This document shows positions 1-64,000 of a stretch of DNA of 64,000 nt, one piece after another. Numbering within the stretch: the first letter of the stretch is position 1; each line of letters opens with the position of its first letter. This DNA comes from Dysgonomonadaceae bacterium PH5-43 (GTDB taxonomy: Bacteria > Bacteroidota > Bacteroidia > Bacteroidales > Azobacteroidaceae). The notes beneath the pieces are model-generated. The model searched no databases, had not been told where the DNA came from, and saw only the letters and a list, made by a program, of their open reading frames with translations. The stretch spans positions 1 through 64,000 of the forward strand of contig JARXWK010000016.1 in assembly GCA_029916745.1 (NCBI GenBank). The letters run 5' to 3'. The position numbers and the translations under genes were made by a program.

Positions 1-91
1 AAAATACAAAGTTTAACTTAAGAATAATAATATCGGCATCGGGCAAATTATACAATAATTTGTACATATTGTGTGTATCGAGGAGATGTAG

Positions 92-108
92 TTTTTTTTT
101 GGGGGGGG
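92..108. repeat. T9-G8 homopolymer tract
   Basis: Nine T followed by eight G in the intergenic DNA left of the ribosomal cluster. Such tracts are prone to slippage, but no reading frame or promoter could be tied to it here. Apart from this tract and the terminator at 205-238, nothing was recognised in positions 1-253. Confidence 0.8.
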
Positions 109-204
109 CAAAGGTAATAGAGACAAACTCAGAACAAGACTGCGAATTTTGGATACTTACGATAAATCATTGATAAAATCGGGTACTATTTGATATTATC
201 GCAC

Positions 205-238
205 AAAAAAAGGCTGCTCATAAGAACAACCTTTTTTT
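205..238 (-). terminator. rho-independent terminator after rplQ
   Basis: The arms A7-GG and CC-T7 pair over nine bases, followed by one mismatch and two more pairs, around an 11-nt loop. It lies 16 bp past the rplQ stop codon and ends the long ribosomal operon. The A and T runs on both sides mean it could work in both directions. Confidence 0.85.
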
Positions 239-253
239 GTATTTAGAGATAAA

Positions 254-805
254 TTACTCTTTCTCTGTTTTAGGAGCTTCAGTTTGAGGTGCATCAGCAA
301 TATTTTCTTCTACTACTGGAGCTACTTCTTCTACTGTTTGAGCAGTAGCTTTTGCAACTGTTGCTTCTTCTGTAGTTTTACCTGAACCTCTTCTAGAACG
401 ACGTGTTTTAGCTGCCTTTGGAGCTGCTTTTTCTTTCAACATCAATTCGTTATAGTCTACTAATTCTATAAAACACATAGAAGCATTATCCCCTAAACGA
501 TTTCCGGTTTTAATTATACGAGTATATCCACCTGGACGATCGCCTATCTTAAGAGAAACTTCTTTGAATAACTCAGTTACTGCATACTTGTTTTGTAACT
601 CTTTAAACACAAGACGTCTAGAGTGAGTTGTATCGTCTTTTGATTTAGTGATTAGCGGCTCTACAAATTTACGTAGTTCTTTTGCCTTAGCTACAGTCGT
701 AAAAATTCTTTTGTGCATAATTAAAGATGTTGCCATATTTGATAGCATGGCAGCTCTGTGCGAATAAGTACGACCTAAGTGATTTACTTTTTTATTATGT
801 CTCAT
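254..805 (-). CDS. rplQ: 50S ribosomal protein L17
   Basis: Large-subunit protein L17. The first ~120 residues carry the conserved core, beginning [13 protein letters not shown] and including the segment [10 protein letters not shown]. Residues ~120-183 form a low-complexity tail rich in Lys, Ala, Thr and Glu, which makes the protein longer than the ~120-residue E. coli form. A tail of this kind is common in Bacteroidota L17 and is probably disordered. It is the last gene of the alpha operon, 2 bp after rpoA, and is followed by a clear terminator. Confidence 0.98.
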
Positions 806-807
806 CG

Positions 808-1803
808 TTAATTATCGTTATCTAATTTATATTTAGAAATATCCATACCAAAACTTAGATTTAGTCTTTCTAGCAATTCGTCCAATTCAGTCAAAGATTT
901 TTTACCGAAGTTACGGAATTTCAACAAATCATTCTTTTGGTACTTAACCAATTCGCCCAAATATTCTACATCTGCAGCTTTAAGACAATTTAAAGCTCTT
1001 ACAGAAAGATCCATATCTGTCAATTTAGTCTTAAGTAATTGACGCATATGAAGAACTTCTTCGTCAAATTCTTCATTAATTTCAGGACTTGAAGTTTCTA
1101 AATGAATTTTTTCATCAGAGAACAACATGAAATGATGAATTAAAATACGAGCTGCTTCTTTCAATGCTTCTTTAGGGTGAATTGAACCGTCAGTAGTTAT
1201 TTCTATCGTTAACTTTTCGAAGTCTGTTTTTTGTTCAACACGAAAAGGATCAACGCTATACTTAACATTCACTATAGGTGTATAAATAGAATCTATAGCA
1301 ATCTGATTAACATCATCATTTTCTGTTCTGTTTTCTTCAGAAGGAACATATCCTCTACCTTTACCTATAGTAGCTTCAATTTTGAAACTTGCATTTTTGT
1401 CTAAGTGACAAATCACGAAATCAGGATTTAAGATTTCAAAACCAGCTAATTGTTTACCAATATCTCCTGCTTTAAACTCATCTACTCCTGATACAATAAT
1501 CGACACTTTTTCACTCTCTATATCTTTAACAGTTTGCTTAAATCTTACTTGCTTAAGATTCAAAATAACATTAGTTACATCTTCTAAAACTCCTGGTATT
1601 GAAGCAAATTCATGCTCCACTCCGTCAACTTTAATTGATGTAATAGCAAAACCTTCTAAAGATGACAAAAGTATACGGCGAAGAGAATTACCTATTGTAA
1701 TCCCATAACCGGGCTCAAGCGGACGGAATTCGAACTTTCCGTACTTGTTATCCGCTTCCAACATTAATACTCTATCTGGTTTTTGAAATGCTAATATCGC
1801 CAT
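808..1803 (-). CDS. rpoA: DNA-directed RNA polymerase subunit alpha
   Basis: Alpha subunit of RNA polymerase, 331 residues, normal length. The N-terminal dimerisation and assembly domain contains [20 protein letters not shown] near residues 31-50. A linker follows, then the C-terminal domain (about 245-331) with the helix-hairpin-helix region [20 protein letters not shown] that contacts UP elements and activators. It lies between rpsD and rplQ with gaps of 10 and 2 bp, as in the standard alpha operon, so its level is tied to ribosome synthesis. Confidence 0.99.
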
Positions 1804-1813
1804 ATTGACTTTT

Positions 1814-2419
1814 TTATTTAGAATATAATTCTACGATTAATTGTTCTTTAATATTTTCAGGAATATCTTCTCTTGCAGGAATATGTAAAAATTTAGCACT
1901 CATTGAAGCGTTATCATATTCAATCCAAGGATATTTACTGTGATTTATTCCAGTAACACTATCTAAAATTACTTCTAACGATTTAGATTTTTCACGAACA
2001 CCTATTATTTGTCCGGGTTTAAGCGAATAAGAAGGAATATTTACAACATTTCCGTCTACTACTATATGACGGTGAGATACTAACTGACGAGCTGCAGCTC
2101 TTGTTTTAGCTAATCCCATACGATAAACAACGTTATCTAAACGACATTCCAATAATTGAATAAGAATCTCACCAGTAATACCACTTGCTCTAGATGCTTT
2201 TTCAAATAAATTACGGAATTGTTTCTCTAAAACGCCATAAGTATATTTTGCTTTTTGTTTTTCACGTAATTGAATACCATATTCAGAAGTTTTTTTCTTT
2301 CTTCCGTTTCCGTGTTGTCCAGGAGGGTAATTCTTTTTACTAAGAACCTTGTCTGGTCCGAAAATAGGCTCACCAAATCTACGTGCGATTTTTGTCTTTG
2401 GTCCAGTATATCTTGCCAT
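1814..2419 (-). CDS. rpsD: 30S ribosomal protein S4
   Basis: Primary 16S rRNA-binding protein of the small subunit, 201 residues. It starts [19 protein letters not shown] and carries the S4 RNA-binding domain from about residue 93 ([20 protein letters not shown]). The N-terminal zinc-type cysteine cluster is absent, so this is the zinc-free form. The 108-bp gap before it is longer than most gaps in the cluster and holds a hairpin that may take part in its control. Confidence 0.98.
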
Positions 2420-2467
2420 TTTATTTATTTATTAAATTTTCTTTTGGATTAGAAACTGTGCAGCCGC

Positions 2468-2492
2468 GATTACAGAGAGGGGTGTTGTAATC
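2468..2492 (-). promoter_or_regulatory. hairpin in the rpsD 5' leader
   Basis: GATTACA and TGTAATC form a perfect 7-bp stem around an 11-nt loop in the rpsK-rpsD gap. No T-run follows on the minus strand, so it is unlikely to be a terminator. S4 is an autoregulator in other bacteria, so a leader or processing site is possible. This is inference from position only. Confidence 0.4.
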
Positions 2493-2527
2493 TATTCACA
2501 CATTCTTATCCTATACAGGTAAATTAA

Positions 2528-2917
2528 TTAAACTCTTCTTCTCTTTGGAGGACGACATCCGTTATGAGGAAGTGGGGTAACATCAATAATTTCAGTTACT
2601 TCTATCCCTGCACCATGAACTGTTCTAATAGCTGATTCACGACCATTACCAGGACCTTTCACATAAGCTTTCACTTTTCTCAATCCTAAATCAAATGCAA
2701 TTTTTGCTGCATCTTGAGCTGCTAATTGAGCTGCATAAGGAGTATTCTTTTTAGAACTCCTAAATCCCATTTTACCTGCAGAAGACCATGAAATTACTTG
2801 ACCTTCGCTATTCGTAATTGAGATAATAATGTTGTTAAAAGAAGAATGAACGTGAAGTTGACCGTTTGCGTCAACTTTCACTACTCTTTTTTTAGCTGCG
2901 ACTGTTTTTTTTGCCAT
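2528..2917 (-). CDS. rpsK: 30S ribosomal protein S11
   Basis: Small-subunit platform protein S11, 129 residues. Recognised from [20 protein letters not shown] near residue 15, the segment [15 protein letters not shown] and the C-terminus [15 protein letters not shown]. The length is normal. It follows rpsM by 9 bp. Confidence 0.98.
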
Positions 2918-2926
2918 ATTTAATTA

Positions 2927-3307
2927 TTATTTAGTAGCTTTTTTCTTGTTTGCAACTGTTTTCTTTCTACCCTTACGTGTACGGGCATTGTTTTTTGTAC
3001 TCTGACCTCTTACAGGCAATCCGATACGGTGGCGCACTCCGCGGTAACAACCGATATCCATCAAACGTTTGATATTCAACTGAACTTCTGAACGTAGATC
3101 CCCTTCTACCTTATAACTTTCACCAATAATCTCACGAACTTTAGCCGCTTGATCGTCGGTCCAATCTTTCACTTTTATGTTTACATCAATCCCTGCTTTA
3201 GTCAGGATTGCATTTGCAGCACTACGACCAATACCATAGATATATGTTAGCGCTATTTCGCCTCTTTTGTTTTGAGGTAAGTCTACCCCTACTATTCTTA
3301 TAGCCAT
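2927..3307 (-). CDS. rpsM: 30S ribosomal protein S13
   Basis: Head protein S13, 126 residues, contacting 16S rRNA, P-site tRNA and the intersubunit bridge. Signatures are [14 protein letters not shown] near residues 23-36 and the basic stretch [20 protein letters not shown] near 93-112, followed by a Lys-rich tail. It starts 29 bp after rpmJ. Confidence 0.98.
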
Positions 3308-3336
3308 TTAGTTAAAAAATTTAGCAAATTTATTAC

Positions 3337-3453
3337 TTATCCTTGACGTTGTTTGAATTTAGGATTTTTTTTATTTATCACATATAAACGACCTTTTCTG
3401 CGAACGATTTTACAATCTGCAGTGCGTTTCTTTAATGAAGCTCTGACTTTCAT
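3337..3453 (-). CDS. rpmJ: 50S ribosomal protein L36
   Basis: A 38-residue protein read directly from the minus strand. It begins [20 protein letters not shown] and ends NPKFKQRQG before TAA. It is the usual L36, in its usual place between infA and rpsM. Only one cysteine of the four-ligand zinc site (C14, in TADCKIV) is clear, so this is a reduced or zinc-free L36. Confidence 0.96.
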
Positions 3454-3467
3454 ATTTATTATTATTT

Positions 3468-3686
3468 TTATTTATATCTAAATGAAATACGACCTTTGGT
3501 CAAATCATACGGAGACATTTCAACTTTAACCTTATCTCCTGGTAGTATTTTTATATAATGCATTCGCATTTTACCTGAAATATGAGCAGTAATCTCATGT
3601 CCGTTTTCTAACTCAACCCGAAACATTGCATTCGACAATGCTTCTATTATTGTTCCATCTTGCTCTATTGCTGACTGCTTAGCCAT
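3468..3686 (-). CDS. infA: translation initiation factor IF-1
   Basis: IF-1, a single OB-fold domain of 72 residues that binds the ribosomal A site during initiation. Motifs include [20 protein letters not shown] and the C-terminus [12 protein letters not shown]. It lies 4 bp after map and 14 bp before rpmJ, the standard order in the spc-alpha junction. Confidence 0.98.
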
Positions 3687-3690
3687 ATAA

Positions 3691-4470
3691 TTAATTCTTA
3701 TTTTCTAAAACTTCTTCTATAAATTCAAACGTTGATAAAATATCAGCTTTCCCAGATCTTACAACTACAGTATGCTCAAAATGAGCTGAAGGCTTACGAT
3801 CTCCCGTTCTCACAGTCCAACCATCTTTTTCAAATTTTATGTGTTTTTTCCCCATATTAATCATTGGTTCTATTGCTAAACACATTCCACTTCTTAAAAG
3901 AGTACCATAACCTTTTTTACCATAATTAGGAACTTCTGGTGCTTCATGCATTTCCTTTCCTATTCCGTGACCTACTAACTCCCTAACAACGCTATAACCT
4001 TTACTTTCGCAATAAGTCTGAATAGAATTACCAATATCACCTATTCTTTTACCATCTACAGCATTACTTATTCCTACATATAAAGCCTCTTTTGTTGCAG
4101 TTAAAAGCTGTTTCACTTCTAGACTAATTTCTCCCACTTCAAAAGTGTAAGCTGAATCGCCGCAGAAACCATTAATTTTAGTTCCACAATCTACAGAAAC
4201 GATATCTCCTTCTTTTAATTGATAAGAACCAGGTATACCATGAACGACATTTTCATTTACAGAAATACAAAGTGAATTAGGGAATCCATTATAACCTTTA
4301 AACAAAGGTATGGCTCCGTGATCCTTTATAAACTCTTCTGCTATTTTATCCAATTGAAGCGTAGTAACTCCCGGCTTAATAATCTTAGCCACTTCAGCCA
4401 AAGTAGCTCCAACTAACCGATTAGCTACTCGCATCAATTCAATTTCTTCGTCTGTTTTTAGATAGATCAT
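3691..4470 (-). CDS. map: type I methionine aminopeptidase
   Basis: Removes the initiator methionine from nascent proteins. It has 259 residues with the pita-bread fold. The dinuclear metal ligands are visible: the two Asp in [19 protein letters not shown], His in [18 protein letters not shown], Glu in AIEPMINMG and Glu in FEHTVVV. It has no N-terminal extension, so it is class Ia. It lies 5 bp after secY. Confidence 0.98.
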
Positions 4471-4475
4471 TTTTA

Positions 4476-5819
4476 TTAATAAGCGTTGCCTTGTCTTCCT
4501 TTAATTCTTCCTGACTTTAGCAATCCATCATAATGACGCATCAGCAAATGACTCTCCACTTGTTGTAGAGTATCCAACACAACACCTACAAGGATTAACA
4601 AAGATGTTCCTCCAAAGAAAGAAGCAAATTCTGGTTGTATTCCAAATAAATGAGCAAAAGCAGGCATAATTGCTACCAATGCTAAGAATAAAGAACCAGG
4701 TAATGTAATCCTTGACATAATTTCGTCAATATATTCCACGGTTTTCTTACCAGGCTTAACACCAGGTATAAAACCATTGTTACGTTTCAAGTCTTCTGCC
4801 ATTTGCTTTGGATTAATAGTAATAGCAGTATAAAACCAAGTGAACAATATAATTAGAATAGCATTTACTAAATTATAGGTAAAGCCATATATATTTGTTA
4901 GAGGACTAAATATTTTAACCATCCAACTATCAGGATCTCCCGATCCATAACCTATTAAAGCAATAGGAATAAACATAATAGCTTGAGCAAAAATAATTGG
5001 CATCACATTAGCTGCATTAACCTTAAGAGGGATATATTGTCTAGCCCCTCCATATTGTTTATTACCTATCATTTGTTTTGCATATTGAACAGGGATTCTT
5101 CTAGTTCCTTGAACTAATAAAATAGCTCCAGCAATAACCGCTAATAACAGTAATAGTTCAATGATAAACATGATCAAACCTCCTGCTGTTTCCGATATTC
5201 TTGAAGTGAATTCCTGAACAAACGCTATAGGTAAACGAGCTAAAATACCAACCATAATGATGAAAGAGATACCATTACCAATACCTTTATCAGTAATTCT
5301 TTCTCCTAACCAAAGAACAAACATTGATCCAGCGGCTAAGATTATTGTTGAAGAAACAGTAAACCACATTCCCTCTGGTATTGCGCCTCCAGCTTCTCTC
5401 ATTTGAACATTTAAGTTCATAAGATAAGCAGGTGCCTGTAATAACAAAAGTACCAAAGTTAAATAACGAGTATACTGATTAATTTTTCTTCTACCACTTT
5501 CTCCTTCACGTTGCAGTTTTTGAAAGTAAGGAACAGCAATAGACAACAACTGAATTACGATAGACGCCGAGATATAAGGCATAATTCCTAAAGCCACAAT
5601 AGAGGCATTAGAGAATGCACCACCTGAAAACATATCTAATAGGCCTAATAATCCTCCTTCTGTCTGACCCTTTAATCCTGTCAAGAATGTTGGGTCAATA
5701 CCAGGAAGAGAAATAACCCTTAAAAAGCGAAACACCGTAATCAAAAGAATAGTTACAAGAATTCGATTTCTCAAATCTTCTATTCTCCAAATATTTTTTA
5801 TAGTCTCAATTGCTCTCAT
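4476..5819 (-). CDS. secY: preprotein translocase subunit SecY
   Basis: Channel subunit of the Sec translocon in the inner membrane, 447 residues with about ten predicted membrane helices. Signatures are ISLPGIDPTFL near the N-terminus, LGIMPYISASIVIQLLSIAV, the plug-proximal region DMFSGGAFSNASIVALG and the cytoplasmic loop GNKQYGGARQYIPLKVN. It lies 6 bp after rplO, as in the spc operon. Confidence 0.98.
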   Translation of the reverse strand: MRAIETIKNIWRIEDLRNRILVTILLITVFRFLRVISLPGIDPTFLTGLKGQTEGGLLGLLDMFSGGAFSNASIVALGIMPYISASIVIQLLSIAVPYFQKLQREGESGRRKINQYTRYLTLVLLLLQAPAYLMNLNVQMREAGGAIPEGMWFTVSSTIILAAGSMFVLWLGERITDKGIGNGISFIIMVGILARLPIAFVQEFTSRISETAGGLIMFIIELLLLLAVIAGAILLVQGTRRIPVQYAKQMIGNKQYGGARQYIPLKVNAANVMPIIFAQAIMFIPIALIGYGSGDPDSWMVKIFSPLTNIYGFTYNLVNAILIILFTWFYTAITINPKQMAEDLKRNNGFIPGVKPGKKTVEYIDEIMSRITLPGSLFLALVAIMPAFAHLFGIQPEFASFFGGTSLLILVGVVLDTLQQVESHLLMRHYDGLLKSGRIKGRQGNAY

Positions 5820-5825
5820 TATTTA

Positions 5826-6272
5826 TTATAATTTAATGGCTTTTCCACCCGCTTTATTGATAGCTTCTTCCGCAGTTTTAGAGAATGCATTTGCAGTAAT
5901 CTCTATTGCAGAAGTTAAAGTTCCTTTAGCAAGTATTTTCACCAATTGTTTAGAAGAAACAAAACCAGCGTTAATTAATTCTTCAATACCAATCTTAGTA
6001 AGCTGACGAGCATCTGCCAACGCTTGAATAGTATCAAGATTAATCGCTTTATATTCTACGCGATTAATATTTTTAAATCCAAACTTAGGCAAACGTCTTT
6101 GTATTGGCATCTGACCTCCTTCGAAACCGATTTTCTTAGAGTAACCCGATCTTGACTTCTGTCCCTTATGACCTCTTGTAGAGGTTCCTCCTAAACCCGA
6201 TCCTGGACCACGTCCTATTCTTTTGCGGGTTTTTGTAGAGCCTTCAGCAGGTTTTATATTTGATAAATTCAT
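5826..6272 (-). CDS. rplO: 50S ribosomal protein L15
   Basis: Large-subunit protein L15, 148 residues. The glycine- and arginine-rich N-terminus RIGRGPGSGLGGTSTRGHKG and the segment FEGGQMPIQRRLPKFGF are diagnostic. It follows rpmD by 27 bp and precedes secY. Confidence 0.98.
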   Translation of the reverse strand: MNLSNIKPAEGSTKTRKRIGRGPGSGLGGTSTRGHKGQKSRSGYSKKIGFEGGQMPIQRRLPKFGFKNINRVEYKAINLDTIQALADARQLTKIGIEELINAGFVSSKQLVKILAKGTLTSAIEITANAFSKTAEEAINKAGGKAIKL

Positions 6273-6299
6273 ATTATTATGTATTTTATTAAATTTGAA

Positions 6300-6473
6300 T
6301 TATTTCTCAACAGAAACTAAATGTTTAACTTTCTCTATCATACCTCGGATAACAGGATTATCGTTATGTTCAACAACTTGGTTCAACTTTCTTAATCCTA
6401 GTGCATCTAAAGTTCTTTTTTGATCTTTAGGGCAATTAATGCGACTTCTTACTTGTTTTACTTTAATAGTCAT
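6300..6473 (-). CDS. rpmD: 50S ribosomal protein L30
   Basis: A 57-residue protein read directly from the minus strand. It begins MTIKVKQVRSRINCPKDQKR and contains TLDALGLRKLNQVVEHNDNP, the L30 signature, ending HLVSVEK before TAA. The length matches bacterial L30 (about 58). It sits between rpsE and rplO with gaps of 15 and 27 bp. Confidence 0.96.
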   Translation of the reverse strand: MTIKVKQVRSRINCPKDQKRTLDALGLRKLNQVVEHNDNPVIRGMIEKVKHLVSVEK

Positions 6474-6488
6474 AATCTAATCCTCCAA

Positions 6489-7001
6489 TTATCCTTTAAA
6501 TACTTTTTCAACCGAGATACCTCTATTTTGTGCTACAGTTGCAGGATCTCTTAGTTCGCTCAATGCTAAAATTGTAGCTTTAACCAAGTTGTGAGGATTT
6601 GACGACCCTTTTGATTTAGCCAAAACGTCTGTAATTCCAACACTTTCTAACACTGCACGCATTGCACCTCCTGCTTTAACTCCCGTTCCTAATGTTGCCG
6701 GTTTGATAAATACTTGAGCTCCACCAAACTTCGCTAATTGTTCGTGAGGTATAGTACCTTTATGTACTGGAACTTTAATCAAGTTCTTTTTTGCTGACTC
6801 TACACCTTTAGCAATTGCAGCTGTTACTTCACCTGCTTTACCCAAACCCCAGCCTATGATACCATCTTCATTACCAACCACAACTATAGCTGCAAAACTA
6901 AAAGTTCTACCTCCTTTTGTAACTTTAGTTACACGGTTAATAGCTACTAATCTATCTTTTAATTCCAAGTCGTTTGTCGACTTAACTCTTTGTACTGCCA
7001 T
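6489..7001 (-). CDS. rpsE: 30S ribosomal protein S5
   Basis: S5, a fidelity protein at the mRNA entry site, 170 residues. The N-terminal double-stranded-RNA-binding-like domain contains [19 protein letters not shown]. The C-terminal domain has [20 protein letters not shown] and ends with SVEKVFKG. It starts 5 bp after rplR. Confidence 0.98.
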
Positions 7002-7006
7002 TTTTA

Positions 7007-7351
7007 TTAAAATTTAAGTCCTCCTTTACGGGCAGCATCTGCCAGTTCTTTAACTCTACCATGGTATAAATAACCATTTCTGTCAAACACTACGACATCA
7101 ACACCTGCCTCTTTAGATTTTTGAGCAATAATTTCTCCTACTTTAGATGCAATATCTTTCTTTGGAGTTTTATCTGTAATACCCAAAGACGAAGCAGCTA
7201 CTATAGTTTTGCCCGATAAATCATCGATAACTTGAGCATATATCTGTTTGTTGCTTCTAAACACTGTTAAACGAGGACGATCTGCCGTACCAGAGATATG
7301 CTTACGAACGCGTTGTTTTATTTTAATTCTTCTTAATTCCTTTGTTGTCAT
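7007..7351 (-). CDS. rplR: 50S ribosomal protein L18
   Basis: 5S rRNA-binding protein L18, 114 residues. Signatures are [20 protein letters not shown] near the N-terminus and the C-terminal [20 protein letters not shown]. Normal length. It lies 22 bp after rplF and 5 bp before rpsE. Confidence 0.98.
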
Positions 7352-7373
7352 GATAATTTTTCAGTTATGTAAA

Positions 7374-7925
7374 TTATTTACTTGCTGACTTTCCGGATTT
7401 TCTACGAATCACTTCACCAACGAAGCGTACTCCTTTTCCTTTGTAAGGTTCAATCTTACGGAATGAGCGTATTTTCGCACAAACTTGTCCCAATAGTTGT
7501 TTATCAGCCGATTCTAAAATAACCAACGGATTTTTGTTTCTTTCACTTTTGGTTTCAACTTTAATTTCCGGAGGTAGTTGCATATATATATTGTGCGTAT
7601 AGCCTAAAGCGAAATCTAATAAATTTCCAGCATTTGTTACACGATAACCAACACCGACTAATTCAAGTTCTTTCTTGTAGCCTTCTGACACTCCAATAAC
7701 CATATTGTTAATCAAAGAACGATACAAACCGTGCATAGCGCGATTTTGCTTTTCGTCATTTGCTCTTGCAACTGTTAATTCATTACCATTTTGTTCTACT
7801 GTAATAGCAGAATTAATCTCTTGAGATAACTCACCTTTAGGACCTTTTACTGTAACAACATTATCTTTATTTGTTACTGTAACTCCCGCTGGTATTGTTA
7901 TGGGCAATTTTCCTATTCTTGACAT
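7374..7925 (-). CDS. rplF: 50S ribosomal protein L6
   Basis: L6, which lies near the GTPase-associated centre, 183 residues made of two homologous domains. Signatures are MSRIGKLPITIPAGVTV at the start and the C-terminal RKIEPYKGKGVRFVGEVIRR. It lies 18 bp after rpsH. Confidence 0.98.
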   Translation of the reverse strand: MSRIGKLPITIPAGVTVTNKDNVVTVKGPKGELSQEINSAITVEQNGNELTVARANDEKQNRAMHGLYRSLINNMVIGVSEGYKKELELVGVGYRVTNAGNLLDFALGYTHNIYMQLPPEIKVETKSERNKNPLVILESADKQLLGQVCAKIRSFRKIEPYKGKGVRFVGEVIRRKSGKSASK

Positions 7926-7943
7926 ACTATTTCCTCCTCTAAA

Positions 7944-8339
7944 TTAATATACATAACATAATACTTCACCTCCGATCTTAAGATCTCGAGCTTCCTTGTC
8001 TGTCATCACACCTTTAGAAGTAGATAGCACGGCAATACCTAAGCCGTTCAATACTCTAGGCATATCTTTATAGCCTGTGTACTTACGCAAACCTGGAGTA
8101 GAAACTCTCTTTAGGTTTTTAATTGCGTTTACTTTATTTACAGGGTCATACTTCAAGGCAATTTTTATTGAACCTTGAGGACCATCTTCTACAAACTTGT
8201 AATTCAAGATGTAGCCTTTGTCGAAAAGAATCTTAGTGATTTCTTTCTTTAAATTAGACGCTGGAACCTCTACCACTCTGTGTTTAGCTTTGATAGCATT
8301 CCTAAGTCTAGTCAGATAATCTGCGATTGGATCTGTCAT
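7944..8339 (-). CDS. rpsH: 30S ribosomal protein S8
   Basis: Primary 16S rRNA-binding protein S8, 131 residues. It begins MTDPIADYLTRLRNAIKAKH, and the C-terminal signature STSKGVMTDKEARDLKIGGE is intact. In E. coli S8 represses the spc operon by binding mRNA. The 137-bp gap upstream of this gene, with two hairpins, is unusually large for the cluster. Confidence 0.98.
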   Translation of the reverse strand: MTDPIADYLTRLRNAIKAKHRVVEVPASNLKKEITKILFDKGYILNYKFVEDGPQGSIKIALKYDPVNKVNAIKNLKRVSTPGLRKYTGYKDMPRVLNGLGIAVLSTSKGVMTDKEARDLKIGGEVLCYVY

Positions 8340-8356
8340 GATTTAATTAATTTAAA

Positions 8357-8450
8357 TTGATCCCGACTATCGGGACAATATTTATATACTCTATTTATTA
8401 ATAATTAATCGTTAATAATTAATAATGAAACAAAGTTCCAATTATTAATT
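8357..8450 (-). promoter_or_regulatory. two hairpins in the rpsN-rpsH gap
   Basis: TCCCGA-CTA-TCGGGA (8361-8375) is a perfect 6-bp stem with a 3-nt loop. It can extend by TTG/CAA across one bulged base. A second perfect 10-bp stem, AATTAATAAT with ATTATTAATT, occupies 8417-8426 and 8441-8450. They are the main content of the gap before rpsH. Neither is followed by a clear T-run on the minus strand, so control, RNA processing or simple intergenic repeats are all possible. Confidence 0.45.
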
Positions 8451-8476
8451 ATTAATTCTTAATTATCATTGTTGTT

Positions 8477-8746
8477 TTACCAACTTGCTTTTTTAACTCC
8501 TGGTATTAATCCTGCAGAAGCCATTTCTCTGAATTGTATACGAGAAATACCAAACTGGCGAATATACCCCTTAGGTCTTCCTGTTATTTTACAACGATTA
8601 TGTAAACGAACAGGAGAAGCGTTTTTTGGTATTGATTGCAAAGCATCCCAGTTTCCTTCTTTTTTCAACTGTTCTCTTTTTGCAGCATATTTCGCAACCA
8701 TTTTTGCACGCTTTACCTCACGAGCTTTCATTGATTCTTTAGCCAT
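8477..8746 (-). CDS. rpsN: 30S ribosomal protein S14
   Basis: S14, 89 residues from the start [20 protein letters not shown]. An upstream in-frame start would add 13 non-conserved residues that overlap rplE, so the later ATG is chosen. The C-terminal signature [20 protein letters not shown] is intact. The length and the absence of paired CxxC motifs mark the zinc-independent long form. It starts 1 bp after the rplE stop. Confidence 0.97.
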
Positions 8747-8747
8747 A

Positions 8748-9308
8748 TTATTGTTCTTTTTTAGCGTTTTTAAAAGGCAAGCCAAATTCTTTCAATAAAG
8801 CATAGCCTTCTTCATCTGTTTTCGCAGAGGTTACAAAGGTAATATTCATTCCTAATATTTTAGTAATATTATCAATATTTATTTCAGGAAAAATTATTTG
8901 TTCCTGAATTCCCAATGTATAATTACCTCTACCATCTAATCTACTTTCAATTCCTTTGAAGTCGCGGATACGTGGTAATGCTACTCTTACTAATCTTTCA
9001 AGAAACTCATACATTTGCTCACGACGAAGCGTTACCATTACGCCGATAGGCATTTTTTTACGAAGTTTGAAATTTGAAATATCCTTTTTAGAGATAGTCG
9101 CAACAGCTTTTTGGCCTGTAATATTAGTAAGTTCTTGGATAGCAACATCAATGATTTTTTTATCAGCAACAGCTATACCTAAACCCTGATTTATTACAAT
9201 CTTTTTCAATACAGGAACTTGCATAACTGACGAGTAATTAAACTCTTTCATTAATGCAGGAACTATTTTTTCCTGATATTCTTTTTTGAGATTTGCAGTA
9301 TTACTCAT
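8748..9308 (-). CDS. rplE: 50S ribosomal protein L5
   Basis: 5S rRNA-binding protein L5, 186 residues. Signatures are [20 protein letters not shown] near residue 31 and the C-terminal segment [20 protein letters not shown]. Its ATG overlaps the rplX stop by one base (TAATG), which suggests translational coupling. Confidence 0.98.
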
Positions 9309-9628
9309 TATTTAATCTCCTCCCCTGATTTTTTTGAAATACGAACTAATACCCCTTTTGCATTCAACTGACGACCAACACGAGTAGGTTTTCCTGTTTT
9401 AGGATCAACTACTTGTAGGTTAGAAATATGAATAGGAGCTTCTTTTTTAGTAATTCCTCCCTGAGGATTTTTCGCATTAGGTTTAGTGCTTTTAGACACC
9501 ATATTTACGCCCTCTACTAGAGCTCTTTGTTTATCTACAAACACTTTTAGTACGCGTCCTGTTTTTCCTTTGTCTTCTCCGGTATTAACAAAAACTACGT
9601 CTCCTTTTTTAATATGTAATTTACTCAT
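9308..9628 (-). CDS. rplX: 50S ribosomal protein L24
   Basis: Assembly-initiator protein L24, 106 residues. The KOW motif region [20 protein letters not shown] is at the N-terminus, and [18 protein letters not shown] follows in the middle. It lies 19 bp after rplN and shares one base with rplE. Confidence 0.98.
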
Positions 9629-9647
9629 TTCCTTTGTTTTTTTTTAG

Positions 9648-10013
9648 TTATAGCACTTCTGGCGCTAAAGAAACGATTTTCATATTCACAGCACGTAATT
9701 CACGAGCAACAGGCCCAAAAATACGACTACCTCTAATTTCACCTGCATTATTTAATAGCACACAAGCGTTATCATCGAAGCGGATATACGAACCATCGGC
9801 ACGACGTATTTCTTTTTTAGTACGTACTATAATTGCCTTAGACACGGCACCTTTTTTAACATCACTTGATGGAATAACTTGTTTTACAGCTACAACAATT
9901 ACATCACCAACAGAAGCATATCTTCTTCTTGTGCCTCCCAATACTCGAATACAAAGAACTTCTCTTGCTCCCGAGTTGTCTGCTACTTTAAGTCTAGATT
10001 CTTGTTGTATCAT
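9648..10013 (-). CDS. rplN: 50S ribosomal protein L14
   Basis: L14, 121 residues. It begins [20 protein letters not shown] and contains the conserved [20 protein letters not shown] and FGPVARELR. It forms part of the intersubunit bridge with 16S rRNA. It lies 2 bp after rpsQ. Confidence 0.98.
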
Positions 10014-10015
10014 AA

Positions 10016-10273
10016 TTATTTAGCTTTTTCAATTATTTCCACTAATCTCCATCTCTTAGTTTTGCTCAAAGGACGAGTTTCCATAATTTTCACGGTATCA
10101 CCGATATTACATTCGTTTTTCTCGTCATGAGCATGGAATTTTTTCGTTTTATTAACGAATTTCCCATATAGAGGGTGCTTTTCTTTCCATTTCACAGCAA
10201 CAGTAATAGATTTCTCCATTTTATTACTGGAAACAACACCGATTCTTTCTTTTCTTAAATTTCTTGCTTCCAT
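10016..10273 (-). CDS. rpsQ: 30S ribosomal protein S17
   Basis: S17, an OB-fold 16S rRNA-binding protein of 85 residues. Signatures are [20 protein letters not shown] and the C-terminal [20 protein letters not shown]. It lies 8 bp after rpmC. Confidence 0.98.
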
Positions 10274-10281
10274 TATGTTGC

Positions 10282-10485
10282 TTATTTTTTGTTTTCGTCT
10301 AATTCTCTCTTGCGTAATTCTGTTTTCATACGCGCAATCTCTCTGCGTGATTTAGTAATCACTGCTGGACTATCTAAAGGAGAAATACTATGATTGATTT
10401 TCTTCTGCTCGTAAGCTTTAACTTCAACATCAACTCTCTCTTTCAATTCCTGAGTAGATAAATCTCTTATTTCTGCAATTTTCAT
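10282..10485 (-). CDS. rpmC: 50S ribosomal protein L29
   Basis: L29, a two-helix protein at the polypeptide exit tunnel, 67 residues. It begins [20 protein letters not shown] and ends with the helix [20 protein letters not shown]. It lies 10 bp after rplP. Confidence 0.97.
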
Positions 10486-10495
10486 AACTAAATTA

Positions 10496-10930
10496 TTACA
10501 AAGTTTGATTGTTCATATCATAATCACGTCTTACGACAAACTTAGTTGTAACTGGAAGTTTTTGAGCAGCTAGTCTCAATGCTTCTTTTGCAACATCGAA
10601 TGGAACCCCTTCTATTTCGAAAAGAATTCTACCTGGAGTAACAGGAGCCACGAATCCTTCTGGAGCTCCTTTCCCTTTACCCATACGTACCTCTGCAGGT
10701 TTTTTAGTAATCGGTTTATCTGGGAATATTCTAACCCAAACTTGACCTTGACGTTGCATATAACGAGTTACAGCAATACGAGCAGCTTCAATCTGACGTC
10801 CTGTAATCCATTTTGATTGCAAAGTTTTTATACCAAAAGAACCGAATGCCAATTGACTACCTCTTTGGGCATTTCCTTTCATTCGACCTTTTTGAGATCT
10901 TCTGAATTTTGTTTTTTTCGGTTGTAACAT
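10496..10930 (-). CDS. rplP: 50S ribosomal protein L16
   Basis: L16, which helps organise the A-site tRNA region, 144 residues. Signatures are [20 protein letters not shown] and [20 protein letters not shown]. It follows rpsC by 66 bp of A/T-rich sequence. Confidence 0.98.
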
Positions 10931-10996
10931 CTTTTTTGTTTAATCAATGATTAATAATTAATAAATTTAAAATGAGTAACGGTCATTTTATCATTA

Positions 10997-11725
10997 TTAT
11001 TTTTTGTCTCTAGGCGTTCTTTTTTTTCCTCCTCGTCCGCCTGCATTAAATCCACGACCTGAATCTTTTGCAACCGCAAATTGAGGAGAAAGATCTTTCC
11101 TTCCATACACCTCTCCTCTACATATCCACACTTTAACACCTAATAAACCTACTTTTGTTAAAGCTTCGGCTAAAGAATAATCTATATCAGCTCTTAGAGT
11201 ATGTAATGGAGTTCTACCTTCCTTATACATTTCAGAACGTGCCATTTCGGCTCCATTCAAACGACCAGAGATTTGCACTTTTATACCTTCTGCACCAGCT
11301 TTCATTGTAGCAGTTATTGCTGCTTTGATAGCACGACGGTATGCCATTTTACCTTCTAATTGACGAGCAATATTGTTAGCTACAATAGCTGCATCTAATT
11401 CAGGTTTTTTCACTTCGAAGATATTGATTTGAATTTCCTTATCGGTAATTTTCTTTAATTCTTCTTTTAGTTTATCTACTTCTTGACCACCTTTACCTAT
11501 TATAACACCCGGACGAGCACTACATACTGTAATAGTAACAAGTTTCAAAGTACGTTCAATAACAATACGAGATACACTTGCTTTAGCGAGACGGGCATTT
11601 AAGTATTTACGGATTTTGCTGTCTTCATACAAAGTATCACCATAATTATTGCCGCCATACCAGTTTGAGTCCCATCCTCTGATGATTCCCAAGCGATTAC
11701 TTATTGGATTTGTTTTTTGTCCCAT
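10997..11725 (-). CDS. rpsC: 30S ribosomal protein S3
   Basis: S3, part of the mRNA entry-tunnel helicase, 242 residues. It begins [20 protein letters not shown]. The KH domain contains [20 protein letters not shown], and the C-terminal domain has [20 protein letters not shown]. The tail is Gly/Arg/Lys-rich. It lies 7 bp after rplV. Confidence 0.98.
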
Positions 11726-11732
11726 TTAGCAA

Positions 11733-12137
11733 TTATTTTTGTATTTCGTTTTTTGTATCTACAAATAAAGTCACGTGATTAGAACGCTTTCTGATTCTAT
11801 AAGCTCTACCCTGAGGAGCAGGACGCATTCTTTTCAAAATAGTTGCGGAATCCACGCTTATAGAAGTTATAAATAACTCTCCGTTTTCAGCTTGGCGACC
11901 GGTTTTTTCTTCCCAGTTGGCAATTGCCGATTTTAGCAATTTTTCAACTCTTGCAGAAGCTTCTTTGTTAGAGTATTTCAAAACTCCTAAAGCTTTGAAC
12001 ACCTCCATACCTCGAACCATATCCGCCACTAAGCGCATTTTTCGAGGAGAAGTAGGAACATTATTTAGCTTTGCAAAATACATGTCCTTTTGAGCTTCCT
12101 TCCTTTTTTCTGCTGATATTCTTTTTCTAGAACCCAT
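11733..12137 (-). CDS. rplV: 50S ribosomal protein L22
   Basis: L22, which lines the nascent-peptide tunnel, 134 residues. A short basic N-terminal extension precedes [18 protein letters not shown]. The beta-hairpin that reaches into the tunnel contains [20 protein letters not shown], where macrolide-resistance changes occur in other bacteria; no unusual change is evident here. It follows rpsS by 36 bp. Confidence 0.97.
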
Positions 12138-12173
12138 TTGTTTTTATTTTAATTTCATTGCTTGAATATCCTG

Positions 12174-12443
12174 TTATTTTTTCTTATTACCTGCATGGCC
12201 ACGGAACTGACGTGTAGGAGAAAATTCACCTAATTTATGTCCAACCATATTTTCAGTAATATAAACAGGAATAAATTTGTTACCATTGTGAACTGCAACT
12301 GTATGTCCCACGAAATCGGGAGATATCATTGAAGCTCTTGCCCATGTTTTAACGACAGTTTTTTTGCCGCTTTCATTCATATCAAGAATTTTCTTCTCTA
12401 ATTTGATGTTAATATAAGGGCCTTTTTTTAATGAACGACTCAT
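12174..12443 (-). CDS. rpsS: 30S ribosomal protein S19
   Basis: S19, a head protein partnering S13, 89 residues. It begins [20 protein letters not shown] and contains [20 protein letters not shown] and the C-terminal [14 protein letters not shown]. It lies 22 bp after rplB. Confidence 0.98.
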
Positions 12444-12465
12444 AATCTATTCTTATTTAATCAGG

Positions 12466-13290
12466 TTATTTTTTTCTTCTTTCTACAATATACTTAGAAG
12501 AATGTTTCTTAGGTGCTCTTGTTTTCAAGCCCTTAGCGTACAATCCTTTGCGAGATCTTGGATGTCCTCCTGAAGCGCGGCCTTCACCACCACCCATTGG
12601 GTGATCCACAGGGTTCATTACCACACCACGTACACGTGGACGACGTCCCAACCATCTTGTTCTTCCCGCTTTACCTGATCTTTCCAAAGCATGATCTGAG
12701 TTTCCAACACTACCAATAGTAGCTTTACAAGCTGAAAGTATTTTACGAGTTTCACCTGAAGGCATTTTAAGAATAACATAACTACCTTCACGAGATACCA
12801 ACTGAGCGAAAGCTCCAGCAGAACGAACCATTTTAGCTCCTTGTCCTGGACGCAATTCTACGTTGTGAATCACTGTACCTAAAGGAATATTAGCCAAAGG
12901 AAGAGCGTTTCCAACTTCGGGAGCTGCCTCTGTACCCGACATCACTGTTTGATTAATCTCCAATCCATCAGGAGCAATGATATACGTTTTAGCTCCATCA
13001 GCATAATACAACAAAGCAATACGAGCCGAACGATTAGGGTCGTACTCTATTGTTTTTACTGTTGCAGGAATACCATCTTTGTTTCTCTTGAAATCGATAA
13101 TTCTATACTTACGTTTGTGTCCTCCACCTACATTGCGTATAGTCATTTTACCTTCAGCATTACGACCTCCGGATTTTTTTGTACCGTAAACAAGAGATTT
13201 CTCTGGTACACTAGCAGTGATTTCACTAAATGTACCAATAATCTTGTGTCTTTGCCCCGGTGTTGTGGGCTTTAATTTACGAATTCCCAT
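12466..13290 (-). CDS. rplB: 50S ribosomal protein L2
   Basis: L2, needed for subunit association and peptidyl-transferase activity, 274 residues. Signatures are [18 protein letters not shown] near the N-terminus, [20 protein letters not shown] and the C-terminal [20 protein letters not shown] with the functionally important His. It follows rplW by 67 bp containing a repeat-like hairpin. Confidence 0.99.
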
Positions 13291-13302
13291 TATTTATTTT
13301 AA

Positions 13303-13347
13303 GTTTTAAGCTTTAAGCTATAAGTTTTTCAACTTACAACTTAAAAC
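13303..13347. repeat. imperfect inverted repeat in the rplW-rplB gap
   Basis: GTTTTAAG (13303-13310) and CTTAAAAC (13340-13347) pair across an A/T-rich centre that itself repeats TTTAAGCT-like and AAGTT-like words. Similar GTTAAAAGTTAA-type filler occurs near 49,870-49,905 and 60,775-60,812. No function can be read from the sequence. Confidence 0.4.
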
Positions 13348-13357
13348 CTTTCATTTT

Positions 13358-13651
13358 TTAGATATTACTAAAGAAATCAATTGTATCTCCCTCTTTCAAT
13401 GTTACTATTGCTTTTTTGAAAGAAGCTTCTTTTCCACTAACAACTCCTGATTTTGTGTATCTCGACTTTCTTTTTCCGTCGTAATTCATTGTATTTACTT
13501 TTACAACTGTTACTCCGTAAAGTTCTTCGATAGCTGCTTTTATCTCTAACTTGTTTGCATCAGGAGAAACACGGAAACCAACACGATTAGCCATTTTGTC
13601 TGTAATCATTGTTTGTTTCTCTGTTACAATAGGTTTAATAATTATTCCCAT
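13358..13651 (-). CDS. rplW: 50S ribosomal protein L23
   Basis: L23, the docking site at the tunnel exit for SRP and trigger factor, 97 residues. It begins MGIIIKPIVTEKQTMITDKM, with VSPDANKLEIKAAIEELYGV and VNTMNYDGKRKSRYTKSG following. It lies 18 bp after rplD. Confidence 0.97.
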   Translation of the reverse strand: MGIIIKPIVTEKQTMITDKMANRVGFRVSPDANKLEIKAAIEELYGVTVVKVNTMNYDGKRKSRYTKSGVVSGKEASFKKAIVTLKEGDTIDFFSNI

Positions 13652-13669
13652 GATTTATCCTCCTTATTA

Positions 13670-14290
13670 TTAAAAGTTATTCATAGCAGTTAGCGAACTT
13701 TCCAACAATACCAAATGACCTGCATTCATCACTTTATATGTGTTCAATTCAGAAACTGTTATAACACTTGCCTTTTGCAAATTGCGAGCCGACAAGAAAA
13801 TATTATTATTATTCTCTGGAACAACTAATAAAAGTTTTTTGCCATCTAAATTTAAGTTTTTAGATAGAGTTACAAATTCTTTAGTTTTAGGTGTTTCAAA
13901 GTTAAAATCTTCAATCACGATAAGAGCTTCTTCACGCACTTTGTACGACAAAGCAGATTTACGAGCTAAAGATTTTTCTTTTTTATTTAGTTTAAAACCG
14001 TAATCTCTTGGTTGTGGACCAAAAACACGAGCTCCGCCTCTTAATAGAGGTGAGTTAATATCTCCACGACGAGCTCCGCCGCCGCCTTTTTGACGTCCTA
14101 ACTTACGAGTACTTCCTGAAATTTCATTTCTTTCTTTAGACTTAGCTGTTCCTTGACGTTTGTTTGCCAAATATTGCTTTACATCTAAATAGATTACATG
14201 ATCATTCGGTTCAATTCCAAAAACGCCTTCTTTAAGATTCACCTTTCTACCGGTATCTTCTCCTTTAATGTTGTATACACTTACTTCCAT
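13670..14290 (-). CDS. rplD: 50S ribosomal protein L4
   Basis: L4, 206 residues, with a loop reaching into the exit tunnel ([20 protein letters not shown] near residue 60). In E. coli L4 also represses the S10 operon; whether it does so here cannot be seen. Its ATG shares one base with the rplC stop (14290), consistent with coupling. Confidence 0.98.
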
Positions 14291-14925
14291 TACTTCTGAA
14301 TTACTACGATTGAACCTTTTGCTCCGGGCACAGAACCTTTTACTAACATCAAGTTATGTTCCGGAATTAATTTAATCACTTCAAGGTTTTGTACGGTCAC
14401 TCTTTCATTTCCCATTTGACCTCCCATACGAGTACCTTTGAATACTTTAGCAGGGTAAGAACAAGCTCCGATAGAACCTGGGTGACGTTGACGGTCACTT
14501 TGTCCTAATGTTGCCTCTCCTACTCCTCGGAATCCATGACGTTTAACAACGCCTTGAAATCCTTTACCTTTAGACTGACCAATCACGTCAACATATATTT
14601 CTCCATCGAAATAGTCAACTGTGATCACATCTCCTTGTTTGTACTCTCCATTGTTTTCTTTGTACAAACCTTGTTCTTTGAACTCAACCAAGTGTCTCTT
14701 TGGTGTTACTCCTGCTTTTTTGAAGTGTCCCATCTCAGGCTTAGTAGTATGCTTCTCCTTTTTGTCCTGAAATCCTAATTGAACCGCTTCATAACCATCA
14801 TTTTCGATAGTTTTAACTTGAGTAACCACACAAGGACCTACTTCAATAACAGTGCATGGAAGATTTTTTCCATCGGCACCAAAAACGGAAGTCATTCCGA
14901 TTTTCTTTCCAATTAATCCTGGCAT
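14290..14925 (-). CDS. rplC: 50S ribosomal protein L3
   Basis: L3, one of the first proteins to bind 23S rRNA, 211 residues. It begins [20 protein letters not shown], and the peptidyl-transferase-proximal loop [20 protein letters not shown] is intact. It follows rpsJ by 62 bp and overlaps rplD by one base. Confidence 0.98.
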
Positions 14926-14987
14926 TTCTCTTTTTTAATTAATGACTCTCCTGCTATTTCAAGAATAGCGCGGGTTTTCTATTTATT

Positions 14988-15302
14988 CTATACTTTAATT
15001 TCTACTTCAACTCCACTAGGCAAATCTAATTTCATCAATGCGTCTACTGTTTTAGTTGTAGATGTATAGATGTCAATTAAACGTTTATAAGAAGACAACT
15101 CGAATTGTTCACGAGATTTCTTATTTACGAAAGTTGCTCTATTTACAGTAAAAATACGTTTATGTGTTGGTAATGGAATAGGTCCACTAACAAAATCAGC
15201 CGTCCCTTTTACTGTTTTAACAATTTTCTCAGCAGATTTGTCTACCAAGTTGTAGTCGTAAGACTTTAATTTAATTCTAATTTTTTGGCTCGAATTATTC
15301 AT
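14988..15302 (-). CDS. rpsJ: 30S ribosomal protein S10
   Basis: S10, also called NusE in antitermination, 104 residues from [20 protein letters not shown]. An upstream in-frame ATG would add 17 residues not found in S10, so the start at 15302 is chosen. The segment [20 protein letters not shown], with the tetracycline- and tigecycline-relevant loop, is of normal form. It heads the S10 operon behind its own promoter. Confidence 0.96.
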
Positions 15303-15399
15303 TATTTTTATTTTTTTAGGCAAAGAGGAAAGAGCCATTTCCTCCCTCTTCACCTTTATTTATTAGTTATCTTTATTAAAGATTAGCGTAATTAGCGCG

Positions 15400-15429
15400 C
15401 AAAGATACAAAAATAATCTTATTTAACAA
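15400..15429 (-). promoter_or_regulatory. promoter for the S10 operon
   Basis: TTG (15427-15429), a 19-bp spacer and TATCTTTG (15400-15407) on the minus strand match the Bacteroidota sigma-ABfr consensus. It sits immediately after the fusA stop, so S10-spc-alpha genes can be transcribed separately from the str operon. Confidence 0.75.
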
Positions 15430-15430
15430 A

Positions 15431-17560
15431 TTATTTTATTAAATCTACACGACCTTGCACTTCTGTCAACACAGCTTTTGCCACATTACCAGAAACTTCA
15501 TCATAATGAGAGAAAGTCATTGTGCTTGTTGCACGACCCGAAGTTATTGTACGAAGCGCTGTTACATAACCAAACATTTCAGAAAGTGGAGCTTTAGCTT
15601 TCACTATTCTTGCTCCAGTACGGCTTGTGTCCATACCTTCTACTTGTCCACGACGTTTGTTTAAGTCACCAATAACATCACCCATACTTTCTTCTGGAGT
15701 GATAACCTCGATCTTCATTATAGGCTCTTTCAATATAGGACCTGCTTTCTCTGCTGCACTTTTGAATGCTTGAATAGCACAAATTTCAAAAGACAATTGG
15801 TCAGAGTCTACTGGGTGATAAGAACCATCTATTACCGTTACCTTTAATTTATCCAAAGCATAGCCCGCCAACACACCATTTTTCATAGCACGAGTAAAAC
15901 CTTTTTGGATAGAAGGAATATATTCCTTAGGAATATTACCACCTTTAACTTCGTCTACAAATTGCAATTCGCCTTCAAAATCAGCATCAGCTGGCTCTAC
16001 ACGAACTATCATATCAGCAAATTTACCACGACCACCTGTTTGTTTTTTGTAAGTTTCGCGTAATTCAACAGACTTAGTTATTGCTTCTTTGTAAGAAACC
16101 TGAGGACGACCTTGATTACACTCAACCTTAAACTCACGTCTTAAACGGTCAATAATAATTTCAAGGTGAAGTTCTCCCATACCTGAGATAACTGTCTGAC
16201 CTGAATCCTCGTCCGTTTTAACAGTAAAGGTTGGATCCTCTTCTGCTAATTTAGAAAGACCAAGACCTAATTTATCTAAATCTTTTTGAGTTTTAGGCTC
16301 TACCGCAATACCGATCACAGGATCTGGGAAGTCCATAGACTCCAATACTATTGGATGATTTTCATCACACAATGTATCACCTGTACGAATATCTTTGAAT
16401 CCAACTCCTGCACCTATATCTCCACAAGTTATATATTCTTTAGGATTTTGTTTATTTGAGTGCATTTGAAACAAGCGAGATATACGTTCTTTTTTACCAG
16501 AACGAGTATTATAAACGTACGAACCCGCAGTTAATTCTCCTGAATAAACACGGAAGAAACACAAGCGACCCACATAAGGGTCAGTCGCAATCTTAAATGC
16601 CAAAGCACACAAAGGTTCTTCAGTACTTGGCTTACGTACTAATACTTTTTCAGGATCACTTGGATCTGTTCCCTCTATCGCTTCTGTATCCGCTGGACTT
16701 GGAAGATAAGCACAAGCAGCATTCAATAAAGGCTGAACACCCTTATTTTTGAAAGAAGAACCACAAATCATAGGATTAATTTGCATTGCCAATGTTCCTT
16801 TACGTATAGCAGCTCTAATTTCATCTTCTGTAATAGTAGAAGGATCGTCGAAATACTTCTCCATGATAGCATCATCAACTTCAGCTAACGTTTCAAGCAT
16901 TTTATCTCTCCATTCTTCTGCTTCAGCTTGAAGCTCTGCTGGGATTGCCTCTTCCGTATAATCAGCACCCATAGCTTCGTCGTGCCAGAATAAAGCTTTC
17001 ATTGTAACCAAATCCACAACTCCTCTGAACTTTTCTTCAGCTCCAATAGGAATTTGTATAGGACAAGGATTAGCACCTAAAACATCTTTTACCTGTCTTA
17101 CCACTTCGAAGAAATTAGCACCCGAACGGTCCATTTTATTTACATAACCGATACGAGGCACTAAATATTTATCAGCTTGACGCCAAACTGTTTCCGACTG
17201 AGGTTCAACTCCACCTACAGCACAGAAAGCAGCAACAGCTCCATCAAGGATACGCAACGAACGCTCTACCTCTACAGTAAAGTCAACGTGTCCTGGAGTG
17301 TCAATCAAGTTAATCTTATAAGTATCATTATTATATTTCCAATTCGCTGTTGTTGCCGCAGACGTGATAGTAATACCACGTTCTTGCTCTTGCTCCATCC
17401 AGTCCATTGTAGCAGCTCCATCATGCACTTCTCCAATTTTATGGGTTAACCCTGTATAAAAAAGAATACGTTCCGATGTAGTTGTTTTCCCTGCATCAAT
17501 GTGAGCCATAATGCCGAGATTACGTGTATATTTCAGTTGTTGATCTGAACCTTTTGCCAT
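15431..17560 (-). CDS. fusA: elongation factor G
   Basis: Translocation GTPase EF-G, 709 residues. The G domain has G1 [15 protein letters not shown] near residue 19, G2 region [10 protein letters not shown]3 DTPGHVDFT and G4 [10 protein letters not shown]. Domains III-V follow, including [20 protein letters not shown] and the C-terminal [20 protein letters not shown]. It follows rpsG by 20 bp in the str operon. No EF-Tu gene is adjacent, unlike in E. coli. Confidence 0.99.
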
Positions 17561-17580
17561 TGTTTTCTGCTTATTTAATA

Positions 17581-18057
17581 TTAAAATCTAAAATGAGCGA
17601 ATGCTCTGTTGGCTTCTGCCATTCTGTGCATATCTTCTTTTCTCTTATACGCACCACCTTGATTATTGAAAGCATCAACAATTTCAGCAGATAGTTTATC
17701 AGCCATAGATCTTCCTCCTCTTTTACGAGAGAATAAAATCATATTTTTCATTGAAACTGACTCTTTACGATCAGGGCGAATTTCTGTAGGCACTTGGAAT
17801 GTAGCACCACCAATACGGCGCGATTTAACTTCAACAAGCGGAGTAATGTTATCTAATGCTTGTTTCCAAATTTCAAGAGGAGTTTTTTCTTCATTAGGCA
17901 ATTTATCTTTCACTTTATCCAAAGCCGTATAGAAGATGTCGTAGGCAATACTTTTTTTGCCATCGTACATTAAGTGGTTAACGAATTTCGTCACCTTTTT
18001 GTCACCAAACACTGGATCAGGTAATACCTGTCTTTTTTTGGGTTTTGTCTTTCTCAT
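17581..18057 (-). CDS. rpsG: 30S ribosomal protein S7
   Basis: S7, which nucleates the 30S head, 158 residues. Signatures are [20 protein letters not shown] near the N-terminus and [20 protein letters not shown]. The C-terminal [11 protein letters not shown] is intact. A 217-bp gap separates it from rpsL. Confidence 0.98.
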
Positions 18058-18274
18058 TTTACTAAAAAATTGCGTTCTTGTTCTTGGTTGCCGATTATGT
18101 CTTCAAAAGATCCCTCCGAATCTATTTACTCAACCTATATTTGATTAATAACGATAATCAATAATGAATGATCACTCATTCGATTAGTAATTCTCTTTTA
18201 TCAATTTATATCTTGCTTTCCAAAAAACTCAAACCGTTTTAAACTTGATTTAATTCTCGATTTGAAGCTAATAA
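18058..18274. other. rpsL-rpsG gap, 217 bp
   Basis: This gap is long for a str operon and A/T-rich. The only structure noted is a short inverted repeat, GAATGA-TCAC-TCATTC, near 18,161-18,176. No promoter of the TTG/TAnnTTTG type and no reading frame were found. Confidence 0.5.
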
Positions 18275-18658
18275 TTATTTCTTAGCTGCTTTAGGACGTT
18301 TCGCTCCGTATTTTGAACGACGTTGAGTACGACCGTTAACACCGGCAGTATCCAAAGTTCCTCTAACTACGTGATAACGAACACCTGGAAGGTCTTTCAC
18401 ACGACCACCTCTTACTAACACAATAGAGTGCTCTTGCAAATTGTGTCCTTCTCCAGGTATATAAGCGTTAACTTCTTTTCCACTGGTTAAACGAACACGA
18501 GCAACCTTACGCATTGCAGAGTTAGGTTTCTTTGGTGTTGTAGTATAAACTCTCACACAAACGCCACGTCTTTGTGGACAAGCGTCTAACGCTGGAGATT
18601 TTCCTTTTTCAACCAAAGTTGCCCTTCCTTTTCTTACTAATTGTTGAATTGTAGGCAT
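18275..18658 (-). CDS. rpsL: 30S ribosomal protein S12
   Basis: S12, a decoding-centre fidelity protein, 127 residues. The conserved loops [18 protein letters not shown] and [18 protein letters not shown] are intact. Lys is present at both positions where substitutions cause streptomycin resistance in E. coli, so the ribosome looks wild type. It is the first gene of the str operon, behind two promoters. Confidence 0.98.
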
Positions 18659-18711
18659 TTCTAAATGTTTAATTAATTCTCTTTGTTATTAAAATTCAAT
18701 ATTTCAAGGTG

Positions 18712-18741
18712 CAAAAATACGGATAATTATTGAAAACCCAA
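18712..18741 (-). promoter_or_regulatory. proximal rpsL promoter
   Basis: TTG (18739-18741), 19 bp, then TATTTTTG (18712-18719) on the minus strand match the Bacteroidota -33/-7 consensus. The predicted start is about 50 bp before the rpsL ATG. Confidence 0.7.
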
Positions 18742-18785
18742 TGAGTTATCAAATAATTTTGCCTTTTTCTTGCGCCAAAACGCTG

Positions 18786-18816
18786 CAAAGGTAGCATTTT
18801 CCACTCAAACGAACAA
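18786..18816 (-). promoter_or_regulatory. distal rpsL promoter
   Basis: TTG (18814-18816), 20 bp, then TACCTTTG (18786-18793) on the minus strand. This is a second full match to the Bacteroidota consensus, 74 bp upstream of the proximal one, so the str operon appears to have tandem promoters. Confidence 0.7.
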
Positions 18817-18853
18817 GTTTTTCATCAATTGTTTAATAAATTCTACAATAATA

Positions 18854-18898
18854 GAAAAGTATAAAGGCAAGCCTTTTACGCCTGCCTTTATACTTTTC
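18854..18898 (-). terminator. strong terminator after the TPR gene
   Basis: A perfect 16-bp inverted repeat, from GAAAAGTATAAAGGCA to its complement, encloses a 13-nt loop. On the minus strand the stem ends in a T-run. It closes the exbB-tonB-TPR operon and insulates it from the str promoters just downstream. Confidence 0.85.
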
Positions 18899-18945
18899 CA
18901 CTAACCACAAATAACCCTAAAGCTATTAGGCTGCAAAGTCAATAA

Positions 18946-20625
18946 TCATAAAGTTTTAAGATACTCTACTACATCTCTCACATCCTGATCATTGGGAGCT
19001 ATTTCTAATACTTTATTATAAGATTCAATTGCCTTAGGATAGTCCTTTTGAGCAAAATAGAAAGAAGCAGTGTAACGATATATCATTAAAATATCACTAT
19101 TTCTCTTTCCATTTTCGTTATCAGCCAACATCTTCTCAAGTGCTATGTTGTAAGGAGCTAAAGCCTCACCTGTTATTTCTGCACCTTCAGTTTGAGCAAT
19201 AAGATCTAAGAACGATAGTATATGACCTTTCCACAAATATCCTAAATGAGAATTACTATCGCGTTCGATTACTGTATCAAAAGCTTCAACACCTTGTCTA
19301 ACAAAAGTAGCAAACTCTTCATTACCTTTAGCTGTTTCTTCTGGAGTTCTTGTTGCCTGAAGATAATCTGGTGTTAAATATTTAGATGCTGCATAATAAT
19401 TATCTCGTCCGTAAGTATAGTAATCAAAGATTGAAGTATTTTCTTCAAGTTCAAAATATTTTTTATACTGCTCTACTGCTTTTGTATAATCTCTCAATCC
19501 CTCATAAGCCGTAGCCATTTCTTTATAAACTTCTGCCTTTGCTGTGTCTAAAGCTGCAGCTTTTTCAAATGCAGCAATAGCATCTTCCTGTCTCTTTACC
19601 TTTAGAAGTAAACGTCCGTAAGTTACATAATCCAAATAGATATATTGGTCTACTGGAGTTTTTGCAAAAAACTCTTCCATTTGCTGTACCCCTAATTCAT
19701 AGTTTTCTAATTTAAAACTATTGTAAGCACGCAAACGATACATAACCACATTATTTACATCTATAGAAAGAACATAATTTATTTCACTTAATGATTTTTC
19801 GAATTGATCGGTAAAATAAAGTAACTGAGCATATCTTTCGTGCTGAACTAAAGGCAGACCAGGAATATCAATAATTTTCTCATAAGCACTCAACGCCTTT
19901 GAGTATTTACTTTGATTACGATTAATATCTCCCATTAAAGCATAAGCTGGAATATAATCAGGATCAATTTCTGTCGCTTTATCTAAATATTCTAACGATA
20001 AAGTTCGATTTGCATTTTGAAATAACTTAGCCAACTTAAATTTAATCAATTTATTATTAGGCTCCATTTCTTCTGCATTTTTGTAAGCACGAGAAGCTTC
20101 TCCTAATTTATCTTGAGCCTTAAGCACATCTCCTTCCACAAGGAAAGCTCCAATATATTTTTTATTTGCTTTTTTTGCTCTTTTAATAGCGTCATTCGCT
20201 TGAGGATACATATTAAAAGCAGCATAACTTTCAGCTACCGCAGTTGGGATAGAGGCATCTTTTTTAGACATTTTCTCTGCACTTTTGAAAATATCATCTG
20301 CCTCTTTGATATCACCCTTAGACAAAGCAATAAGACCGTTTCCCACATAACCTAAAGCATAATTAGCATCAACTTCGATTGCTTTAGCAAAGTAATAAGA
20401 TGCCGAATCTGTTTTTTGCAACTCATAATACGCTTGTCCTAAATAATAATAATTCTCTGCCAAATCTTCACCTGTAAGGTTATTATTACTTAAGAAAAAA
20501 AACTTCGCTGCATCATAAAAGCCTGCTCTGTAGAGGTCAATTCCTCTTTCATTGTTTGCTGCACAAACTCCGGCTATTGAGATAAGCACGAACGCAAACA
20601 AACCTAAAAATCTTTTTTTATTCAT
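18946..20625 (-). CDS. secreted tetratricopeptide-repeat protein
   Basis: A 559-residue protein with an N-terminal signal peptide (MNKKRFLGLFAFVLISIAGV, cleavage near AANNE) and then mostly TPR units, such as ENYYYLGQAYYELQKTDSAS and YKEMATAYEGLRDYTKAVEQ. No catalytic domain is visible. It is probably a periplasmic scaffold. It is the last gene of the exbB-exbD-exbD-tonB operon, 26 bp after the PstS-like gene, so a role in assembling or regulating TonB-dependent uptake is plausible but unproven. Confidence 0.85.
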   Translation of the reverse strand: MNKKRFLGLFAFVLISIAGVCAANNERGIDLYRAGFYDAAKFFFLSNNNLTGEDLAENYYYLGQAYYELQKTDSASYYFAKAIEVDANYALGYVGNGLIALSKGDIKEADDIFKSAEKMSKKDASIPTAVAESYAAFNMYPQANDAIKRAKKANKKYIGAFLVEGDVLKAQDKLGEASRAYKNAEEMEPNNKLIKFKLAKLFQNANRTLSLEYLDKATEIDPDYIPAYALMGDINRNQSKYSKALSAYEKIIDIPGLPLVQHERYAQLLYFTDQFEKSLSEINYVLSIDVNNVVMYRLRAYNSFKLENYELGVQQMEEFFAKTPVDQYIYLDYVTYGRLLLKVKRQEDAIAAFEKAAALDTAKAEVYKEMATAYEGLRDYTKAVEQYKKYFELEENTSIFDYYTYGRDNYYAASKYLTPDYLQATRTPEETAKGNEEFATFVRQGVEAFDTVIERDSNSHLGYLWKGHILSFLDLIAQTEGAEITGEALAPYNIALEKMLADNENGKRNSDILMIYRYTASFYFAQKDYPKAIESYNKVLEIAPNDQDVRDVVEYLKTL

Positions 20626-20651
20626 CTTGCAATTTATTTAGTTTATATATT

Positions 20652-21611
20652 TCAATATGGATATTCATCTTTTATATACACTTTCATAATTTCGGGAGAT
20701 GTAACTGGAAGTAATCCCGATTTTAATATTATTTTCTGTCCTATTTCGTGACTGATAAAAACGCACAAACTTGCCGACAATCCACTACGAGGATCTGTCA
20801 ACAAAACATATACTGGTCGCCACAGCGGATAATCTTCTTCTACTATATCACCGGCATAAGGCAAGTAACTATTTTCTATCGTAGGGTTTTCATCAACACT
20901 TATTCGCATCATACGAATATTGTCTTTATATTTTTTGTACAGTCTTGCATCATCGCTTAACACATTAGCCCCAACCACTCCTATACCATTGGGCATTTCT
21001 GCAACTTTTTGAAGCACTTCTTCATTATTGCCTATAGCATAAATATTAGGAGATAATGTATTTCCAACCAATAAAGAGTCTATTAAATACCTCAAAGTTC
21101 CTGATTCCTTTCCACTAAACAAAGTTCTAATTGCGCCATATTTAGAATCAGGATAAATTTGCGACCATTCGGTTATTTCACCTGTCAATATCTTTTGCAA
21201 AACAGGCACACTCATAATAGAGTCGCTGTTTTGTTTATTCATAATTAAAGTAATACCATCAAAAGCTACTATAAATTTCTTTGCAAACATAGTTCGAGCA
21301 GCCAGAGAATCTCTTTCTTCGGGATATAAATCACGAGTTACCAATGCCAAACGCACTGAATCCTGCACCAACAAACGTATTGCTTCCTTTTCGGTTGTAT
21401 AAATAGGCAGCACAAATGCATCTGGATTATGAGCATTGAATGAGTTAACTTCAGTTTCCATTAAAGCTTTAAAATCTTCATCGCAGGCAATTTCTATAAC
21501 GCCAGATTTTGAAGTATCCGTCCACTTATCTTTCACTACCTCCCGCTTACAAGAAGAGTGTATAAATAAACTAAAGATTATTACACCTATTAATATAATT
21601 TGTTTCATCAT
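20652..21611 (-). CDS. PstS-like substrate-binding lipoprotein
   Basis: About 320 residues. The N-terminus is a lipoprotein signal (IILIGVIIFSLFIHSSC, with the lipobox Cys near residue 20). The rest resembles the periplasmic phosphate-binding PBP-like domain, for instance SGVIEIACDEDFKALMETEV and SGKESGTLRYLIDSLLV. A TTG start 9 bases upstream is possible, but the ATG-ATG pair at 21606-21611 is preferred. No ABC permease genes are adjacent. The position between tonB and the TPR gene suggests a role with the TonB system, so phosphate transport should not be assumed. Confidence 0.75.
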   Translation of the reverse strand: MMKQIILIGVIIFSLFIHSSCKREVVKDKWTDTSKSGVIEIACDEDFKALMETEVNSFNAHNPDAFVLPIYTTEKEAIRLLVQDSVRLALVTRDLYPEERDSLAARTMFAKKFIVAFDGITLIMNKQNSDSIMSVPVLQKILTGEITEWSQIYPDSKYGAIRTLFSGKESGTLRYLIDSLLVGNTLSPNIYAIGNNEEVLQKVAEMPNGIGVVGANVLSDDARLYKKYKDNIRMMRISVDENPTIENSYLPYAGDIVEEDYPLWRPVYVLLTDPRSGLSASLCVFISHEIGQKIILKSGLLPVTSPEIMKVYIKDEYPY

Positions 21612-21664
21612 AAATAACAAACATCACCGGCCACTCATTATTATGAACAACCGGTGATAGTTTT

Positions 21665-21895
21665 TTAGTTTATGTTTTTCCGTTGTAAGATTTTTCTTAC
21701 TGCTCGAAAAACTCTTAATACTCCATACAATCCGAGCAACACACCTAAGGCTATTCTAATCCACCCTCCTATATTCGAAAACATCTGGGAGAAAAGAAAA
21801 GCTGAGGCGAAGGCCAAATATAAGACTGCCATTACACATTCAAATATAAACCAGCCCGGTTTTTGATTGTCATTTTGTACAGAATTTTGCTTCAC
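21665..21895 (-). CDS. small conserved membrane protein in the tonB operon
   Basis: A 76-residue protein with two hydrophobic segments, roughly FIFECVMAVLYLAFASAFLF and IRIALGVLLGLYGVLRVF, and a basic C-terminus (RAVRKILQRKNIN). I cannot assign a family. It lies 9 bp after tonB and is followed by the PstS-like gene, so it is co-transcribed with the energy-transduction genes. Confidence 0.75.
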   Translation of the reverse strand: MKQNSVQNDNQKPGWFIFECVMAVLYLAFASAFLFSQMFSNIGGWIRIALGVLLGLYGVLRVFRAVRKILQRKNIN

Positions 21896-21904
21896 TGCTT
21901 CTAA

Positions 21905-22738
21905 TTATCTTGGAGGTTCGAACAATAGAGGTAGAGTATACCAAACAGGAACTGCACGACCATTATTTTCACCAGGTGTCCACTTAGGCATTTTACTGAT
22001 AATACGAATAGCCTCGGCGTCTATACTTGGGTCTACAGATTTATGAATCGTTGCTCTATCTACCGAACCATCTTGATTAACTACGAAACGAATAATAACA
22101 CGACCACCAATACCTTGCTCAGCAGCAATCTTTGGGTATTTCATGTTTTTTTCCACCCATTTATAAAGAGCCTCCATACCTCCAGGAAACAGAGGGTCAG
22201 TTTCCACAAAATCAAAAGGTTCGATTTCTTCAGCTTGAATAATAACTTTGTTATCTTCCAAGTCTGCAATATCAGTACCTTCTGTTAAAGAACCTTCTAC
22301 ATTAGCCACAGAGATACTCGCTTTTGTATCTGTAAGTTCGTCTTGCGTAGCCATCAAGTCTTCATCAGCAACCTCTTCATCAGGAGCGATAACCGGAGTT
22401 GTTAATTTAACCGTAGCTTTCATCACTGGAGGAGGTGGTACAGGATTCATTTCTCTAATAATATTTTCTTCAGGAACCTCTTTTTCTATATCCGCCATAT
22501 TAACTTCTTGCACCACATAGTTTTCAGATTCAACTTCTTCTATTTTTTCAGGTATTAATCCTGAGATTATTCCTGGCAAATAAACCACAGCTAAACCTAC
22601 GATCAAAACTATGAACAAAGCTTTTAGGTGACGATCAGAAGACTCATTTCGCAAAACATAAGCTCCATAAGCTCTGTTTTTACCTTCAAAAATTAAATCC
22701 ATCCACTTCGGGGAATTCAAATCTATATCTTTTGCCAT
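21905..22738 (-). CDS. tonB: energy transducer TonB
   Basis: A 277-residue TonB. One membrane helix lies near residues 38-58 (LKALFIVLIVGLAVVYLPGI), followed by an acidic and proline-containing periplasmic linker (NPVPPPPVMKATV). The C-terminal TonB domain covers about 190-277, with FPGGMEALYKWVEKNMKYP, GGRVIIRFVVNQDGSVDRAT and ISKMPKWTPGENNGRAVPV. It passes proton-motive energy from ExbB/ExbD to outer-membrane receptors. It starts 11 bp after the second exbD gene. Confidence 0.95.
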   Translation of the reverse strand: MAKDIDLNSPKWMDLIFEGKNRAYGAYVLRNESSDRHLKALFIVLIVGLAVVYLPGIISGLIPEKIEEVESENYVVQEVNMADIEKEVPEENIIREMNPVPPPPVMKATVKLTTPVIAPDEEVADEDLMATQDELTDTKASISVANVEGSLTEGTDIADLEDNKVIIQAEEIEPFDFVETDPLFPGGMEALYKWVEKNMKYPKIAAEQGIGGRVIIRFVVNQDGSVDRATIHKSVDPSIDAEAIRIISKMPKWTPGENNGRAVPVWYTLPLLFEPPR

Positions 22739-22749
22739 AAATTTTACTT

Positions 22750-23448
22750 TTAATTAATTGTTTCTACCCCTAATTCAACGCGCTCTTCTTCGGTAAGATA
22801 TTCAGCGTTGCCTGTCTTATCGTAAAGCAAACGACGATCACCAGCCTCAAGCTCGACTATCGCATAAGTACCGATATTAGCAATTGTTATTTCATCTAAT
22901 ATATCTACCATATTTCTATAAGTAGATAAATCCGTAGGCTTAATCATTACTTCAGGCGCTATCTTATCTTCCCTAAGAACTCTATTTTGAACTTCTCTAA
23001 CCTTTTCTTTGAATTCTTCTTCGGTTATTTCAAGATTTTTCTTTTGAATACCTAATTGTTTGATTTCTTCAAAAGCAACTCGGTTTCTGTTAATAAAATA
23101 ATCTCTAATACCTCCATCTCCATAAGTGTTAGTTTTTAAGAATTCAGGATCTGCATAAGACTCCTCTTTAGGTAAACCTTCGTAATAATATATCTCATCA
23201 TCAGCAGCTAACAAAACTGTTATTGCCGAAGACTCTCTCACTTTATTTTCTTGCCCTTCTTGAACTTTGTCTTTAGAAGGCATATTTATTGGTAGTGATG
23301 ATGGAGTAAGTAATGAAGAACATAACATAAAGAATGTTATCAATAACATATTCATGTCAACCATAGGAGTAAAGTCTACTCTTAGGGTTTGTTTCTTCTG
23401 TTTATTTTTTCCACCTTCACCATGGTCATTCGATTGTACTTCTGCCAT
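22750..23448 (-). CDS. exbD: ExbD/TolR family biopolymer transporter, second copy
   Basis: A 232-residue ExbD-family protein. A basic N-terminus leads into one membrane helix near residues 26-46 (VDFTPMVDMNMLLITFFML), carrying the Asp expected to take part in proton flow. The periplasmic region is longer than in E. coli ExbD (141 residues), with a central insertion of about 60-70 residues. It lies 30 bp after the first exbD gene. The pair may form a mixed oligomer inside the ExbB pentamer (inference). Confidence 0.9.
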   Translation of the reverse strand: MAEVQSNDHGEGGKNKQKKQTLRVDFTPMVDMNMLLITFFMLCSSLLTPSSLPINMPSKDKVQEGQENKVRESSAITVLLAADDEIYYYEGLPKEESYADPEFLKTNTYGDGGIRDYFINRNRVAFEEIKQLGIQKKNLEITEEEFKEKVREVQNRVLREDKIAPEVMIKPTDLSTYRNMVDILDEITIANIGTYAIVELEAGDRRLLYDKTGNAEYLTEEERVELGVETIN

Positions 23449-23478
23449 TTTGTTGTAAATTTAATCAGTTAAAAAAAA

Positions 23479-24129
23479 TTATTCAGAAGAAGACTTCAAG
23501 CTAGTAATTAAAAGATAACGGTTTTCACGCAAATCTCTTAAATCTTCCATTACTTTTTTCACCACAGGATAACTTGTTCCTTGATCGGCTTTTATTGCTA
23601 TTTGCAAATCAGAGTTTGCAGCTCTAGCATGAGACACCCATCTTTTGAATTCATTATCTTGTGAAATAAGTCCTATATTATCTCTCACTTCCACTTCAGA
23701 ATCTGGAATACCGACTCTTGGGTCTTCAAGTTCTTTTAAGTATTCGCCTTGTTTATCAGACGGTAACTCTAAAAACGAAGCCATAGTTCCGATAGGCACC
23801 CCAAACATAACTTGTGTTTTAAACGACTCTATCTGTTTCGACGTAAAGCTTATACCGTAGTCTTCACCTACTCTTCTTAGGGTTTCTATTTTATCATTTT
23901 GATTGTCTAAGCTCATAAAAAGCTTACCGTTGCCACTCACCAAAATAGTCATTAAGTTTGTTTCTGGTATTTTCTTTTCAGAAACCGACTGAGGTGTTGT
24001 TACCGTTACCGGTTCGGGCATGATAAAAGTAGAAGTTAACATAAAGAAAGTAAGCAAAAGAACTGTTACGTCACTCATCGCCGTCATATCGATCCAAGTG
24101 CTCTGTTTTTTTACTTTTGCTTTTGCCAT
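23479..24129 (-). CDS. exbD: ExbD/TolR family biopolymer transporter, first copy
   Basis: A 216-residue ExbD paralogue. The N-terminal helix has the Asp-containing motif MTAMSDVTVLLLTFFMLTST. The periplasmic part ends with DLQIAIKADQGTSYPVVKKV, the typical ExbD fold, and a central insertion makes it longer than the E. coli protein. It lies 17 bp after exbB and 30 bp before the second exbD. Confidence 0.92.
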   Translation of the reverse strand: MAKAKVKKQSTWIDMTAMSDVTVLLLTFFMLTSTFIMPEPVTVTTPQSVSEKKIPETNLMTILVSGNGKLFMSLDNQNDKIETLRRVGEDYGISFTSKQIESFKTQVMFGVPIGTMASFLELPSDKQGEYLKELEDPRVGIPDSEVEVRDNIGLISQDNEFKRWVSHARAANSDLQIAIKADQGTSYPVVKKVMEDLRDLRENRYLLITSLKSSSE

Positions 24130-24146
24130 AATTTATAACTCCAATA

Positions 24147-24983
24147 TTAAGCTTCGTGAGTTTCTGCGTATGTTTGTGTTAATGCAAATCCCATTTCATC
24201 GATAGCAAATGTCATGTTATCAACTTTGCCAGTAAAGAAAGCATAAGATATAATAGCTATTGCACCAGTTGCGATACCAAGAGCTGTATTTACAAGAGCT
24301 TCCGAGATACCAGTAGAAAGAGCGATAGGGTCAACTCCTCCTTCACCACCCATTGCACTAAACGACTTGATCATACCTGTTACAGTTCCTAACAGACCGA
24401 ACAATGTACCTAAAGTAGAAATTGTTGCAATGATAGGAAGATTTTGTTGCATAATAGGTAATTCTAATGCAGTAGCTTCTTCTATTTCTGTTTTAATTTC
24501 TTGTACTTTAGCTTCTTTAGTCATAGTAGCTTTTGTTGTTTCCATCTCTTTGTATTTCTTAAGACCAGCATCAACGATAGCAGCAACTGAACCTTTTTGT
24601 TTAGCACAAAGAGCTTCTGCAGCAGCGATGTCGCCTTTCTTAAGTTCTGCTTTAACGTCATAAACGAAGTTAATTAAGTTACCTTTACCTTTACATTTTG
24701 AAAGAGCGAAAAAACGTTCAACACTTAAAGCGATAACTGTTAACATAAGAGTGATAACGATAGCAACGTTATAACCTCCTTTATAAACAGTTCCTAACAT
24801 ATTTCCATGTATTGGGTGATTGTCAGGGTCTCCATTTACAAAGTTATCTTCATTTCCCAAGATAAACTTGAAGAATAAAATCGCTAAAACTGCACAACAT
24901 ACAATAACTAATGCAGCTGAAACGCCACGAGACTTTTTACCTTCTCTCTTCTTTTTTACTACTGTTTGATTTTTTGTTTCCAT
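24147..24983 (-). CDS. exbB: MotA/TolQ/ExbB proton channel family protein
   Basis: A 278-residue ExbB-type protein. It has a first helix near residues 21-42 (GVSAALVIVCCAVLAILFFK), a second near 75-90 and a conserved C-terminal pair containing PIIATISTLGTLFGLLGTVT and STGISEALVNTALGIATGAI. These are the proton-channel helices. It is first in the operon exbB-exbD-exbD-tonB and has a -7 element 87 bp upstream. Confidence 0.94.
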   Translation of the reverse strand: METKNQTVVKKKREGKKSRGVSAALVIVCCAVLAILFFKFILGNEDNFVNGDPDNHPIHGNMLGTVYKGGYNVAIVITLMLTVIALSVERFFALSKCKGKGNLINFVYDVKAELKKGDIAAAEALCAKQKGSVAAIVDAGLKKYKEMETTKATMTKEAKVQEIKTEIEEATALELPIMQQNLPIIATISTLGTLFGLLGTVTGMIKSFSAMGGEGGVDPIALSTGISEALVNTALGIATGAIAIISYAFFTGKVDNMTFAIDEMGFALTQTYAETHEA

Positions 24984-25069
24984 AAAATTCGTGTCCTTTT
25001 TTAAAGTTAGATAATTTTTTAATTGAAAAATATTGTTTTAATTTATTTGTTAATACACATATTACGCGT

Positions 25070-25077
25070 CAAAGTTA
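25070..25077 (-). promoter_or_regulatory. -7 element upstream of exbB
   Basis: TAACTTTG on the minus strand fits the TAnnTTTG element. No TTG was found at the usual 19-20 bp distance, so this is only half a consensus match. It is the best candidate in the 169-bp gap between nuoN and exbB. No terminator hairpin for nuoN was seen in the same gap. Confidence 0.45.
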
Positions 25078-25152
25078 ACTTATTCTCCGACTACTTAATA
25101 GATTTATTTCCTAAAAAACACTAAAATTACATCTATTTGATAATACAACGCA

Positions 25153-26580
25153 TTAAATACCAAAGCTTATATCTCCGATATGCTGATATATAACGCTAAT
25201 AAAACCTATAATAAAGATACCTACAACACAGATTATCAAACTTACCTTATTGTAATTATCAGTCTTAAATGTCTGAACAGCATCAGATTCGCAATCTTTA
25301 ATGTACATTGCCTTAAAGATAAGCAAATAATAATACAATGAAATCACAGTATTTAATAATGCAATAAATACTAACCAGTAATATTCTTGCTCTGCCGCAG
25401 CCATAAAAATAAAGAATTTGCTAAAAAAACCTGCTAAAGTAGGTATACCTCCCAAAGAGAATACTGCAAGCATCATAACAAAAGCTAATCGAGGATTTGT
25501 TTTTGACAAGCCATTAAATGCCGATATTTTAGTATTACCATTGGTTTGATTTTCAACTGCACCGATAACACCAAATGCAGCAAGGTTAGAAAACACATAC
25601 ACTAAAATAAAAAACACCATAGCCGTCATTCCTTGTGCTGTTCCTGCTATTACTCCTAACAATATATAACCAGCTTGCGAAATAGAAGAGAAGGCGAAAA
25701 ACCTTTTTATATCTTTCTGACGTATAGCAAAAAGGTTACCTAATGTTATTGTTATAACAGTTACCCACCATAATATATTACTCCAAACTATTTCGATATT
25801 ACCAAATACCTTGTATATCGAGAATATCAATGCAAATGCAGCTGCTCCTTTAGATACCACAGACAAGTATGCTGTTACTGCCGTTGGGGCTCCCTCATAA
25901 ACATCTGCAGTCCACAAATGGAATGGAACTAATGACAACTTAAACGCCAATCCACTAAAAAAGAATATAAAGCCTACGATAACCATTGGAGAAGCCAACA
26001 TTACCGATGCTAAATCCTCAAAGTAGAAACTACCTAAAGCTCCGTATAAGAAAGACAGACCAAACAACATAATACCTGTTGAAAGTGCAGATAGCAATAT
26101 ATACTTAACACCAGCCTCTGCCGATTTTTCTTGATATTTATTAAATGCTGCTAAACAAGCCATAGGCAAAGATGCTGCTTCTATTCCTATATATAGCATC
26201 ATAAAGTTACCCGCCGAAATCATAAAATACATTCCCAAGAGAGTTACCAAGGTAATTGTGTAAAACTCACCTCTCTTATTAATAGTATTTGAAGAAGACA
26301 GCCAATTGTTAGCTTGCAAGAATATAATCAGAGTTGCTATATTCAAAATATTCTTCATAAAGACAGTCATTTCCGAACTTACAAACATTCCTCCAAACGC
26401 TTCTCCTACCTTTTGAGGCAAGAAACCAGCAAGAATAAATAATGCGAATAAAGATACGGCTACTATCTGAAAGTATTTTTTACCTTTTTCAGAACAAAAT
26501 ACATCGTATAAGAATAATATAACGAATAAGATTACTAATCCTATCTCCTGTCCTAAATATAAAAAGTTACTAAAATCCAT
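25153..26580 (-). CDS. nuoN: NADH-quinone oxidoreductase subunit N
   Basis: Antiporter-like membrane subunit of complex I, 475 residues with about 13-14 helices. The proton-translocation core FKLSLVPFHLWTADVYEGAP with its Lys is present, as is the following helix TAVTAYLSVVSKGAAAFALI. It is the last gene of the nuo operon, 5 bp after nuoM. Confidence 0.97.
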   Translation of the reverse strand: MDFSNFLYLGQEIGLVILFVILFLYDVFCSEKGKKYFQIVAVSLFALFILAGFLPQKVGEAFGGMFVSSEMTVFMKNILNIATLIIFLQANNWLSSSNTINKRGEFYTITLVTLLGMYFMISAGNFMMLYIGIEAASLPMACLAAFNKYQEKSAEAGVKYILLSALSTGIMLFGLSFLYGALGSFYFEDLASVMLASPMVIVGFIFFFSGLAFKLSLVPFHLWTADVYEGAPTAVTAYLSVVSKGAAAFALIFSIYKVFGNIEIVWSNILWWVTVITITLGNLFAIRQKDIKRFFAFSSISQAGYILLGVIAGTAQGMTAMVFFILVYVFSNLAAFGVIGAVENQTNGNTKISAFNGLSKTNPRLAFVMMLAVFSLGGIPTLAGFFSKFFIFMAAAEQEYYWLVFIALLNTVISLYYYLLIFKAMYIKDCESDAVQTFKTDNYNKVSLIICVVGIFIIGFISVIYQHIGDISFGI

Positions 26581-26585
26581 TTCTA

Positions 26586-28061
26586 TTACAAGTTTAATTT
26601 AGCTATAATTGGGGTTAAACTCTCACTTATCATTTCAGAAATTCCGGAAGGATACATACCTATAAATGCTATCGATACTATCAATACCACAATAGATACT
26701 TTTTCGTACCAAGCCGCATCAGGTAAACCTATATGATGCTTATCTTGAATTGGTCCGTATAATATCTTACCTACTGTTCTTAGTATATACACCGCTGTAA
26801 TAACTATAGAGCAACAAGCCGCTATGGTTAATATTCTATGGAATAAATCTGAGTGTTGGAATGCTCCTACAAAGATTGTCATTTCTGCAACGAAACCGCT
26901 CAAAAATGGCAAACCTAAAGATGCTAAACCAGCAATAACATAACAGACAGATGCAAAAGGCATAATCTTCATTAATCCCCCCATCTCTCTTATATCTCTT
27001 GTATGAGTTCTTCCGTATATTAAACCTATAAGCGCGAAGAAAAGAGCAGTCATTAATCCGTGCGACAACATTTGCATAACAGCTCCCGTCATAGCAGTTT
27101 GGTTCATCATCAATATAGCAAACAACACTAAACCACAGTGACTAACAGACGAATAGGCGTTAATATATTTCAAGTCAGTTTGAACCACAGCACTGAAAGC
27201 TCCGTAAACTACACTTATACCAGTAAGGATTAAGAATATCCAACCTAATTCGTTTGCAGCCTCAGGCATTAAGTAAATAGCCACTCTAAAACAACCATAT
27301 CCTCCGAGTTTCATCAATACTCCTGCGTGCAACATCGATACCGCCGTAGGTGCTGAAGCGTGACCATCAGGCGACCAAGTATGAAATGGGAACAAAGCTC
27401 CCAAAACTCCAAATCCTAAGAATGTTGCAGGAAACAACCAACGTTGATACTCTATAGGAATATGTAGTTTTGCAATTTCCAACAAATTCATAGTTGTATG
27501 TCCCGATGCATAGTAAATACCTATTATACCCAACATTAAGAATGCCGAACCTCCCATTAACATCAGCGTAAGCTTCATTGCTGAATATTCTTTTTTACCT
27601 GTTCCCCACAAACCTATTAATAAGTACATAGGAATAAGAGCTACTTCATAGAAAAGGAACATTGTAAATAAATCGATAGAGATAAAAAATCCGAATACGC
27701 CCACCGACAATAAACAATACCATAGAAAATATTCTTTCGCCATATTCATATTCCACGAAGAGAATACTCCCGTAAATACTATAATAGAAGAAAGGATAAG
27801 CATTACTACTGATATTCCGTCTACTCCTACCGAATAAGATATATTAAGTGGCGCATACCAAACAGTACTTGACATAAAAAGCATTTCTGCGTCCGACACT
27901 GCTCTTTCTTTGAGAAACATAACCGTCAGCACTGCCGACAATATCATTAAAAGAGATGATCCGACCACCATAATTGTGCGTATCTGTTTCATTCCCTTAC
28001 TTAGGAATAAAGAGATAATCATTAAGACCGGAATAACTACAAATAGAGATAATATATTCAT
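26586..28061 (-). CDS. nuoM: NADH-quinone oxidoreductase subunit M
   Basis: Antiporter-like subunit, 491 residues from MNILSLFVVIPVLMIISLFL. A TTG start 39 bases upstream would overlap nuoL with non-conserved sequence, so the ATG at 28061 is chosen. The core ALFPFHTWSPDGHASAPTAV and LHAGVLMKLGGYGCFRVAI are intact. It lies 13 bp after nuoL. Confidence 0.96.
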   Translation of the reverse strand: MNILSLFVVIPVLMIISLFLSKGMKQIRTIMVVGSSLLMILSAVLTVMFLKERAVSDAEMLFMSSTVWYAPLNISYSVGVDGISVVMLILSSIIVFTGVFSSWNMNMAKEYFLWYCLLSVGVFGFFISIDLFTMFLFYEVALIPMYLLIGLWGTGKKEYSAMKLTLMLMGGSAFLMLGIIGIYYASGHTTMNLLEIAKLHIPIEYQRWLFPATFLGFGVLGALFPFHTWSPDGHASAPTAVSMLHAGVLMKLGGYGCFRVAIYLMPEAANELGWIFLILTGISVVYGAFSAVVQTDLKYINAYSSVSHCGLVLFAILMMNQTAMTGAVMQMLSHGLMTALFFALIGLIYGRTHTRDIREMGGLMKIMPFASVCYVIAGLASLGLPFLSGFVAEMTIFVGAFQHSDLFHRILTIAACCSIVITAVYILRTVGKILYGPIQDKHHIGLPDAAWYEKVSIVVLIVSIAFIGMYPSGISEMISESLTPIIAKLNL

Positions 28062-28074
28062 AATTCTTTTGTTT

Positions 28075-29991
28075 TTATAAGAATAAAACCAATGCGGCAA
28101 TTACTATAGAACCCAAAACAAACACCCAAGCATAGAATTGCACTTGCCCCGATTGTAATCCCTTTATAGACGATGATATTTTCTGAGTAGTCCAAGCTAT
28201 TCCGTCCATAGAGCCATCAATAACTCGTTTGTCAAACCAAGCTATAGGCATACATATATACTTAAAGATTACTGTTTTAGTAAACCACATCCATATTTCG
28301 TCGAGATAGAATTTATTAAGTGTAGCTTTATATAAGCCCCCCATAGCTTTAGCTATTTTTGCAGGCTTGTTGCTATTATTCATATAAAGCATAGTTGCTA
28401 CCGATATACCGATTACTGCCACCACTACACTAAGAGTTGCCACCGTCATATCTATATGCATACCAAATGGCATACCATCACTACTTACAAACTTCGAAAA
28501 TGGGATAAATCCTGTTACTACCGAAAGTACTGCAAGAAAAATCAGAGGGAAAGCCATAGACATTGGCGATTCGTGAGGTTTATGATGTTCATCATATTTT
28601 TTATCTCCATTCCAAAAAATACGATAATATAAACGGAACATATAAAAAGCTGTTAAGCCTGCAACTATCCATAAAGTCCAGAAAATTATAGGTTGATTAT
28701 GAAATGCTGCTGCCAATATTTCATCTTTACTATAAAAGCCCGAGAAAGGAGGAATACCTGCGATAGCCAAACACGCTATCAAGAATGTAATATGTGTTAT
28801 TGGCATATATTTACGAAGATTACCCATACTATCCATCTCATTGCTATGCACAGCGTGAATAACCGAACCTGCACCTAAGAACAATAAAGCCTTAAAGAAT
28901 GCGTGAGTAAATAAGTGGAACATTGAAGACATATAGCCTAAACCATCGTGTCCTCCGTATTGCGACACACCTAATGCACACATCATATATGCAATTTGCG
29001 ATATAGTAGAAAAAGCTAATACTCGTTTTATATCTGTTTGAGTAATTGCTATAATAGCTGCAAACAGTGCTGTAAATGCTCCTATAAACGCTATCATCTC
29101 TAATACTTCTGGGGTTGCAAAGAAATAAACAGGGAATAAACGTGCAACCAAATACACCCCTGCCACAACCATAGTAGCAGCATGAATTAATGCCGACACA
29201 GGAGTAGGTCCTTCCATTGCATCTGGCAACCATATATGAAGAGGAAACATTGCTGACTTACCTGCTCCACCCATAAATATAAGAGCCATAGCCCAAGTAG
29301 CGACAGACAACCCCATAAATGTACCGCCTGCCATAGTAGTTGTTACCAAAGATGCATTATCTGCGGTAAGCATTCCAAAGTCGAAAGTTCCTGTATAATA
29401 AGATAAGATAAGAATACCTACTAAAAAGCCTAAATCAGCAAAGCGTGTAACAATAAAAGCTTTCTTTGATGCCGACACTGCCGATGGTTTAGTATAGTAA
29501 AATCCTATTAATGAGTAAGAACTAACACCCACTAATTCCCAAAAAATATACATCTGAAATATATTAGTAGCAACCACTAAGCCTAACATTGAAAAGCTAA
29601 ACAAAGAAAGGAATGCATAGTAACGTTGAAACCCTACTTCTCCTTTCATATAGCCTAAGCTATAAATATGCACCATTAAAGATACTGTAGTAATAACCAC
29701 TAACATCATAACCGAAATAGGATCTAAAAGAATACCTAAATCTATATGTAACTTATCAGTAAACCTCAACCATTCAAAGTTGAGTGCTATTTCTTGTTTC
29801 CACTCTCCATCAATCATTCCTGTTTGAAAGAAATACTGGAAAGCTACAGCATAAGAAAGCAAAGCGCAAAATCCCATACCTAAAGTTCCTATAATTCCAG
29901 CAACTGAAGGTTTCATCTTTCCTCCGAGCAAACCAAGCACAAGGAAAAGTATAAAAGGAGTAACTATTATAAATAAACTATATTCCATCAT
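28075..29991 (-). CDS. nuoL: NADH-quinone oxidoreductase subunit L
   Basis: Largest antiporter-like subunit, 638 residues. Conserved parts include MFPLHIWLPDAMEGPTPVSA, LIHAATMVVAGVYLVARLFP and the C-terminal amphipathic helix region that braces the membrane arm. Its ATG overlaps the nuoK stop as ATGA, which implies translational coupling. Confidence 0.98.
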   Translation of the reverse strand: MMEYSLFIIVTPFILFLVLGLLGGKMKPSVAGIIGTLGMGFCALLSYAVAFQYFFQTGMIDGEWKQEIALNFEWLRFTDKLHIDLGILLDPISVMMLVVITTVSLMVHIYSLGYMKGEVGFQRYYAFLSLFSFSMLGLVVATNIFQMYIFWELVGVSSYSLIGFYYTKPSAVSASKKAFIVTRFADLGFLVGILILSYYTGTFDFGMLTADNASLVTTTMAGGTFMGLSVATWAMALIFMGGAGKSAMFPLHIWLPDAMEGPTPVSALIHAATMVVAGVYLVARLFPVYFFATPEVLEMIAFIGAFTALFAAIIAITQTDIKRVLAFSTISQIAYMMCALGVSQYGGHDGLGYMSSMFHLFTHAFFKALLFLGAGSVIHAVHSNEMDSMGNLRKYMPITHITFLIACLAIAGIPPFSGFYSKDEILAAAFHNQPIIFWTLWIVAGLTAFYMFRLYYRIFWNGDKKYDEHHKPHESPMSMAFPLIFLAVLSVVTGFIPFSKFVSSDGMPFGMHIDMTVATLSVVVAVIGISVATMLYMNNSNKPAKIAKAMGGLYKATLNKFYLDEIWMWFTKTVIFKYICMPIAWFDKRVIDGSMDGIAWTTQKISSSIKGLQSGQVQFYAWVFVLGSIVIAALVLFL

Positions 29992-30296
29992 TCCTTCATT
30001 TTATTCAGATTATCAATATCTATATTCCCTATACAACGGTAAGCATTAATGATAATAGCTAATGCAACTGCTGTTTCGGCTGCCGTAATAGCAATACCAA
30101 ACAATGTAAAAAACATTCCTTCCATCTGTTCAGGATATAGGTAACGATTAAATACTGCAAAGTTTATTTCCACAGCATTCAAAACTAACTCTAATGATAT
30201 CAGAATAGCAATCATATTCTTACGGGTAATAAATCCATATATACCTATAAAGAACATCAATATACTTATTACAAGATAATATTCCATTTGTATCAT
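29988..30296 (-). CDS. nuoK: NADH-quinone oxidoreductase subunit K
   Basis: Small membrane subunit, 102 residues with three helices. Conserved acidic residues in the membrane, in ISLELVLNAVEINFAVF, are part of the proton path. It starts 11 bp after nuoJ and overlaps nuoL by four bases. Confidence 0.97.
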   Translation of the reverse strand: MIQMEYYLVISILMFFIGIYGFITRKNMIAILISLELVLNAVEINFAVFNRYLYPEQMEGMFFTLFGIAITAAETAVALAIIINAYRCIGNIDIDNLNKMKE

Positions 30297-30307
30297 ATTC
30301 TACTCTC

Positions 30308-30829
30308 CTATCTTTTTCTTGCTATTAATATTCCTCCAATAATACAAGCGAGCAACAACAAACTCAATACTTCGAAAGGCAATATATACTGATATTTTTC
30401 AGTACCAATCAATGCCTCTCCTATAACTTTCATATTTATTTCTTGGTCGCCTTCTATAGTTGTATTATCTCCATAAACAAACTTATGTTTTACCAATGCA
30501 AAAGCAGCTACAGCTACACCACCTAAGGCAGCTAAAGCTCCCATTATATACTTTTTAGCATTATGTTTTTTCAATAAGTCTCCCTTGTTTGAAGTTAAGA
30601 ATATGGCAAAGATAAACAGCACCAACACACCTCCAGCATATACCGATATTTGCACTGCTGCCAAGAAATGATAGTTCAAAAACAGATACAAACCTGCCGT
30701 ACAAATCAATACTAATAAAAGATAAGTTGCCGATCGCAACAAACTTTTAGCAGTAACCGCCATAACAGAGAGACCTAAAAGAGCTACTCCAAGGCATATA
30801 AATAAGATTAAATTTACTATCGGATCCAT
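30308..30829 (-). CDS. nuoJ: NADH-quinone oxidoreductase subunit J
   Basis: Membrane subunit J, 173 residues with about five helices. LNYHFLAAVQISVYAGGVLV is the helix with the pi-bulge region typical of NuoJ. It follows nuoI by 4 bp. Confidence 0.96.
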   Translation of the reverse strand: MDPIVNLILFICLGVALLGLSVMAVTAKSLLRSATYLLLVLICTAGLYLFLNYHFLAAVQISVYAGGVLVLFIFAIFLTSNKGDLLKKHNAKKYIMGALAALGGVAVAAFALVKHKFVYGDNTTIEGDQEINMKVIGEALIGTEKYQYILPFEVLSLLLLACIIGGILIARKR

Positions 30830-30833
30830 AATA

Positions 30834-31304
30834 CTAATTTTTTTTCTCTTTTTTCATTAACGTAGAGCCTTCTTTATTCAACTTATTGTATAATTTGGGG
30901 CGTGTAAACGTTGCATGTTCAAACTCATTTGTCCACTCGATAGCATCTTGAGGACAACTTTCAACACATAAAGAACAATAAGTACAGCTACCTAAATCAT
31001 ATATGTACCTATCTAAAATTTTCTTTTCTTTACCTGTTTCTTCATCAAGTTCTTTTTTTGAAATAACTTGGATAGTTCCGTTAGGACAATTCATCTGACA
31101 AATACCACAAGCCGTACATTTATGTTCGTTATTCTCATTATGAGGCATAACTAATTGTCCTCGCATACGTTCGTGAGGAAATACTTTTCCTCTATTCTCA
31201 GGGTATTGTTCTGTTACCTTAGGACGAATAAAATTCAGCATAGAGATATACATCCCTTGCATCATTCGCCATATACCTATTAATATACTTTTAATATGAT
31301 TCAT
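30834..31304 (-). CDS. nuoI: NADH-quinone oxidoreductase subunit I (2x[4Fe-4S])
   Basis: Ferredoxin-like subunit, 156 residues, carrying clusters N6a and N6b. Two complete motifs are visible, CTACGICQMNCPNGTIQV and CTYCSLCVESCPQDAIEW. It carries electrons towards N2 in NuoB. It starts 3 bp after nuoH. Because nuoE, F and G are absent, these clusters may be the entry point for electrons. Confidence 0.97.
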   Translation of the reverse strand: MNHIKSILIGIWRMMQGMYISMLNFIRPKVTEQYPENRGKVFPHERMRGQLVMPHNENNEHKCTACGICQMNCPNGTIQVISKKELDEETGKEKKILDRYIYDLGSCTYCSLCVESCPQDAIEWTNEFEHATFTRPKLYNKLNKEGSTLMKKEKKN

Positions 31305-31307
31305 AAC

Positions 31308-32375
31308 TTATACGTAAATTATCCACAAGGCCATTAATACTATATTTACCAAACAGATAGGCATCAATATTTTCCATTCTAAATTTAGTAATTGATCAAT
31401 TCTAAGGCGAGGCATAGTCCATCTAACCCATAAAGCCAAAAATACACAAAAGAATGTTTTACCGAAGAACCACAACACAGGTGGTATATAATCCATTATC
31501 TGATTAAAAGATTCCCAACCAGGAATATGCAATGGCATCCAACCTCCTAAAAATAATGTAGAAGCGATGGCTGCAATTATAAACATATTTAAGTATTCTG
31601 CCAAGTAAAAGAACCCAAACTGAATACCCGAATATTCGGTATGATAACCTGCTGTAAGTTCCGATTCAGCTTCAGGCAAGTCGAACGGACCACGATTAGT
31701 TTCGGCATGACCAGCTATAAGATAAACCACGAAAGCTATAAGAGCAGGAATACCTCCTCTGAAAATATTCCAAGCGTAAGACTGTTGTTCTACTATTTCG
31801 GATAATTGCATAGTTCCCGAAAGCATAACCATAGTCATTAACGCTAAGCCACACGATAATTCGTACGATATAAGTTGAGCTCCCGAACGCATAGCACCAA
31901 TCATAGTATATTTATTATTCGACGACCAACCTGCAAGAAGTATTCCAACTACTCCCAAAGATGAAACTGCCAATAAATAAAACACACCTATGTTAAAGTC
32001 TACCGCTTGCAATCCTTTATCGAAAGGTATAGCTCCGAAAGTACATATAGAAGCTATTATAACCAAGAAAGCCGCAAGTCGAAACAATCGAGGGTCGGCT
32101 CTATCTATTCTTATCAATTCCTTTATAAGAATCTTTATCATATCGGCAACCGACTGAATAAGACCAAAAGGACCTACACGGTTAGGACCTATACGACATT
32201 GAAAGAAAGCACAAACCTTTCTTTCTACATAAATAAGTATTAGAGCCAGCACTGCATACACTGCAAGTATAGCAACACCTATAAGTACAAACTCTATAAA
32301 CAAAGCCCACCCCTCACTTAAATAAGTGCGAAGAAACTCGTCAATCCAATTAGTAACAACTTCAAAATGAAACAT
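31308..32375 (-). CDS. nuoH: NADH-quinone oxidoreductase subunit H
   Basis: Membrane subunit that forms the quinone channel with NuoB and NuoD, 355 residues with about eight helices. Signatures are [20 protein letters not shown] and [20 protein letters not shown]. It lies 25 bp after nuoCD. Confidence 0.97.
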
Positions 32376-32400
32376 ATTTATTTTTGTTTACTATTCATTA

Positions 32401-34035
32401 TTATCTATCAATACAAGGCACTACATAGTCCAAAGAACCTCCCAACATCACCAAGTCGGCAACTTTATTACCAACCGCTATATACTTAAGAGTATTAACT
32501 AACGTAAGACTCGGAGAACGGAATTTTATGCGATAAGGATATTTATCTCCTCTACTATTGATATATACATCGAACTCTCCTCTTGCCCCTTCCACTCTTT
32601 GGAAGTATTCGCCTTCCGGAAGTTTTATGATAGCTTTTGTTTTAGCAGCATAAGCACCCCCTGGTATATTGTCAATTAGTTGTTCTATAATATTCAACGA
32701 TTCTTCTATTTCATCTAAGCGAATAATATAACGGTCGAAAGTTAATCCGTCAGTTCTCAACACTTCTTGAAAGTCGGCGTGAGAATATGCTGCATAAGTT
32801 TCTATCTTCCTAACATCATTGCTCCAACCCGAAGCTCGCCCAGTAGGACCAGTTGCTCCAAGCGATATAGCCTGTTCTTTGCTAAGATAACCAACACCCT
32901 CCATACGTCCTCTGGCAATAGGATTACCAGTAAACAACAAATGGTGTTCTTTTAGCATCTTTCGCATATAAGGTATAAATTCTTTTACTTTCTTCTGGAA
33001 GTTGGGGTGAATATCTTTCATAACTCCACCTATAGTAGCATAGTTAGTCATCAAGCGACCTCCACAAGTTTCCTCAAATATATCCATTATCTTTTCTCTA
33101 TCACGCATTCCGTAAACGAAAGCAGTGATAGAACCCATATCCATAGCCATACAACCCCAACCCAATAAGTGAGAAGCTATACGAGTAAGTTCGTCAATAA
33201 TAGTTCTTATATAGTGAGCTCTCTCAGGAACCTCCAACTGTAAGCCTTTTTCTACAGCCAAGCAAGTTCCGTGTCGGCTTATACTGCCCGACAGGTAATC
33301 TAATCGTTCGGTAAGATGAAGTATTTGAGGATAAGTATAAGCTTCGCTCATCTTTTCTATTCCTCTGTGTATATATCCCAAATTGGGGTCTATCTTTTTA
33401 ATAGTCTCGCCATCTAAAGACACTCGCAAATGCAGTACTCCGTGAGTAGCAGGGTGTTGAGGACCAAAATTCACAACATACTCTTCTTCTTCAAACATTT
33501 TGTGATGGTCTTCTTTCTTTTCTCCATTTACCATTTCTACCGAAGGTAAATCTTCCATTTGTTCCAGATTTTCGTCTGTACAAGGAATAGGATTAAGCGA
33601 AGGGTCGGCGTTATAATCTTTTCTGAACGGATACCCTACCCAATCTTGACGCAAGAACAAATGTCTCATATCGGGATTATTCAAGAATACTATACCATAA
33701 AAACCATGCACTTCCCTTTCGTAAAGGTCGGCACAATTCCACAAATCAGTAATAGTTTCTATTTCGGGTTTATCTCTGTCTTCTATTTCTGCTTTCAGCA
33801 TTAATACAGTATCGGGAAACTGAGTAGAAGAAAGAGTATATATTACTCCAAGATTATCACCATAATCCATTCCTATAATGTCCATAAGGAAGTCGAAGGA
33901 ATAGCGTTGGTTGTTTTTCAAGAAAGATGCGGTTTCATACAATTTCTCTTTTGGAATAGAAACCTTATATTCTTTTCCGATTTGCTCAACTGTGGCAAAT
34001 GGAAGTTGTGCTAATAATTCATCAATTACTTTCAT
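32401..34035 (-). CDS. nuoCD: fused NADH-quinone oxidoreductase subunits C and D
   Basis: A 544-residue fusion. Residues 1 to about 165 are the 30-kDa NuoC domain ([20 protein letters not shown], then [14 protein letters not shown]). From about 180 onwards is the 49-kDa NuoD domain, beginning [20 protein letters not shown] with the quinone-site His and followed by [11 protein letters not shown] with the Tyr. The ATG at 34035 is preferred over a TTG two codons earlier. It overlaps the nuoB end by 14 bp. The same fusion is known from E. coli. Confidence 0.97.
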
Positions 34036-34648
34036 TACCAAGTTTCTCTAAATCAGTTTCTTTTTCTTTATATTTAGCCATATCCGGTTGTGCTGGCAAC
34101 TTAAAAAAGTCTTGCATTTTTATTTTACGAGCCAACTGCATCATACCATATATCATTGCATCAGGACGAGGCGGACAACCTGGTACATATACGTCTACTG
34201 GTATTACCTTGTCTATACCCATAACCGTATGATACGAGCTTTTGAACGGACCACCACCAATAGCGCAGCTTCCGAAAGCCATCACATATTTTGGTTCTGC
34301 CATTTGTTCGTATAAACGCTTAAGCACGGGAGCCATTTTATGAACTATAGTACCACAACAGAATATCACATCAGCCTGACGTGGACTATTACGAGTAACT
34401 TCCCAACCAAAGCGAGCGAAATCGTACCGAGCAGCACCAAGACACATAAACTCAATACCACAACAACTTGTAGCAAACGTTAAAGGCCATACCGAATTAG
34501 AGCGTCCCCAGTTAATTAAGTCATTAACTTTAGCTATGGCAATATTCACGCCATTGGCTCTTAATTCTTTTACATACTCTTCGAGGTATTCATTTTCTTT
34601 GAAATCCTCGTATTTCATATCTCTGATATAAATATCTTTTACTTCCAT
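34022..34648 (-). CDS. nuoB: NADH-quinone oxidoreductase subunit B
   Basis: Carries the terminal cluster N2 next to the quinone site, 208 residues from [20 protein letters not shown]. Upstream in-frame starts would add 23 residues lying inside nuoA. The ligands are the tandem Cys pair in [17 protein letters not shown] plus the Cys in [12 protein letters not shown] and [14 protein letters not shown]. It overlaps nuoA by 10 bp and nuoCD by 14 bp. Confidence 0.97.
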
Positions 34649-34992
34649 TCCAAAGCTCCTTTCTTCCAAGCGTAAACCAAACCTAAAGTAAGCACTACAA
34701 AAAAGAATGCCATACAAATAAGTCCATCAATTCCTAAGTCGACCATTACGGTAGCCCAAGGGAATAACAAAACCGTTTCAACATCGAAAACGAGATACAA
34801 AATAGCGAAAAGATAATAACCCACCTTGAACTGAGTCCAAGAAGTTCCCCGAGTAGGAATACCGCACTCGTAAGGTTCACCTTTTACAGGATTTGTGGAT
34901 CTGGGAGCTAATAGCCAAGCTATCAACAACGCAGCCACAACCATAACGATAGCTGTTATCAAGACAACTAAAAATAAAGCAGAGTTACTCAT
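34639..34992 (-). CDS. nuoA: NADH-quinone oxidoreductase subunit A
   Basis: First gene of the complex I operon, 117 residues with three membrane helices. The signature [20 protein letters not shown], with the loop Cys near the quinone site, and [20 protein letters not shown] are intact. A good promoter lies about 85 bp upstream. Confidence 0.97.
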
Positions 34993-35024
34993 AAAGAGTG
35001 TTATTTTGTTATTAGAAATGTTTC

Positions 35025-35045
35025 AAAGGACGACTTTCGTCCTTT
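35025..35045 (-). promoter_or_regulatory. hairpin in the nuoA 5' leader
   Basis: AAAGGACGA and TCGTCCTTT form a perfect 9-bp stem with a 3-nt loop, between the promoter and the nuoA start. No T-run follows on the minus strand, so it is more likely an mRNA-stability or control element than a terminator. Confidence 0.5.
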
Positions 35046-35074
35046 TCATGGTACACATTCTCGTAATTGTAGAG

Positions 35075-35104
35075 CAAAAGTAGAAACTATTTATTAGCCG
35101 ACAA
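35075..35104 (-). promoter_or_regulatory. nuo operon promoter
   Basis: TTG (35102-35104), a 19-bp spacer and TACTTTTG (35075-35082) on the minus strand match the Bacteroidota consensus. The start is expected about 75 bp before nuoA, so the hairpin at 35025-35045 falls in the leader. Confidence 0.75.
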
Positions 35105-35305
35105 AGCTTTTCCGAGTAAAATTAGGGGATTTTATAAAAAAGAGACGAAAAAGAGCTGAAGAACGAAGAACTAAGTTTTTATGGTTCATCAATAAGAAAT
35201 AATTTGGTCAGCCATAATTATTAATAAGTATAAACCAAGCCGACCGCTTTTACCGTTAAGGCAAATAACAGTCAACCAAAAACGTTAAGATACAGCATCA
35301 AATTT
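35105..35305. other. intergenic DNA, nothing recognised
   Basis: About 200 bp between the nuo promoter and the palindromic array. It is A/T-rich with no credible reading frame, hairpin with T-run or promoter match. Confidence 0.6.
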
Positions 35306-35465
35306 ATTTCACCCGTGTGAAACGAGTTGTTTCACCAGCATGAAACAAAGTGTTTCACCTATATGAAACAGATTGTTTCAATAGTATGAAACAGGAAATT
35401 TCATACTGCGAAACGGATTATGTCAAAATTATGAAACGGATTATGTCAACGTATGAAAACGGATC
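35306..35465. repeat. 23-bp-period palindromic array, copy 1
   Basis: Four successive units have the form (G/A)TTTCA-N6-TGAAAC, starting at 35306, 35329, 35352 and 35375, exactly 23 bp apart and separated by 5-bp spacers. A fifth at 35398 is shifted by one base in its right arm. Degenerate GTCA...TGAAAC units with the repeated words GGATTATGTC follow. The centres and spacers differ in every unit while the arms stay constant. A second copy of the array lies at 60824-60973. Confidence 0.85.
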
Positions 35466-35493
35466 GTATTATAGGAAGAAAGACAACTCTGCC

Positions 35494-36291
35494 TTACTTT
35501 GTAGTTTCTAAGTTTTTAGCCTCTTGCCAAAACTCTTCCATTTCATTTAGAGTCATATCTTTAAGATTACGTCCCATATCCTTTACTTTTTGTTCCATAT
35601 AGTTGAAACGGAATATGAATTTCTGATTTGTACGCTCTAAGGCATTGTCTGGATTAATTTTATAAAGTCGTGCAGCGTTTACAAGACTAAAAAACAAATC
35701 GCCGAACTCTTTTTCCATATTTTCTTTATCCAAAGAAGCTATTTCTGCTTTAAGTTCGTCTATCTCTTCTTGTACTTTCTCCCAAACGTCTTCTTTTTTA
35801 TTCCAATCGAACCCCGAATTTCGTGCTTTATCTTGTATGCGATGAGCCTTAGGAAGTGATGGCAGCGAAGAAGGCACGCCTTCGAGTACTGTTTTATTAC
35901 CTCCTTTTTCTTTCAGTTTGATTTGCTCCCAATTAAGTTCTACCTGTCCTGCAGTTTTAGCCTCAACATCTCCAAACACGTGAGGGTGACGAAATATTAG
36001 TTTATCGCATTGAGCATTACAAACATCAGCAATGTCAAATTCGCCTTTCTCTTCTGCTATTTTAGAGTAAAAGAGTATATGAAGGAGCACATCGCCAAGC
36101 TCTTTCTTTATATCTGGCACATTATTTTTAATTATAGCTTCGCACAGCTCAAATGTTTCTTCTATAGTATTGGTACGAAGACTTTCATTTGTCTGTTTTT
36201 TATCCCACGGACATTTCTCTCTTAGTTCGTCAAGAACGTCAAGCAGGCGTGCAAACGCCTGCATCTGTTCTTCTCGTGTATGTTGCGACAT
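35494..36291 (-). CDS. mazG: nucleoside triphosphate pyrophosphohydrolase MazG
   Basis: Hydrolyses NTPs to NMP and pyrophosphate, clearing abnormal nucleotides. It has 265 residues with two MazG all-alpha domains. The first has the metal-binding pattern EETFELCEAI...KELGDVLLHILFYS near residues 44-75. The second has EIDELKAEI...KEFGDLFFSLVNAARL near 171-210. DKARNSGFDWNKKEDVWEKV in the linker is typical of housekeeping MazG. It lies 19 bp after dsbD on the same strand. Confidence 0.96.
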   Translation of the reverse strand: MSQHTREEQMQAFARLLDVLDELREKCPWDKKQTNESLRTNTIEETFELCEAIIKNNVPDIKKELGDVLLHILFYSKIAEEKGEFDIADVCNAQCDKLIFRHPHVFGDVEAKTAGQVELNWEQIKLKEKGGNKTVLEGVPSSLPSLPKAHRIQDKARNSGFDWNKKEDVWEKVQEEIDELKAEIASLDKENMEKEFGDLFFSLVNAARLYKINPDNALERTNQKFIFRFNYMEQKVKDMGRNLKDMTLNEMEEFWQEAKNLETTK

Positions 36292-36310
36292 TAAATTTAT
36301 TGTTTTTAAT

Positions 36311-38317
36311 TTACTTATACGTCTTCAATCCGTCTTGTAAAAACTGAATATACTCGTCGATATTTGTATTATATGCTCTCCAAGGAGCTATAGGTTTACC
36401 CTCATTATCGAGAAGCACATAATATGGTTGAGCATTAGCTCCGAACTTGTATCGTTGTAAATAACTCCACTTATCGCCTACAGTTCTTAGCTTACTTGTT
36501 TTACCATACTCTTCTACTTGGATAGTTTCAGATAGTTTCGTTTTATCATCTACATAAAGCGATATAAGCACATAATCGTTGTCGATAATTCCTTTTACGC
36601 GAGGGTCTGACCACACCGCAGCTTCCATTTCTCTACAGTTTACACAACCATAACCTGTAAAATCTACCAATACTGGCTTGTTGTGTTTTGCAGCATAAGC
36701 CATTCCTTCTTCGTAATCGTGGAATTGAGGTTTAACTTCTCCATCGTACAAGTTGAAATCTTGTGTATAAAGTGGTGGAGAGAATGCACTTATTGCTTTT
36801 AGAGGAGCTCCCCATAATCCGGGCACCATATAAATAGCAAATGCAAAAGAAATTATAGATAAGAATAATCTTGTTACCGACACACTCTTCAAATCACTAT
36901 CGTGAGCAAATTTAATTTTACCAAGTAAATACAAACCTAAAAGTACGAATATAACTATCCAAAGCACAAGGAATACCTCACGGTCAAGTATTCTCCAACC
37001 ATAAGCTAAATCAGCCACAGAGAAAAACTTAAGAGCCAAAGCAAGTTCAAGGAAACCTAATACAACTTTCACCGAATTAAGCCAACCTCCCGATTTAGGC
37101 AAACTCTGCAACATTGATGGGAATATAGCAAAGAAAGCAAATGGTATAGCAAGAGCCAATCCGAAACCAAACATTCCTATTGCAGGACCTACAATACTTC
37201 CCATACTTGCTGCCTGAACTAATAATCCTCCAATGATAGGACCTGTACAAGAGAACGAAACTAACACAAGAGTAAATGCCATAAAGAATATACTTATGAA
37301 ACCTGTGGTAGAGTCTGCTTTATTGTTCATTTTGTTAGTCCACGACTGAGGAAGTGTTATCTCGAATGCTCCGAAAAACGATATTGCAAAAACGACTAAC
37401 AGAGCAAAGAATATAATATTGAATATTGCACTTGTAGATAATTCATTTAATGCACTTGCTCCAAATATCATAGTTATTAGTAATCCTAATATCAAATATA
37501 TAACTATTATTGAAATACCATAAGTAACGGCATCTCTAACGGCTTTTTTTCTGTCGGATTTAGAACGTTTAAGAAAGAAACTAACCGTCATTGGTATGAT
37601 AGGCCATACACAAGGAGTTAATAGAGCAAGAAAACCTCCACCAAAACACAAAAGAAATATTGCCAACCACGACTTATCAGACTCATCTCCGCTATCGCCA
37701 TAGTTTTGCAACTCTCCTACAACTGGAGTCCATATATCAGCAATAGCTTCGTTTACAAAAGAAGTTACAGGCTCCACTTCTGGAGTTACAACTTCCTCTA
37801 CCTCTTCTTTAACAGTCTCTGCTGTATTCTTCACATTAGTTTTTGAGGCTTGTGCTATAAGCGAAGATGGTAGTTTACTCTTAGAGAAAGAAAATTCTTC
37901 TTTCCCAGGTATGCAAAACTCATCATTGCAAGACATATAATCTATATATCCTTCGATTAAAAAATTATCGGCATCGGTTATCTTAAACTTCTGAGTAAAA
38001 GAAGGCTCTCCGTCATACCAACTAACATTCATACCAAACAAATCGTCAAATTTTGTTGTTATTCCGGTAAGAGTTGTAACTTTGTCGACTAATTCGCAAC
38101 CTTTAATTGTTTCGAAAACAAACGACGTTGGAGTTGGACCTCCAGGTGGCAAGTCTAAAGTATATAAATGCCAATCTTGCTCAACTGACGCATTAAAAGT
38201 AACTTCTCCTTTGTCGTTTATGAAGTAGTTCCATTTAACAGGCTCTTGCATTTGCGCCATAGCAAAAGTGCAAAAAAAGAAAGAAATAAGGGTTAGAAGA
38301 CTCAATTTAGTACGCAT
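36311..38317 (-). CDS. dsbD: thiol:disulfide interchange protein DsbD
   Basis: Moves reducing power from the cytoplasm to the periplasm. It has 668 residues: a signal peptide (LSLLTLISFFFCTFAMA), an N-terminal DsbD-alpha-like domain with a Cys pair (YMSCNDEFCIPGK near 128-140), and a membrane domain of about eight helices with the conserved Cys in LLTPCVWPIIPMTVSF and VSFSCTGPIIGGLLVQ. The C-terminal thioredoxin domain has the CxxC motif in DFTGYGCVNCREME. All three Cys pairs are present. It is divergent from the gene at 38375. Confidence 0.95.
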   Translation of the reverse strand: MRTKLSLLTLISFFFCTFAMAQMQEPVKWNYFINDKGEVTFNASVEQDWHLYTLDLPPGGPTPTSFVFETIKGCELVDKVTTLTGITTKFDDLFGMNVSWYDGEPSFTQKFKITDADNFLIEGYIDYMSCNDEFCIPGKEEFSFSKSKLPSSLIAQASKTNVKNTAETVKEEVEEVVTPEVEPVTSFVNEAIADIWTPVVGELQNYGDSGDESDKSWLAIFLLCFGGGFLALLTPCVWPIIPMTVSFFLKRSKSDRKKAVRDAVTYGISIIVIYLILGLLITMIFGASALNELSTSAIFNIIFFALLVVFAISFFGAFEITLPQSWTNKMNNKADSTTGFISIFFMAFTLVLVSFSCTGPIIGGLLVQAASMGSIVGPAIGMFGFGLALAIPFAFFAIFPSMLQSLPKSGGWLNSVKVVLGFLELALALKFFSVADLAYGWRILDREVFLVLWIVIFVLLGLYLLGKIKFAHDSDLKSVSVTRLFLSIISFAFAIYMVPGLWGAPLKAISAFSPPLYTQDFNLYDGEVKPQFHDYEEGMAYAAKHNKPVLVDFTGYGCVNCREMEAAVWSDPRVKGIIDNDYVLISLYVDDKTKLSETIQVEEYGKTSKLRTVGDKWSYLQRYKFGANAQPYYVLLDNEGKPIAPWRAYNTNIDEYIQFLQDGLKTYK

Positions 38318-38344
38318 AACTATTTTACTTTAATATTTAATTTG

Positions 38345-38352
38345 CAAATGTA
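38345..38352 (-). promoter_or_regulatory. -7 element of the dsbD-mazG promoter
   Basis: TACATTTG on the minus strand fits TAnnTTTG. A TTG occurs 18 bp further upstream, overlapping the start of the divergent gene. It would give a leader of only about 20 bases. Confidence 0.5.
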
Positions 38353-38374
38353 TAAAGATTAATTCAAAAACAAT

Positions 38375-38806
38375 ATGGAAACTTACGAACAAAAAGAAAA
38401 AAAGTCTCATCTTCTAAGAAATTCACTACTTGGGGTTGCCGGCATTTTAGTTTTAGCCCTCTCTATATTCATATATGTGAAGTTTTATTTTGTATGGGGA
38501 GAAGGAGTTAAAACTGGTCAGCTCAACTATGTTGTACGTAAAGGTTACGTGTTCAAAACTTATGAAGGCAAATTAATACAAGCAGGTCTTAAATCGGGAG
38601 CGATGGGTAATAGCATTCAATCTAATGAGTTTGTATTTTCAGTGGAAGACGAGAACGTTGCTAAACAATTAATGAATGCAGGAGGCTACGAAGTAGATCT
38701 TCAATACAAAGAATATCTCGGAACTCTTCCTTGGCGTGGACATAGCAAGTATGTAGTTGACAGCATTATCAACCTAAAGCCTCGACAAGAATATAACTCC
38801 AATTAA
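38375..38806 (+). CDS. conserved single-span membrane protein upstream of trmD
   Basis: A 143-residue protein with a charged N-terminus, one membrane helix near residues 15-36 ([18 protein letters not shown]) and a soluble, probably periplasmic, domain ending in [21 protein letters not shown] believe similar Bacteroidota proteins are sometimes labelled 6-phosphogluconate dehydrogenase, but no dinucleotide-binding motif is visible and that label should not be used. It is 4 bp from trmD and probably co-transcribed with it. Confidence 0.8.
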
Positions 38807-38810
38807 ACTT

Positions 38811-39482
38811 ATGAGAATAGATATAATTACAGTAATGCCCGAACTACTAACAAGTCCTCTCAACCACTCAATACTTAAACGAGCACAAGACAAAGGACTT
38901 GTTGAAATACATCTTCATAATTTGAGAGACTACACTCTCGACAAACATAAACGAGTAGACGATTATCCTTTCGGAGGACAAGCTGGTATGGTGCTTCAAT
39001 GCGAGCCTATCGACAGAGCTATAACTTCCCTGAAAGAACAACGCAAATACGACGAAGTTATCTACACTTCGCCAGATGGAGAAACATTCAATCAGCCGAT
39101 TGCCAATCAGCTTTCGTTGTATGAAAACATTATTATATTGTGCGGACATTATAAAGGTATAGATTACCGAATACGTGAACATCTTATTACTCGTGAAATT
39201 TCTATTGGCGATTATGTCTTAACTGGCGGAGAACTTGCTGCTGCCGTTATGTCTGACGCTATAGTGCGCCTTATACCGGGTGCTATAGGAGATGAACAAT
39301 CTGCCCTTTCCGACTCTTTTCAAGATAATCTTTTGGCTCCGCCTGTATATACTCGACCTTCCGATTACAAAGGGTGGACAGTTCCCGAAGTTCTTTTATC
39401 CGGACACGAAGCTAAAATCAGAGAATGGGAGTTACAACAATCAATAGACAGAACTAAACGTTTAAGACCCGATCTATTGTAA
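38811..39482 (+). CDS. trmD: tRNA (guanine-37-N1) methyltransferase
   Basis: Methylates G37 of tRNAs to prevent frameshifting, 223 residues. It is a SPOUT trefoil-knot enzyme: [13 protein letters not shown] at the start, [17 protein letters not shown], the knot motifs [19 protein letters not shown] and [16 protein letters not shown], and [20 protein letters not shown]. Its usual E. coli neighbours rplS, rimM and rpsP are absent here. Confidence 0.97.
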
Positions 39483-39495
39483 CGCCGCTAATTGT

Positions 39496-41652
39496 ATGAG
39501 AAAGGTTGTTTTGTTATTAGGCATACTTATTCTTTCGACCAATATTTGGGCAAAGAAATCACCGATAGAAATTAAATATTCGGTAATGGACTTACAGGCA
39601 TTACGGTATTATCCTTTTACTATTGAAATAGATTCACTTGTTCACGAATTAGTATTATCAACACAAACTTCTTCTCCAAAAGAAAAGAATGTAGAAAACA
39701 AAAAGTCGTCGGTAGATATTATTGGCAATAAAGAATTACTACTAACTCAACTTACAAATCTAAGCAATAGTAATAACTTTATTTACAAATATGCTCTAAA
39801 ACCCTACGTAAATTGGCTGCAACATTCTGCTCCTCTGAATGAAAACGACAGAGAACTTACCCTAACTCTCGGACTAAACGACAAAAGCATATACAACTTT
39901 ATTGGGAATAGCAATGTCAACAACATAATTAATGAACTATTTGGAGATATAAACTTATTCAAAGAGAGCAATCAGGTTATGTTTAACAAGGTAAATAGCC
40001 CGCTTGCGAAGAAAAACCTAAACTCTTATAAGTTCTTTTTATCGTCAAGCAAAGCTCAAAACCAACAATACGAAATTGTTTTTTATCCTAAAGACTTAGA
40101 ATACTCAGGGTTTATCGGCTATTTATACATTACAGAATCTACGCCTCACAAGTTAGTGAAAGCCGTTTTCACTCTAAACTCGGCATATAATTTTAGTTCT
40201 AAAAGGAATATTTTGTTTACGCAATACTTCGAAGAAGATGAAAGCAATAAACTTAATCCGACTAAAAAAGATTATATTCTATCGTGGGGTGATGAAATAA
40301 CAGGAAGTTTACAGGTTAACAAAACTGTAAATTACAATGCGGAACCTATCCCACTATCAGCTTCTGAAAGCAAACTTGATAGCTTCATAAAAGAAAGCAA
40401 CAACACTAAGGCTTATAACAATTTCAAAGCTGTAAGCAGACTATTCTTAACCGACCATTATTCTATAAACGGAGAAAGAGGCATTTTCGAGTTCGGACCA
40501 ATTACACGATTTATCAGCTATAACAAAACAGAAGGACTTCGTTTACGTTTAGGAGGAAACACAACTACTAATCTTCACAATCAGTGGTTGTTTGGAGGTT
40601 ATGCTGCATACGGCTTTAATGATAAAGAATGGAAATACAGAGGCGACATTATGTTTTCATTTACTCCCAAAGACAGAGATATATGGGAGTTTCCTAAAAG
40701 ATTATTAAGTTTTAGTTATATCAACGATCTTAATATTCCTGGAGCAGACCTACTTACAAGCAAGCGAGACTTTTTCGCATACTCTTTTTCGCATATCGCC
40801 AACTATAATATGACCAAACAAAAGCTCTTCTCTCTTGATTACGAACACGAGTTTGAAAACAACATATCATTTAAAGTAGGAGGAAAACATATTAAAGATG
40901 AAACACTAAAAGGTCGCGAATACTCTTTTATTAACAACAACATAGAAACGTTGGTAAACAAACTTACATCAAGCGAAGTTAATTTTGCTTTTCGCTATGC
41001 TCCTAACGAAGTATTCTTTCAAACACGTCATAAAAGAAGATACTTGCGCAATGCCGACTACGAAATAAATATAAAACATCGCATAGGATTAAAAGATTTA
41101 TTCGGCTCTGATTATTCTTATCACATCACGGATATAAATGTGCTTAAAGAATTAAAGCTACCTAATAAAATAGGTAAACTAAGTATCGAATTAGACGCTC
41201 GTAAAGTATGGAGTCGCCTACCCTATCCTTTCTTATTTATTGAAGGAGGTAATCAAAGCTATATATTCAAAGAAGACAATCACAACCTTATGGATTATTC
41301 CGAATTTATTACAGATAATTTTGTCGCCGGCATTATAAACACCCAGTTCAACTGGTCGCCAATACGATTACTTTATAAGAATAAATCAAAAACTAACATA
41401 GGAGTAAAAGCTATCTACGGACCTATGTCGGATAAAAACAATCCTAATTTACACCCAGAGTTATTTGTTATAGGGGAAAACATTAAAACATTAAACGATA
41501 CTCCTTATATAGAGGTCAACTTTGGATTTTCTAATATCTTAAAATTCTTTCGTTTAGAATGGGTACAACGTCTCACTTACTTAGAAAGAGACTCCAATGG
41601 CAATAAAAAAAGTAAAGGGTCTTTATTTGTAGGCGCAAACTTTTCGTTCTAA
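39496..41652 (+). CDS. DUF5686-like outer-membrane protein
   Basis: A 718-residue exported protein (signal VVLLLGILILSTNIWA). The C-terminal half is beta-strand-rich with alternating aromatic residues and ends in SKGSLFVGANFSF, with a terminal Phe as in outer-membrane barrels. The middle segment FGPITRFISYNKTEGLRLRL resembles the DUF5686 family. The carboxypeptidase-regulatory-like N-terminal domain often fused to that family appears to be missing. It lies 13 bp after trmD. Substrate and function are unknown. Confidence 0.8.
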   Translation: MRKVVLLLGILILSTNIWAKKSPIEIKYSVMDLQALRYYPFTIEIDSLVHELVLSTQTSSPKEKNVENKKSSVDIIGNKELLLTQLTNLSNSNNFIYKYALKPYVNWLQHSAPLNENDRELTLTLGLNDKSIYNFIGNSNVNNIINELFGDINLFKESNQVMFNKVNSPLAKKNLNSYKFFLSSSKAQNQQYEIVFYPKDLEYSGFIGYLYITESTPHKLVKAVFTLNSAYNFSSKRNILFTQYFEEDESNKLNPTKKDYILSWGDEITGSLQVNKTVNYNAEPIPLSASESKLDSFIKESNNTKAYNNFKAVSRLFLTDHYSINGERGIFEFGPITRFISYNKTEGLRLRLGGNTTTNLHNQWLFGGYAAYGFNDKEWKYRGDIMFSFTPKDRDIWEFPKRLLSFSYINDLNIPGADLLTSKRDFFAYSFSHIANYNMTKQKLFSLDYEHEFENNISFKVGGKHIKDETLKGREYSFINNNIETLVNKLTSSEVNFAFRYAPNEVFFQTRHKRRYLRNADYEINIKHRIGLKDLFGSDYSYHITDINVLKELKLPNKIGKLSIELDARKVWSRLPYPFLFIEGGNQSYIFKEDNHNLMDYSEFITDNFVAGIINTQFNWSPIRLLYKNKSKTNIGVKAIYGPMSDKNNPNLHPELFVIGENIKTLNDTPYIEVNFGFSNILKFFRLEWVQRLTYLERDSNGNKKSKGSLFVGANFSF

Positions 41653-41722
41653 TCCTAAACCTTTTCCTCTCTCTTCTTGTTTAGATGGTATAAGTTTTAT
41701 AAACAATTAAATTTATCAAGTC

Positions 41723-42238
41723 ATGAAACAAGAAATTAAAAAGAAAGGTGTATCAATTTTATCCTTAGACGTAGACAAACTTATCGATATGTTAAATGCT
41801 GCTTTAGCTGAAGAATGGTTGGCTTATTATCAATATTGGATAGGAGCGCAAGTAGTGGAAGGTCCTATGCGCGTTCAAGTTGAAGCCGAACTGTTAGAAC
41901 ACGCTCAAGAAGAATTAGACCATGCCGATAGGGTTGCAAAAAGAATTATTGAATTAAACGGAACTCCTATATTAAATCCGGTTGAGTGGACTAAGTTGGC
42001 TCGTTGTAAATACGAAGCTCCTGAAGATCCTTATGTAGAAAACATTTTAGCTCAAAACATCAGAGGTGAGCGTTGTGCAATACAAAGATACCAAGAGATT
42101 GCCGACTTCACTTATAAAACCGACTGGGTAACTCACAATATCGCTGTAAGTATTCTTGCCGAAGAAGTTGAGCACGAAAAAGACTTAGATGATTTTGTAA
42201 CAGACATCAATTTAAGTAAAATAAAAGGAGTACAATAA
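41723..42238 (+). CDS. DPS-like (DPSL) ferritin-family protein
   Basis: A 171-residue four-helix ferritin-like protein. Iron ligands are suggested by EEWLAYYQYWIGAQ near residue 30, EHAQEELDHADRVAKRI near 62-78 and the C-terminal EEVEHEKDLDDFV. Two cysteines, in LARCKYEAPED and IRGERCAIQRYQEIAD, match the Cys pair that marks the DPSL subgroup described from Bacteroides fragilis and archaea. It probably forms a 12-mer that oxidises iron with peroxide and protects against oxidative stress. It is separated by 70 bp from the gene before it and is convergent with rnz. Confidence 0.85.
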   Translation: MKQEIKKKGVSILSLDVDKLIDMLNAALAEEWLAYYQYWIGAQVVEGPMRVQVEAELLEHAQEELDHADRVAKRIIELNGTPILNPVEWTKLARCKYEAPEDPYVENILAQNIRGERCAIQRYQEIADFTYKTDWVTHNIAVSILAEEVEHEKDLDDFVTDINLSKIKGVQ

Positions 42239-42246
42239 GACAACAA

Positions 42247-42279
42247 TGAACGGTGAGTTTTGAGGTTAATCACCATTCA
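42247..42279. terminator. hairpin between convergent dpsL and rnz ends
   Basis: TGAA-c-GGTGA and TCACC-a-TTCA pair around a 13-nt loop that contains the rnz stop codon. It lies 8 bp after the DPSL stop. No T-run follows on either side, so it may stabilise or attenuate both transcripts instead of acting as a classical terminator. Confidence 0.4.
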
Positions 42280-43189
42280 CAGAAAGAGACATTCCCTCTT
42301 TTGCAAGGATTGTATTAGGGAACACTTCTTGAGCCTCGTTTAACAACACCGACTCGTCGGGATAACGAGCCGAGAAGTGCCCTAATAATAACCTTTTCAC
42401 ATTTGCTGTTTTTGCTATTAACGCTGCCTGCTTCGCCGAAGTATGCAGCGTTTCTTTTGCCCGAGCTATATCTTGTTGCGAAAACGTAGCTTCGTGATAT
42501 AACAAATCAACACCTTCTATTATTGGAATAATCTTCTCGCTATAAACCGTATCCGAACAATAAGCGTATCTATAACTTGGTTCGGCAGGTTTAGTAAATA
42601 TCTTATTAGGAATAATCGTCCCATCGTCTAACACAAAGTCCTCTCCATTCTTCAAAGCATTGATTTGTCTAATCGGAACATTATAATAATCTACCATCTC
42701 TCTTATTATGTGCATAGCCTTAGGTTTCTCTTCAAAAAGAAAACCTGCCGTTGGAACTCTGTGTTTAAGAGGAATAGTTGACACTTTTAACGACCTATCA
42801 TCAAGTATAAGTTCAGACTTATTCGGATTAAAAGAGTTGAATATTATCTTATATGGACTTTCTTTACAGAAGTAATCAAGCATTGGTTTGAATATCTTCT
42901 CGGCATCAGGCTGAGCGTGAATATACAAATCGCCAGTTCGCCCTAACAAACCCAAAGTAGATACTAATCCGAGTAAACCGAAACAATGATCGCCGTGAAG
43001 ATGCGATATAAAGATATGACTAAGTCGCTGAAATTTCAGTTTCATTGCCCTAAACTGTAATTGAGTTCCCTCTCCGCAATCTATCATATACAACTTTTCC
43101 CTATGATTAAGAACTTGCGAACTCAAGAAATGACGAGTTGTAGGCAATGCCGAACCACAACCTAATACGTTTACTTCAAATTTGTCCAT
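42266..43189 (-). CDS. rnz: ribonuclease Z
   Basis: tRNA 3'-processing endonuclease, 307 residues, metallo-beta-lactamase fold. The zinc motif IFISHLHGDHCFGLLGLV lies near residues 57-74. LYHEATFSQQDIARAKET, AKTANVKRLLLGHFSARYPD and the early CGSALPTTRHFLSSQVLN are typical of the short bacterial RNase Z. A TACCTTTG -7 element lies at 43207-43214 just upstream. Confidence 0.97.
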   Translation of the reverse strand: MDKFEVNVLGCGSALPTTRHFLSSQVLNHREKLYMIDCGEGTQLQFRAMKLKFQRLSHIFISHLHGDHCFGLLGLVSTLGLLGRTGDLYIHAQPDAEKIFKPMLDYFCKESPYKIIFNSFNPNKSELILDDRSLKVSTIPLKHRVPTAGFLFEEKPKAMHIIREMVDYYNVPIRQINALKNGEDFVLDDGTIIPNKIFTKPAEPSYRYAYCSDTVYSEKIIPIIEGVDLLYHEATFSQQDIARAKETLHTSAKQAALIAKTANVKRLLLGHFSARYPDESVLLNEAQEVFPNTILAKEGMSLSVNGD

Positions 43190-43206
43190 TGCATAATTGT
43201 TTAATG

Positions 43207-43214
43207 CAAAGGTA
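43207..43214 (-). promoter_or_regulatory. -7 element of the rnz promoter
   Basis: TACCTTTG on the minus strand, 18 bp before the rnz ATG. No TTG sits at the ideal distance, so the match is partial. Confidence 0.5.
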
Positions 43215-43236
43215 AATAATTTAAAGCAATTAGGAG

Positions 43237-44514
43237 TTAGAAGTTAAGTTTCTGTTGTCCATTTGAGTTGAGTTTAACAGTATCTTTTCTACCTATTTTA
43301 CCAATTGTTATGCTTCTGTCATCTTTAATTATCTCTTTAATGTACTTGTTTGATACTTTTCTTCCAGTTTCTTTCTTTATTTGTTCTATTATATTTGATA
43401 TAGGTATTTCGGACTTACCGTTCAACACATCATGTATTATTCTTAACAGATTTGTTTTATCATCACTAGTTTCTTTACTTTGCTTATCCTTTGGAGCTGG
43501 GTGTTCAATATTTGATTTTTTATAAAAGCGAAGATTCAATGAGTCATAATATAAATCATAGAATTTTCGGAAGCCGAAAAAAGCACCTAAGAGAATAATC
43601 GAATACAAGAAACTATCGCCGAATTCTTTTTTGAGAATCTCAAATTTTTTAATTAAATTTGTTTGTGTTATATCTTCTGAATTACGAATCTCATCTTTAA
43701 GTTTCAAATACAAAGGAGCTATAATATATTGTTTTATATTATCCTTGGTGTTTTGTGAAATATATCCTTTTGAATCTTCAGATTTTTCTAAAAGATCTAT
43801 TATACGCAGAGACTCTATTTGGGGGTCTTTCATGTTAAGTTGTTCTAAAAAGCCATAAACTTTACTTCCTTCAAAAGTAGGTTGTCCTTTACTGTGTGCA
43901 AAAATCAGTCCTGCGTCATAGAAATATCCCAGCATAGACTTTGAGAAATACTCATGTCTATCATAAGCTATTAAATATTCCCAATAATTACCATTTTGAA
44001 TTTCATCTGCTTTTGTTCCGTTTTTTCTATGTTCCAATCCTTTGATTATATTTTCAAAACCAAGTTTTAACAAATAATCCTCTAAAGGTTTTTCTATTTT
44101 ACAAATAGTCCATAATGATTGAATAGCATTATTCACTTCTCTATTTTGAATACCTACTTCTATTTTTGATAAGAGAGATTCAAAGATTGGATTTTCGAGC
44201 CTTATTCTTGGATCTATCTTTGATTCAATAGATTTTTTTGCTTGTTTTGAGAGTGGATATATTTTTACAATGTCGTTTATACCAACTTCTATATTTGCTT
44301 CTTGACTGTTGTTTATCTCTAAGTGAAGTATTAAGTACTCTTCATCATATTCAAAAGGTGTTGTCGTTTCAAATTGTTCTATAATTTGATTTTCAACTTT
44401 TTCTGTTATGTTTCCATCAAAATAAATCAGAGTACATTTAGGTATAAATGCACAGCCAAACCTATAGAATAGGTTAAACTGATTTCTTAATACAATACTT
44501 AAACAATTTGTCAT
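43237..44514 (-). CDS. unknown protein in the Hsp70-helicase operon
   Basis: A 425-residue protein that I do not recognise. The N-terminus (NQFNLFYRFGCAFIPKCTLI) is followed by alpha/beta and helical regions. A hydrophobic stretch near residues 300-315 (LYSIILLGAFFGF) may be a buried helix or a membrane-proximal segment. The last ~70 residues, with IIHDVLNGKSEIPISNIIEQ and then ETGRKVSNKYIKEIIKD, look like a winged-helix DNA-binding domain. It starts 2 bp after the helicase gene, so the three genes form one operon. A role as the specificity or effector part of that system is inference. Confidence 0.75.
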   Translation of the reverse strand: MTNCLSIVLRNQFNLFYRFGCAFIPKCTLIYFDGNITEKVENQIIEQFETTTPFEYDEEYLILHLEINNSQEANIEVGINDIVKIYPLSKQAKKSIESKIDPRIRLENPIFESLLSKIEVGIQNREVNNAIQSLWTICKIEKPLEDYLLKLGFENIIKGLEHRKNGTKADEIQNGNYWEYLIAYDRHEYFSKSMLGYFYDAGLIFAHSKGQPTFEGSKVYGFLEQLNMKDPQIESLRIIDLLEKSEDSKGYISQNTKDNIKQYIIAPLYLKLKDEIRNSEDITQTNLIKKFEILKKEFGDSFLYSIILLGAFFGFRKFYDLYYDSLNLRFYKKSNIEHPAPKDKQSKETSDDKTNLLRIIHDVLNGKSEIPISNIIEQIKKETGRKVSNKYIKEIIKDDRSITIGKIGRKDTVKLNSNGQQKLNF

Positions 44515-44516
44515 AA

Positions 44517-45857
44517 CTAAAAATCAAAGTCGTCAATTGAATTGTTAGAATCTGGAATATTTGATATTGAAATCTGAGTACATTCATCTTTAATCTCATC
44601 AATTAAATAATTTGCATGTCCAGAATATGTTAAATATAGATTCTTTCTACTTCTTGTTATTGCAACTATAAATAATAGTTCGTATTTGTTGACATACGAA
44701 TAACCAGGATCAGCTTGAAATGGCAAAAAAACATTATTAAAATCAAGTCCTTTTGAACTGTGATAGGTCATTAAAACAGCTTCTTTATTTTGTTCTGCTT
44801 CAAGCAAAGAACCATGGCTATTACCAACATATTGAAGCTTTACATTTTGCTCTCTTAAATATTTATTCATAGAATCGTAATCATATCCTATTGTTTTTTC
44901 TTTTAGCTCAAAATCAATTCCATTTGATTTTAATCTTTCACATTCTTTTTCCGCAGCCGATTTAGTTGCAAAATATCCTATATGCGACTTTTTATTTTGT
45001 CTTTCGAATATTTTTTTACTTATGATATTTTGAGCTTTTTGCTCATTTGAAAAATCAATACAAACATAGTATAGGTTCTTGCGTTGAGGAATCCACTTTG
45101 GTTTATTATTCACTTGTAAAACTTCATTAACAAACTGAACTATACTATAGTGTATAGGTATCAAAATCACACTTGTTTCATTAACTGCAGGACCTTTTAT
45201 AGCTTCATTGTAAACATACTTAACCTCATCTGTTATATTTTGAGCTTCACATACTCTAATTTTAACATCTACTTTTGTCAAATCTCTCTTTGATCCTCCA
45301 AACATAAACGGTGCTATTTTTTGCACAGCTCTAATAATGCTTCTTGGTAAACGATATATCCTATTTAGAGAAAAAGCTTTTGCGTTAAGTATCTTTCCTA
45401 TATCAGAAGGCTTAACTACACTCTCGTACCATTTTGGATCTCTATCATAAATAGATTGGTTAGAATCTCCAGCAACTATTACTTTATTAGCACCATCTTT
45501 CATTGCAACTAAAACACGATTGGTTAAATCCTGCACTTCGTCACAAAATATATAATCGAATCTTTGATTTTTCTTATTGTAAAAATCAACATAAGTCATT
45601 ACGGGTATACTATTAGGTAGCCCCAACTCTTTCATTCCTGTTTTAAATAGATCAACTAAAGAGCATGTATAAACTACAATAGCGACTTTAGCAGAAGGAT
45701 TTTTCTGAATTACTTCTCTTAAGGCGTGAACAAGCAAAACTGACTTTCCACTTCCTGCAAATCCTTTCACCCATATATTTCCTGTCTTTTTTGATTCTAC
45801 ATTAATAAAATCTCTTTGATCTGGATCTAATTGATCCTCTCTTACCATCCAAGCCAT
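44517..45857 (-). CDS. compact superfamily 1 (UvrD/Rep-like) helicase
   Basis: A 446-residue SF1 ATPase. Visible motifs are a Q-like motif (DPDQRDFI), Walker A KGFAGSGKSVLL at 31-42, Walker B FCDEVQDL at 104-111, motif III VIVAGDSNQSIYDRD at 126-140, motif IV SLNRIYRLPRSI, motif V MTYHSSKGLDF at 363-373 and motif VI FIVAITRSRKNLY at 396-408. It is much shorter than UvrD or Rep (about 670-720), lacking the large 1B/2B insertions. It is 6 bp after the Hsp70 gene and 2 bp before the unknown gene. The partner genes point to an accessory system and not to general repair. Confidence 0.88.
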   Translation of the reverse strand: MAWMVREDQLDPDQRDFINVESKKTGNIWVKGFAGSGKSVLLVHALREVIQKNPSAKVAIVVYTCSLVDLFKTGMKELGLPNSIPVMTYVDFYNKKNQRFDYIFCDEVQDLTNRVLVAMKDGANKVIVAGDSNQSIYDRDPKWYESVVKPSDIGKILNAKAFSLNRIYRLPRSIIRAVQKIAPFMFGGSKRDLTKVDVKIRVCEAQNITDEVKYVYNEAIKGPAVNETSVILIPIHYSIVQFVNEVLQVNNKPKWIPQRKNLYYVCIDFSNEQKAQNIISKKIFERQNKKSHIGYFATKSAAEKECERLKSNGIDFELKEKTIGYDYDSMNKYLREQNVKLQYVGNSHGSLLEAEQNKEAVLMTYHSSKGLDFNNVFLPFQADPGYSYVNKYELLFIVAITRSRKNLYLTYSGHANYLIDEIKDECTQISISNIPDSNNSIDDFDF

Positions 45858-45863
45858 AATATT

Positions 45864-48290
45864 TCATTTTTTAATTAAACCTTCTTCTGTCGATATTTTT
45901 GTTAGATTCTCTGAATTATAAAATTTTTCACCTGTAAACTTGGGTTTTGAATTCCTTACCTGTTTTGCATACTCTCTCATACCTAATTCTTCTGCAACGG
46001 AGACAAGCCACCCATATTCATTGTCATGCAATCTGTTTCTTTCATATTTGTTTTTCCATATTTCAAATGCCTTTTTAATCATTTCTTCTCCTTTGGGATT
46101 ATTCTCTCTATTAAGAATTTGTCCCAGTTCGCACAAACTATGAGGCATGTTAGGATCAAATAACAAAGACTCTTCTAAAATTTCTTTACTCTTATTAGGG
46201 TCTTTGTATTTTAATTTTAGAGCATAGTTGAATGCCGTAGTTGCATTCTTATCCATATTATACGCTAATTCATAATATTCTAAAGCCTTGCTTTCATGTC
46301 CTGCATTTGAATACAATACACCTATTGCATTGTAATTCTTAGTATTTGGGTATAATTCGTTTAACAGTTCTAATGTTTCTGCTGCTCGCAAATCTTTCCC
46401 AACTTTTTCGTAAGCCTGGTATAAGGTCGTCAGCCCTTCTTTTGTTGGTCTTCCTCCATTCTGTTCAGCTTCAAGATTTGCTTGCCTCTCTGCTCTTAAC
46501 ACAACTCTTTCCTCTGCGGAAAGTTCTTTGTTTGCAAATGGATTTATAGGCTCAACAAAAACAGATTGCCCTTCTGCTGAAGCCCGTGCTATAAGCAATT
46601 TATCTGCTGTAATTTCTAATTCTAATTTTACAGTAACATTACGTTTGAAGCCCTCTCTACAACCGCTAACAATTTTAATATTATAAAGAAGTTTATTTTT
46701 ATTACCTAAACAAATAGGTAGTTCTATTGCCTTTTGTCCGTCTTTACTTGTTACTAAATCATCAATAACAATCAAATCACAAGGTATATGCGTACCTGCT
46801 TTAAGAATAACTTTAGGTGTTTCATCTTTTGTGATAACGATAAAAGGCTCGCTGGTAATAGGCTGTATGATATTCTTCCCAAAACCATTAAAAACTAATG
46901 AATGAATTGCAGCCCCTGAAGAAACATGAGTTTGCAAGTCTCTTGGAATCAATATTTCTGACTCTTTGAAATATTCTTTAAGTGCTGTTTGTACGTATGG
47001 ATTTTTTGAACTACCACCAATGAACAATACATAATCAATATCATTTTTAGAGAGATTCGCTTTTTTCAAGGCCGTTTGAATAGGATTGAAAATTGTAATA
47101 AATTCATCTTCTACTTTTTTAGTTCTATATGGCAACAGATTGCTCGACTTCAAAAAGACTTTCATAACCTCATTAAACTCTGCATAAGATAATTTAGGCT
47201 CTGTTAATGTTAATAAGCCCTTCCTTGAATCTATTCTGACAGGATAACCTATCGAAACATAATCTCTACTTGTTGCCGATTGAGGCAATACTCGATTACT
47301 CATTTGCAATGCTATTTTATCACAAATAATAATTTTCAACTGCTCAGCTGTTTTTAATAACTGAGTAATTATTCTATTTTTTTCTGGTGTTCTAAAATCA
47401 GACTGTTCCTTTTTACTTTCTTCGAGTAATTTAGGAAACAAATAATCAATAGCTATAAGCCTATCGATATCATCTCCTCCTAGTTTTTCAAACTTTGAAA
47501 TTGAAAGATTTTTAGAATATATTCCATCTAGGTCTTTTCCTAATTCAAGGACTGAAACATCACACGTTCCTGCTCCAAAATCGAAAACTAACACTTTAGG
47601 ATTATCTCCATCAGGAAGAGTTATTGAATTATTTTCCATAGAAGAGACTTGAACATAACTTAGGAATGCAGCATTTGGCTCATCAATCAAAGATTGTTTA
47701 TTTATTGAAATTCCATTTTGTTCGAGAGCATACATCAATTCCTTTCGTTGATTAGCCTCGAATGAAGCGGGAATACTAACTGCATACTGAATGTGTTTAG
47801 GCAAATTCTTTTCTCTAATATATCTTTCTATCTGAACCTCAAGGTATTGAAAAAAGACTTTTGCTGCATCTTTAGGGTTCAATATAGGATAATTACTATT
47901 CCTATCAAGCTCGCTATTGTAATATTTCGCCCCTAAATCTTCCCCTAATTCCATCTTAAAAGAATACCAAATATTAACACCTTTCTTCAGCCTATATTTC
48001 AAGTCAGATGCTCCTTCCCCAACCAACAACTGTTGGTTATGCCATGCTATAACCGTTGGAATTTTTTCTGATGAATAAATTGCCCCATCGCTTAATTTTT
48101 GATTAAGTCGAATAGAATTTGTTATTACTCCCCCTCCTTGCTTATCTATTGTTGCTATTGACACCACAGTTGTAGAAGTACCAAAATCAATCCCAATAAA
48201 AGTTGTATTGAAAATATCTGTTTCTTGACGTGCAAGTTTGCTGTCTTTTATTACAGGTAGTAAACTTTCTATATTAATTTCTGTTGCCAT
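45864..48290 (-). CDS. Hsp70-family ATPase fused to C-terminal TPRs
   Basis: An 808-residue protein. The N-terminal actin-like ATPase domain has phosphate-1 FIGIDFGTSTTVVSIAT (31-47), the connect region LIDEPNAAFLSYV (201-213), phosphate-2 KVLVFDFGAGTCDVSVLEL (232-250) and the adenosine motif YVLFIGGSSKNPYVQTAL (420-437). A beta-rich part at about 475-580 takes the place of the substrate-binding domain. A helical linker and TPRs follow at about 645-745 (IGVLYSNAGHESKALEYYEL). The DnaK lid and EEVD-like end are missing, and no dnaJ or grpE is adjacent. It is not the housekeeping DnaK and is the first gene of a three-gene operon. Confidence 0.9.
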   Translation of the reverse strand: MATEINIESLLPVIKDSKLARQETDIFNTTFIGIDFGTSTTVVSIATIDKQGGGVITNSIRLNQKLSDGAIYSSEKIPTVIAWHNQQLLVGEGASDLKYRLKKGVNIWYSFKMELGEDLGAKYYNSELDRNSNYPILNPKDAAKVFFQYLEVQIERYIREKNLPKHIQYAVSIPASFEANQRKELMYALEQNGISINKQSLIDEPNAAFLSYVQVSSMENNSITLPDGDNPKVLVFDFGAGTCDVSVLELGKDLDGIYSKNLSISKFEKLGGDDIDRLIAIDYLFPKLLEESKKEQSDFRTPEKNRIITQLLKTAEQLKIIICDKIALQMSNRVLPQSATSRDYVSIGYPVRIDSRKGLLTLTEPKLSYAEFNEVMKVFLKSSNLLPYRTKKVEDEFITIFNPIQTALKKANLSKNDIDYVLFIGGSSKNPYVQTALKEYFKESEILIPRDLQTHVSSGAAIHSLVFNGFGKNIIQPITSEPFIVITKDETPKVILKAGTHIPCDLIVIDDLVTSKDGQKAIELPICLGNKNKLLYNIKIVSGCREGFKRNVTVKLELEITADKLLIARASAEGQSVFVEPINPFANKELSAEERVVLRAERQANLEAEQNGGRPTKEGLTTLYQAYEKVGKDLRAAETLELLNELYPNTKNYNAIGVLYSNAGHESKALEYYELAYNMDKNATTAFNYALKLKYKDPNKSKEILEESLLFDPNMPHSLCELGQILNRENNPKGEEMIKKAFEIWKNKYERNRLHDNEYGWLVSVAEELGMREYAKQVRNSKPKFTGEKFYNSENLTKISTEEGLIKK

Positions 48291-48332
48291 AAATTAGATT
48301 GTAATTAATTGATATTTTTTCCTTTAAACCAC

Positions 48333-48354
48333 AAAAAGGCATGAAACTTGCCTT
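48333..48354 (-). terminator. terminator of the structured RNA upstream of the Hsp70 gene
   Basis: On the minus strand AAGGCA-loop-TGCCTT (6-bp stem, 7-nt loop) is followed by five T. It lies 43 bp before the Hsp70 start, so it either ends a separate small RNA or acts as an attenuator for the operon. Its GGCAA arm can instead pair with 48485-48489 near the 5' end of the RNA, an alternative fold. Confidence 0.7.
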
Positions 48355-48560
48355 ATCAGTCTTCTCAGGTATCGCCAAACACCTACAACTACAAATAAGG
48401 AAGCTCATGCCTAAAACATGAGCATTCGCTTACTGCTCTTGTAGTTGTTTTTCTAATGAAATTGGCGATTTCGAGAAAACTACGGGCAATAAAGCAAACG
48501 CTTTATATATCTATGTCTTATTGTTTATTTAATTATCTATAAGCAAATTGTTTTATATTA
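48336..48560 (-). ncRNA. structured non-coding RNA, 6S-like or operon leader
   Basis: About 170-225 nt on the minus strand between a consensus promoter and a terminator. Nested stems (plus-strand positions) are TTGCC/GGCAA (48348-48352 with 48485-48489), AGTCTTCTC/GAGAAAACT (48358-48366 with 48473-48481, one G-U), ATCGCCAA/TTGGCGAT (48371-48378 with 48462-48469), ACAACTACAA/TTGTAGTTGT (48385-48394 with 48439-48448) and a terminal hairpin GCTCATG/CATGAGC (48403-48409 with 48417-48423). An asymmetric bubble separates the third and fourth stems. A long rod with a central bubble is the shape of 6S RNA, and Bacteroidales carry a diverged 6S-like RNA. The alternative is a cis-acting leader of the Hsp70 operon. 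Confidence 0.65.
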
Positions 48561-48566
48561 ATTATG

Positions 48567-48596
48567 CAAATATATAAACAATTGTCTAATTAACAA
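48567..48596 (-). promoter_or_regulatory. promoter of the structured RNA
   Basis: TTG (48594-48596), a 19-bp spacer and TATATTTG (48567-48574) on the minus strand are a full consensus match. The predicted start is near 48560. It is the only full promoter match seen upstream of the Hsp70 operon. Confidence 0.75.
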
Positions 48597-48598
48597 GG

Positions 48599-48769
48599 TC
48601 TTTGCTAAAAAATTAAAACACAAGGCACGAGCTTGGATACAAAGCTACAGTATTAAGTAATTGACATTGAAGTTCTGCAAGGCTTGCAGAACTAAAGAAA
48701 TGTAGATATTTGTTGGGGCTTATTACAAACTACCTTATAGATCTTATTAAATACTCTTTGTCGTTGTTA
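48599..48769. repeat. 171-bp direct repeat, copy 1
   Basis: Aligns without gaps to 49489-49659 at an offset of exactly 890 bp, with only about ten mismatches, most of them near the right end. It contains a perfect 11-bp inverted repeat around one central G (AGTTCTGCAAG at 48671-48681, CTTGCAGAACT at 48683-48693). No reading frame runs through it. It begins 2 bp from the -33 element of the structured RNA promoter. Confidence 0.9.
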
Positions 48770-48816
48770 ATAAAGTTCATAAGTTAATTCATGCAACATA
48801 AATATCTCTGCTATTG

Positions 48817-49002
48817 TTACCTTTTTCTGAAGCAATATAGAGTAATGGTTAGCACTATAAAAAACTTTGACAATGCAAATGTTGCTGTCAGAATTGTCGC
48901 TGTTACTTCATTGTCCCAATCGAATACAAATGCATGTATCGTTGCTGTTATGATAAATGCAATTATTGACAGCAACATTGCTTTTAAGGATGTTTTTCTC
49001 AT
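48817..49002 (-). CDS. small two-helix membrane protein A
   Basis: 61 residues from MRKTSLKAMLLSIIAFIITA. A GTG 33 bases upstream is possible, but the ATG is preferred. It has two hydrophobic helices separated by a polar hinge (HAFVFDWDNEVTA) and a basic end (CFRKR). It resembles protein B at 49177 in layout and in the hinge pattern aromatic-x-Asn-Glu-Thr/Val. No family was recognised. Size and charge would suit a holin-like or type I toxin-like peptide, but this is only a guess. Confidence 0.45.
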   Translation of the reverse strand: MRKTSLKAMLLSIIAFIITATIHAFVFDWDNEVTATILTATFALSKFFIVLTITLYCFRKR

Positions 49003-49065
49003 GATTTTATATATTTGGCAATTATAATTTAACACCTTTTATTTATTATATTTCATCGTACCAAA

Positions 49066-49081
49066 TACAATATATATTGTA
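49066..49081. promoter_or_regulatory. 16-bp perfect palindrome upstream of membrane protein A
   Basis: TACAATATATATTGTA is self-complementary over all 16 bases. It lies 64 bp upstream of the protein A start, a plausible operator position. With such A/T-rich sequence a chance palindrome cannot be excluded. Confidence 0.4.
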
Positions 49082-49176
49082 CTGGATTATATATAACCTT
49101 CCCATAATTGAAATTGTCTAACTTGTCTGTTTCTTTCATTTTCACAAGCCTCTTTGTTCTATCACAGTATTGTTAT

Positions 49177-49401
49177 TTACGACTTTCGTATATTTCCGTT
49201 AAATATCGCTAGCATTATTAACACTACAGTAGATATTTCAACTGTGATTGCAGAAATGATCATTATTGCAGACATCGTTTCATTTTGGTAATCCAACACT
49301 GACGCGTACACTAATGCACTTGCAAATAGCATAAATGCTGACATTAACAGTATTAATACTGTTATCCATATCAACGTTTTTAATTTCATGTAATTTCTCA
49401 T
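49177..49401 (-). CDS. small two-helix membrane protein B
   Basis: 74 residues (MRNYMKLKTLIWITVLILLM...). Two long hydrophobic helices flank the hinge YASVLDYQNETMSA, and the C-terminus is basic (NGNIRKS). It is a diverged relative of protein A. The gene lies between protein A and the second 171-bp repeat. No promoter match was found directly upstream. Confidence 0.45.
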   Translation of the reverse strand: MRNYMKLKTLIWITVLILLMSAFMLFASALVYASVLDYQNETMSAIMIISAITVEISTVVLIMLAIFNGNIRKS

Positions 49402-49488
49402 TTTATTATCCCTAATTATGTGTCGGGCACAACATTTTAATTTCGCCTACTCTAATCAGTTTTCGGCTTCCCTTTTTATCATTTAAGC

Positions 49489-49659
49489 TCTTTGCTAAAA
49501 AATTAAAACACAAGGCACGAGCTTGGATACAAAACTACAGTATTAAGTAATTGACATTGAAGTTCTGCAAGGCTTGCAGAACTAAAGAAATGTAGATATT
49601 GGTTTGGGCTTATTACAAACTACCATACCGCTCTTATTAAATACTCTTTGTCGTTGTTA
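49489..49659. repeat. 171-bp direct repeat, copy 2
   Basis: Same orientation as copy 1 at 48599-48769. The 11-bp inverted repeat with a central G is conserved at 49561-49583. The two copies bracket the two small membrane protein genes. The 23-bp-period array begins 17 bp after this copy. Confidence 0.9.
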
Positions 49660-49676
49660 CTAGATAGGCGAGCTGC

Positions 49677-49837
49677 TTCTTAGGAGATACCCCTTGCCGT
49701 TCTTAGGAGATACCCGATGCCGCTCTTAGTAGAACCTCCCCGCCTTAATACTTAAAGCACCCATTCTCTCTTAGTAGAGAGACCTCGCCTATCTCAGTAG
49801 AGAGTCAAGGGGTCTCTACTAAGAGAGGAGACCCTAA
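49677..49837. repeat. 23-bp-period degenerate tandem array (TCTTAGTAGAGA type)
   Basis: Seven units start at 49677, 49700, 49723, 49746, 49769, 49792 and 49815, each 23 bp. The core is (T/C)TCTTAG(T/G)AGA with variable 10-12-bp remainders. The last units form partly inverted copies (CTTAGTAGAGAGACC against GGTCTCTACTAAGAG). No reading frame crosses it. The remaining DNA to 49980 is A/T-rich filler with GTTAAAAGTTAA-like words. Confidence 0.8.
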
Positions 49838-49980
49838 GTGAAGCTTTGCATTTCAGTGTGCTTTGCACAAGTTAAAAGTTAAGAATTAAAAGATAAAAGT
49901 TAACGCTACTTCCATAGCTGTATGGCGAGCGAAGCGTTGCCTAAAGGTAATTCAACCTTTTGTTATGTACTTAGACGGTT

Positions 49981-51117
49981 TTATATATCAGATTCATTTA
50001 TTATTAGACTGCGGTCTAACTGTATCTTTTTTACAGAAAATCTTTCTCCTGTTATAAAATAGTTTTTAGCTAAATTTTCATCAAGCTCTCTTATGAATGC
50101 TTCCCTTATTCTTGCACACTTTTCATTTATAGAGTTTTTAGTTGGGTCAGTTACGTCTTCAATGCTTTTACGATAATCATCAATAGTGCCTCTTGTTGCT
50201 ACTTTTTTGTAAATTTCAAGAAGCTCTTTTCTGTAATCAGACAAATACTTAAACAATATCCCTTTTGGGTGCTTTAAGAACAAAAAGAATACAGCTTTGG
50301 GAAGAGGATGCATTTTTATTTCCAAGTTGTTATAGTCAGGAAGGATTATTTTATATTCGTTTGTTATTAATAAGTGGCTTAGCTTAGGCTGGGCATTTTC
50401 AAGAGAAAACAACGACTTTATAACAAGTTCATTTACGCCTAATTGTTTTAACTTTTCTATTTTAACGCGTATTTCTTCTGCTATTTTAAGTACTTCTTTC
50501 TCAAAATTTTCTGCGGCATATTCTTTTACATCAGGATTTGTAATCCCCATAAAAACATTGCTCTGTCGTTTAAGAAAGTTACACTTATGAAATTCAGTTA
50601 TTCCATTGGTTAATCTTTTATCGCCTACGTGTTGTATATACAAGTTTAGCTGTTGCCATAATTCTTTCTCTTCAAAAAAAGTAATTTGCAAATAAGAGAA
50701 GAAGTAACAATCACTCTGCGTGCCTTTGAGTCTTATAAGACCTGGATACAAATTCTTTTCTTCGTCATTGCAAATAAGAGAAAACAACAAATCATAGATA
50801 TTTTGTGCTTCTCTTTGTTTTACAGACAACTCATTGATGTGTGGAAAAATATATTGCAGAATTTTGGTTGCATCTACCTCTTTAACTTCAGACAAAAGTT
50901 TAGGAATAAACACAAACTGGTATCCTCGTTGGTTGAATAATTGGTTTACTTGTTCATAGTTATCGTTAAAGAATTTATTAAGAAACACATTATTCTCATT
51001 TTCTACATATATAATTTGCTTTGAGCTGGGTAAAAAAAGACCTTTTCTAAACTTAATTAATTTTCTCGCAGAAAGGTATTTTTCTTTTTCGTATTCATAA
51101 TTCTCTTCCGACATCAT
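49981..51117 (-). CDS. unknown protein in the queDE operon
   Basis: A 378-residue soluble protein without a signal peptide. No family name is known to me. The region near residues 280-370 (PLPKAVFFLFLKHPKGILFK, then DPTKNSINEKCARIREAFIR) resembles a C-terminal helical, winged-helix-like module I associate with several uncharacterised Bacteroidota proteins. It could bind nucleic acid. It begins 16 bp after queE on the same strand, so it is probably co-transcribed with queuosine precursor genes, but a role in that pathway is not shown. Confidence 0.7.
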   Translation of the reverse strand: MMSEENYEYEKEKYLSARKLIKFRKGLFLPSSKQIIYVENENNVFLNKFFNDNYEQVNQLFNQRGYQFVFIPKLLSEVKEVDATKILQYIFPHINELSVKQREAQNIYDLLFSLICNDEEKNLYPGLIRLKGTQSDCYFFSYLQITFFEEKELWQQLNLYIQHVGDKRLTNGITEFHKCNFLKRQSNVFMGITNPDVKEYAAENFEKEVLKIAEEIRVKIEKLKQLGVNELVIKSLFSLENAQPKLSHLLITNEYKIILPDYNNLEIKMHPLPKAVFFLFLKHPKGILFKYLSDYRKELLEIYKKVATRGTIDDYRKSIEDVTDPTKNSINEKCARIREAFIRELDENLAKNYFITGERFSVKKIQLDRSLIINESDI

Positions 51118-51133
51118 ACCTATAATTATTTGT

Positions 51134-51718
51134 TCACTCTATCCCTATTAATTTATGTATTTGCAAACTAAGTCGCCATTCGGGATTTGCTTTAATATAC
51201 TCAACGCAATAATCTATGTTGGCTTTTGTAGTTTCTTTATCGTTGGTAAATATCGGACTCAGAAGGTAATACTTTGCACGAGGTAAAGACAACAAAGAGG
51301 GTATCTCTTGACCTTTTTTTACTGGCAAACGGATTTCGTCGACTTCTTCGTTGATTTTCTTTGCATAATCGGTGTTTCCTTTCGGACTTATTACCTTGTA
51401 ATCTAAAATATCAGAAAGGCTATTATGCCCGTTACTCTCTATTGCTTGTAAATATCCTTCTTGATGAAAGCGAGATAGTATGTCATCGGTTAGCTGCAAA
51501 GTAGGTTCTCCCCCTGTCCACACTATCCATTTACAAGGGAAGTGCTTAATCTGAGATATTATCTGACTAACACTCATATCAACTCCTTCTTCGAAATCGG
51601 TATCGCAAAAGCTACATTTAAGATTACATTTGGTAAGTCGTATAAATATCGAAGCCTCGCCTTGTCTTCCCCCTTCGCCTTGTAGTGAATAAAATATTTC
51701 TTTTACATTAAGGCTCAT
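51134..51718 (-). CDS. queE: 7-carboxy-7-deazaguanine synthase QueE
   Basis: Radical SAM enzyme that contracts the ring of 6-carboxytetrahydropterin to CDG in queuosine synthesis. It has 194 residues from MSLNVKEIFYSLQGEGGRQG, and a GTG two codons earlier is less likely. The cluster motif KCNLKCSFCDTDF lies near residue 30, and WIVWTGGEPTLQ binds SAM. It overlaps the queD end by 11 bp. Confidence 0.95.
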   Translation of the reverse strand: MSLNVKEIFYSLQGEGGRQGEASIFIRLTKCNLKCSFCDTDFEEGVDMSVSQIISQIKHFPCKWIVWTGGEPTLQLTDDILSRFHQEGYLQAIESNGHNSLSDILDYKVISPKGNTDYAKKINEEVDEIRLPVKKGQEIPSLLSLPRAKYYLLSPIFTNDKETTKANIDYCVEYIKANPEWRLSLQIHKLIGIE

Positions 51719-52061
51719 ACACACACGACGTTTTGGGTGTTTCGCTTACCTCTATCGCATATAGTTCTGGCATTTGTGGCTTGAATTTATCATAAATAAA
51801 CTTTGCTATATTTTCAGAAGTTGGGTGCGCAGGTATAATATCATTAAGATGACGATGGTCTAAGGTTTTATCTATAAATTCTTTTATGGGTTTAAGTTCA
51901 TTATAGTCTTTAACGAAACCAAACTCATCTAAGGTTTCCGATTTCAGGTGAACGGTAATAACATAATTATGTCCGTGCATTCTGGCACAAGGGTGTCCAT
52001 CTTCCAACATACTTAGTATATGTGAAGCCGAAAAGGAAAATTGTTTGCTTATTTTATACAT
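51708..52061 (-). CDS. queD: 6-carboxytetrahydropterin synthase QueD
   Basis: Converts dihydroneopterin triphosphate to 6-carboxytetrahydropterin, 117 residues from MYKISKQFSFSASHILSMLE. Zinc-binding His residues are in FSASH and MHGHNYVITVHL, and the catalytic Cys is in DGHPCARMHG. DHRHLNDIIPAHPTSENIAK is the usual substrate-side motif. A TACCTTTG -7 element lies at 52084-52091. It overlaps queE. Confidence 0.95.
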   Translation of the reverse strand: MYKISKQFSFSASHILSMLEDGHPCARMHGHNYVITVHLKSETLDEFGFVKDYNELKPIKEFIDKTLDHRHLNDIIPAHPTSENIAKFIYDKFKPQMPELYAIEVSETPKTSCVYEP

Positions 52062-52083
52062 CTTAATCGTTGTTTTGTAACTG

Positions 52084-52091
52084 CAAAGGTA
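52084..52091 (-). promoter_or_regulatory. -7 element of the queD promoter
   Basis: TACCTTTG on the minus strand, 22 bp before queD. No TTG sits at 19-20 bp, so only this half of the consensus is seen. Confidence 0.5.
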
Positions 52092-52120
52092 CAAAAAAAA
52101 TGTACTTTAGGCTCGATTGA

Positions 52121-52231
52121 TTGTAAATGAATGTTAACCCAAGCTTGACAAACGCCTTTAATTGTTGTACCTTTGCGTAAGCAAAAAGTATATAGCCGCT
52201 GAGAAATAGTTCTTAGCGGCTTTTTTGTGCC
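52121..52231 (+). ncRNA. promoter-hairpin-terminator mini unit, copy 1
   Basis: TTG (52145-52147), 20 bp, TACCTTTG (52168-52175), then an 11-bp stem with one G-U pair and a 4-nt loop (GCCGCTGAGAA / TTCTTAGCGGC, 52195-52220) and six T. The transcript would be only about 45 nt. The 24 bp upstream of the TTG is conserved in the second copy at 63799-63910, while the stretch between -7 and hairpin varies. It may be a tiny RNA, a leader that terminates before glyS, or a mobile regulatory repeat. Confidence 0.7.
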
Positions 52232-52248
52232 GTTTCCCTAATAAATCG

Positions 52249-52383
52249 CACCGAGTTTCAATGGAAGATTCACTGTATTTCGACAACAAAGACACCGAGT
52301 TTAAAATAAAAGACACTGTGTTTTTTCTGTAACGCACTATGTTTTCTGCAAAAAGACTTTGAGAGCACCAAAACACATAGTTT
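52249..52383. repeat. 21-22-bp-period degenerate array (CACCGAGTTT type), copy 1
   Basis: Words like CACCGAGTTT, CACTGTATTT, CACTGTGTTT, CACTATGTTT and CACATAGTTT begin at 52249, 52271, 52293, 52314, 52335 and 52374. It directly follows the mini transcription unit. The remaining DNA to 52583 has no clear feature except a weak -7-like TTACTTTG before glyS. Confidence 0.65.
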
Positions 52384-52583
52384 GACTTTGAACACAAACG
52401 GTTAAAGATTGCAAAACGTAGTTAAATAAACAATCCGAACTCTTTGTCGCATTTCCGATTTACTTTGAGGTTCAACAGTTAGATACTACACAGTAGTTAA
52501 AGCTAAAAAGTGTTAGACAGGAGTATTAATTCAAAAAAAATAACTTACTTTGTAGCTGATTTATAAATAACGATTTTAAATTT

Positions 52584-54134
52584 ATGGCACAGCAAGAAGA
52601 TATCTTCAAAAAACTAATTTCGCACAGTAAAGAATATGGCTTTGTATTTCCTTCTTCGGAGATATATGATGGACTTGGTGCGGTTTACGATTATGGTCAG
52701 AACGGCGTTGAACTAAAAAACAATATAAAAAAATACTGGTGGGATAGTATGACCCTACTCAACGAGAATGTAGTGGGTATAGACTCTGCTATTTTTATGC
52801 ACCCTACTATCTGGAAAGCGTCTGGACACGTTGATGCTTTCAACGATCCTTTGATAGATAACAAAGACTCAAAGAAAAGATATAGAGCCGATGTGCTTAT
52901 CGAAGATTTTATAGCTAAATACGACGATAAGATAAAGAAAGAAATCGAAAAAGCTGCTAAACGTTTTGGCGAAGCTTTTGATGAAGCTCAATTTAGAGAA
53001 ACTAATCCTCGTGTTTTAGAAAACCAAAAGAAGAAAGACGACTTGTTGAAACGTTTTGCGCAAGCACTAAACGACAACAATCTTGAAGAGATTAAACAAA
53101 TAATCATTGACTGCGAAATAGCTTGTCCTGTGTCTGGCACTAAAAACTGGACTGATGTGCGTCAGTTTAACCTGATGTTTTCTACCGATATGGGGTCTAC
53201 TGCCGATGGTGCGACTAAGATTTACCTTCGTCCGGAAACTGCTCAGGGTATTTTTGTAAACTTTCTTAACGTACAAAAGACTGGACGTATGAAACTTCCT
53301 TTTGGTATTGCTCAGATAGGAAAAGCTTTCCGTAACGAAATAGTTGCTCGTCAGTTTATTTTCCGTATGCGTGAATTCGAACAAATGGAGATGCAATTCT
53401 TTGTTCGCCCTGGAGATGAACTTAATTGGTTTAACAAATGGAAAGAAACTCGTATTAAATGGCATAAGGCTTTAGGCTTTGGTGATAAGAAATACAGATT
53501 TCACGACCACGAAAAGCTTGCTCATTACGCTAACGCTGCTACCGATATAGAATTTGAAATGCCTTTCGGATTTAAAGAAGTGGAGGGTATACACTCTCGT
53601 ACTGATTTCGACTTAAAGAGTCACGAACAGCATTCGGGCAAGAAGCTGCAATTCTTCGACCCAGAACTAAATCAATCTTACGTTCCTTATGTAGTTGAAA
53701 CATCTATCGGTGTAGACCGTATGTTTTTGTCTGTGCTTGCCGGTTCGTATTGTGAAGAAAAATTAGAAAATGGTGAAACTCGTGTTGTTTTGAAGTTACC
53801 CGCAGCTTTAGCTCCTGTTAAATTAGCGGTTCTTCCTTTGGTAAAAAAAGACGGACTACCAGAAAAGGCTCGCGAAATAATAAACAATCTTAAATACGAT
53901 TTCCATTGCCAGTACGATGAGAAAGACTCTATAGGTAAACGCTACCGTCGTCAAGACGCAATAGGCACACCTTATTGTATAACCATAGACCACGACACAT
54001 TAAACGACAACTGTGTTACCATTCGTTATCGTGATACTATGGAACAAGAAAGAGTATCAATAGATAGTTTAAGCCAAATAATTGCTCAAAAAGTAGATCT
54101 AAAGTATTTATTAAAACAAATAGCTGAATCATGA
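52584..54134 (+). CDS. glyS: glycine--tRNA ligase, single-chain class II
   Basis: Charges tRNA-Gly. It has 516 residues in the homodimeric form found in Bacteroidota, archaea and eukaryotes, not the alpha2-beta2 form. Visible class II motifs are the start KKLISHSKEYGFVFPSSEIY, motif 2 near GIAQIGKAFRNEIVARQFIF and motif 3 near VVETSIGVDRMFLSVLAG. An anticodon-binding domain follows (KLAVLPLVKKDGLPEKAREI). Its stop overlaps the lemA start (ATGA). It heads a seven-gene plus-strand series. Confidence 0.97.
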   Translation: MAQQEDIFKKLISHSKEYGFVFPSSEIYDGLGAVYDYGQNGVELKNNIKKYWWDSMTLLNENVVGIDSAIFMHPTIWKASGHVDAFNDPLIDNKDSKKRYRADVLIEDFIAKYDDKIKKEIEKAAKRFGEAFDEAQFRETNPRVLENQKKKDDLLKRFAQALNDNNLEEIKQIIIDCEIACPVSGTKNWTDVRQFNLMFSTDMGSTADGATKIYLRPETAQGIFVNFLNVQKTGRMKLPFGIAQIGKAFRNEIVARQFIFRMREFEQMEMQFFVRPGDELNWFNKWKETRIKWHKALGFGDKKYRFHDHEKLAHYANAATDIEFEMPFGFKEVEGIHSRTDFDLKSHEQHSGKKLQFFDPELNQSYVPYVVETSIGVDRMFLSVLAGSYCEEKLENGETRVVLKLPAALAPVKLAVLPLVKKDGLPEKAREIINNLKYDFHCQYDEKDSIGKRYRRQDAIGTPYCITIDHDTLNDNCVTIRYRDTMEQERVSIDSLSQIIAQKVDLKYLLKQIAES

Positions 54135-54721
54135 AAAAGTCTTTAATCGTTATTTTAGTATTAGTTGTTGTTGGTATTGGTGTGTTTATGTGGTTCAAAG
54201 GCACTTACAACAACTTAGTTCAAGAAGATGAGAAGGTAAATGCTCAATGGGGTAATGTAGAAAATCAGTACCAAAGACGCTCCGACTTAATACCTAATCT
54301 TGTAGCAACAGTAAAAGGATATGCCGAACACGAACAAAGTACTTTAGAAAATGTAACTGCGGCTCGTGCAAAAGCAACGCAAACTACCATAGATCCTACT
54401 AATCTTAATGAGCAAACAATGGCTCAATTTCAAGAAGTGCAAGGAGAATTAAGCTCTGCTATTAGCCGCTTGTTAGTAAGTGTTGAAGCTTATCCCGATC
54501 TTAAAGCCAACGAAAACTTCCGCGACTTGCAAGCTCAATTAGAAGGAACTGAGAACCGCATATCAACAGAAAGGACTCGCTTCAACGACGTGGCGCAATC
54601 TTATAATAAAATGGTGAGAAGTTTCCCTACTAATATAATTGCAGGTATGTTTGACTTTGAACAAAAACCTTACTTCAAGTCTCAAGCAGGGGCAGAGACT
54701 GCTCCTCAAGTTCAATTTTAA
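54131..54721 (+). CDS. lemA: LemA family protein
   Basis: A 196-residue protein with one N-terminal membrane helix (SLIVILVLVVVGIGVFMWF) and a helical LemA domain containing VNAQWGNVENQYQRRSDLIP and NLVATVKGYAEHEQSTLENV. The end of the domain reads DVAQSYNKMVRSFPTNIIAG. The biochemical role of the family is unclear. It overlaps glyS by four bases. Confidence 0.95.
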   Translation: MKKSLIVILVLVVVGIGVFMWFKGTYNNLVQEDEKVNAQWGNVENQYQRRSDLIPNLVATVKGYAEHEQSTLENVTAARAKATQTTIDPTNLNEQTMAQFQEVQGELSSAISRLLVSVEAYPDLKANENFRDLQAQLEGTENRISTERTRFNDVAQSYNKMVRSFPTNIIAGMFDFEQKPYFKSQAGAETAPQVQF

Positions 54722-54735
54722 TTCAAATAAATTAA

Positions 54736-55422
54736 ATGAATAATCGAAAATCAATAATAACAAGCCTAATATATTCAATTATATTTGTTACAGCTGTTTC
54801 TTTTGTTGCGTGTAGTGATGATGATTCTGAGAAAGAATGGAAAAACAACAATGCAAATGCTTACGACAAAGTTGCACTCAACGCTAATCCAGACACAACT
54901 TGGATAGAACTCAAAGACTCTCCAGAAGGAATAAACGACGGAGTATATTATTGTGTGCTTAAACAAGGAGCTGGAACAGAGAAACCCATAGGTACCTCGC
55001 AAGTTAAAGTGTTGTATAAAGGGTTTTATTACAATGGAAACATCTTCGACTCTGGCACAAACAATATTAAGTCTGTCGACTTAACAGAACTTCCTGAGGC
55101 TGGAGACCCCGACTTTAATTTTGATTCAAGCGCAGTTTATCTTTTGTGGGAAGGAGCTAAATATACTTCTTATGTGTGGCTTGATGGCGAACAAAAATTT
55201 GAGGAAACAAATTACGACTTAGGCTATACTTTCTATCCTTATGGAATTGTAAGAGGGTTAAGTTATGCTATTCAGAATATGGTTGTAGGCGACAAATGGT
55301 TAGTCTGCATTCCTTACACTTTAGGTTATGGCGCAAGCGGTTTGTACTCTGGCGGCGTAACTCTCGTGCCAGGATATTCCACACTATTCTTTGAGGTACA
55401 ACTATTAGATTTTACTAAATAA
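54736..55422 (+). CDS. FKBP-type peptidyl-prolyl isomerase lipoprotein
   Basis: A 228-residue lipoprotein (signal IIFVTAVSFVAC, lipobox Cys near 26) with an FKBP domain. SQVKVLYKGFYYNGNIFDSG starts the domain and YGIVRGLSYAIQNMVVGDKW continues it. About 65 residues are inserted between these two parts, where a canonical FKBP has a short flap. The end is typical (VTLVPGYSTLFFEVQLLDF). It is probably a folding factor anchored in the periplasm or outer membrane. Gaps to its neighbours are 14 and 9 bp. Confidence 0.88.
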   Translation: MNNRKSIITSLIYSIIFVTAVSFVACSDDDSEKEWKNNNANAYDKVALNANPDTTWIELKDSPEGINDGVYYCVLKQGAGTEKPIGTSQVKVLYKGFYYNGNIFDSGTNNIKSVDLTELPEAGDPDFNFDSSAVYLLWEGAKYTSYVWLDGEQKFEETNYDLGYTFYPYGIVRGLSYAIQNMVVGDKWLVCIPYTLGYGASGLYSGGVTLVPGYSTLFFEVQLLDFTK

Positions 55423-55431
55423 TAATTTATA

Positions 55432-57513
55432 ATGAAAAAGGTTCTATTATCTTTATGTGTTATGACTATGCTTATGTCTGCATGCGACAAAACAAATAAC
55501 AATGAAGTAGTTATAGGCAAAGCAAATGTCGATGCTTCATCTGGTCGTTTAACTCCAGAAATACTTCATCAGTTGGCTCAAATTAGTGGAGTGGAAGTTT
55601 CTCCCGACGGACAAACAGTTCTTTATTCTGTATCTTATGGTGATATTGAACTAAACAAACGCAATCGCGAATTATTTACTGTTAAGGTAGATGGTTCAGA
55701 CAAAAAACAAATTACTCAAACTGCAAAGAATGAGAACGGTGCTCAATGGATAAAAAATGGCGAGAAGATTGCTTTTATCTATGGCGGACAGATTTGGGAA
55801 ATGAATCCTGATGGTTCTGGACGTACTCAGCTTAGCAATTACGATGGAGGCATTGAAGGTTTTTGCTTATCTCCTGACGGAACAAAAGTATTGTTTATAA
55901 GTCAGGTTAAATCTGTTGAATCGGCTTCTGACAAATACAACGATTTAGACAAAGCAACAGGTCGTATAATCGATGATTTAATGTACAAACATTGGGACGA
56001 ATGGGTAACTACCATTCCACACCCTTTCATTGCCGACTTCGATGGTAAATCTCTAAGTAATATTACCGACATTATGAAAGGAGAACCTTACGAATCGCCT
56101 ATGAAACCATTCGGAGGTATAGAACAACTTGCTTGGTCGCCCGATAGCAAAACCGTTGCTTACACTTCTCGCAAGCTAACTGGCAAAGAATATTCTCTTT
56201 CTACAAACTCCGATATTTACTTCTACAACTTAGAAACTAAGGAAACTCGCAATATGACTGAGGGTATGATGGGATATGACACTAATCCTTCTTTTTCTCC
56301 CGATGGAAAGCACTTAGCTTGGCAGAGTATGGAGCGCGATGGCTATGAATCGGACAAGAACCGCCTATTCTTAATGGATATACATACAGGAACAAAGAAA
56401 GATATAACTCAATATTTCGATTATGATGTGGATAGTTTCTGTTGGGATAATAACTCTAACACTATTTACTTTGTATCTAATGTTATGGGAACTTATCAAA
56501 TACATTCGGTTAACGCTTTAGAACCTGTAGTTGCAGAGGGTTATATAACCAAAATAACTGACGGAACGTACGACTTCGCCTCTGTGGCATTAGCGGGAGA
56601 CTATCTTGTAGGATTACGTCGCTCGATGAGTTGTCCTCCAGAAGTGTACTCGGTAAATCTTGCAGATGGATCTCTGAAAAATCTATCGGAAGAGAATACC
56701 GATATATTAGCCCAAATTACAATGGGTAAGGTAGAAGGTCGTTGGGTAAAGACTACTGACAACAAAGAAATGTGGGTGTGGGTTATTTATCCTCCTCATT
56801 TTGATGCAAATAAGAAATATCCAGCATTGCTATACTGTCAAGGTGGACCTCAAAACTCTGTTAGTCAAACTTGGTCGGTTCGTTGGAACCATCAGATTAT
56901 GGCAGCGAACGATTATATAGTAGTTGCGCCAAGCCGCAGAGGAGTTCCGGGCTTCGGACAAGAATGGAAAGAACAAATTAGTGGCGATTATCCTGGTCAA
57001 AATATGAACGACTATCTTAGTGCGATTGATGCCGTTGCTAAAGAACCTTACGTAGACGAAAATAGATTAGGAGCTACAGGTGCAAGTTACGGAGGATACT
57101 CTGTGTATTATTTAGCTGGCAATCACAATAAACGATTCAAAGCATTTCTTGCCCACGCAGGAGTGTTCAATCAAGAAGCTAAATATTTAGAAACCGAAGA
57201 AATGTTTTTCTGCGATTGGGACTTAGGCGGTCCTTATTGGGACAAGTCTAATGCAACGGCACAAAGAACATTTGCAAACTCTCCACACAAATTTGTAGAC
57301 AGATGGGATACTCCTATTATGATTACTCACGGAGAGTTAGATTATCGTATCCTTGCCTCTCAAGGTATGATGGCTTTTAATGCGGCTCAGTTAAGAAACA
57401 TACCTTCTCGCTTATTAGTATTCCCAGATGAGAACCATTGGATACTACAACCTCAGAACGGCGTATTGTTTCAAAGAGAATTTTTCAGATGGTTTGATGA
57501 ATGGCTTAAATAA
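55432..57513 (+). CDS. S9 family (prolyl oligopeptidase type) peptidase, DPP5-like lipoprotein
   Basis: A 693-residue protein. The lipoprotein signal ends at MLMSAC (Cys near 18). A WD40-like beta-propeller covers about residues 40-430 (repeats such as GVEVSPDGQTVLYSV and NPSFSPDGKHLAWQS). The alpha/beta-hydrolase domain has the nucleophile Ser in GATGASYGGYSVYYLAG, Asp in THGELDYRIL and His in PDENHWILQP. The layout resembles dipeptidyl peptidase 5 of Porphyromonas, which supplies dipeptides from host or dietary proteins. The exact substrate preference is inferred. Confidence 0.9.
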   Translation: MKKVLLSLCVMTMLMSACDKTNNNEVVIGKANVDASSGRLTPEILHQLAQISGVEVSPDGQTVLYSVSYGDIELNKRNRELFTVKVDGSDKKQITQTAKNENGAQWIKNGEKIAFIYGGQIWEMNPDGSGRTQLSNYDGGIEGFCLSPDGTKVLFISQVKSVESASDKYNDLDKATGRIIDDLMYKHWDEWVTTIPHPFIADFDGKSLSNITDIMKGEPYESPMKPFGGIEQLAWSPDSKTVAYTSRKLTGKEYSLSTNSDIYFYNLETKETRNMTEGMMGYDTNPSFSPDGKHLAWQSMERDGYESDKNRLFLMDIHTGTKKDITQYFDYDVDSFCWDNNSNTIYFVSNVMGTYQIHSVNALEPVVAEGYITKITDGTYDFASVALAGDYLVGLRRSMSCPPEVYSVNLADGSLKNLSEENTDILAQITMGKVEGRWVKTTDNKEMWVWVIYPPHFDANKKYPALLYCQGGPQNSVSQTWSVRWNHQIMAANDYIVVAPSRRGVPGFGQEWKEQISGDYPGQNMNDYLSAIDAVAKEPYVDENRLGATGASYGGYSVYYLAGNHNKRFKAFLAHAGVFNQEAKYLETEEMFFCDWDLGGPYWDKSNATAQRTFANSPHKFVDRWDTPIMITHGELDYRILASQGMMAFNAAQLRNIPSRLLVFPDENHWILQPQNGVLFQREFFRWFDEWLK

Positions 57514-57538
57514 TATAGAAATATAGACTTATTAAAAT

Positions 57539-58390
57539 ATGAACTTATTAAAAGGTAAAAGAGGTATTATATTCGGAGCTTTGAACGAAATGTCAATAGC
57601 TTGGAAAGTTGCAGAAAGAGCAGTAGAAGAAGGTGCTACTATCACACTTACTAACACTCCGATGGCAATGCGTATGGGAGAAACAAACATTTTAGCAGAA
57701 AAGCTTAATACTATAGTTATTCCTGCCGATGCAACAAAAGTTGAAGACTTAGAACAAGTATTCAAGCAATCTATGGAAGCTCTTGGAGGTAAAATAGACT
57801 TTGTACTTCACTCAATAGGTATGTCGCCAAATGTTCGTAAAAAAAGAACTTACGACAATCTTGATTACGGTATGTACGACACCACTTTAGATGTTTCTGC
57901 AATATCGTTTCACAAAATGATACAAACAGCTAAACAAATGGACGCTATATCTGAAGGAGGTTCTATTCTTGCTTTATCTTATGTTGCTGCTCAACGTACT
58001 TTCTTTGGTTATAATGATATGGCAGACGCTAAGGCTCTTCTTGAATCTATTGCTCGTAGCTTTGGTTACATCTATGGACGCGAAAAGGGAGTTAGAGTAA
58101 ACACAATATCACAATCGCCTACAATGACTACAGCTGGTAGCGGCATTAAAGGGATAGACGATTTGCTTGACTTCTCAGACAGAATGTCTCCTTTAGGGAA
58201 TGCTTCAGCTGATGAATGTGCCGATTATTGTATCGTAATGTTTTCAGACCTTACTAAAAAAGTTACAATGCAAAATCTGTTTCACGATGGAGGTTTCTCA
58301 AGTATGGGTATGAGTCTTCGTGCGATGAACGTATACAGTAAAAGTATGGACGAATTCAAAGATGATTCGGGTAATATAATTTATGGTTAA
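57539..58390 (+). CDS. fabI: enoyl-ACP reductase (NADH)
   Basis: Last reductive step of fatty-acid elongation, 283 residues, short-chain dehydrogenase fold. The nucleotide-binding N-terminus is LKGKRGIIFGALNEMSIAWK. The active-site pattern Tyr-x6-Lys is in FFGYNDMADAKALLESIA. VNTISQSPTMTTAGSGIKG and the segment after it form the substrate loop. The stop overlaps the next start by 8 bp. Confidence 0.96.
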   Translation: MNLLKGKRGIIFGALNEMSIAWKVAERAVEEGATITLTNTPMAMRMGETNILAEKLNTIVIPADATKVEDLEQVFKQSMEALGGKIDFVLHSIGMSPNVRKKRTYDNLDYGMYDTTLDVSAISFHKMIQTAKQMDAISEGGSILALSYVAAQRTFFGYNDMADAKALLESIARSFGYIYGREKGVRVNTISQSPTMTTAGSGIKGIDDLLDFSDRMSPLGNASADECADYCIVMFSDLTKKVTMQNLFHDGGFSSMGMSLRAMNVYSKSMDEFKDDSGNIIYG

Positions 58391-58988
58391 ACTATATCCA
58401 GAAAACCCCAATCAGAAAGAAGTCGACAAAATAGTTGCACTGCTTAAAGACGGTGGGATAATTATTTATCCCACCGATACTGTTTATGCTATGGGGTGTG
58501 ATGCTCTTAACGTAAGAGCTGTAGAAAGGATTTGCAAGATAAAAGGGATTAACCCTCTTAAGACTAAGCTGTCTATTATATGCAGCGACCTAAGCAATAT
58601 AAGTGATTTCGCTAAAGTTAGCAACAATGTATTTAAGTTGATGAAGAAAAATCTTCCCGGACCTTTTACTTTTATACTTAACACAACCAACAATCTTCCT
58701 AAGATATACAAAAACAGAAAAGAAGTAGGAATACGTATTCCCGACAACAACATAATACTTACTTTGGTAAGAGAACTGGGAAATCCTATTCTTACTACTT
58801 CGGTACACGACAAAGATGAAATTCTTGAATACAGTACCGACCCAGAACTAATTAACGAAGAGTATAAAGACATTGTAGACCTTGTTATAGATGGAGGCTA
58901 TGGTGGTTTAGAACCTTCTACTGTGATAGACTGCACTAACGACAATATAGAAATAATACGTCAAGGTAAAGGCGAGTTAATAGAATGA
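58383..58988 (+). CDS. YrdC/Sua5-family protein
   Basis: A 201-residue protein with the YrdC fold: GGIIIYPTDTVYAMGCDALN near 28-47, then LSIICSDLSNISDFAKVSNN and KNLPGPFTFIL. Relatives make threonylcarbamoyl-AMP for tRNA t6A. The KxR and SxN signatures of TsaC are not evident: the corresponding places read KGINPLKTK and TTSVHDKD. It may therefore be a YciO-like member with a different job, so the enzyme name is left open. It overlaps fabI by 8 bp and the next gene by 4 bp. Confidence 0.85.
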   Translation: MVKLYPENPNQKEVDKIVALLKDGGIIIYPTDTVYAMGCDALNVRAVERICKIKGINPLKTKLSIICSDLSNISDFAKVSNNVFKLMKKNLPGPFTFILNTTNNLPKIYKNRKEVGIRIPDNNIILTLVRELGNPILTTSVHDKDEILEYSTDPELINEEYKDIVDLVIDGGYGGLEPSTVIDCTNDNIEIIRQGKGELIE

Positions 58989-60661
58989 GGAAAGCTATTG
59001 CTACATTGTGTTTTGTTTTATGTATCTGCACAAAGGTTATATCTCAAGACTTGGTGCCGCCTTTAGATATTCCTCTTTTTCTGAGTGGTAACTTTGGAGA
59101 GTTACGTTCTAATCATTTTCATTCGGGCATAGACTTTAAGACTCAAAGCATAATAGGCTTCCCTGTTAAGTCTATCAAAGATGGTTATGTATCAAGAGTC
59201 GGTGTAAGTGCTTGGGGTTATGGTAATGCTCTTTATATAACTCATTTTGATGGAACAACGTCAGTGTATGCTCACTTAGATAGATTTGTTTCTAATATTG
59301 AAGACGCCGTAAAGCACAGTCAGTACACACGGGAAACATTCGATATTACTTTGTACTTCTCTCCTATGCAGTTCCCGATAAAGAAAGGAGAAACTATTGC
59401 TTACAGCGGCAACAGTGGCAGTTCGGGAGGTCCTCACGTTCATTTTGAAATACGAGATACTAAAACAGAAGAAATATTAGACCCTCTCCCTTTATTCAAA
59501 GATAAGATAAAAGATACTCGTCCTCCTGAGATATTAGGATTAATGATATTTCCTCAGTTTAATACAGGAATTGTAAATAACAGTACAAAAAATAAAGAGG
59601 TATCGTTAGTTAAAAATAAAACAAGAGAAACAGTAATAAGAGAAACTATCTCTGCTTGGGGCGATATTGGCGTAGGCGTTAAAGCTTACGACAAAATGAA
59701 TGAAACCTCTAACATATATGGAGTTTATGAAGTTATCCTTAAGGTTGATGGCAAAGCAATTCATCATTCTGTTATGGATAAGTTTTCTTTTGAGAATACT
59801 CGTTATATTAATTCGTATATAGATTTCGACGAATGGACTAACAATAAGTCCTTCTTTATGAAATCTTTCGTAGAACCTGGAAATCTGTTAGGCTTAAACA
59901 AAGTAGAAAACAATGGTATTATTAGCATTAACGAAGAACGAGATTATCATTTAGAGTATACTCTTAAAGATGTTTATGGTAATACGTCTACACTTAATTT
60001 TGTAATAAAGGGTGTAAAGGCTGATATTCCTACAGATAATTCGTATGAATTATGTTTTAAGGCAAATCAAGACAACGAATACTCTAACAAAGGCATATCA
60101 CTAAACATTCCACAAGGAAATCTTTATACTGATATTTACTTAAACATAGATACCATAAGTAATTTTACTCCTTTCGGCTCTCTATATAAGATAGGAAGAA
60201 AAGCTCCATTACATTCTTATTGTTCTTTAACGTTAGATATAGATAACGATACTTTTGAAGACAAGTCGAAATACGGCATTGTGTATAACTGGAATGATAA
60301 CCGCAGTTGGCTTGGTGGAGAATATTTAGAAGGAGGCAAGATAAAGACAAAGACACGTGAACTTGGAGACTTCTCAATAGAGATAGATACCATTGCTCCA
60401 CGTATTCGTCCGACCAACGAAACTAAGTGGACTTCCTTACAAAAAATATCTTTTATAATAACAGACGATTTAAGTGGTATTGCAACTTTCAACGCCACTC
60501 TCGATGGAGAGTTTGCTTTATTCAATTTCGATGGTAAACGAGCGTATTTATATTGTACTTTCGATTCTGAAAGAATGAAACGAGGTAGTCAGCTATTAGA
60601 ACTAACTGTAACCGATGGAGCTGGTAATAAATCTGTTTTCCGTAAGACTATCACATTCTAA
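58985..60661 (+). CDS. M23 family metallopeptidase
   Basis: A 558-residue exported protein (signal AIATLCFVLCICTKVIS). The LytM-type peptidase domain lies early, with metal ligands in NHFHSGIDF (H and D), the motif TSVYAHLDRF and the HxH in SGGPHVHFEIRD near residues 153-164. It is followed by about 380 residues of beta-rich, Ig-like sequence. It probably cuts peptidoglycan peptides in the periplasm. Its ATG overlaps the preceding stop (ATGA), and it is the last gene of the series. Confidence 0.9.
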   Translation: MRKAIATLCFVLCICTKVISQDLVPPLDIPLFLSGNFGELRSNHFHSGIDFKTQSIIGFPVKSIKDGYVSRVGVSAWGYGNALYITHFDGTTSVYAHLDRFVSNIEDAVKHSQYTRETFDITLYFSPMQFPIKKGETIAYSGNSGSSGGPHVHFEIRDTKTEEILDPLPLFKDKIKDTRPPEILGLMIFPQFNTGIVNNSTKNKEVSLVKNKTRETVIRETISAWGDIGVGVKAYDKMNETSNIYGVYEVILKVDGKAIHHSVMDKFSFENTRYINSYIDFDEWTNNKSFFMKSFVEPGNLLGLNKVENNGIISINEERDYHLEYTLKDVYGNTSTLNFVIKGVKADIPTDNSYELCFKANQDNEYSNKGISLNIPQGNLYTDIYLNIDTISNFTPFGSLYKIGRKAPLHSYCSLTLDIDNDTFEDKSKYGIVYNWNDNRSWLGGEYLEGGKIKTKTRELGDFSIEIDTIAPRIRPTNETKWTSLQKISFIITDDLSGIATFNATLDGEFALFNFDGKRAYLYCTFDSERMKRGSQLLELTVTDGAGNKSVFRKTITF

Positions 60662-60823
60662 CAAAACTCTACAAACAAAACTAATCTTTGGTAAAAGTAC
60701 ACATTTTATCGGACAGCAATATTTTAGAACTAAGAGTGAAGAACTAAGAGTTATGTGCTTCGCTTTGCGCTAACTTTTAGTTTTTATCTTTTAACTTTTA
60801 ACTTTTTTTCTTGCTTGCCTGTC

Positions 60824-60973
60824 GTTTCATACTAATGAAACAGGTTGTTTTGTTAGTATGAAACAAAGTGTTTCACCTATATGAAACAAGTAGTTTTAAA
60901 CCGAGAAACGAATTATATCAAACCGAGAAACGGATCGTTTCAAAGTATGAAATGGATTATGTCTATGTATGAA
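60824..60973. repeat. 23-bp-period palindromic array, copy 2
   Basis: Units GTTTCA-N6-TGAAAC or close variants start at 60824, 60847, 60870 and 60893, again exactly 23 bp apart. The fourth unit has its right arm shifted by one base, as in the last unit of copy 1. Degenerate units with GGATTATGTC follow. About 31 bp in the middle are identical to copy 1 at 35306-35465. Confidence 0.85.
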
Positions 60974-60975
60974 AC

Positions 60976-61010
60976 AAAAAGCGAAACGGCTTGAAGTAGG
61001 CTGTTTCGCT
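60976..61010 (-). terminator. valS terminator
   Basis: AGCGAAAC (60980-60987) and GTTTCGCT (61003-61010) form an 8-bp stem, extendable through G-U pairs, followed on the minus strand by five T. It lies 48 bp after the valS stop. The arms contain the same GAAAC/GTTTC words as the adjacent array. Confidence 0.75.
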
Positions 61011-61057
61011 AATGTTGTTATGAGGTTAAAGTTTTACCGGACAGTAATAAAAAACAA

Positions 61058-63679
61058 TTACTTCTTTTGTAATGACGCTATACTTTCTTCAAGCGATTTA
61101 ATCTTGCTTTCTGCATCAGCTTGTTTCTTCTTTTCCATCTCAATAACCTTAGCTGGAGCTTTTGAAACAAAACTTTCATTACTAAGCTTTTTCATTACCG
61201 CTTCTAAAAAGCCTTTTTGATATTTAAGTTCTTCTTGTTGCTTTGCCAACTCCTCTTCTACATTTATATTGTTTCCTAAAGGAATAGCATACTCTGTTGT
61301 TTTAACAAGGAAAGATACTGCACCTGCCGACTTTTCTGATATTTCTTTTATATCATTAAGATTTGCAATCTTTGCAATTACAGGATTATAATCTTGATTA
61401 TGAGAACCAAGTATTTCAAGCTCTAATGAATCTCTGTTAGGTATATTCTTCTGAAGACGTATATTTCTTATATTTGATATAATATCTTTTACATCTTCCA
61501 TATCAGCAATAATCTTTTCACTAATAGTAGCTTTGTTTGGCATAGCCGAAACCATAATACTCTCACCATCTTTTCTTGTTTCGAGTGCTTGCCAAAGTTC
61601 TTCTGTTATGAACGGCATAAACGGATGAAGAAGTTTAAGTAAAGCATCGAAGAATTGAATTGTAGATTCGTAAGTTTGTTTATCTATTGGTTGTTGATAA
61701 GCAGGCTTAATCATTTCTAAGTACCAAGAAGAAAACTCGTCCCAGAATAGTTTGTAAACCTCCATCAAAGCTTCAGATATACGATACTTGTCGAATGACT
61801 CATCAATAGAAGCAACTGTTTGATATAACTTTGAGTGAAACCAATCAACCGATATTTTAGCAGATTCTGGTTGAGGAATATCGGCTACTTCCCAACCTTT
61901 TACCAAACGGAAAGCATTCCAAATCTTACTATTAAAGTTACGGCCTTGTTCGCAAAGAGATTCATCAAAAGGTAAATCATTACCTGCTGGAGAAGAAAGA
62001 AGCATTCCCATACGAACACCATCGGCCCCGTATTTCTCCATAAGTTCTATCGGGTCGGGAGAGTTTCCGAGCGACTTCGACATCTTACGACCTAACTTAT
62101 CTCTAACTATACCCGTAAAGTAAACATTAGAGAAACAAAGCTCTTTTCTATATTCATATCCCGACATAATCATACGAGCCACCCAAAAGAATATAATTTC
62201 GGGAGCTGTTACCAAATCATTTGTTGGGTAATAATATTCTATCTCTTTATTATCAGGTTCGTTTATACCATCGAATACCGATATTGGCCACAACCAAGAA
62301 GAGAACCAAGTATCTAAACAGTCTTCATCTTGACGTAGATCAGAAAGCGTTAGGTTAGCATTACCTGTTCTTTCTTTAGCCAAGCTTAAAGCTTCGGCAT
62401 CGGTAGCAGCTACCACATAGCCACCCTCAGGAAGATAGTACGCAGGGATACGATGTCCCCACCAAAGCTGACGAGAAATACACCAATCTTTTATATTCTC
62501 CATCCAATGGCGATAAGTATTCTTAAACTTAGCAGGGTGAAACTGAATAGTATCGTCCATAACGGCATCTAAAGCAGGCTTTGCCAAATCTTCCATCTTA
62601 AGAAACCATTGCATAGAAAGTTTAGGCTCGATAGACACATCAGTTCTTTCTGAAAAACCAACCTTATTCTCGTAAGCCTCAACTTTTTCCATTAAGCCCG
62701 CAGCCTCTAAGTCTTTTTCTATCAGTTCGCGAACCTCAAATCTATCTTTCCCCGCATATTGTAAACCGTGTTCATTAAGTGTTCCATCGTCATTAAATAT
62801 ATCCAAAGAAGGAAGATTGTGTTTCTCCCCAAGCACATAGTCATTAATATCGTGGGCAGGAGTAACTTTAAGGCAACCAGTACCAAATTCCACATCAACA
62901 TAATCGTCTTCAATGATAGGAATTTCGCGATTTACAAGAGGCACTATTACCTTTTTACCTTTAAGATGAGTGTTTTTAGCATCATTAGGATTAATACAAA
63001 CGGCAGTATCACCAAGAATTGTTTCTGGTCGAGTAGTTGCTACCACAGCATAACCATCTTCGCCTACTATTTTGTATCTAAGATAATAAAGTTTACCTTG
63101 TTGTTCTTTATAGTTTACTTCTTCGTCAGAAAGAGCAGTTTTAGCAGCGGGATCCCAGTTAACCATTCTAACGCCACGGTATATAAGACCTTTATTGTAT
63201 AAGTCAACAAATACTTTCAATACACTTTCCGAACGTTTTTCGTCCATTGTAAAGCAAGTACGTTCCCAGTCGCACGAAGCCCCTAACTTCTTTAATTGCT
63301 CAAGAATAATACCTCCGTGTTTATGCGTCCAATCCCAAGCGTGTTTAAGAAACTCATCGCGAGTAAGACTGTCTTTAGAAATTCCTTCTTGCGCTAACTT
63401 AGCAACAACTTTAGCTTCAGTAGCAATAGATGCGTGGTCGGTTCCGGGCACCCAGCAAGCATTCTTTCCAAGCATACGAGCTCTGCGCACCAATATATCC
63501 TGAATAGTATTGTTAAGCATATGCCCCATATGTAAAATTCCGGTTACATTTGGGGGAGGTATAACTACCGTATAAGGCTCACGAGTATCGGGTTCGGAGT
63601 GGAAAAAACCTTTTTCCAGCCAATATTGATACCACTTATTTTCCACCTCAGTAGGATTATATTTTGTTGCTATTTCCAT
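61058..63679 (-). CDS. valS: valine--tRNA ligase
   Basis: Class I synthetase for tRNA-Val, 873 residues from [20 protein letters not shown]. An upstream start would add ten non-conserved residues. The HIGH motif is [20 protein letters not shown] near 42-61, and KMSKS is in [18 protein letters not shown]. The editing domain has [20 protein letters not shown]. The C-terminal coiled coil typical of ValRS is at about 805-873. It has its own promoter and terminator. Confidence 0.98.
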
Positions 63680-63706
63680 CTTTTTTCTTTCTTTTAAGTT
63701 TAGGCG

Positions 63707-63736
63707 CAAAAATACAGAAATAATTTATGCTATCAA
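63707..63736 (-). promoter_or_regulatory. valS promoter
   Basis: TTG (63734-63736), 19 bp, TATTTTTG (63707-63714) on the minus strand match the Bacteroidota consensus, with a leader of about 20 bases. Confidence 0.7.
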
Positions 63737-63798
63737 ACTATTTAGGTTCATACTTCAATTCAAAAAAGCATAATCGCAAAATTACAAGAGATTTAAGT

Positions 63799-63910
63799 TT
63801 GTAAATGAATGTTAATCCTAGCTTGACAAACGCCTTTAATTGTTGTATATTTGCATAAGCAGAAAATACATTGCCGCTGAGAAATAGTTCTTAGTGGCTT
63901 TTTTTGTGCC
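63799..63910 (+). ncRNA. promoter-hairpin-terminator mini unit, copy 2
   Basis: TTG (63823-63825), 20 bp, TATATTTG (63846-63853), then the stem GCCGCTGAGAA / TTCTTAGTGGC (63873-63898) and seven T. The promoter spacing, loop and upstream 24 bp agree with copy 1 at 52121-52231. The C-to-T change in the stem keeps a G-U pair, suggesting that the structure is maintained. Confidence 0.7.
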
Positions 63911-63927
63911 ATTTATCAAAGAAATCA

Positions 63928-64000
63928 AAGTGAGTTTTAAGGGTAAAGTTACTGAGTTTCGCCCCAAAAGACACCAAGTTTAACGATAAAGCTCACTGAG
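63928..64000. repeat. 22-bp-period degenerate array (CACCGAGTTT type), copy 2
   Basis: AAGTGAGTTT, TACTGAGTTT, CACCAAGTTT and CACTGAG begin at 63928, 63950, 63972 and 63994, 22 bp apart. The array runs off the window edge. As in copy 1, it directly follows the mini transcription unit. Confidence 0.65.

Follow-up and report, generated by a model that had tools for sequence, protein, structure and literature searches.

An apparently undescribed family of 5' leader RNAs in Bacteroidota with two competing sets of covarying helices

The RNA upstream of the Hsp70-like operon

The window analyzed here, a stretch of 64,000 nucleotides from contig JARXWK010000016.1 of Dysgonomonadaceae bacterium PH5-43, carries on its minus strand three genes that apparently form one operon (43,237-48,290). 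The first encodes an Hsp70-like protein of 808 residues with a TPR-like C-terminal part (45,864-48,290), the second a 446-residue UvrD/superfamily 1 helicase-like protein (44,517-45,857), and the third a 425-residue protein (43,237-44,514) with a family match in none of the three libraries searched. The operon is possibly a defence module: PADLOC gave partial GajB-like and other helicase matches to the second gene (at least 25 among the matches listed); the other four proteins scanned had no match. The Hsp70-like gene was sought in 45 genomes of the bacterial family and, at E up to 1e-60, found in the window genome only. One relative of the Hsp70-like protein (L010) lies in a MAG labelled Roseburia and is possibly mis-binned or transferred.

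Ahead of the first gene, on the same strand, lies a structured leader RNA (48,333-48,560), whose start near 48,560 and end at a U-tract are predicted and not mapped positions. The promoter (48,567-48,596) consists of TTG at 48,596-48,594 and a -7 element, TATATTTG, at 48,574-48,567, which we take to be a promoter motif of the Bacteroidota type. Because a generic sigma-70 scan did no better than shuffles (10 promoters found against 11.8 expected), the support for this promoter comes from conservation of the motif upstream of the family members described below. The terminator (48,333-48,354) comprises a tail, arm k (48,347-48,338), and the U-tract (48,337-48,333); in the window member a local 6-bp terminator hairpin spans 48,354-48,336, the T run reaches 48,333, and 43 bp separate this end from the Hsp70 ATG at 48,290. 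A preliminary description of the locus had proposed this promoter, this terminator and its distance from the gene, and had seen no other full promoter for the operon; all of these points hold, and TANNTTTG is absent from the window sequence read between the terminator and the Hsp70 ATG. A 178-nt sequence is present in two direct copies, 890 nt apart and with 95% identity, at 48,595-48,772 and 49,485-49,662 of the window, the first starting at the leader promoter and extending upstream of it. Repeats of ~23 nt starting with TTCTTAG or CTCTTAG lie at 49,677-49,790, and similar repeats follow a decayed copy of the RNA on contig C20 (about 1,640-1,830 of locus L002).

The RNA is predicted to fold with high stability: 48,510-48,357 has a minimum free energy of -57.3 kcal/mol (z -7.14), equalled by none of 200 dinucleotide shuffles, and the longer stretch 48,545-48,330 reaches -68.5 (z -6.33). 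Along the minus strand the elements are arm a AGCGTTTGC (48,494-48,502), the variable P1 5' strand (48,472-48,482), the P2 5' strand ATCGCCAA (48,462-48,469), the variable P3 5' strand (48,439-48,448), arm e GCGAATGCT (48,421-48,429), the P4 hairpin (48,403-48,423), whose 3' arm is arm g (48,411-48,403), the P3 3' strand (48,385-48,394), GGTGT-TTGGCGAT-ACC as the P2 3' strand (48,368-48,383), the P1 3' strand (48,357-48,367), and finally the tail. Arm a may pair with arm e, in a fold of two hairpins, or with the tail, in a rod; arm g may pair within P4 or alternatively with the tail, as helix T; the P2 5' strand would lie in the apical loop of the first of the two hairpins; and GGT and ACC of the P2 3' strand may alternatively form a small hairpin, HP-B. 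The nested stems of the preliminary description are present, and four of them, P1-P4, are common to the family and covary.

Distribution and genomic setting of the family

The rod-with-bubble shape had earlier been taken to fit 6S RNA, an identification that the Rfam covariance-model search does not support: with E values as high as 10 allowed, the 6S model (RF00013) finds nothing in 48,200-48,800, and it has no match in the whole genome, and the same search was positive in five of 14 control genomes. The Bacteroidales-1 model (RF01693), whose application had been proposed together with that of 6S, has no match in 48,200-48,800 at E up to 10; Bacteroidales-1 is likewise a structured RNA of Bacteroidales found in this genome, where the full-length copy occupies a different locus (C10:80,562-80,741, 156.8 bits). 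A rod with internal loops and a terminator would suit a variant of either RNA, but that identity has a negligible probability given that neither model matches, that the Bacteroidales-1 RNA of the genome is elsewhere, and that the present RNA occurs in six copies in the genome, each ahead of a co-directional gene. With all of Rfam 15 at gathering score no family was found at the RNA, the window yielding only an S4-Bacteroidia ribosomal protein leader (2,461-2,492, minus strand, 42.4 bits), and over 12 member loci only two tRNAs were returned, with none at gathering score on the RNA.

Other known designs were compared with the RNA. FopS small RNAs have a single-stranded 5' stretch and one terminator hairpin, a different architecture; a leader of the UpxY type would precede a UpxY-like gene, and the window operon opens with an Hsp70-like gene. 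Neither the proteins of the window operon (Pfam) nor 40 scanned downstream proteins include a reverse transcriptase family such as would accompany a retron RNA. As to a conserved aptamer core of the riboswitch type, P1, P2 and P3 all vary and only small loops are conserved. The common downstream pathway expected of a metabolite riboswitch is not seen, the downstream proteins being very diverse (40 of the 50 listed were scanned).

A DNA search of the 45 genomes of the bacterial family gave several relatives of the RNA with 70-80% identity. Of 393 Bacteroidales genomes, 50 contain the 17-mer GGTGTTTGGCGATACCT, and the reversed 17-mer, used as a control, is absent from the genomes listed; when aligned, the places with this 17-mer show one common architecture. 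A covariance model, R1, was built from 39 sequences, and its core match in the window (48,351-48,486, minus strand) scores 95.5 bits, the window sequence itself being among the 39. R1 matches 156 of the 393 Bacteroidales genomes, 140 of the 326 better ones, and 24 genomes in a set of 247 that spans the phylum Bacteroidota; copy numbers are lower limits, because at most eight candidates per genome were scored in the set of 393 and at most 13 in the set of 247. The window genome has at least six copies above the R1 threshold and one decayed copy, and DNA comparison of the window RNA with its own genome finds, beyond itself, only a 31-nt piece of the latter. DNA searches of plasmids (two queries) and phages (one query) gave two plasmids and no phage: in the Parabacteroides distasonis plasmid the next annotated gene encodes a hypothetical protein on the same strand, and the Phocaeicola massiliensis record is unannotated. 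When viral contigs were scanned with the pattern, 39 stretches emerged, and R1 scores above 40 bits in 19 of them. Neighbouring copies are seen only occasionally, as in genome G052. The RNA is palindromic, and the opposite strand weakly matches R1 (21.6-28.8 bits) at six loci (L050, L056, L073, L053, L066 and L049). Four contigs of genome G393 (C4, C36, C39 and C45) end about 80-200 nt past the RNA core, perhaps due to similar paralogous genes behind the RNA (FGE-sulfatase and glycine-rich domains at L083). Thus the RNA family is large and widespread in Bacteroidota, and it is apparently undescribed and unnamed: no description of it was found in the literature searched, preprints and most subscription papers lying outside the reach of that search.

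On the sequence evidence the members are cis-acting 5' leader RNAs of about 200-230 nt that have a promoter to themselves and, typically some tens of bases ahead of the gene, a terminator. A simple ORF rule was applied to 120 members with model matches, of which nine lie near a contig end and 11 have no gene within 600 nt; the downstream gene within that distance is on the same strand in 98 of the 100 called cases, although these genes include related paralogues and are not all independent. Its start codon lies a median of 76 nt past the model end (quartiles 60 and 158). Upstream genes are on the same strand in 63 cases and on the opposite strand in 42. In an earlier, smaller set 49 of 50 downstream genes were co-directional, and the members first found by R1 (36) or BLAST (2) gave 33 of 34, with four lacking a called gene. 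Between -120 and -40 relative to the model start, 84 of 117 members carry the -7 motif TANNTTTG; the adjoining 80 nt further upstream contain it in 11 of 117, and 8.8 are expected from shuffles. From +20 to +100 after the model end a sense promoter motif is found in only 4 of 111 members (an antisense one in 12 of 111). Of 119 members, 109 have a run of four or more T at +10 to +60; two control intervals contain such a run in 48 and 69 of them. It is the co-directional downstream genes, together with a promoter motif before the RNA and rarely after it, that point to a leader acting in cis. In most of the member pairs listed, similarity stops near the promoter and near or shortly before the start codon, so that the module appears to consist of promoter and RNA; some pairs also share flanks, and different cargo follows the same upstream region in L058 and L059.

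The genes behind the leader show no common pathway or function among the 40 scanned of the 50 listed, a set that includes one opposite-strand case (L091); 26 of the 40 match a Pfam family with an E value of 0.01 or lower, several of them weakly. They encode BspA-type leucine-rich proteins, proteins with T9SS sorting or BACON domains, a Bor-like protein, a LytTR regulator, an HsdR-N protein, a UbiA enzyme, a LanC-like protein and an alpha-L-fucosidase, as well as an exonuclease followed by a second protein, which is presumably DUF262-like. The six copies of the window genome precede the Hsp70 operon, the exonuclease pair, genes for proteins of 90 and 109 residues, and genes for proteins of 421 and 1,144 residues that start in the manner of secreted proteins. 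For the RNA family as a whole Hsp70 is an incidental neighbour, and an Hsp70 association as a family feature is ruled out: the Hsp70-like protein has relatives at 12 loci examined, three with 77-79% identity, and the leader is absent from all 12 (upstream sequence was limited to 610 nt in L005 and 1,925 nt in L008). The best R1 score among the 12 is 14.1 bits (E 0.6, L016), at a position that is not upstream of the gene.

Competing helices and variable stems

Both halves of the RNA are complementary in two ways, the arms being able to form a-k and e-g in the rod or a-e and g-k in two hairpins, an arrangement resembling a four-way exchange. In 39 sequences the rod helices P1-P4 have 90.1% of cells paired, compared with 34-46% for slid partners. 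P1, P2 and HP-B together reach 97.7% in 106 rows, against 28-54% when slid, and have 421 double-change cells against 96.1 in shuffles; these counts lean towards structure because the rows were aligned by a model that contains P1 and P2, in an alignment that also keeps the six weak opposite-strand matches. The common core is absent from 42 of the 120 members. An apparent invariance of P2 in alignments A1 and A2 was an artefact, most loci having been picked by an exact 17-mer that includes the P2 3' strand; in the wider set the invariance vanishes and P2 varies yet pairs. For the competing fold, the two hairpins a-e and g-k have 85.2% of cells paired against 36-58% for slid partners, helix T, which joins the terminator arm to the 3' strand of P4, has 91.6%, and the 5' arm with the tail 86.2% against 28-70%; the counts for a-e, g-k and the 5' end again lean towards structure, since their columns were chosen as the best-scoring helices of the same alignment.

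In a second test the duplex energy of each member's own partners was compared with that of 25 random others in 119 members. The own partner beat all 25 others for P1 in 86 of 119, for P3 in 67, for P4 in 51, for a-e in 45, for g-k in 35, for P2, which is common to most members, in 26, and for the 5' end with the tail in only 6. Relatedness inflates these counts, so that the slid controls matter most; P3 takes its support from the duplex test, being poorly aligned in A2 (66.4% of cells paired). Arm g is common to helix T and P4, each of which covaries, and the terminator stem thus excludes another conserved stem. Taken together, the comparative evidence is that there are two competing sets of covarying helices, a rod and a pair of hairpins, the second running out into the U-tract. 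In the two-hairpin fold the P2 strands would lie in the two apical loops, GAAA..TTTC and GGY..RCC, which remain complementary through P2 and may make a kissing contact.

The preliminary description had let the terminator arm pair also with the 5' end of the RNA to give two exclusive folds, as in attenuators. Exclusive folds are supported for the family by the covariation of the competing helices, although in the window member the rod and the local terminator hairpin are predicted to coexist, so that there the folds are not wholly exclusive as regards termination; the particular pairing of terminator arm and 5' end is paired in most alignment cells but is hardly supported by the own-versus-other test. 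The more general suggestion of a leader or attenuator with alternative folds is supported by the covariation and by the place of the members upstream of co-directional genes.

Across the family P1, P2 and P3 change in sequence yet stay paired. Among nine paralogues in genome G393 mean identity is 49.7% in P1, 67.5% in P3, 98.6% in P2 and 83.0% elsewhere, and in the closest pair (L085/L086) the corresponding values are 61, 75, 100 and 97%; three paralogues in G216 give 53.7% for P1, 85.8% for P3, 100% for P2 and 93.3% elsewhere, the P2 values of both genomes being biased because the copies were found by a pattern containing P2. Seven related copies from different genomes (family f124) have 55.3% identity in P1, 82.6% in P3 and 75.8% elsewhere. 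P1 diverges more than any other part in three of the six groups compared; in G592 (63.6 vs 63.8%) and G000 (42.3 vs 44.5%) it has not diverged beyond the rest, and G052 has two copies with the same tags. The six copies of the window genome have five different P2 sequences. The excess divergence of P1 and the varied P2 tags suggest that these segments may be pressed to differ, and a speculative reading is that P1-P3 are identity tags in a barcoded self-recognition, by which a terminated leader would act in trans only on nascent leaders with the same tag. We consider this improbable, the more so because excess change in P1 is found in three of six groups. If true, it would keep the copies within a cell apart, in the manner of plasmid incompatibility groups, and related copies would diversify their tags, both strands staying complementary.

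Attenuation and its alternatives

The leader probably works as a transcription attenuator, a reading to which we give a probability of about 0.55. In the rod the halves of the RNA would pair through P1-P4 and the tail would stay outside any strong terminator stem, allowing polymerase to read into the gene (ON). In the two-hairpin fold each half would close on itself, as a-e and g-k, and the second hairpin would meet the U-tract and cause termination; it is because a strong stem adjoins the U-tract that this fold is read as OFF. The choice of fold would then set the mRNA level of whatever gene follows, which in the window is that of the Hsp70 operon. Candidate triggers are elongation speed, a protein, a ligand, or a released leader acting in trans; since the downstream genes share no function, they give no pointer to the signal.

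Energies and folding order are real weaknesses of a simple equilibrium model. The average energy of the tail-free rod is -60.9 and that of the two hairpins, counted without kissing energy, -55.6, with -66.2 for the unconstrained fold; only 22 of 119 members have the two hairpins at a lower energy than the tail-free rod, and the rod is thus favoured in energy models. In the window member the tail-free rod has -58.9 against -60.4 for the two hairpins, and the unconstrained minimum, -64.0, combines the rod with the local 6-bp terminator hairpin, so that the rod need not prevent termination there, and the attenuator mechanism is rated lower on this account. In stepwise minimum-energy folding of six chosen members the first hairpin is followed by P4, and P4 by all or most of the rod, at a stage when the tail has yet to be made; termination through helix T would consequently need a kinetic trap, a delay or an outside partner. 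The long loop of the terminator also counts against attenuation, and the tail paired with the 5' end in the rod, next to the U-tract, might itself terminate.

Among other explanations, a leader that senses a metabolite or protein through its conserved loops (GAAA/ACCT and AATTT/GGGT around P2), with the paired segments as a drifting scaffold, would account for the position in cis, for loop letters that are kept while P1 and P2 change, and for the groups G592, G000 and G052, in which P1 is no more divergent than the rest, as drift predicts. We regard it as unlikely, though worth keeping in view, because the scanned downstream genes (40 of 50 listed) are functionally unrelated and because P1 in G393 and G216 has changed far more than the rest, beyond the drift expected of a scaffold. 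The promoter motif and terminator that the RNA owns, and the ability of the window member's rod and local terminator to coexist, would equally suit an independent small RNA acting in trans with the downstream gene as a bystander, and multicopy small-RNA families such as FopS are described in Bacteroides (PMC11697453). Bystander genes would hardly be co-directional 98 times out of 100, with start codons a median of 76 nt past the model end, hardly any promoter motif between and a much smaller bias among upstream genes (63 vs 42), and we think a trans-acting RNA of this sort quite unlikely.

The preservation of palindromic stems in shape and not in sequence, and the different cargo found behind the same upstream region (L058, L059) or between homologous flanks (L054, L104), recall instead a DNA element, namely a recombination or insertion site that folds as single strand, like an integron attC, with cargo genes behind it. 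A DNA site would have no need of covariation between the tail and P4, neighbouring copies are only occasional (e.g. G052), and the upstream promoter motif in 84 of 117 members and the T run after the tail (109 of 119 vs 48 and 69 in controls) count against it as well; this explanation is accordingly a very remote one. Attenuation by a cis-acting leader is therefore the reading that we prefer.

Plasmid antisense pairs such as RNAI/RNAII and CopA/CopT consist of hairpins with complementary loops, whose loop sequence decides the partner. Unlike these, the leaders described here hold both partners in one molecule ahead of ordinary genes, and loop-loop or trans pairing is conjectural for them. The leader Rli51 of Listeria is reported as a long 5' leader predicted to form a terminator or an antiterminator, whose terminated form is a small RNA, and a trans small RNA that binds a loop is required for premature termination (PMC11394854). 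Rli51 is one leader for one gene (PMC11394854), in contrast to a phylum-wide family ahead of unrelated genes; complementary halves and variable paired segments are a feature of the present family and not of Rli51, and attenuation is here something that we infer. In the leaders of Bacteroides capsule operons termination within the untranslated leader is relieved for the cognate operon by UpxY, a protein encoded at the start of that operon (PMC7315117), whereas the window operon starts with an Hsp70-like gene. FopS/GibS of B. thetaiotaomicron is likewise a multicopy Bacteroides RNA family; FopS has a single-stranded 5' stretch, a terminator hairpin and a conserved seed (PMC11697453), which differs from a palindromic leader of ~200 nt.

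That both strands of the paired segments can change while the rest of the RNA holds raises the question of what selects for such change. The choice between two folds is a clear and testable design, and may possibly provide RNA switches for the engineering of Bacteroides. With the leader present in about four of ten sampled Bacteroidales genomes (156/393), and unmatched in Rfam 15 where tested, many accessory genes of gut and environmental bacteria would be affected, among them genes for surface proteins, regulators and possibly defence.
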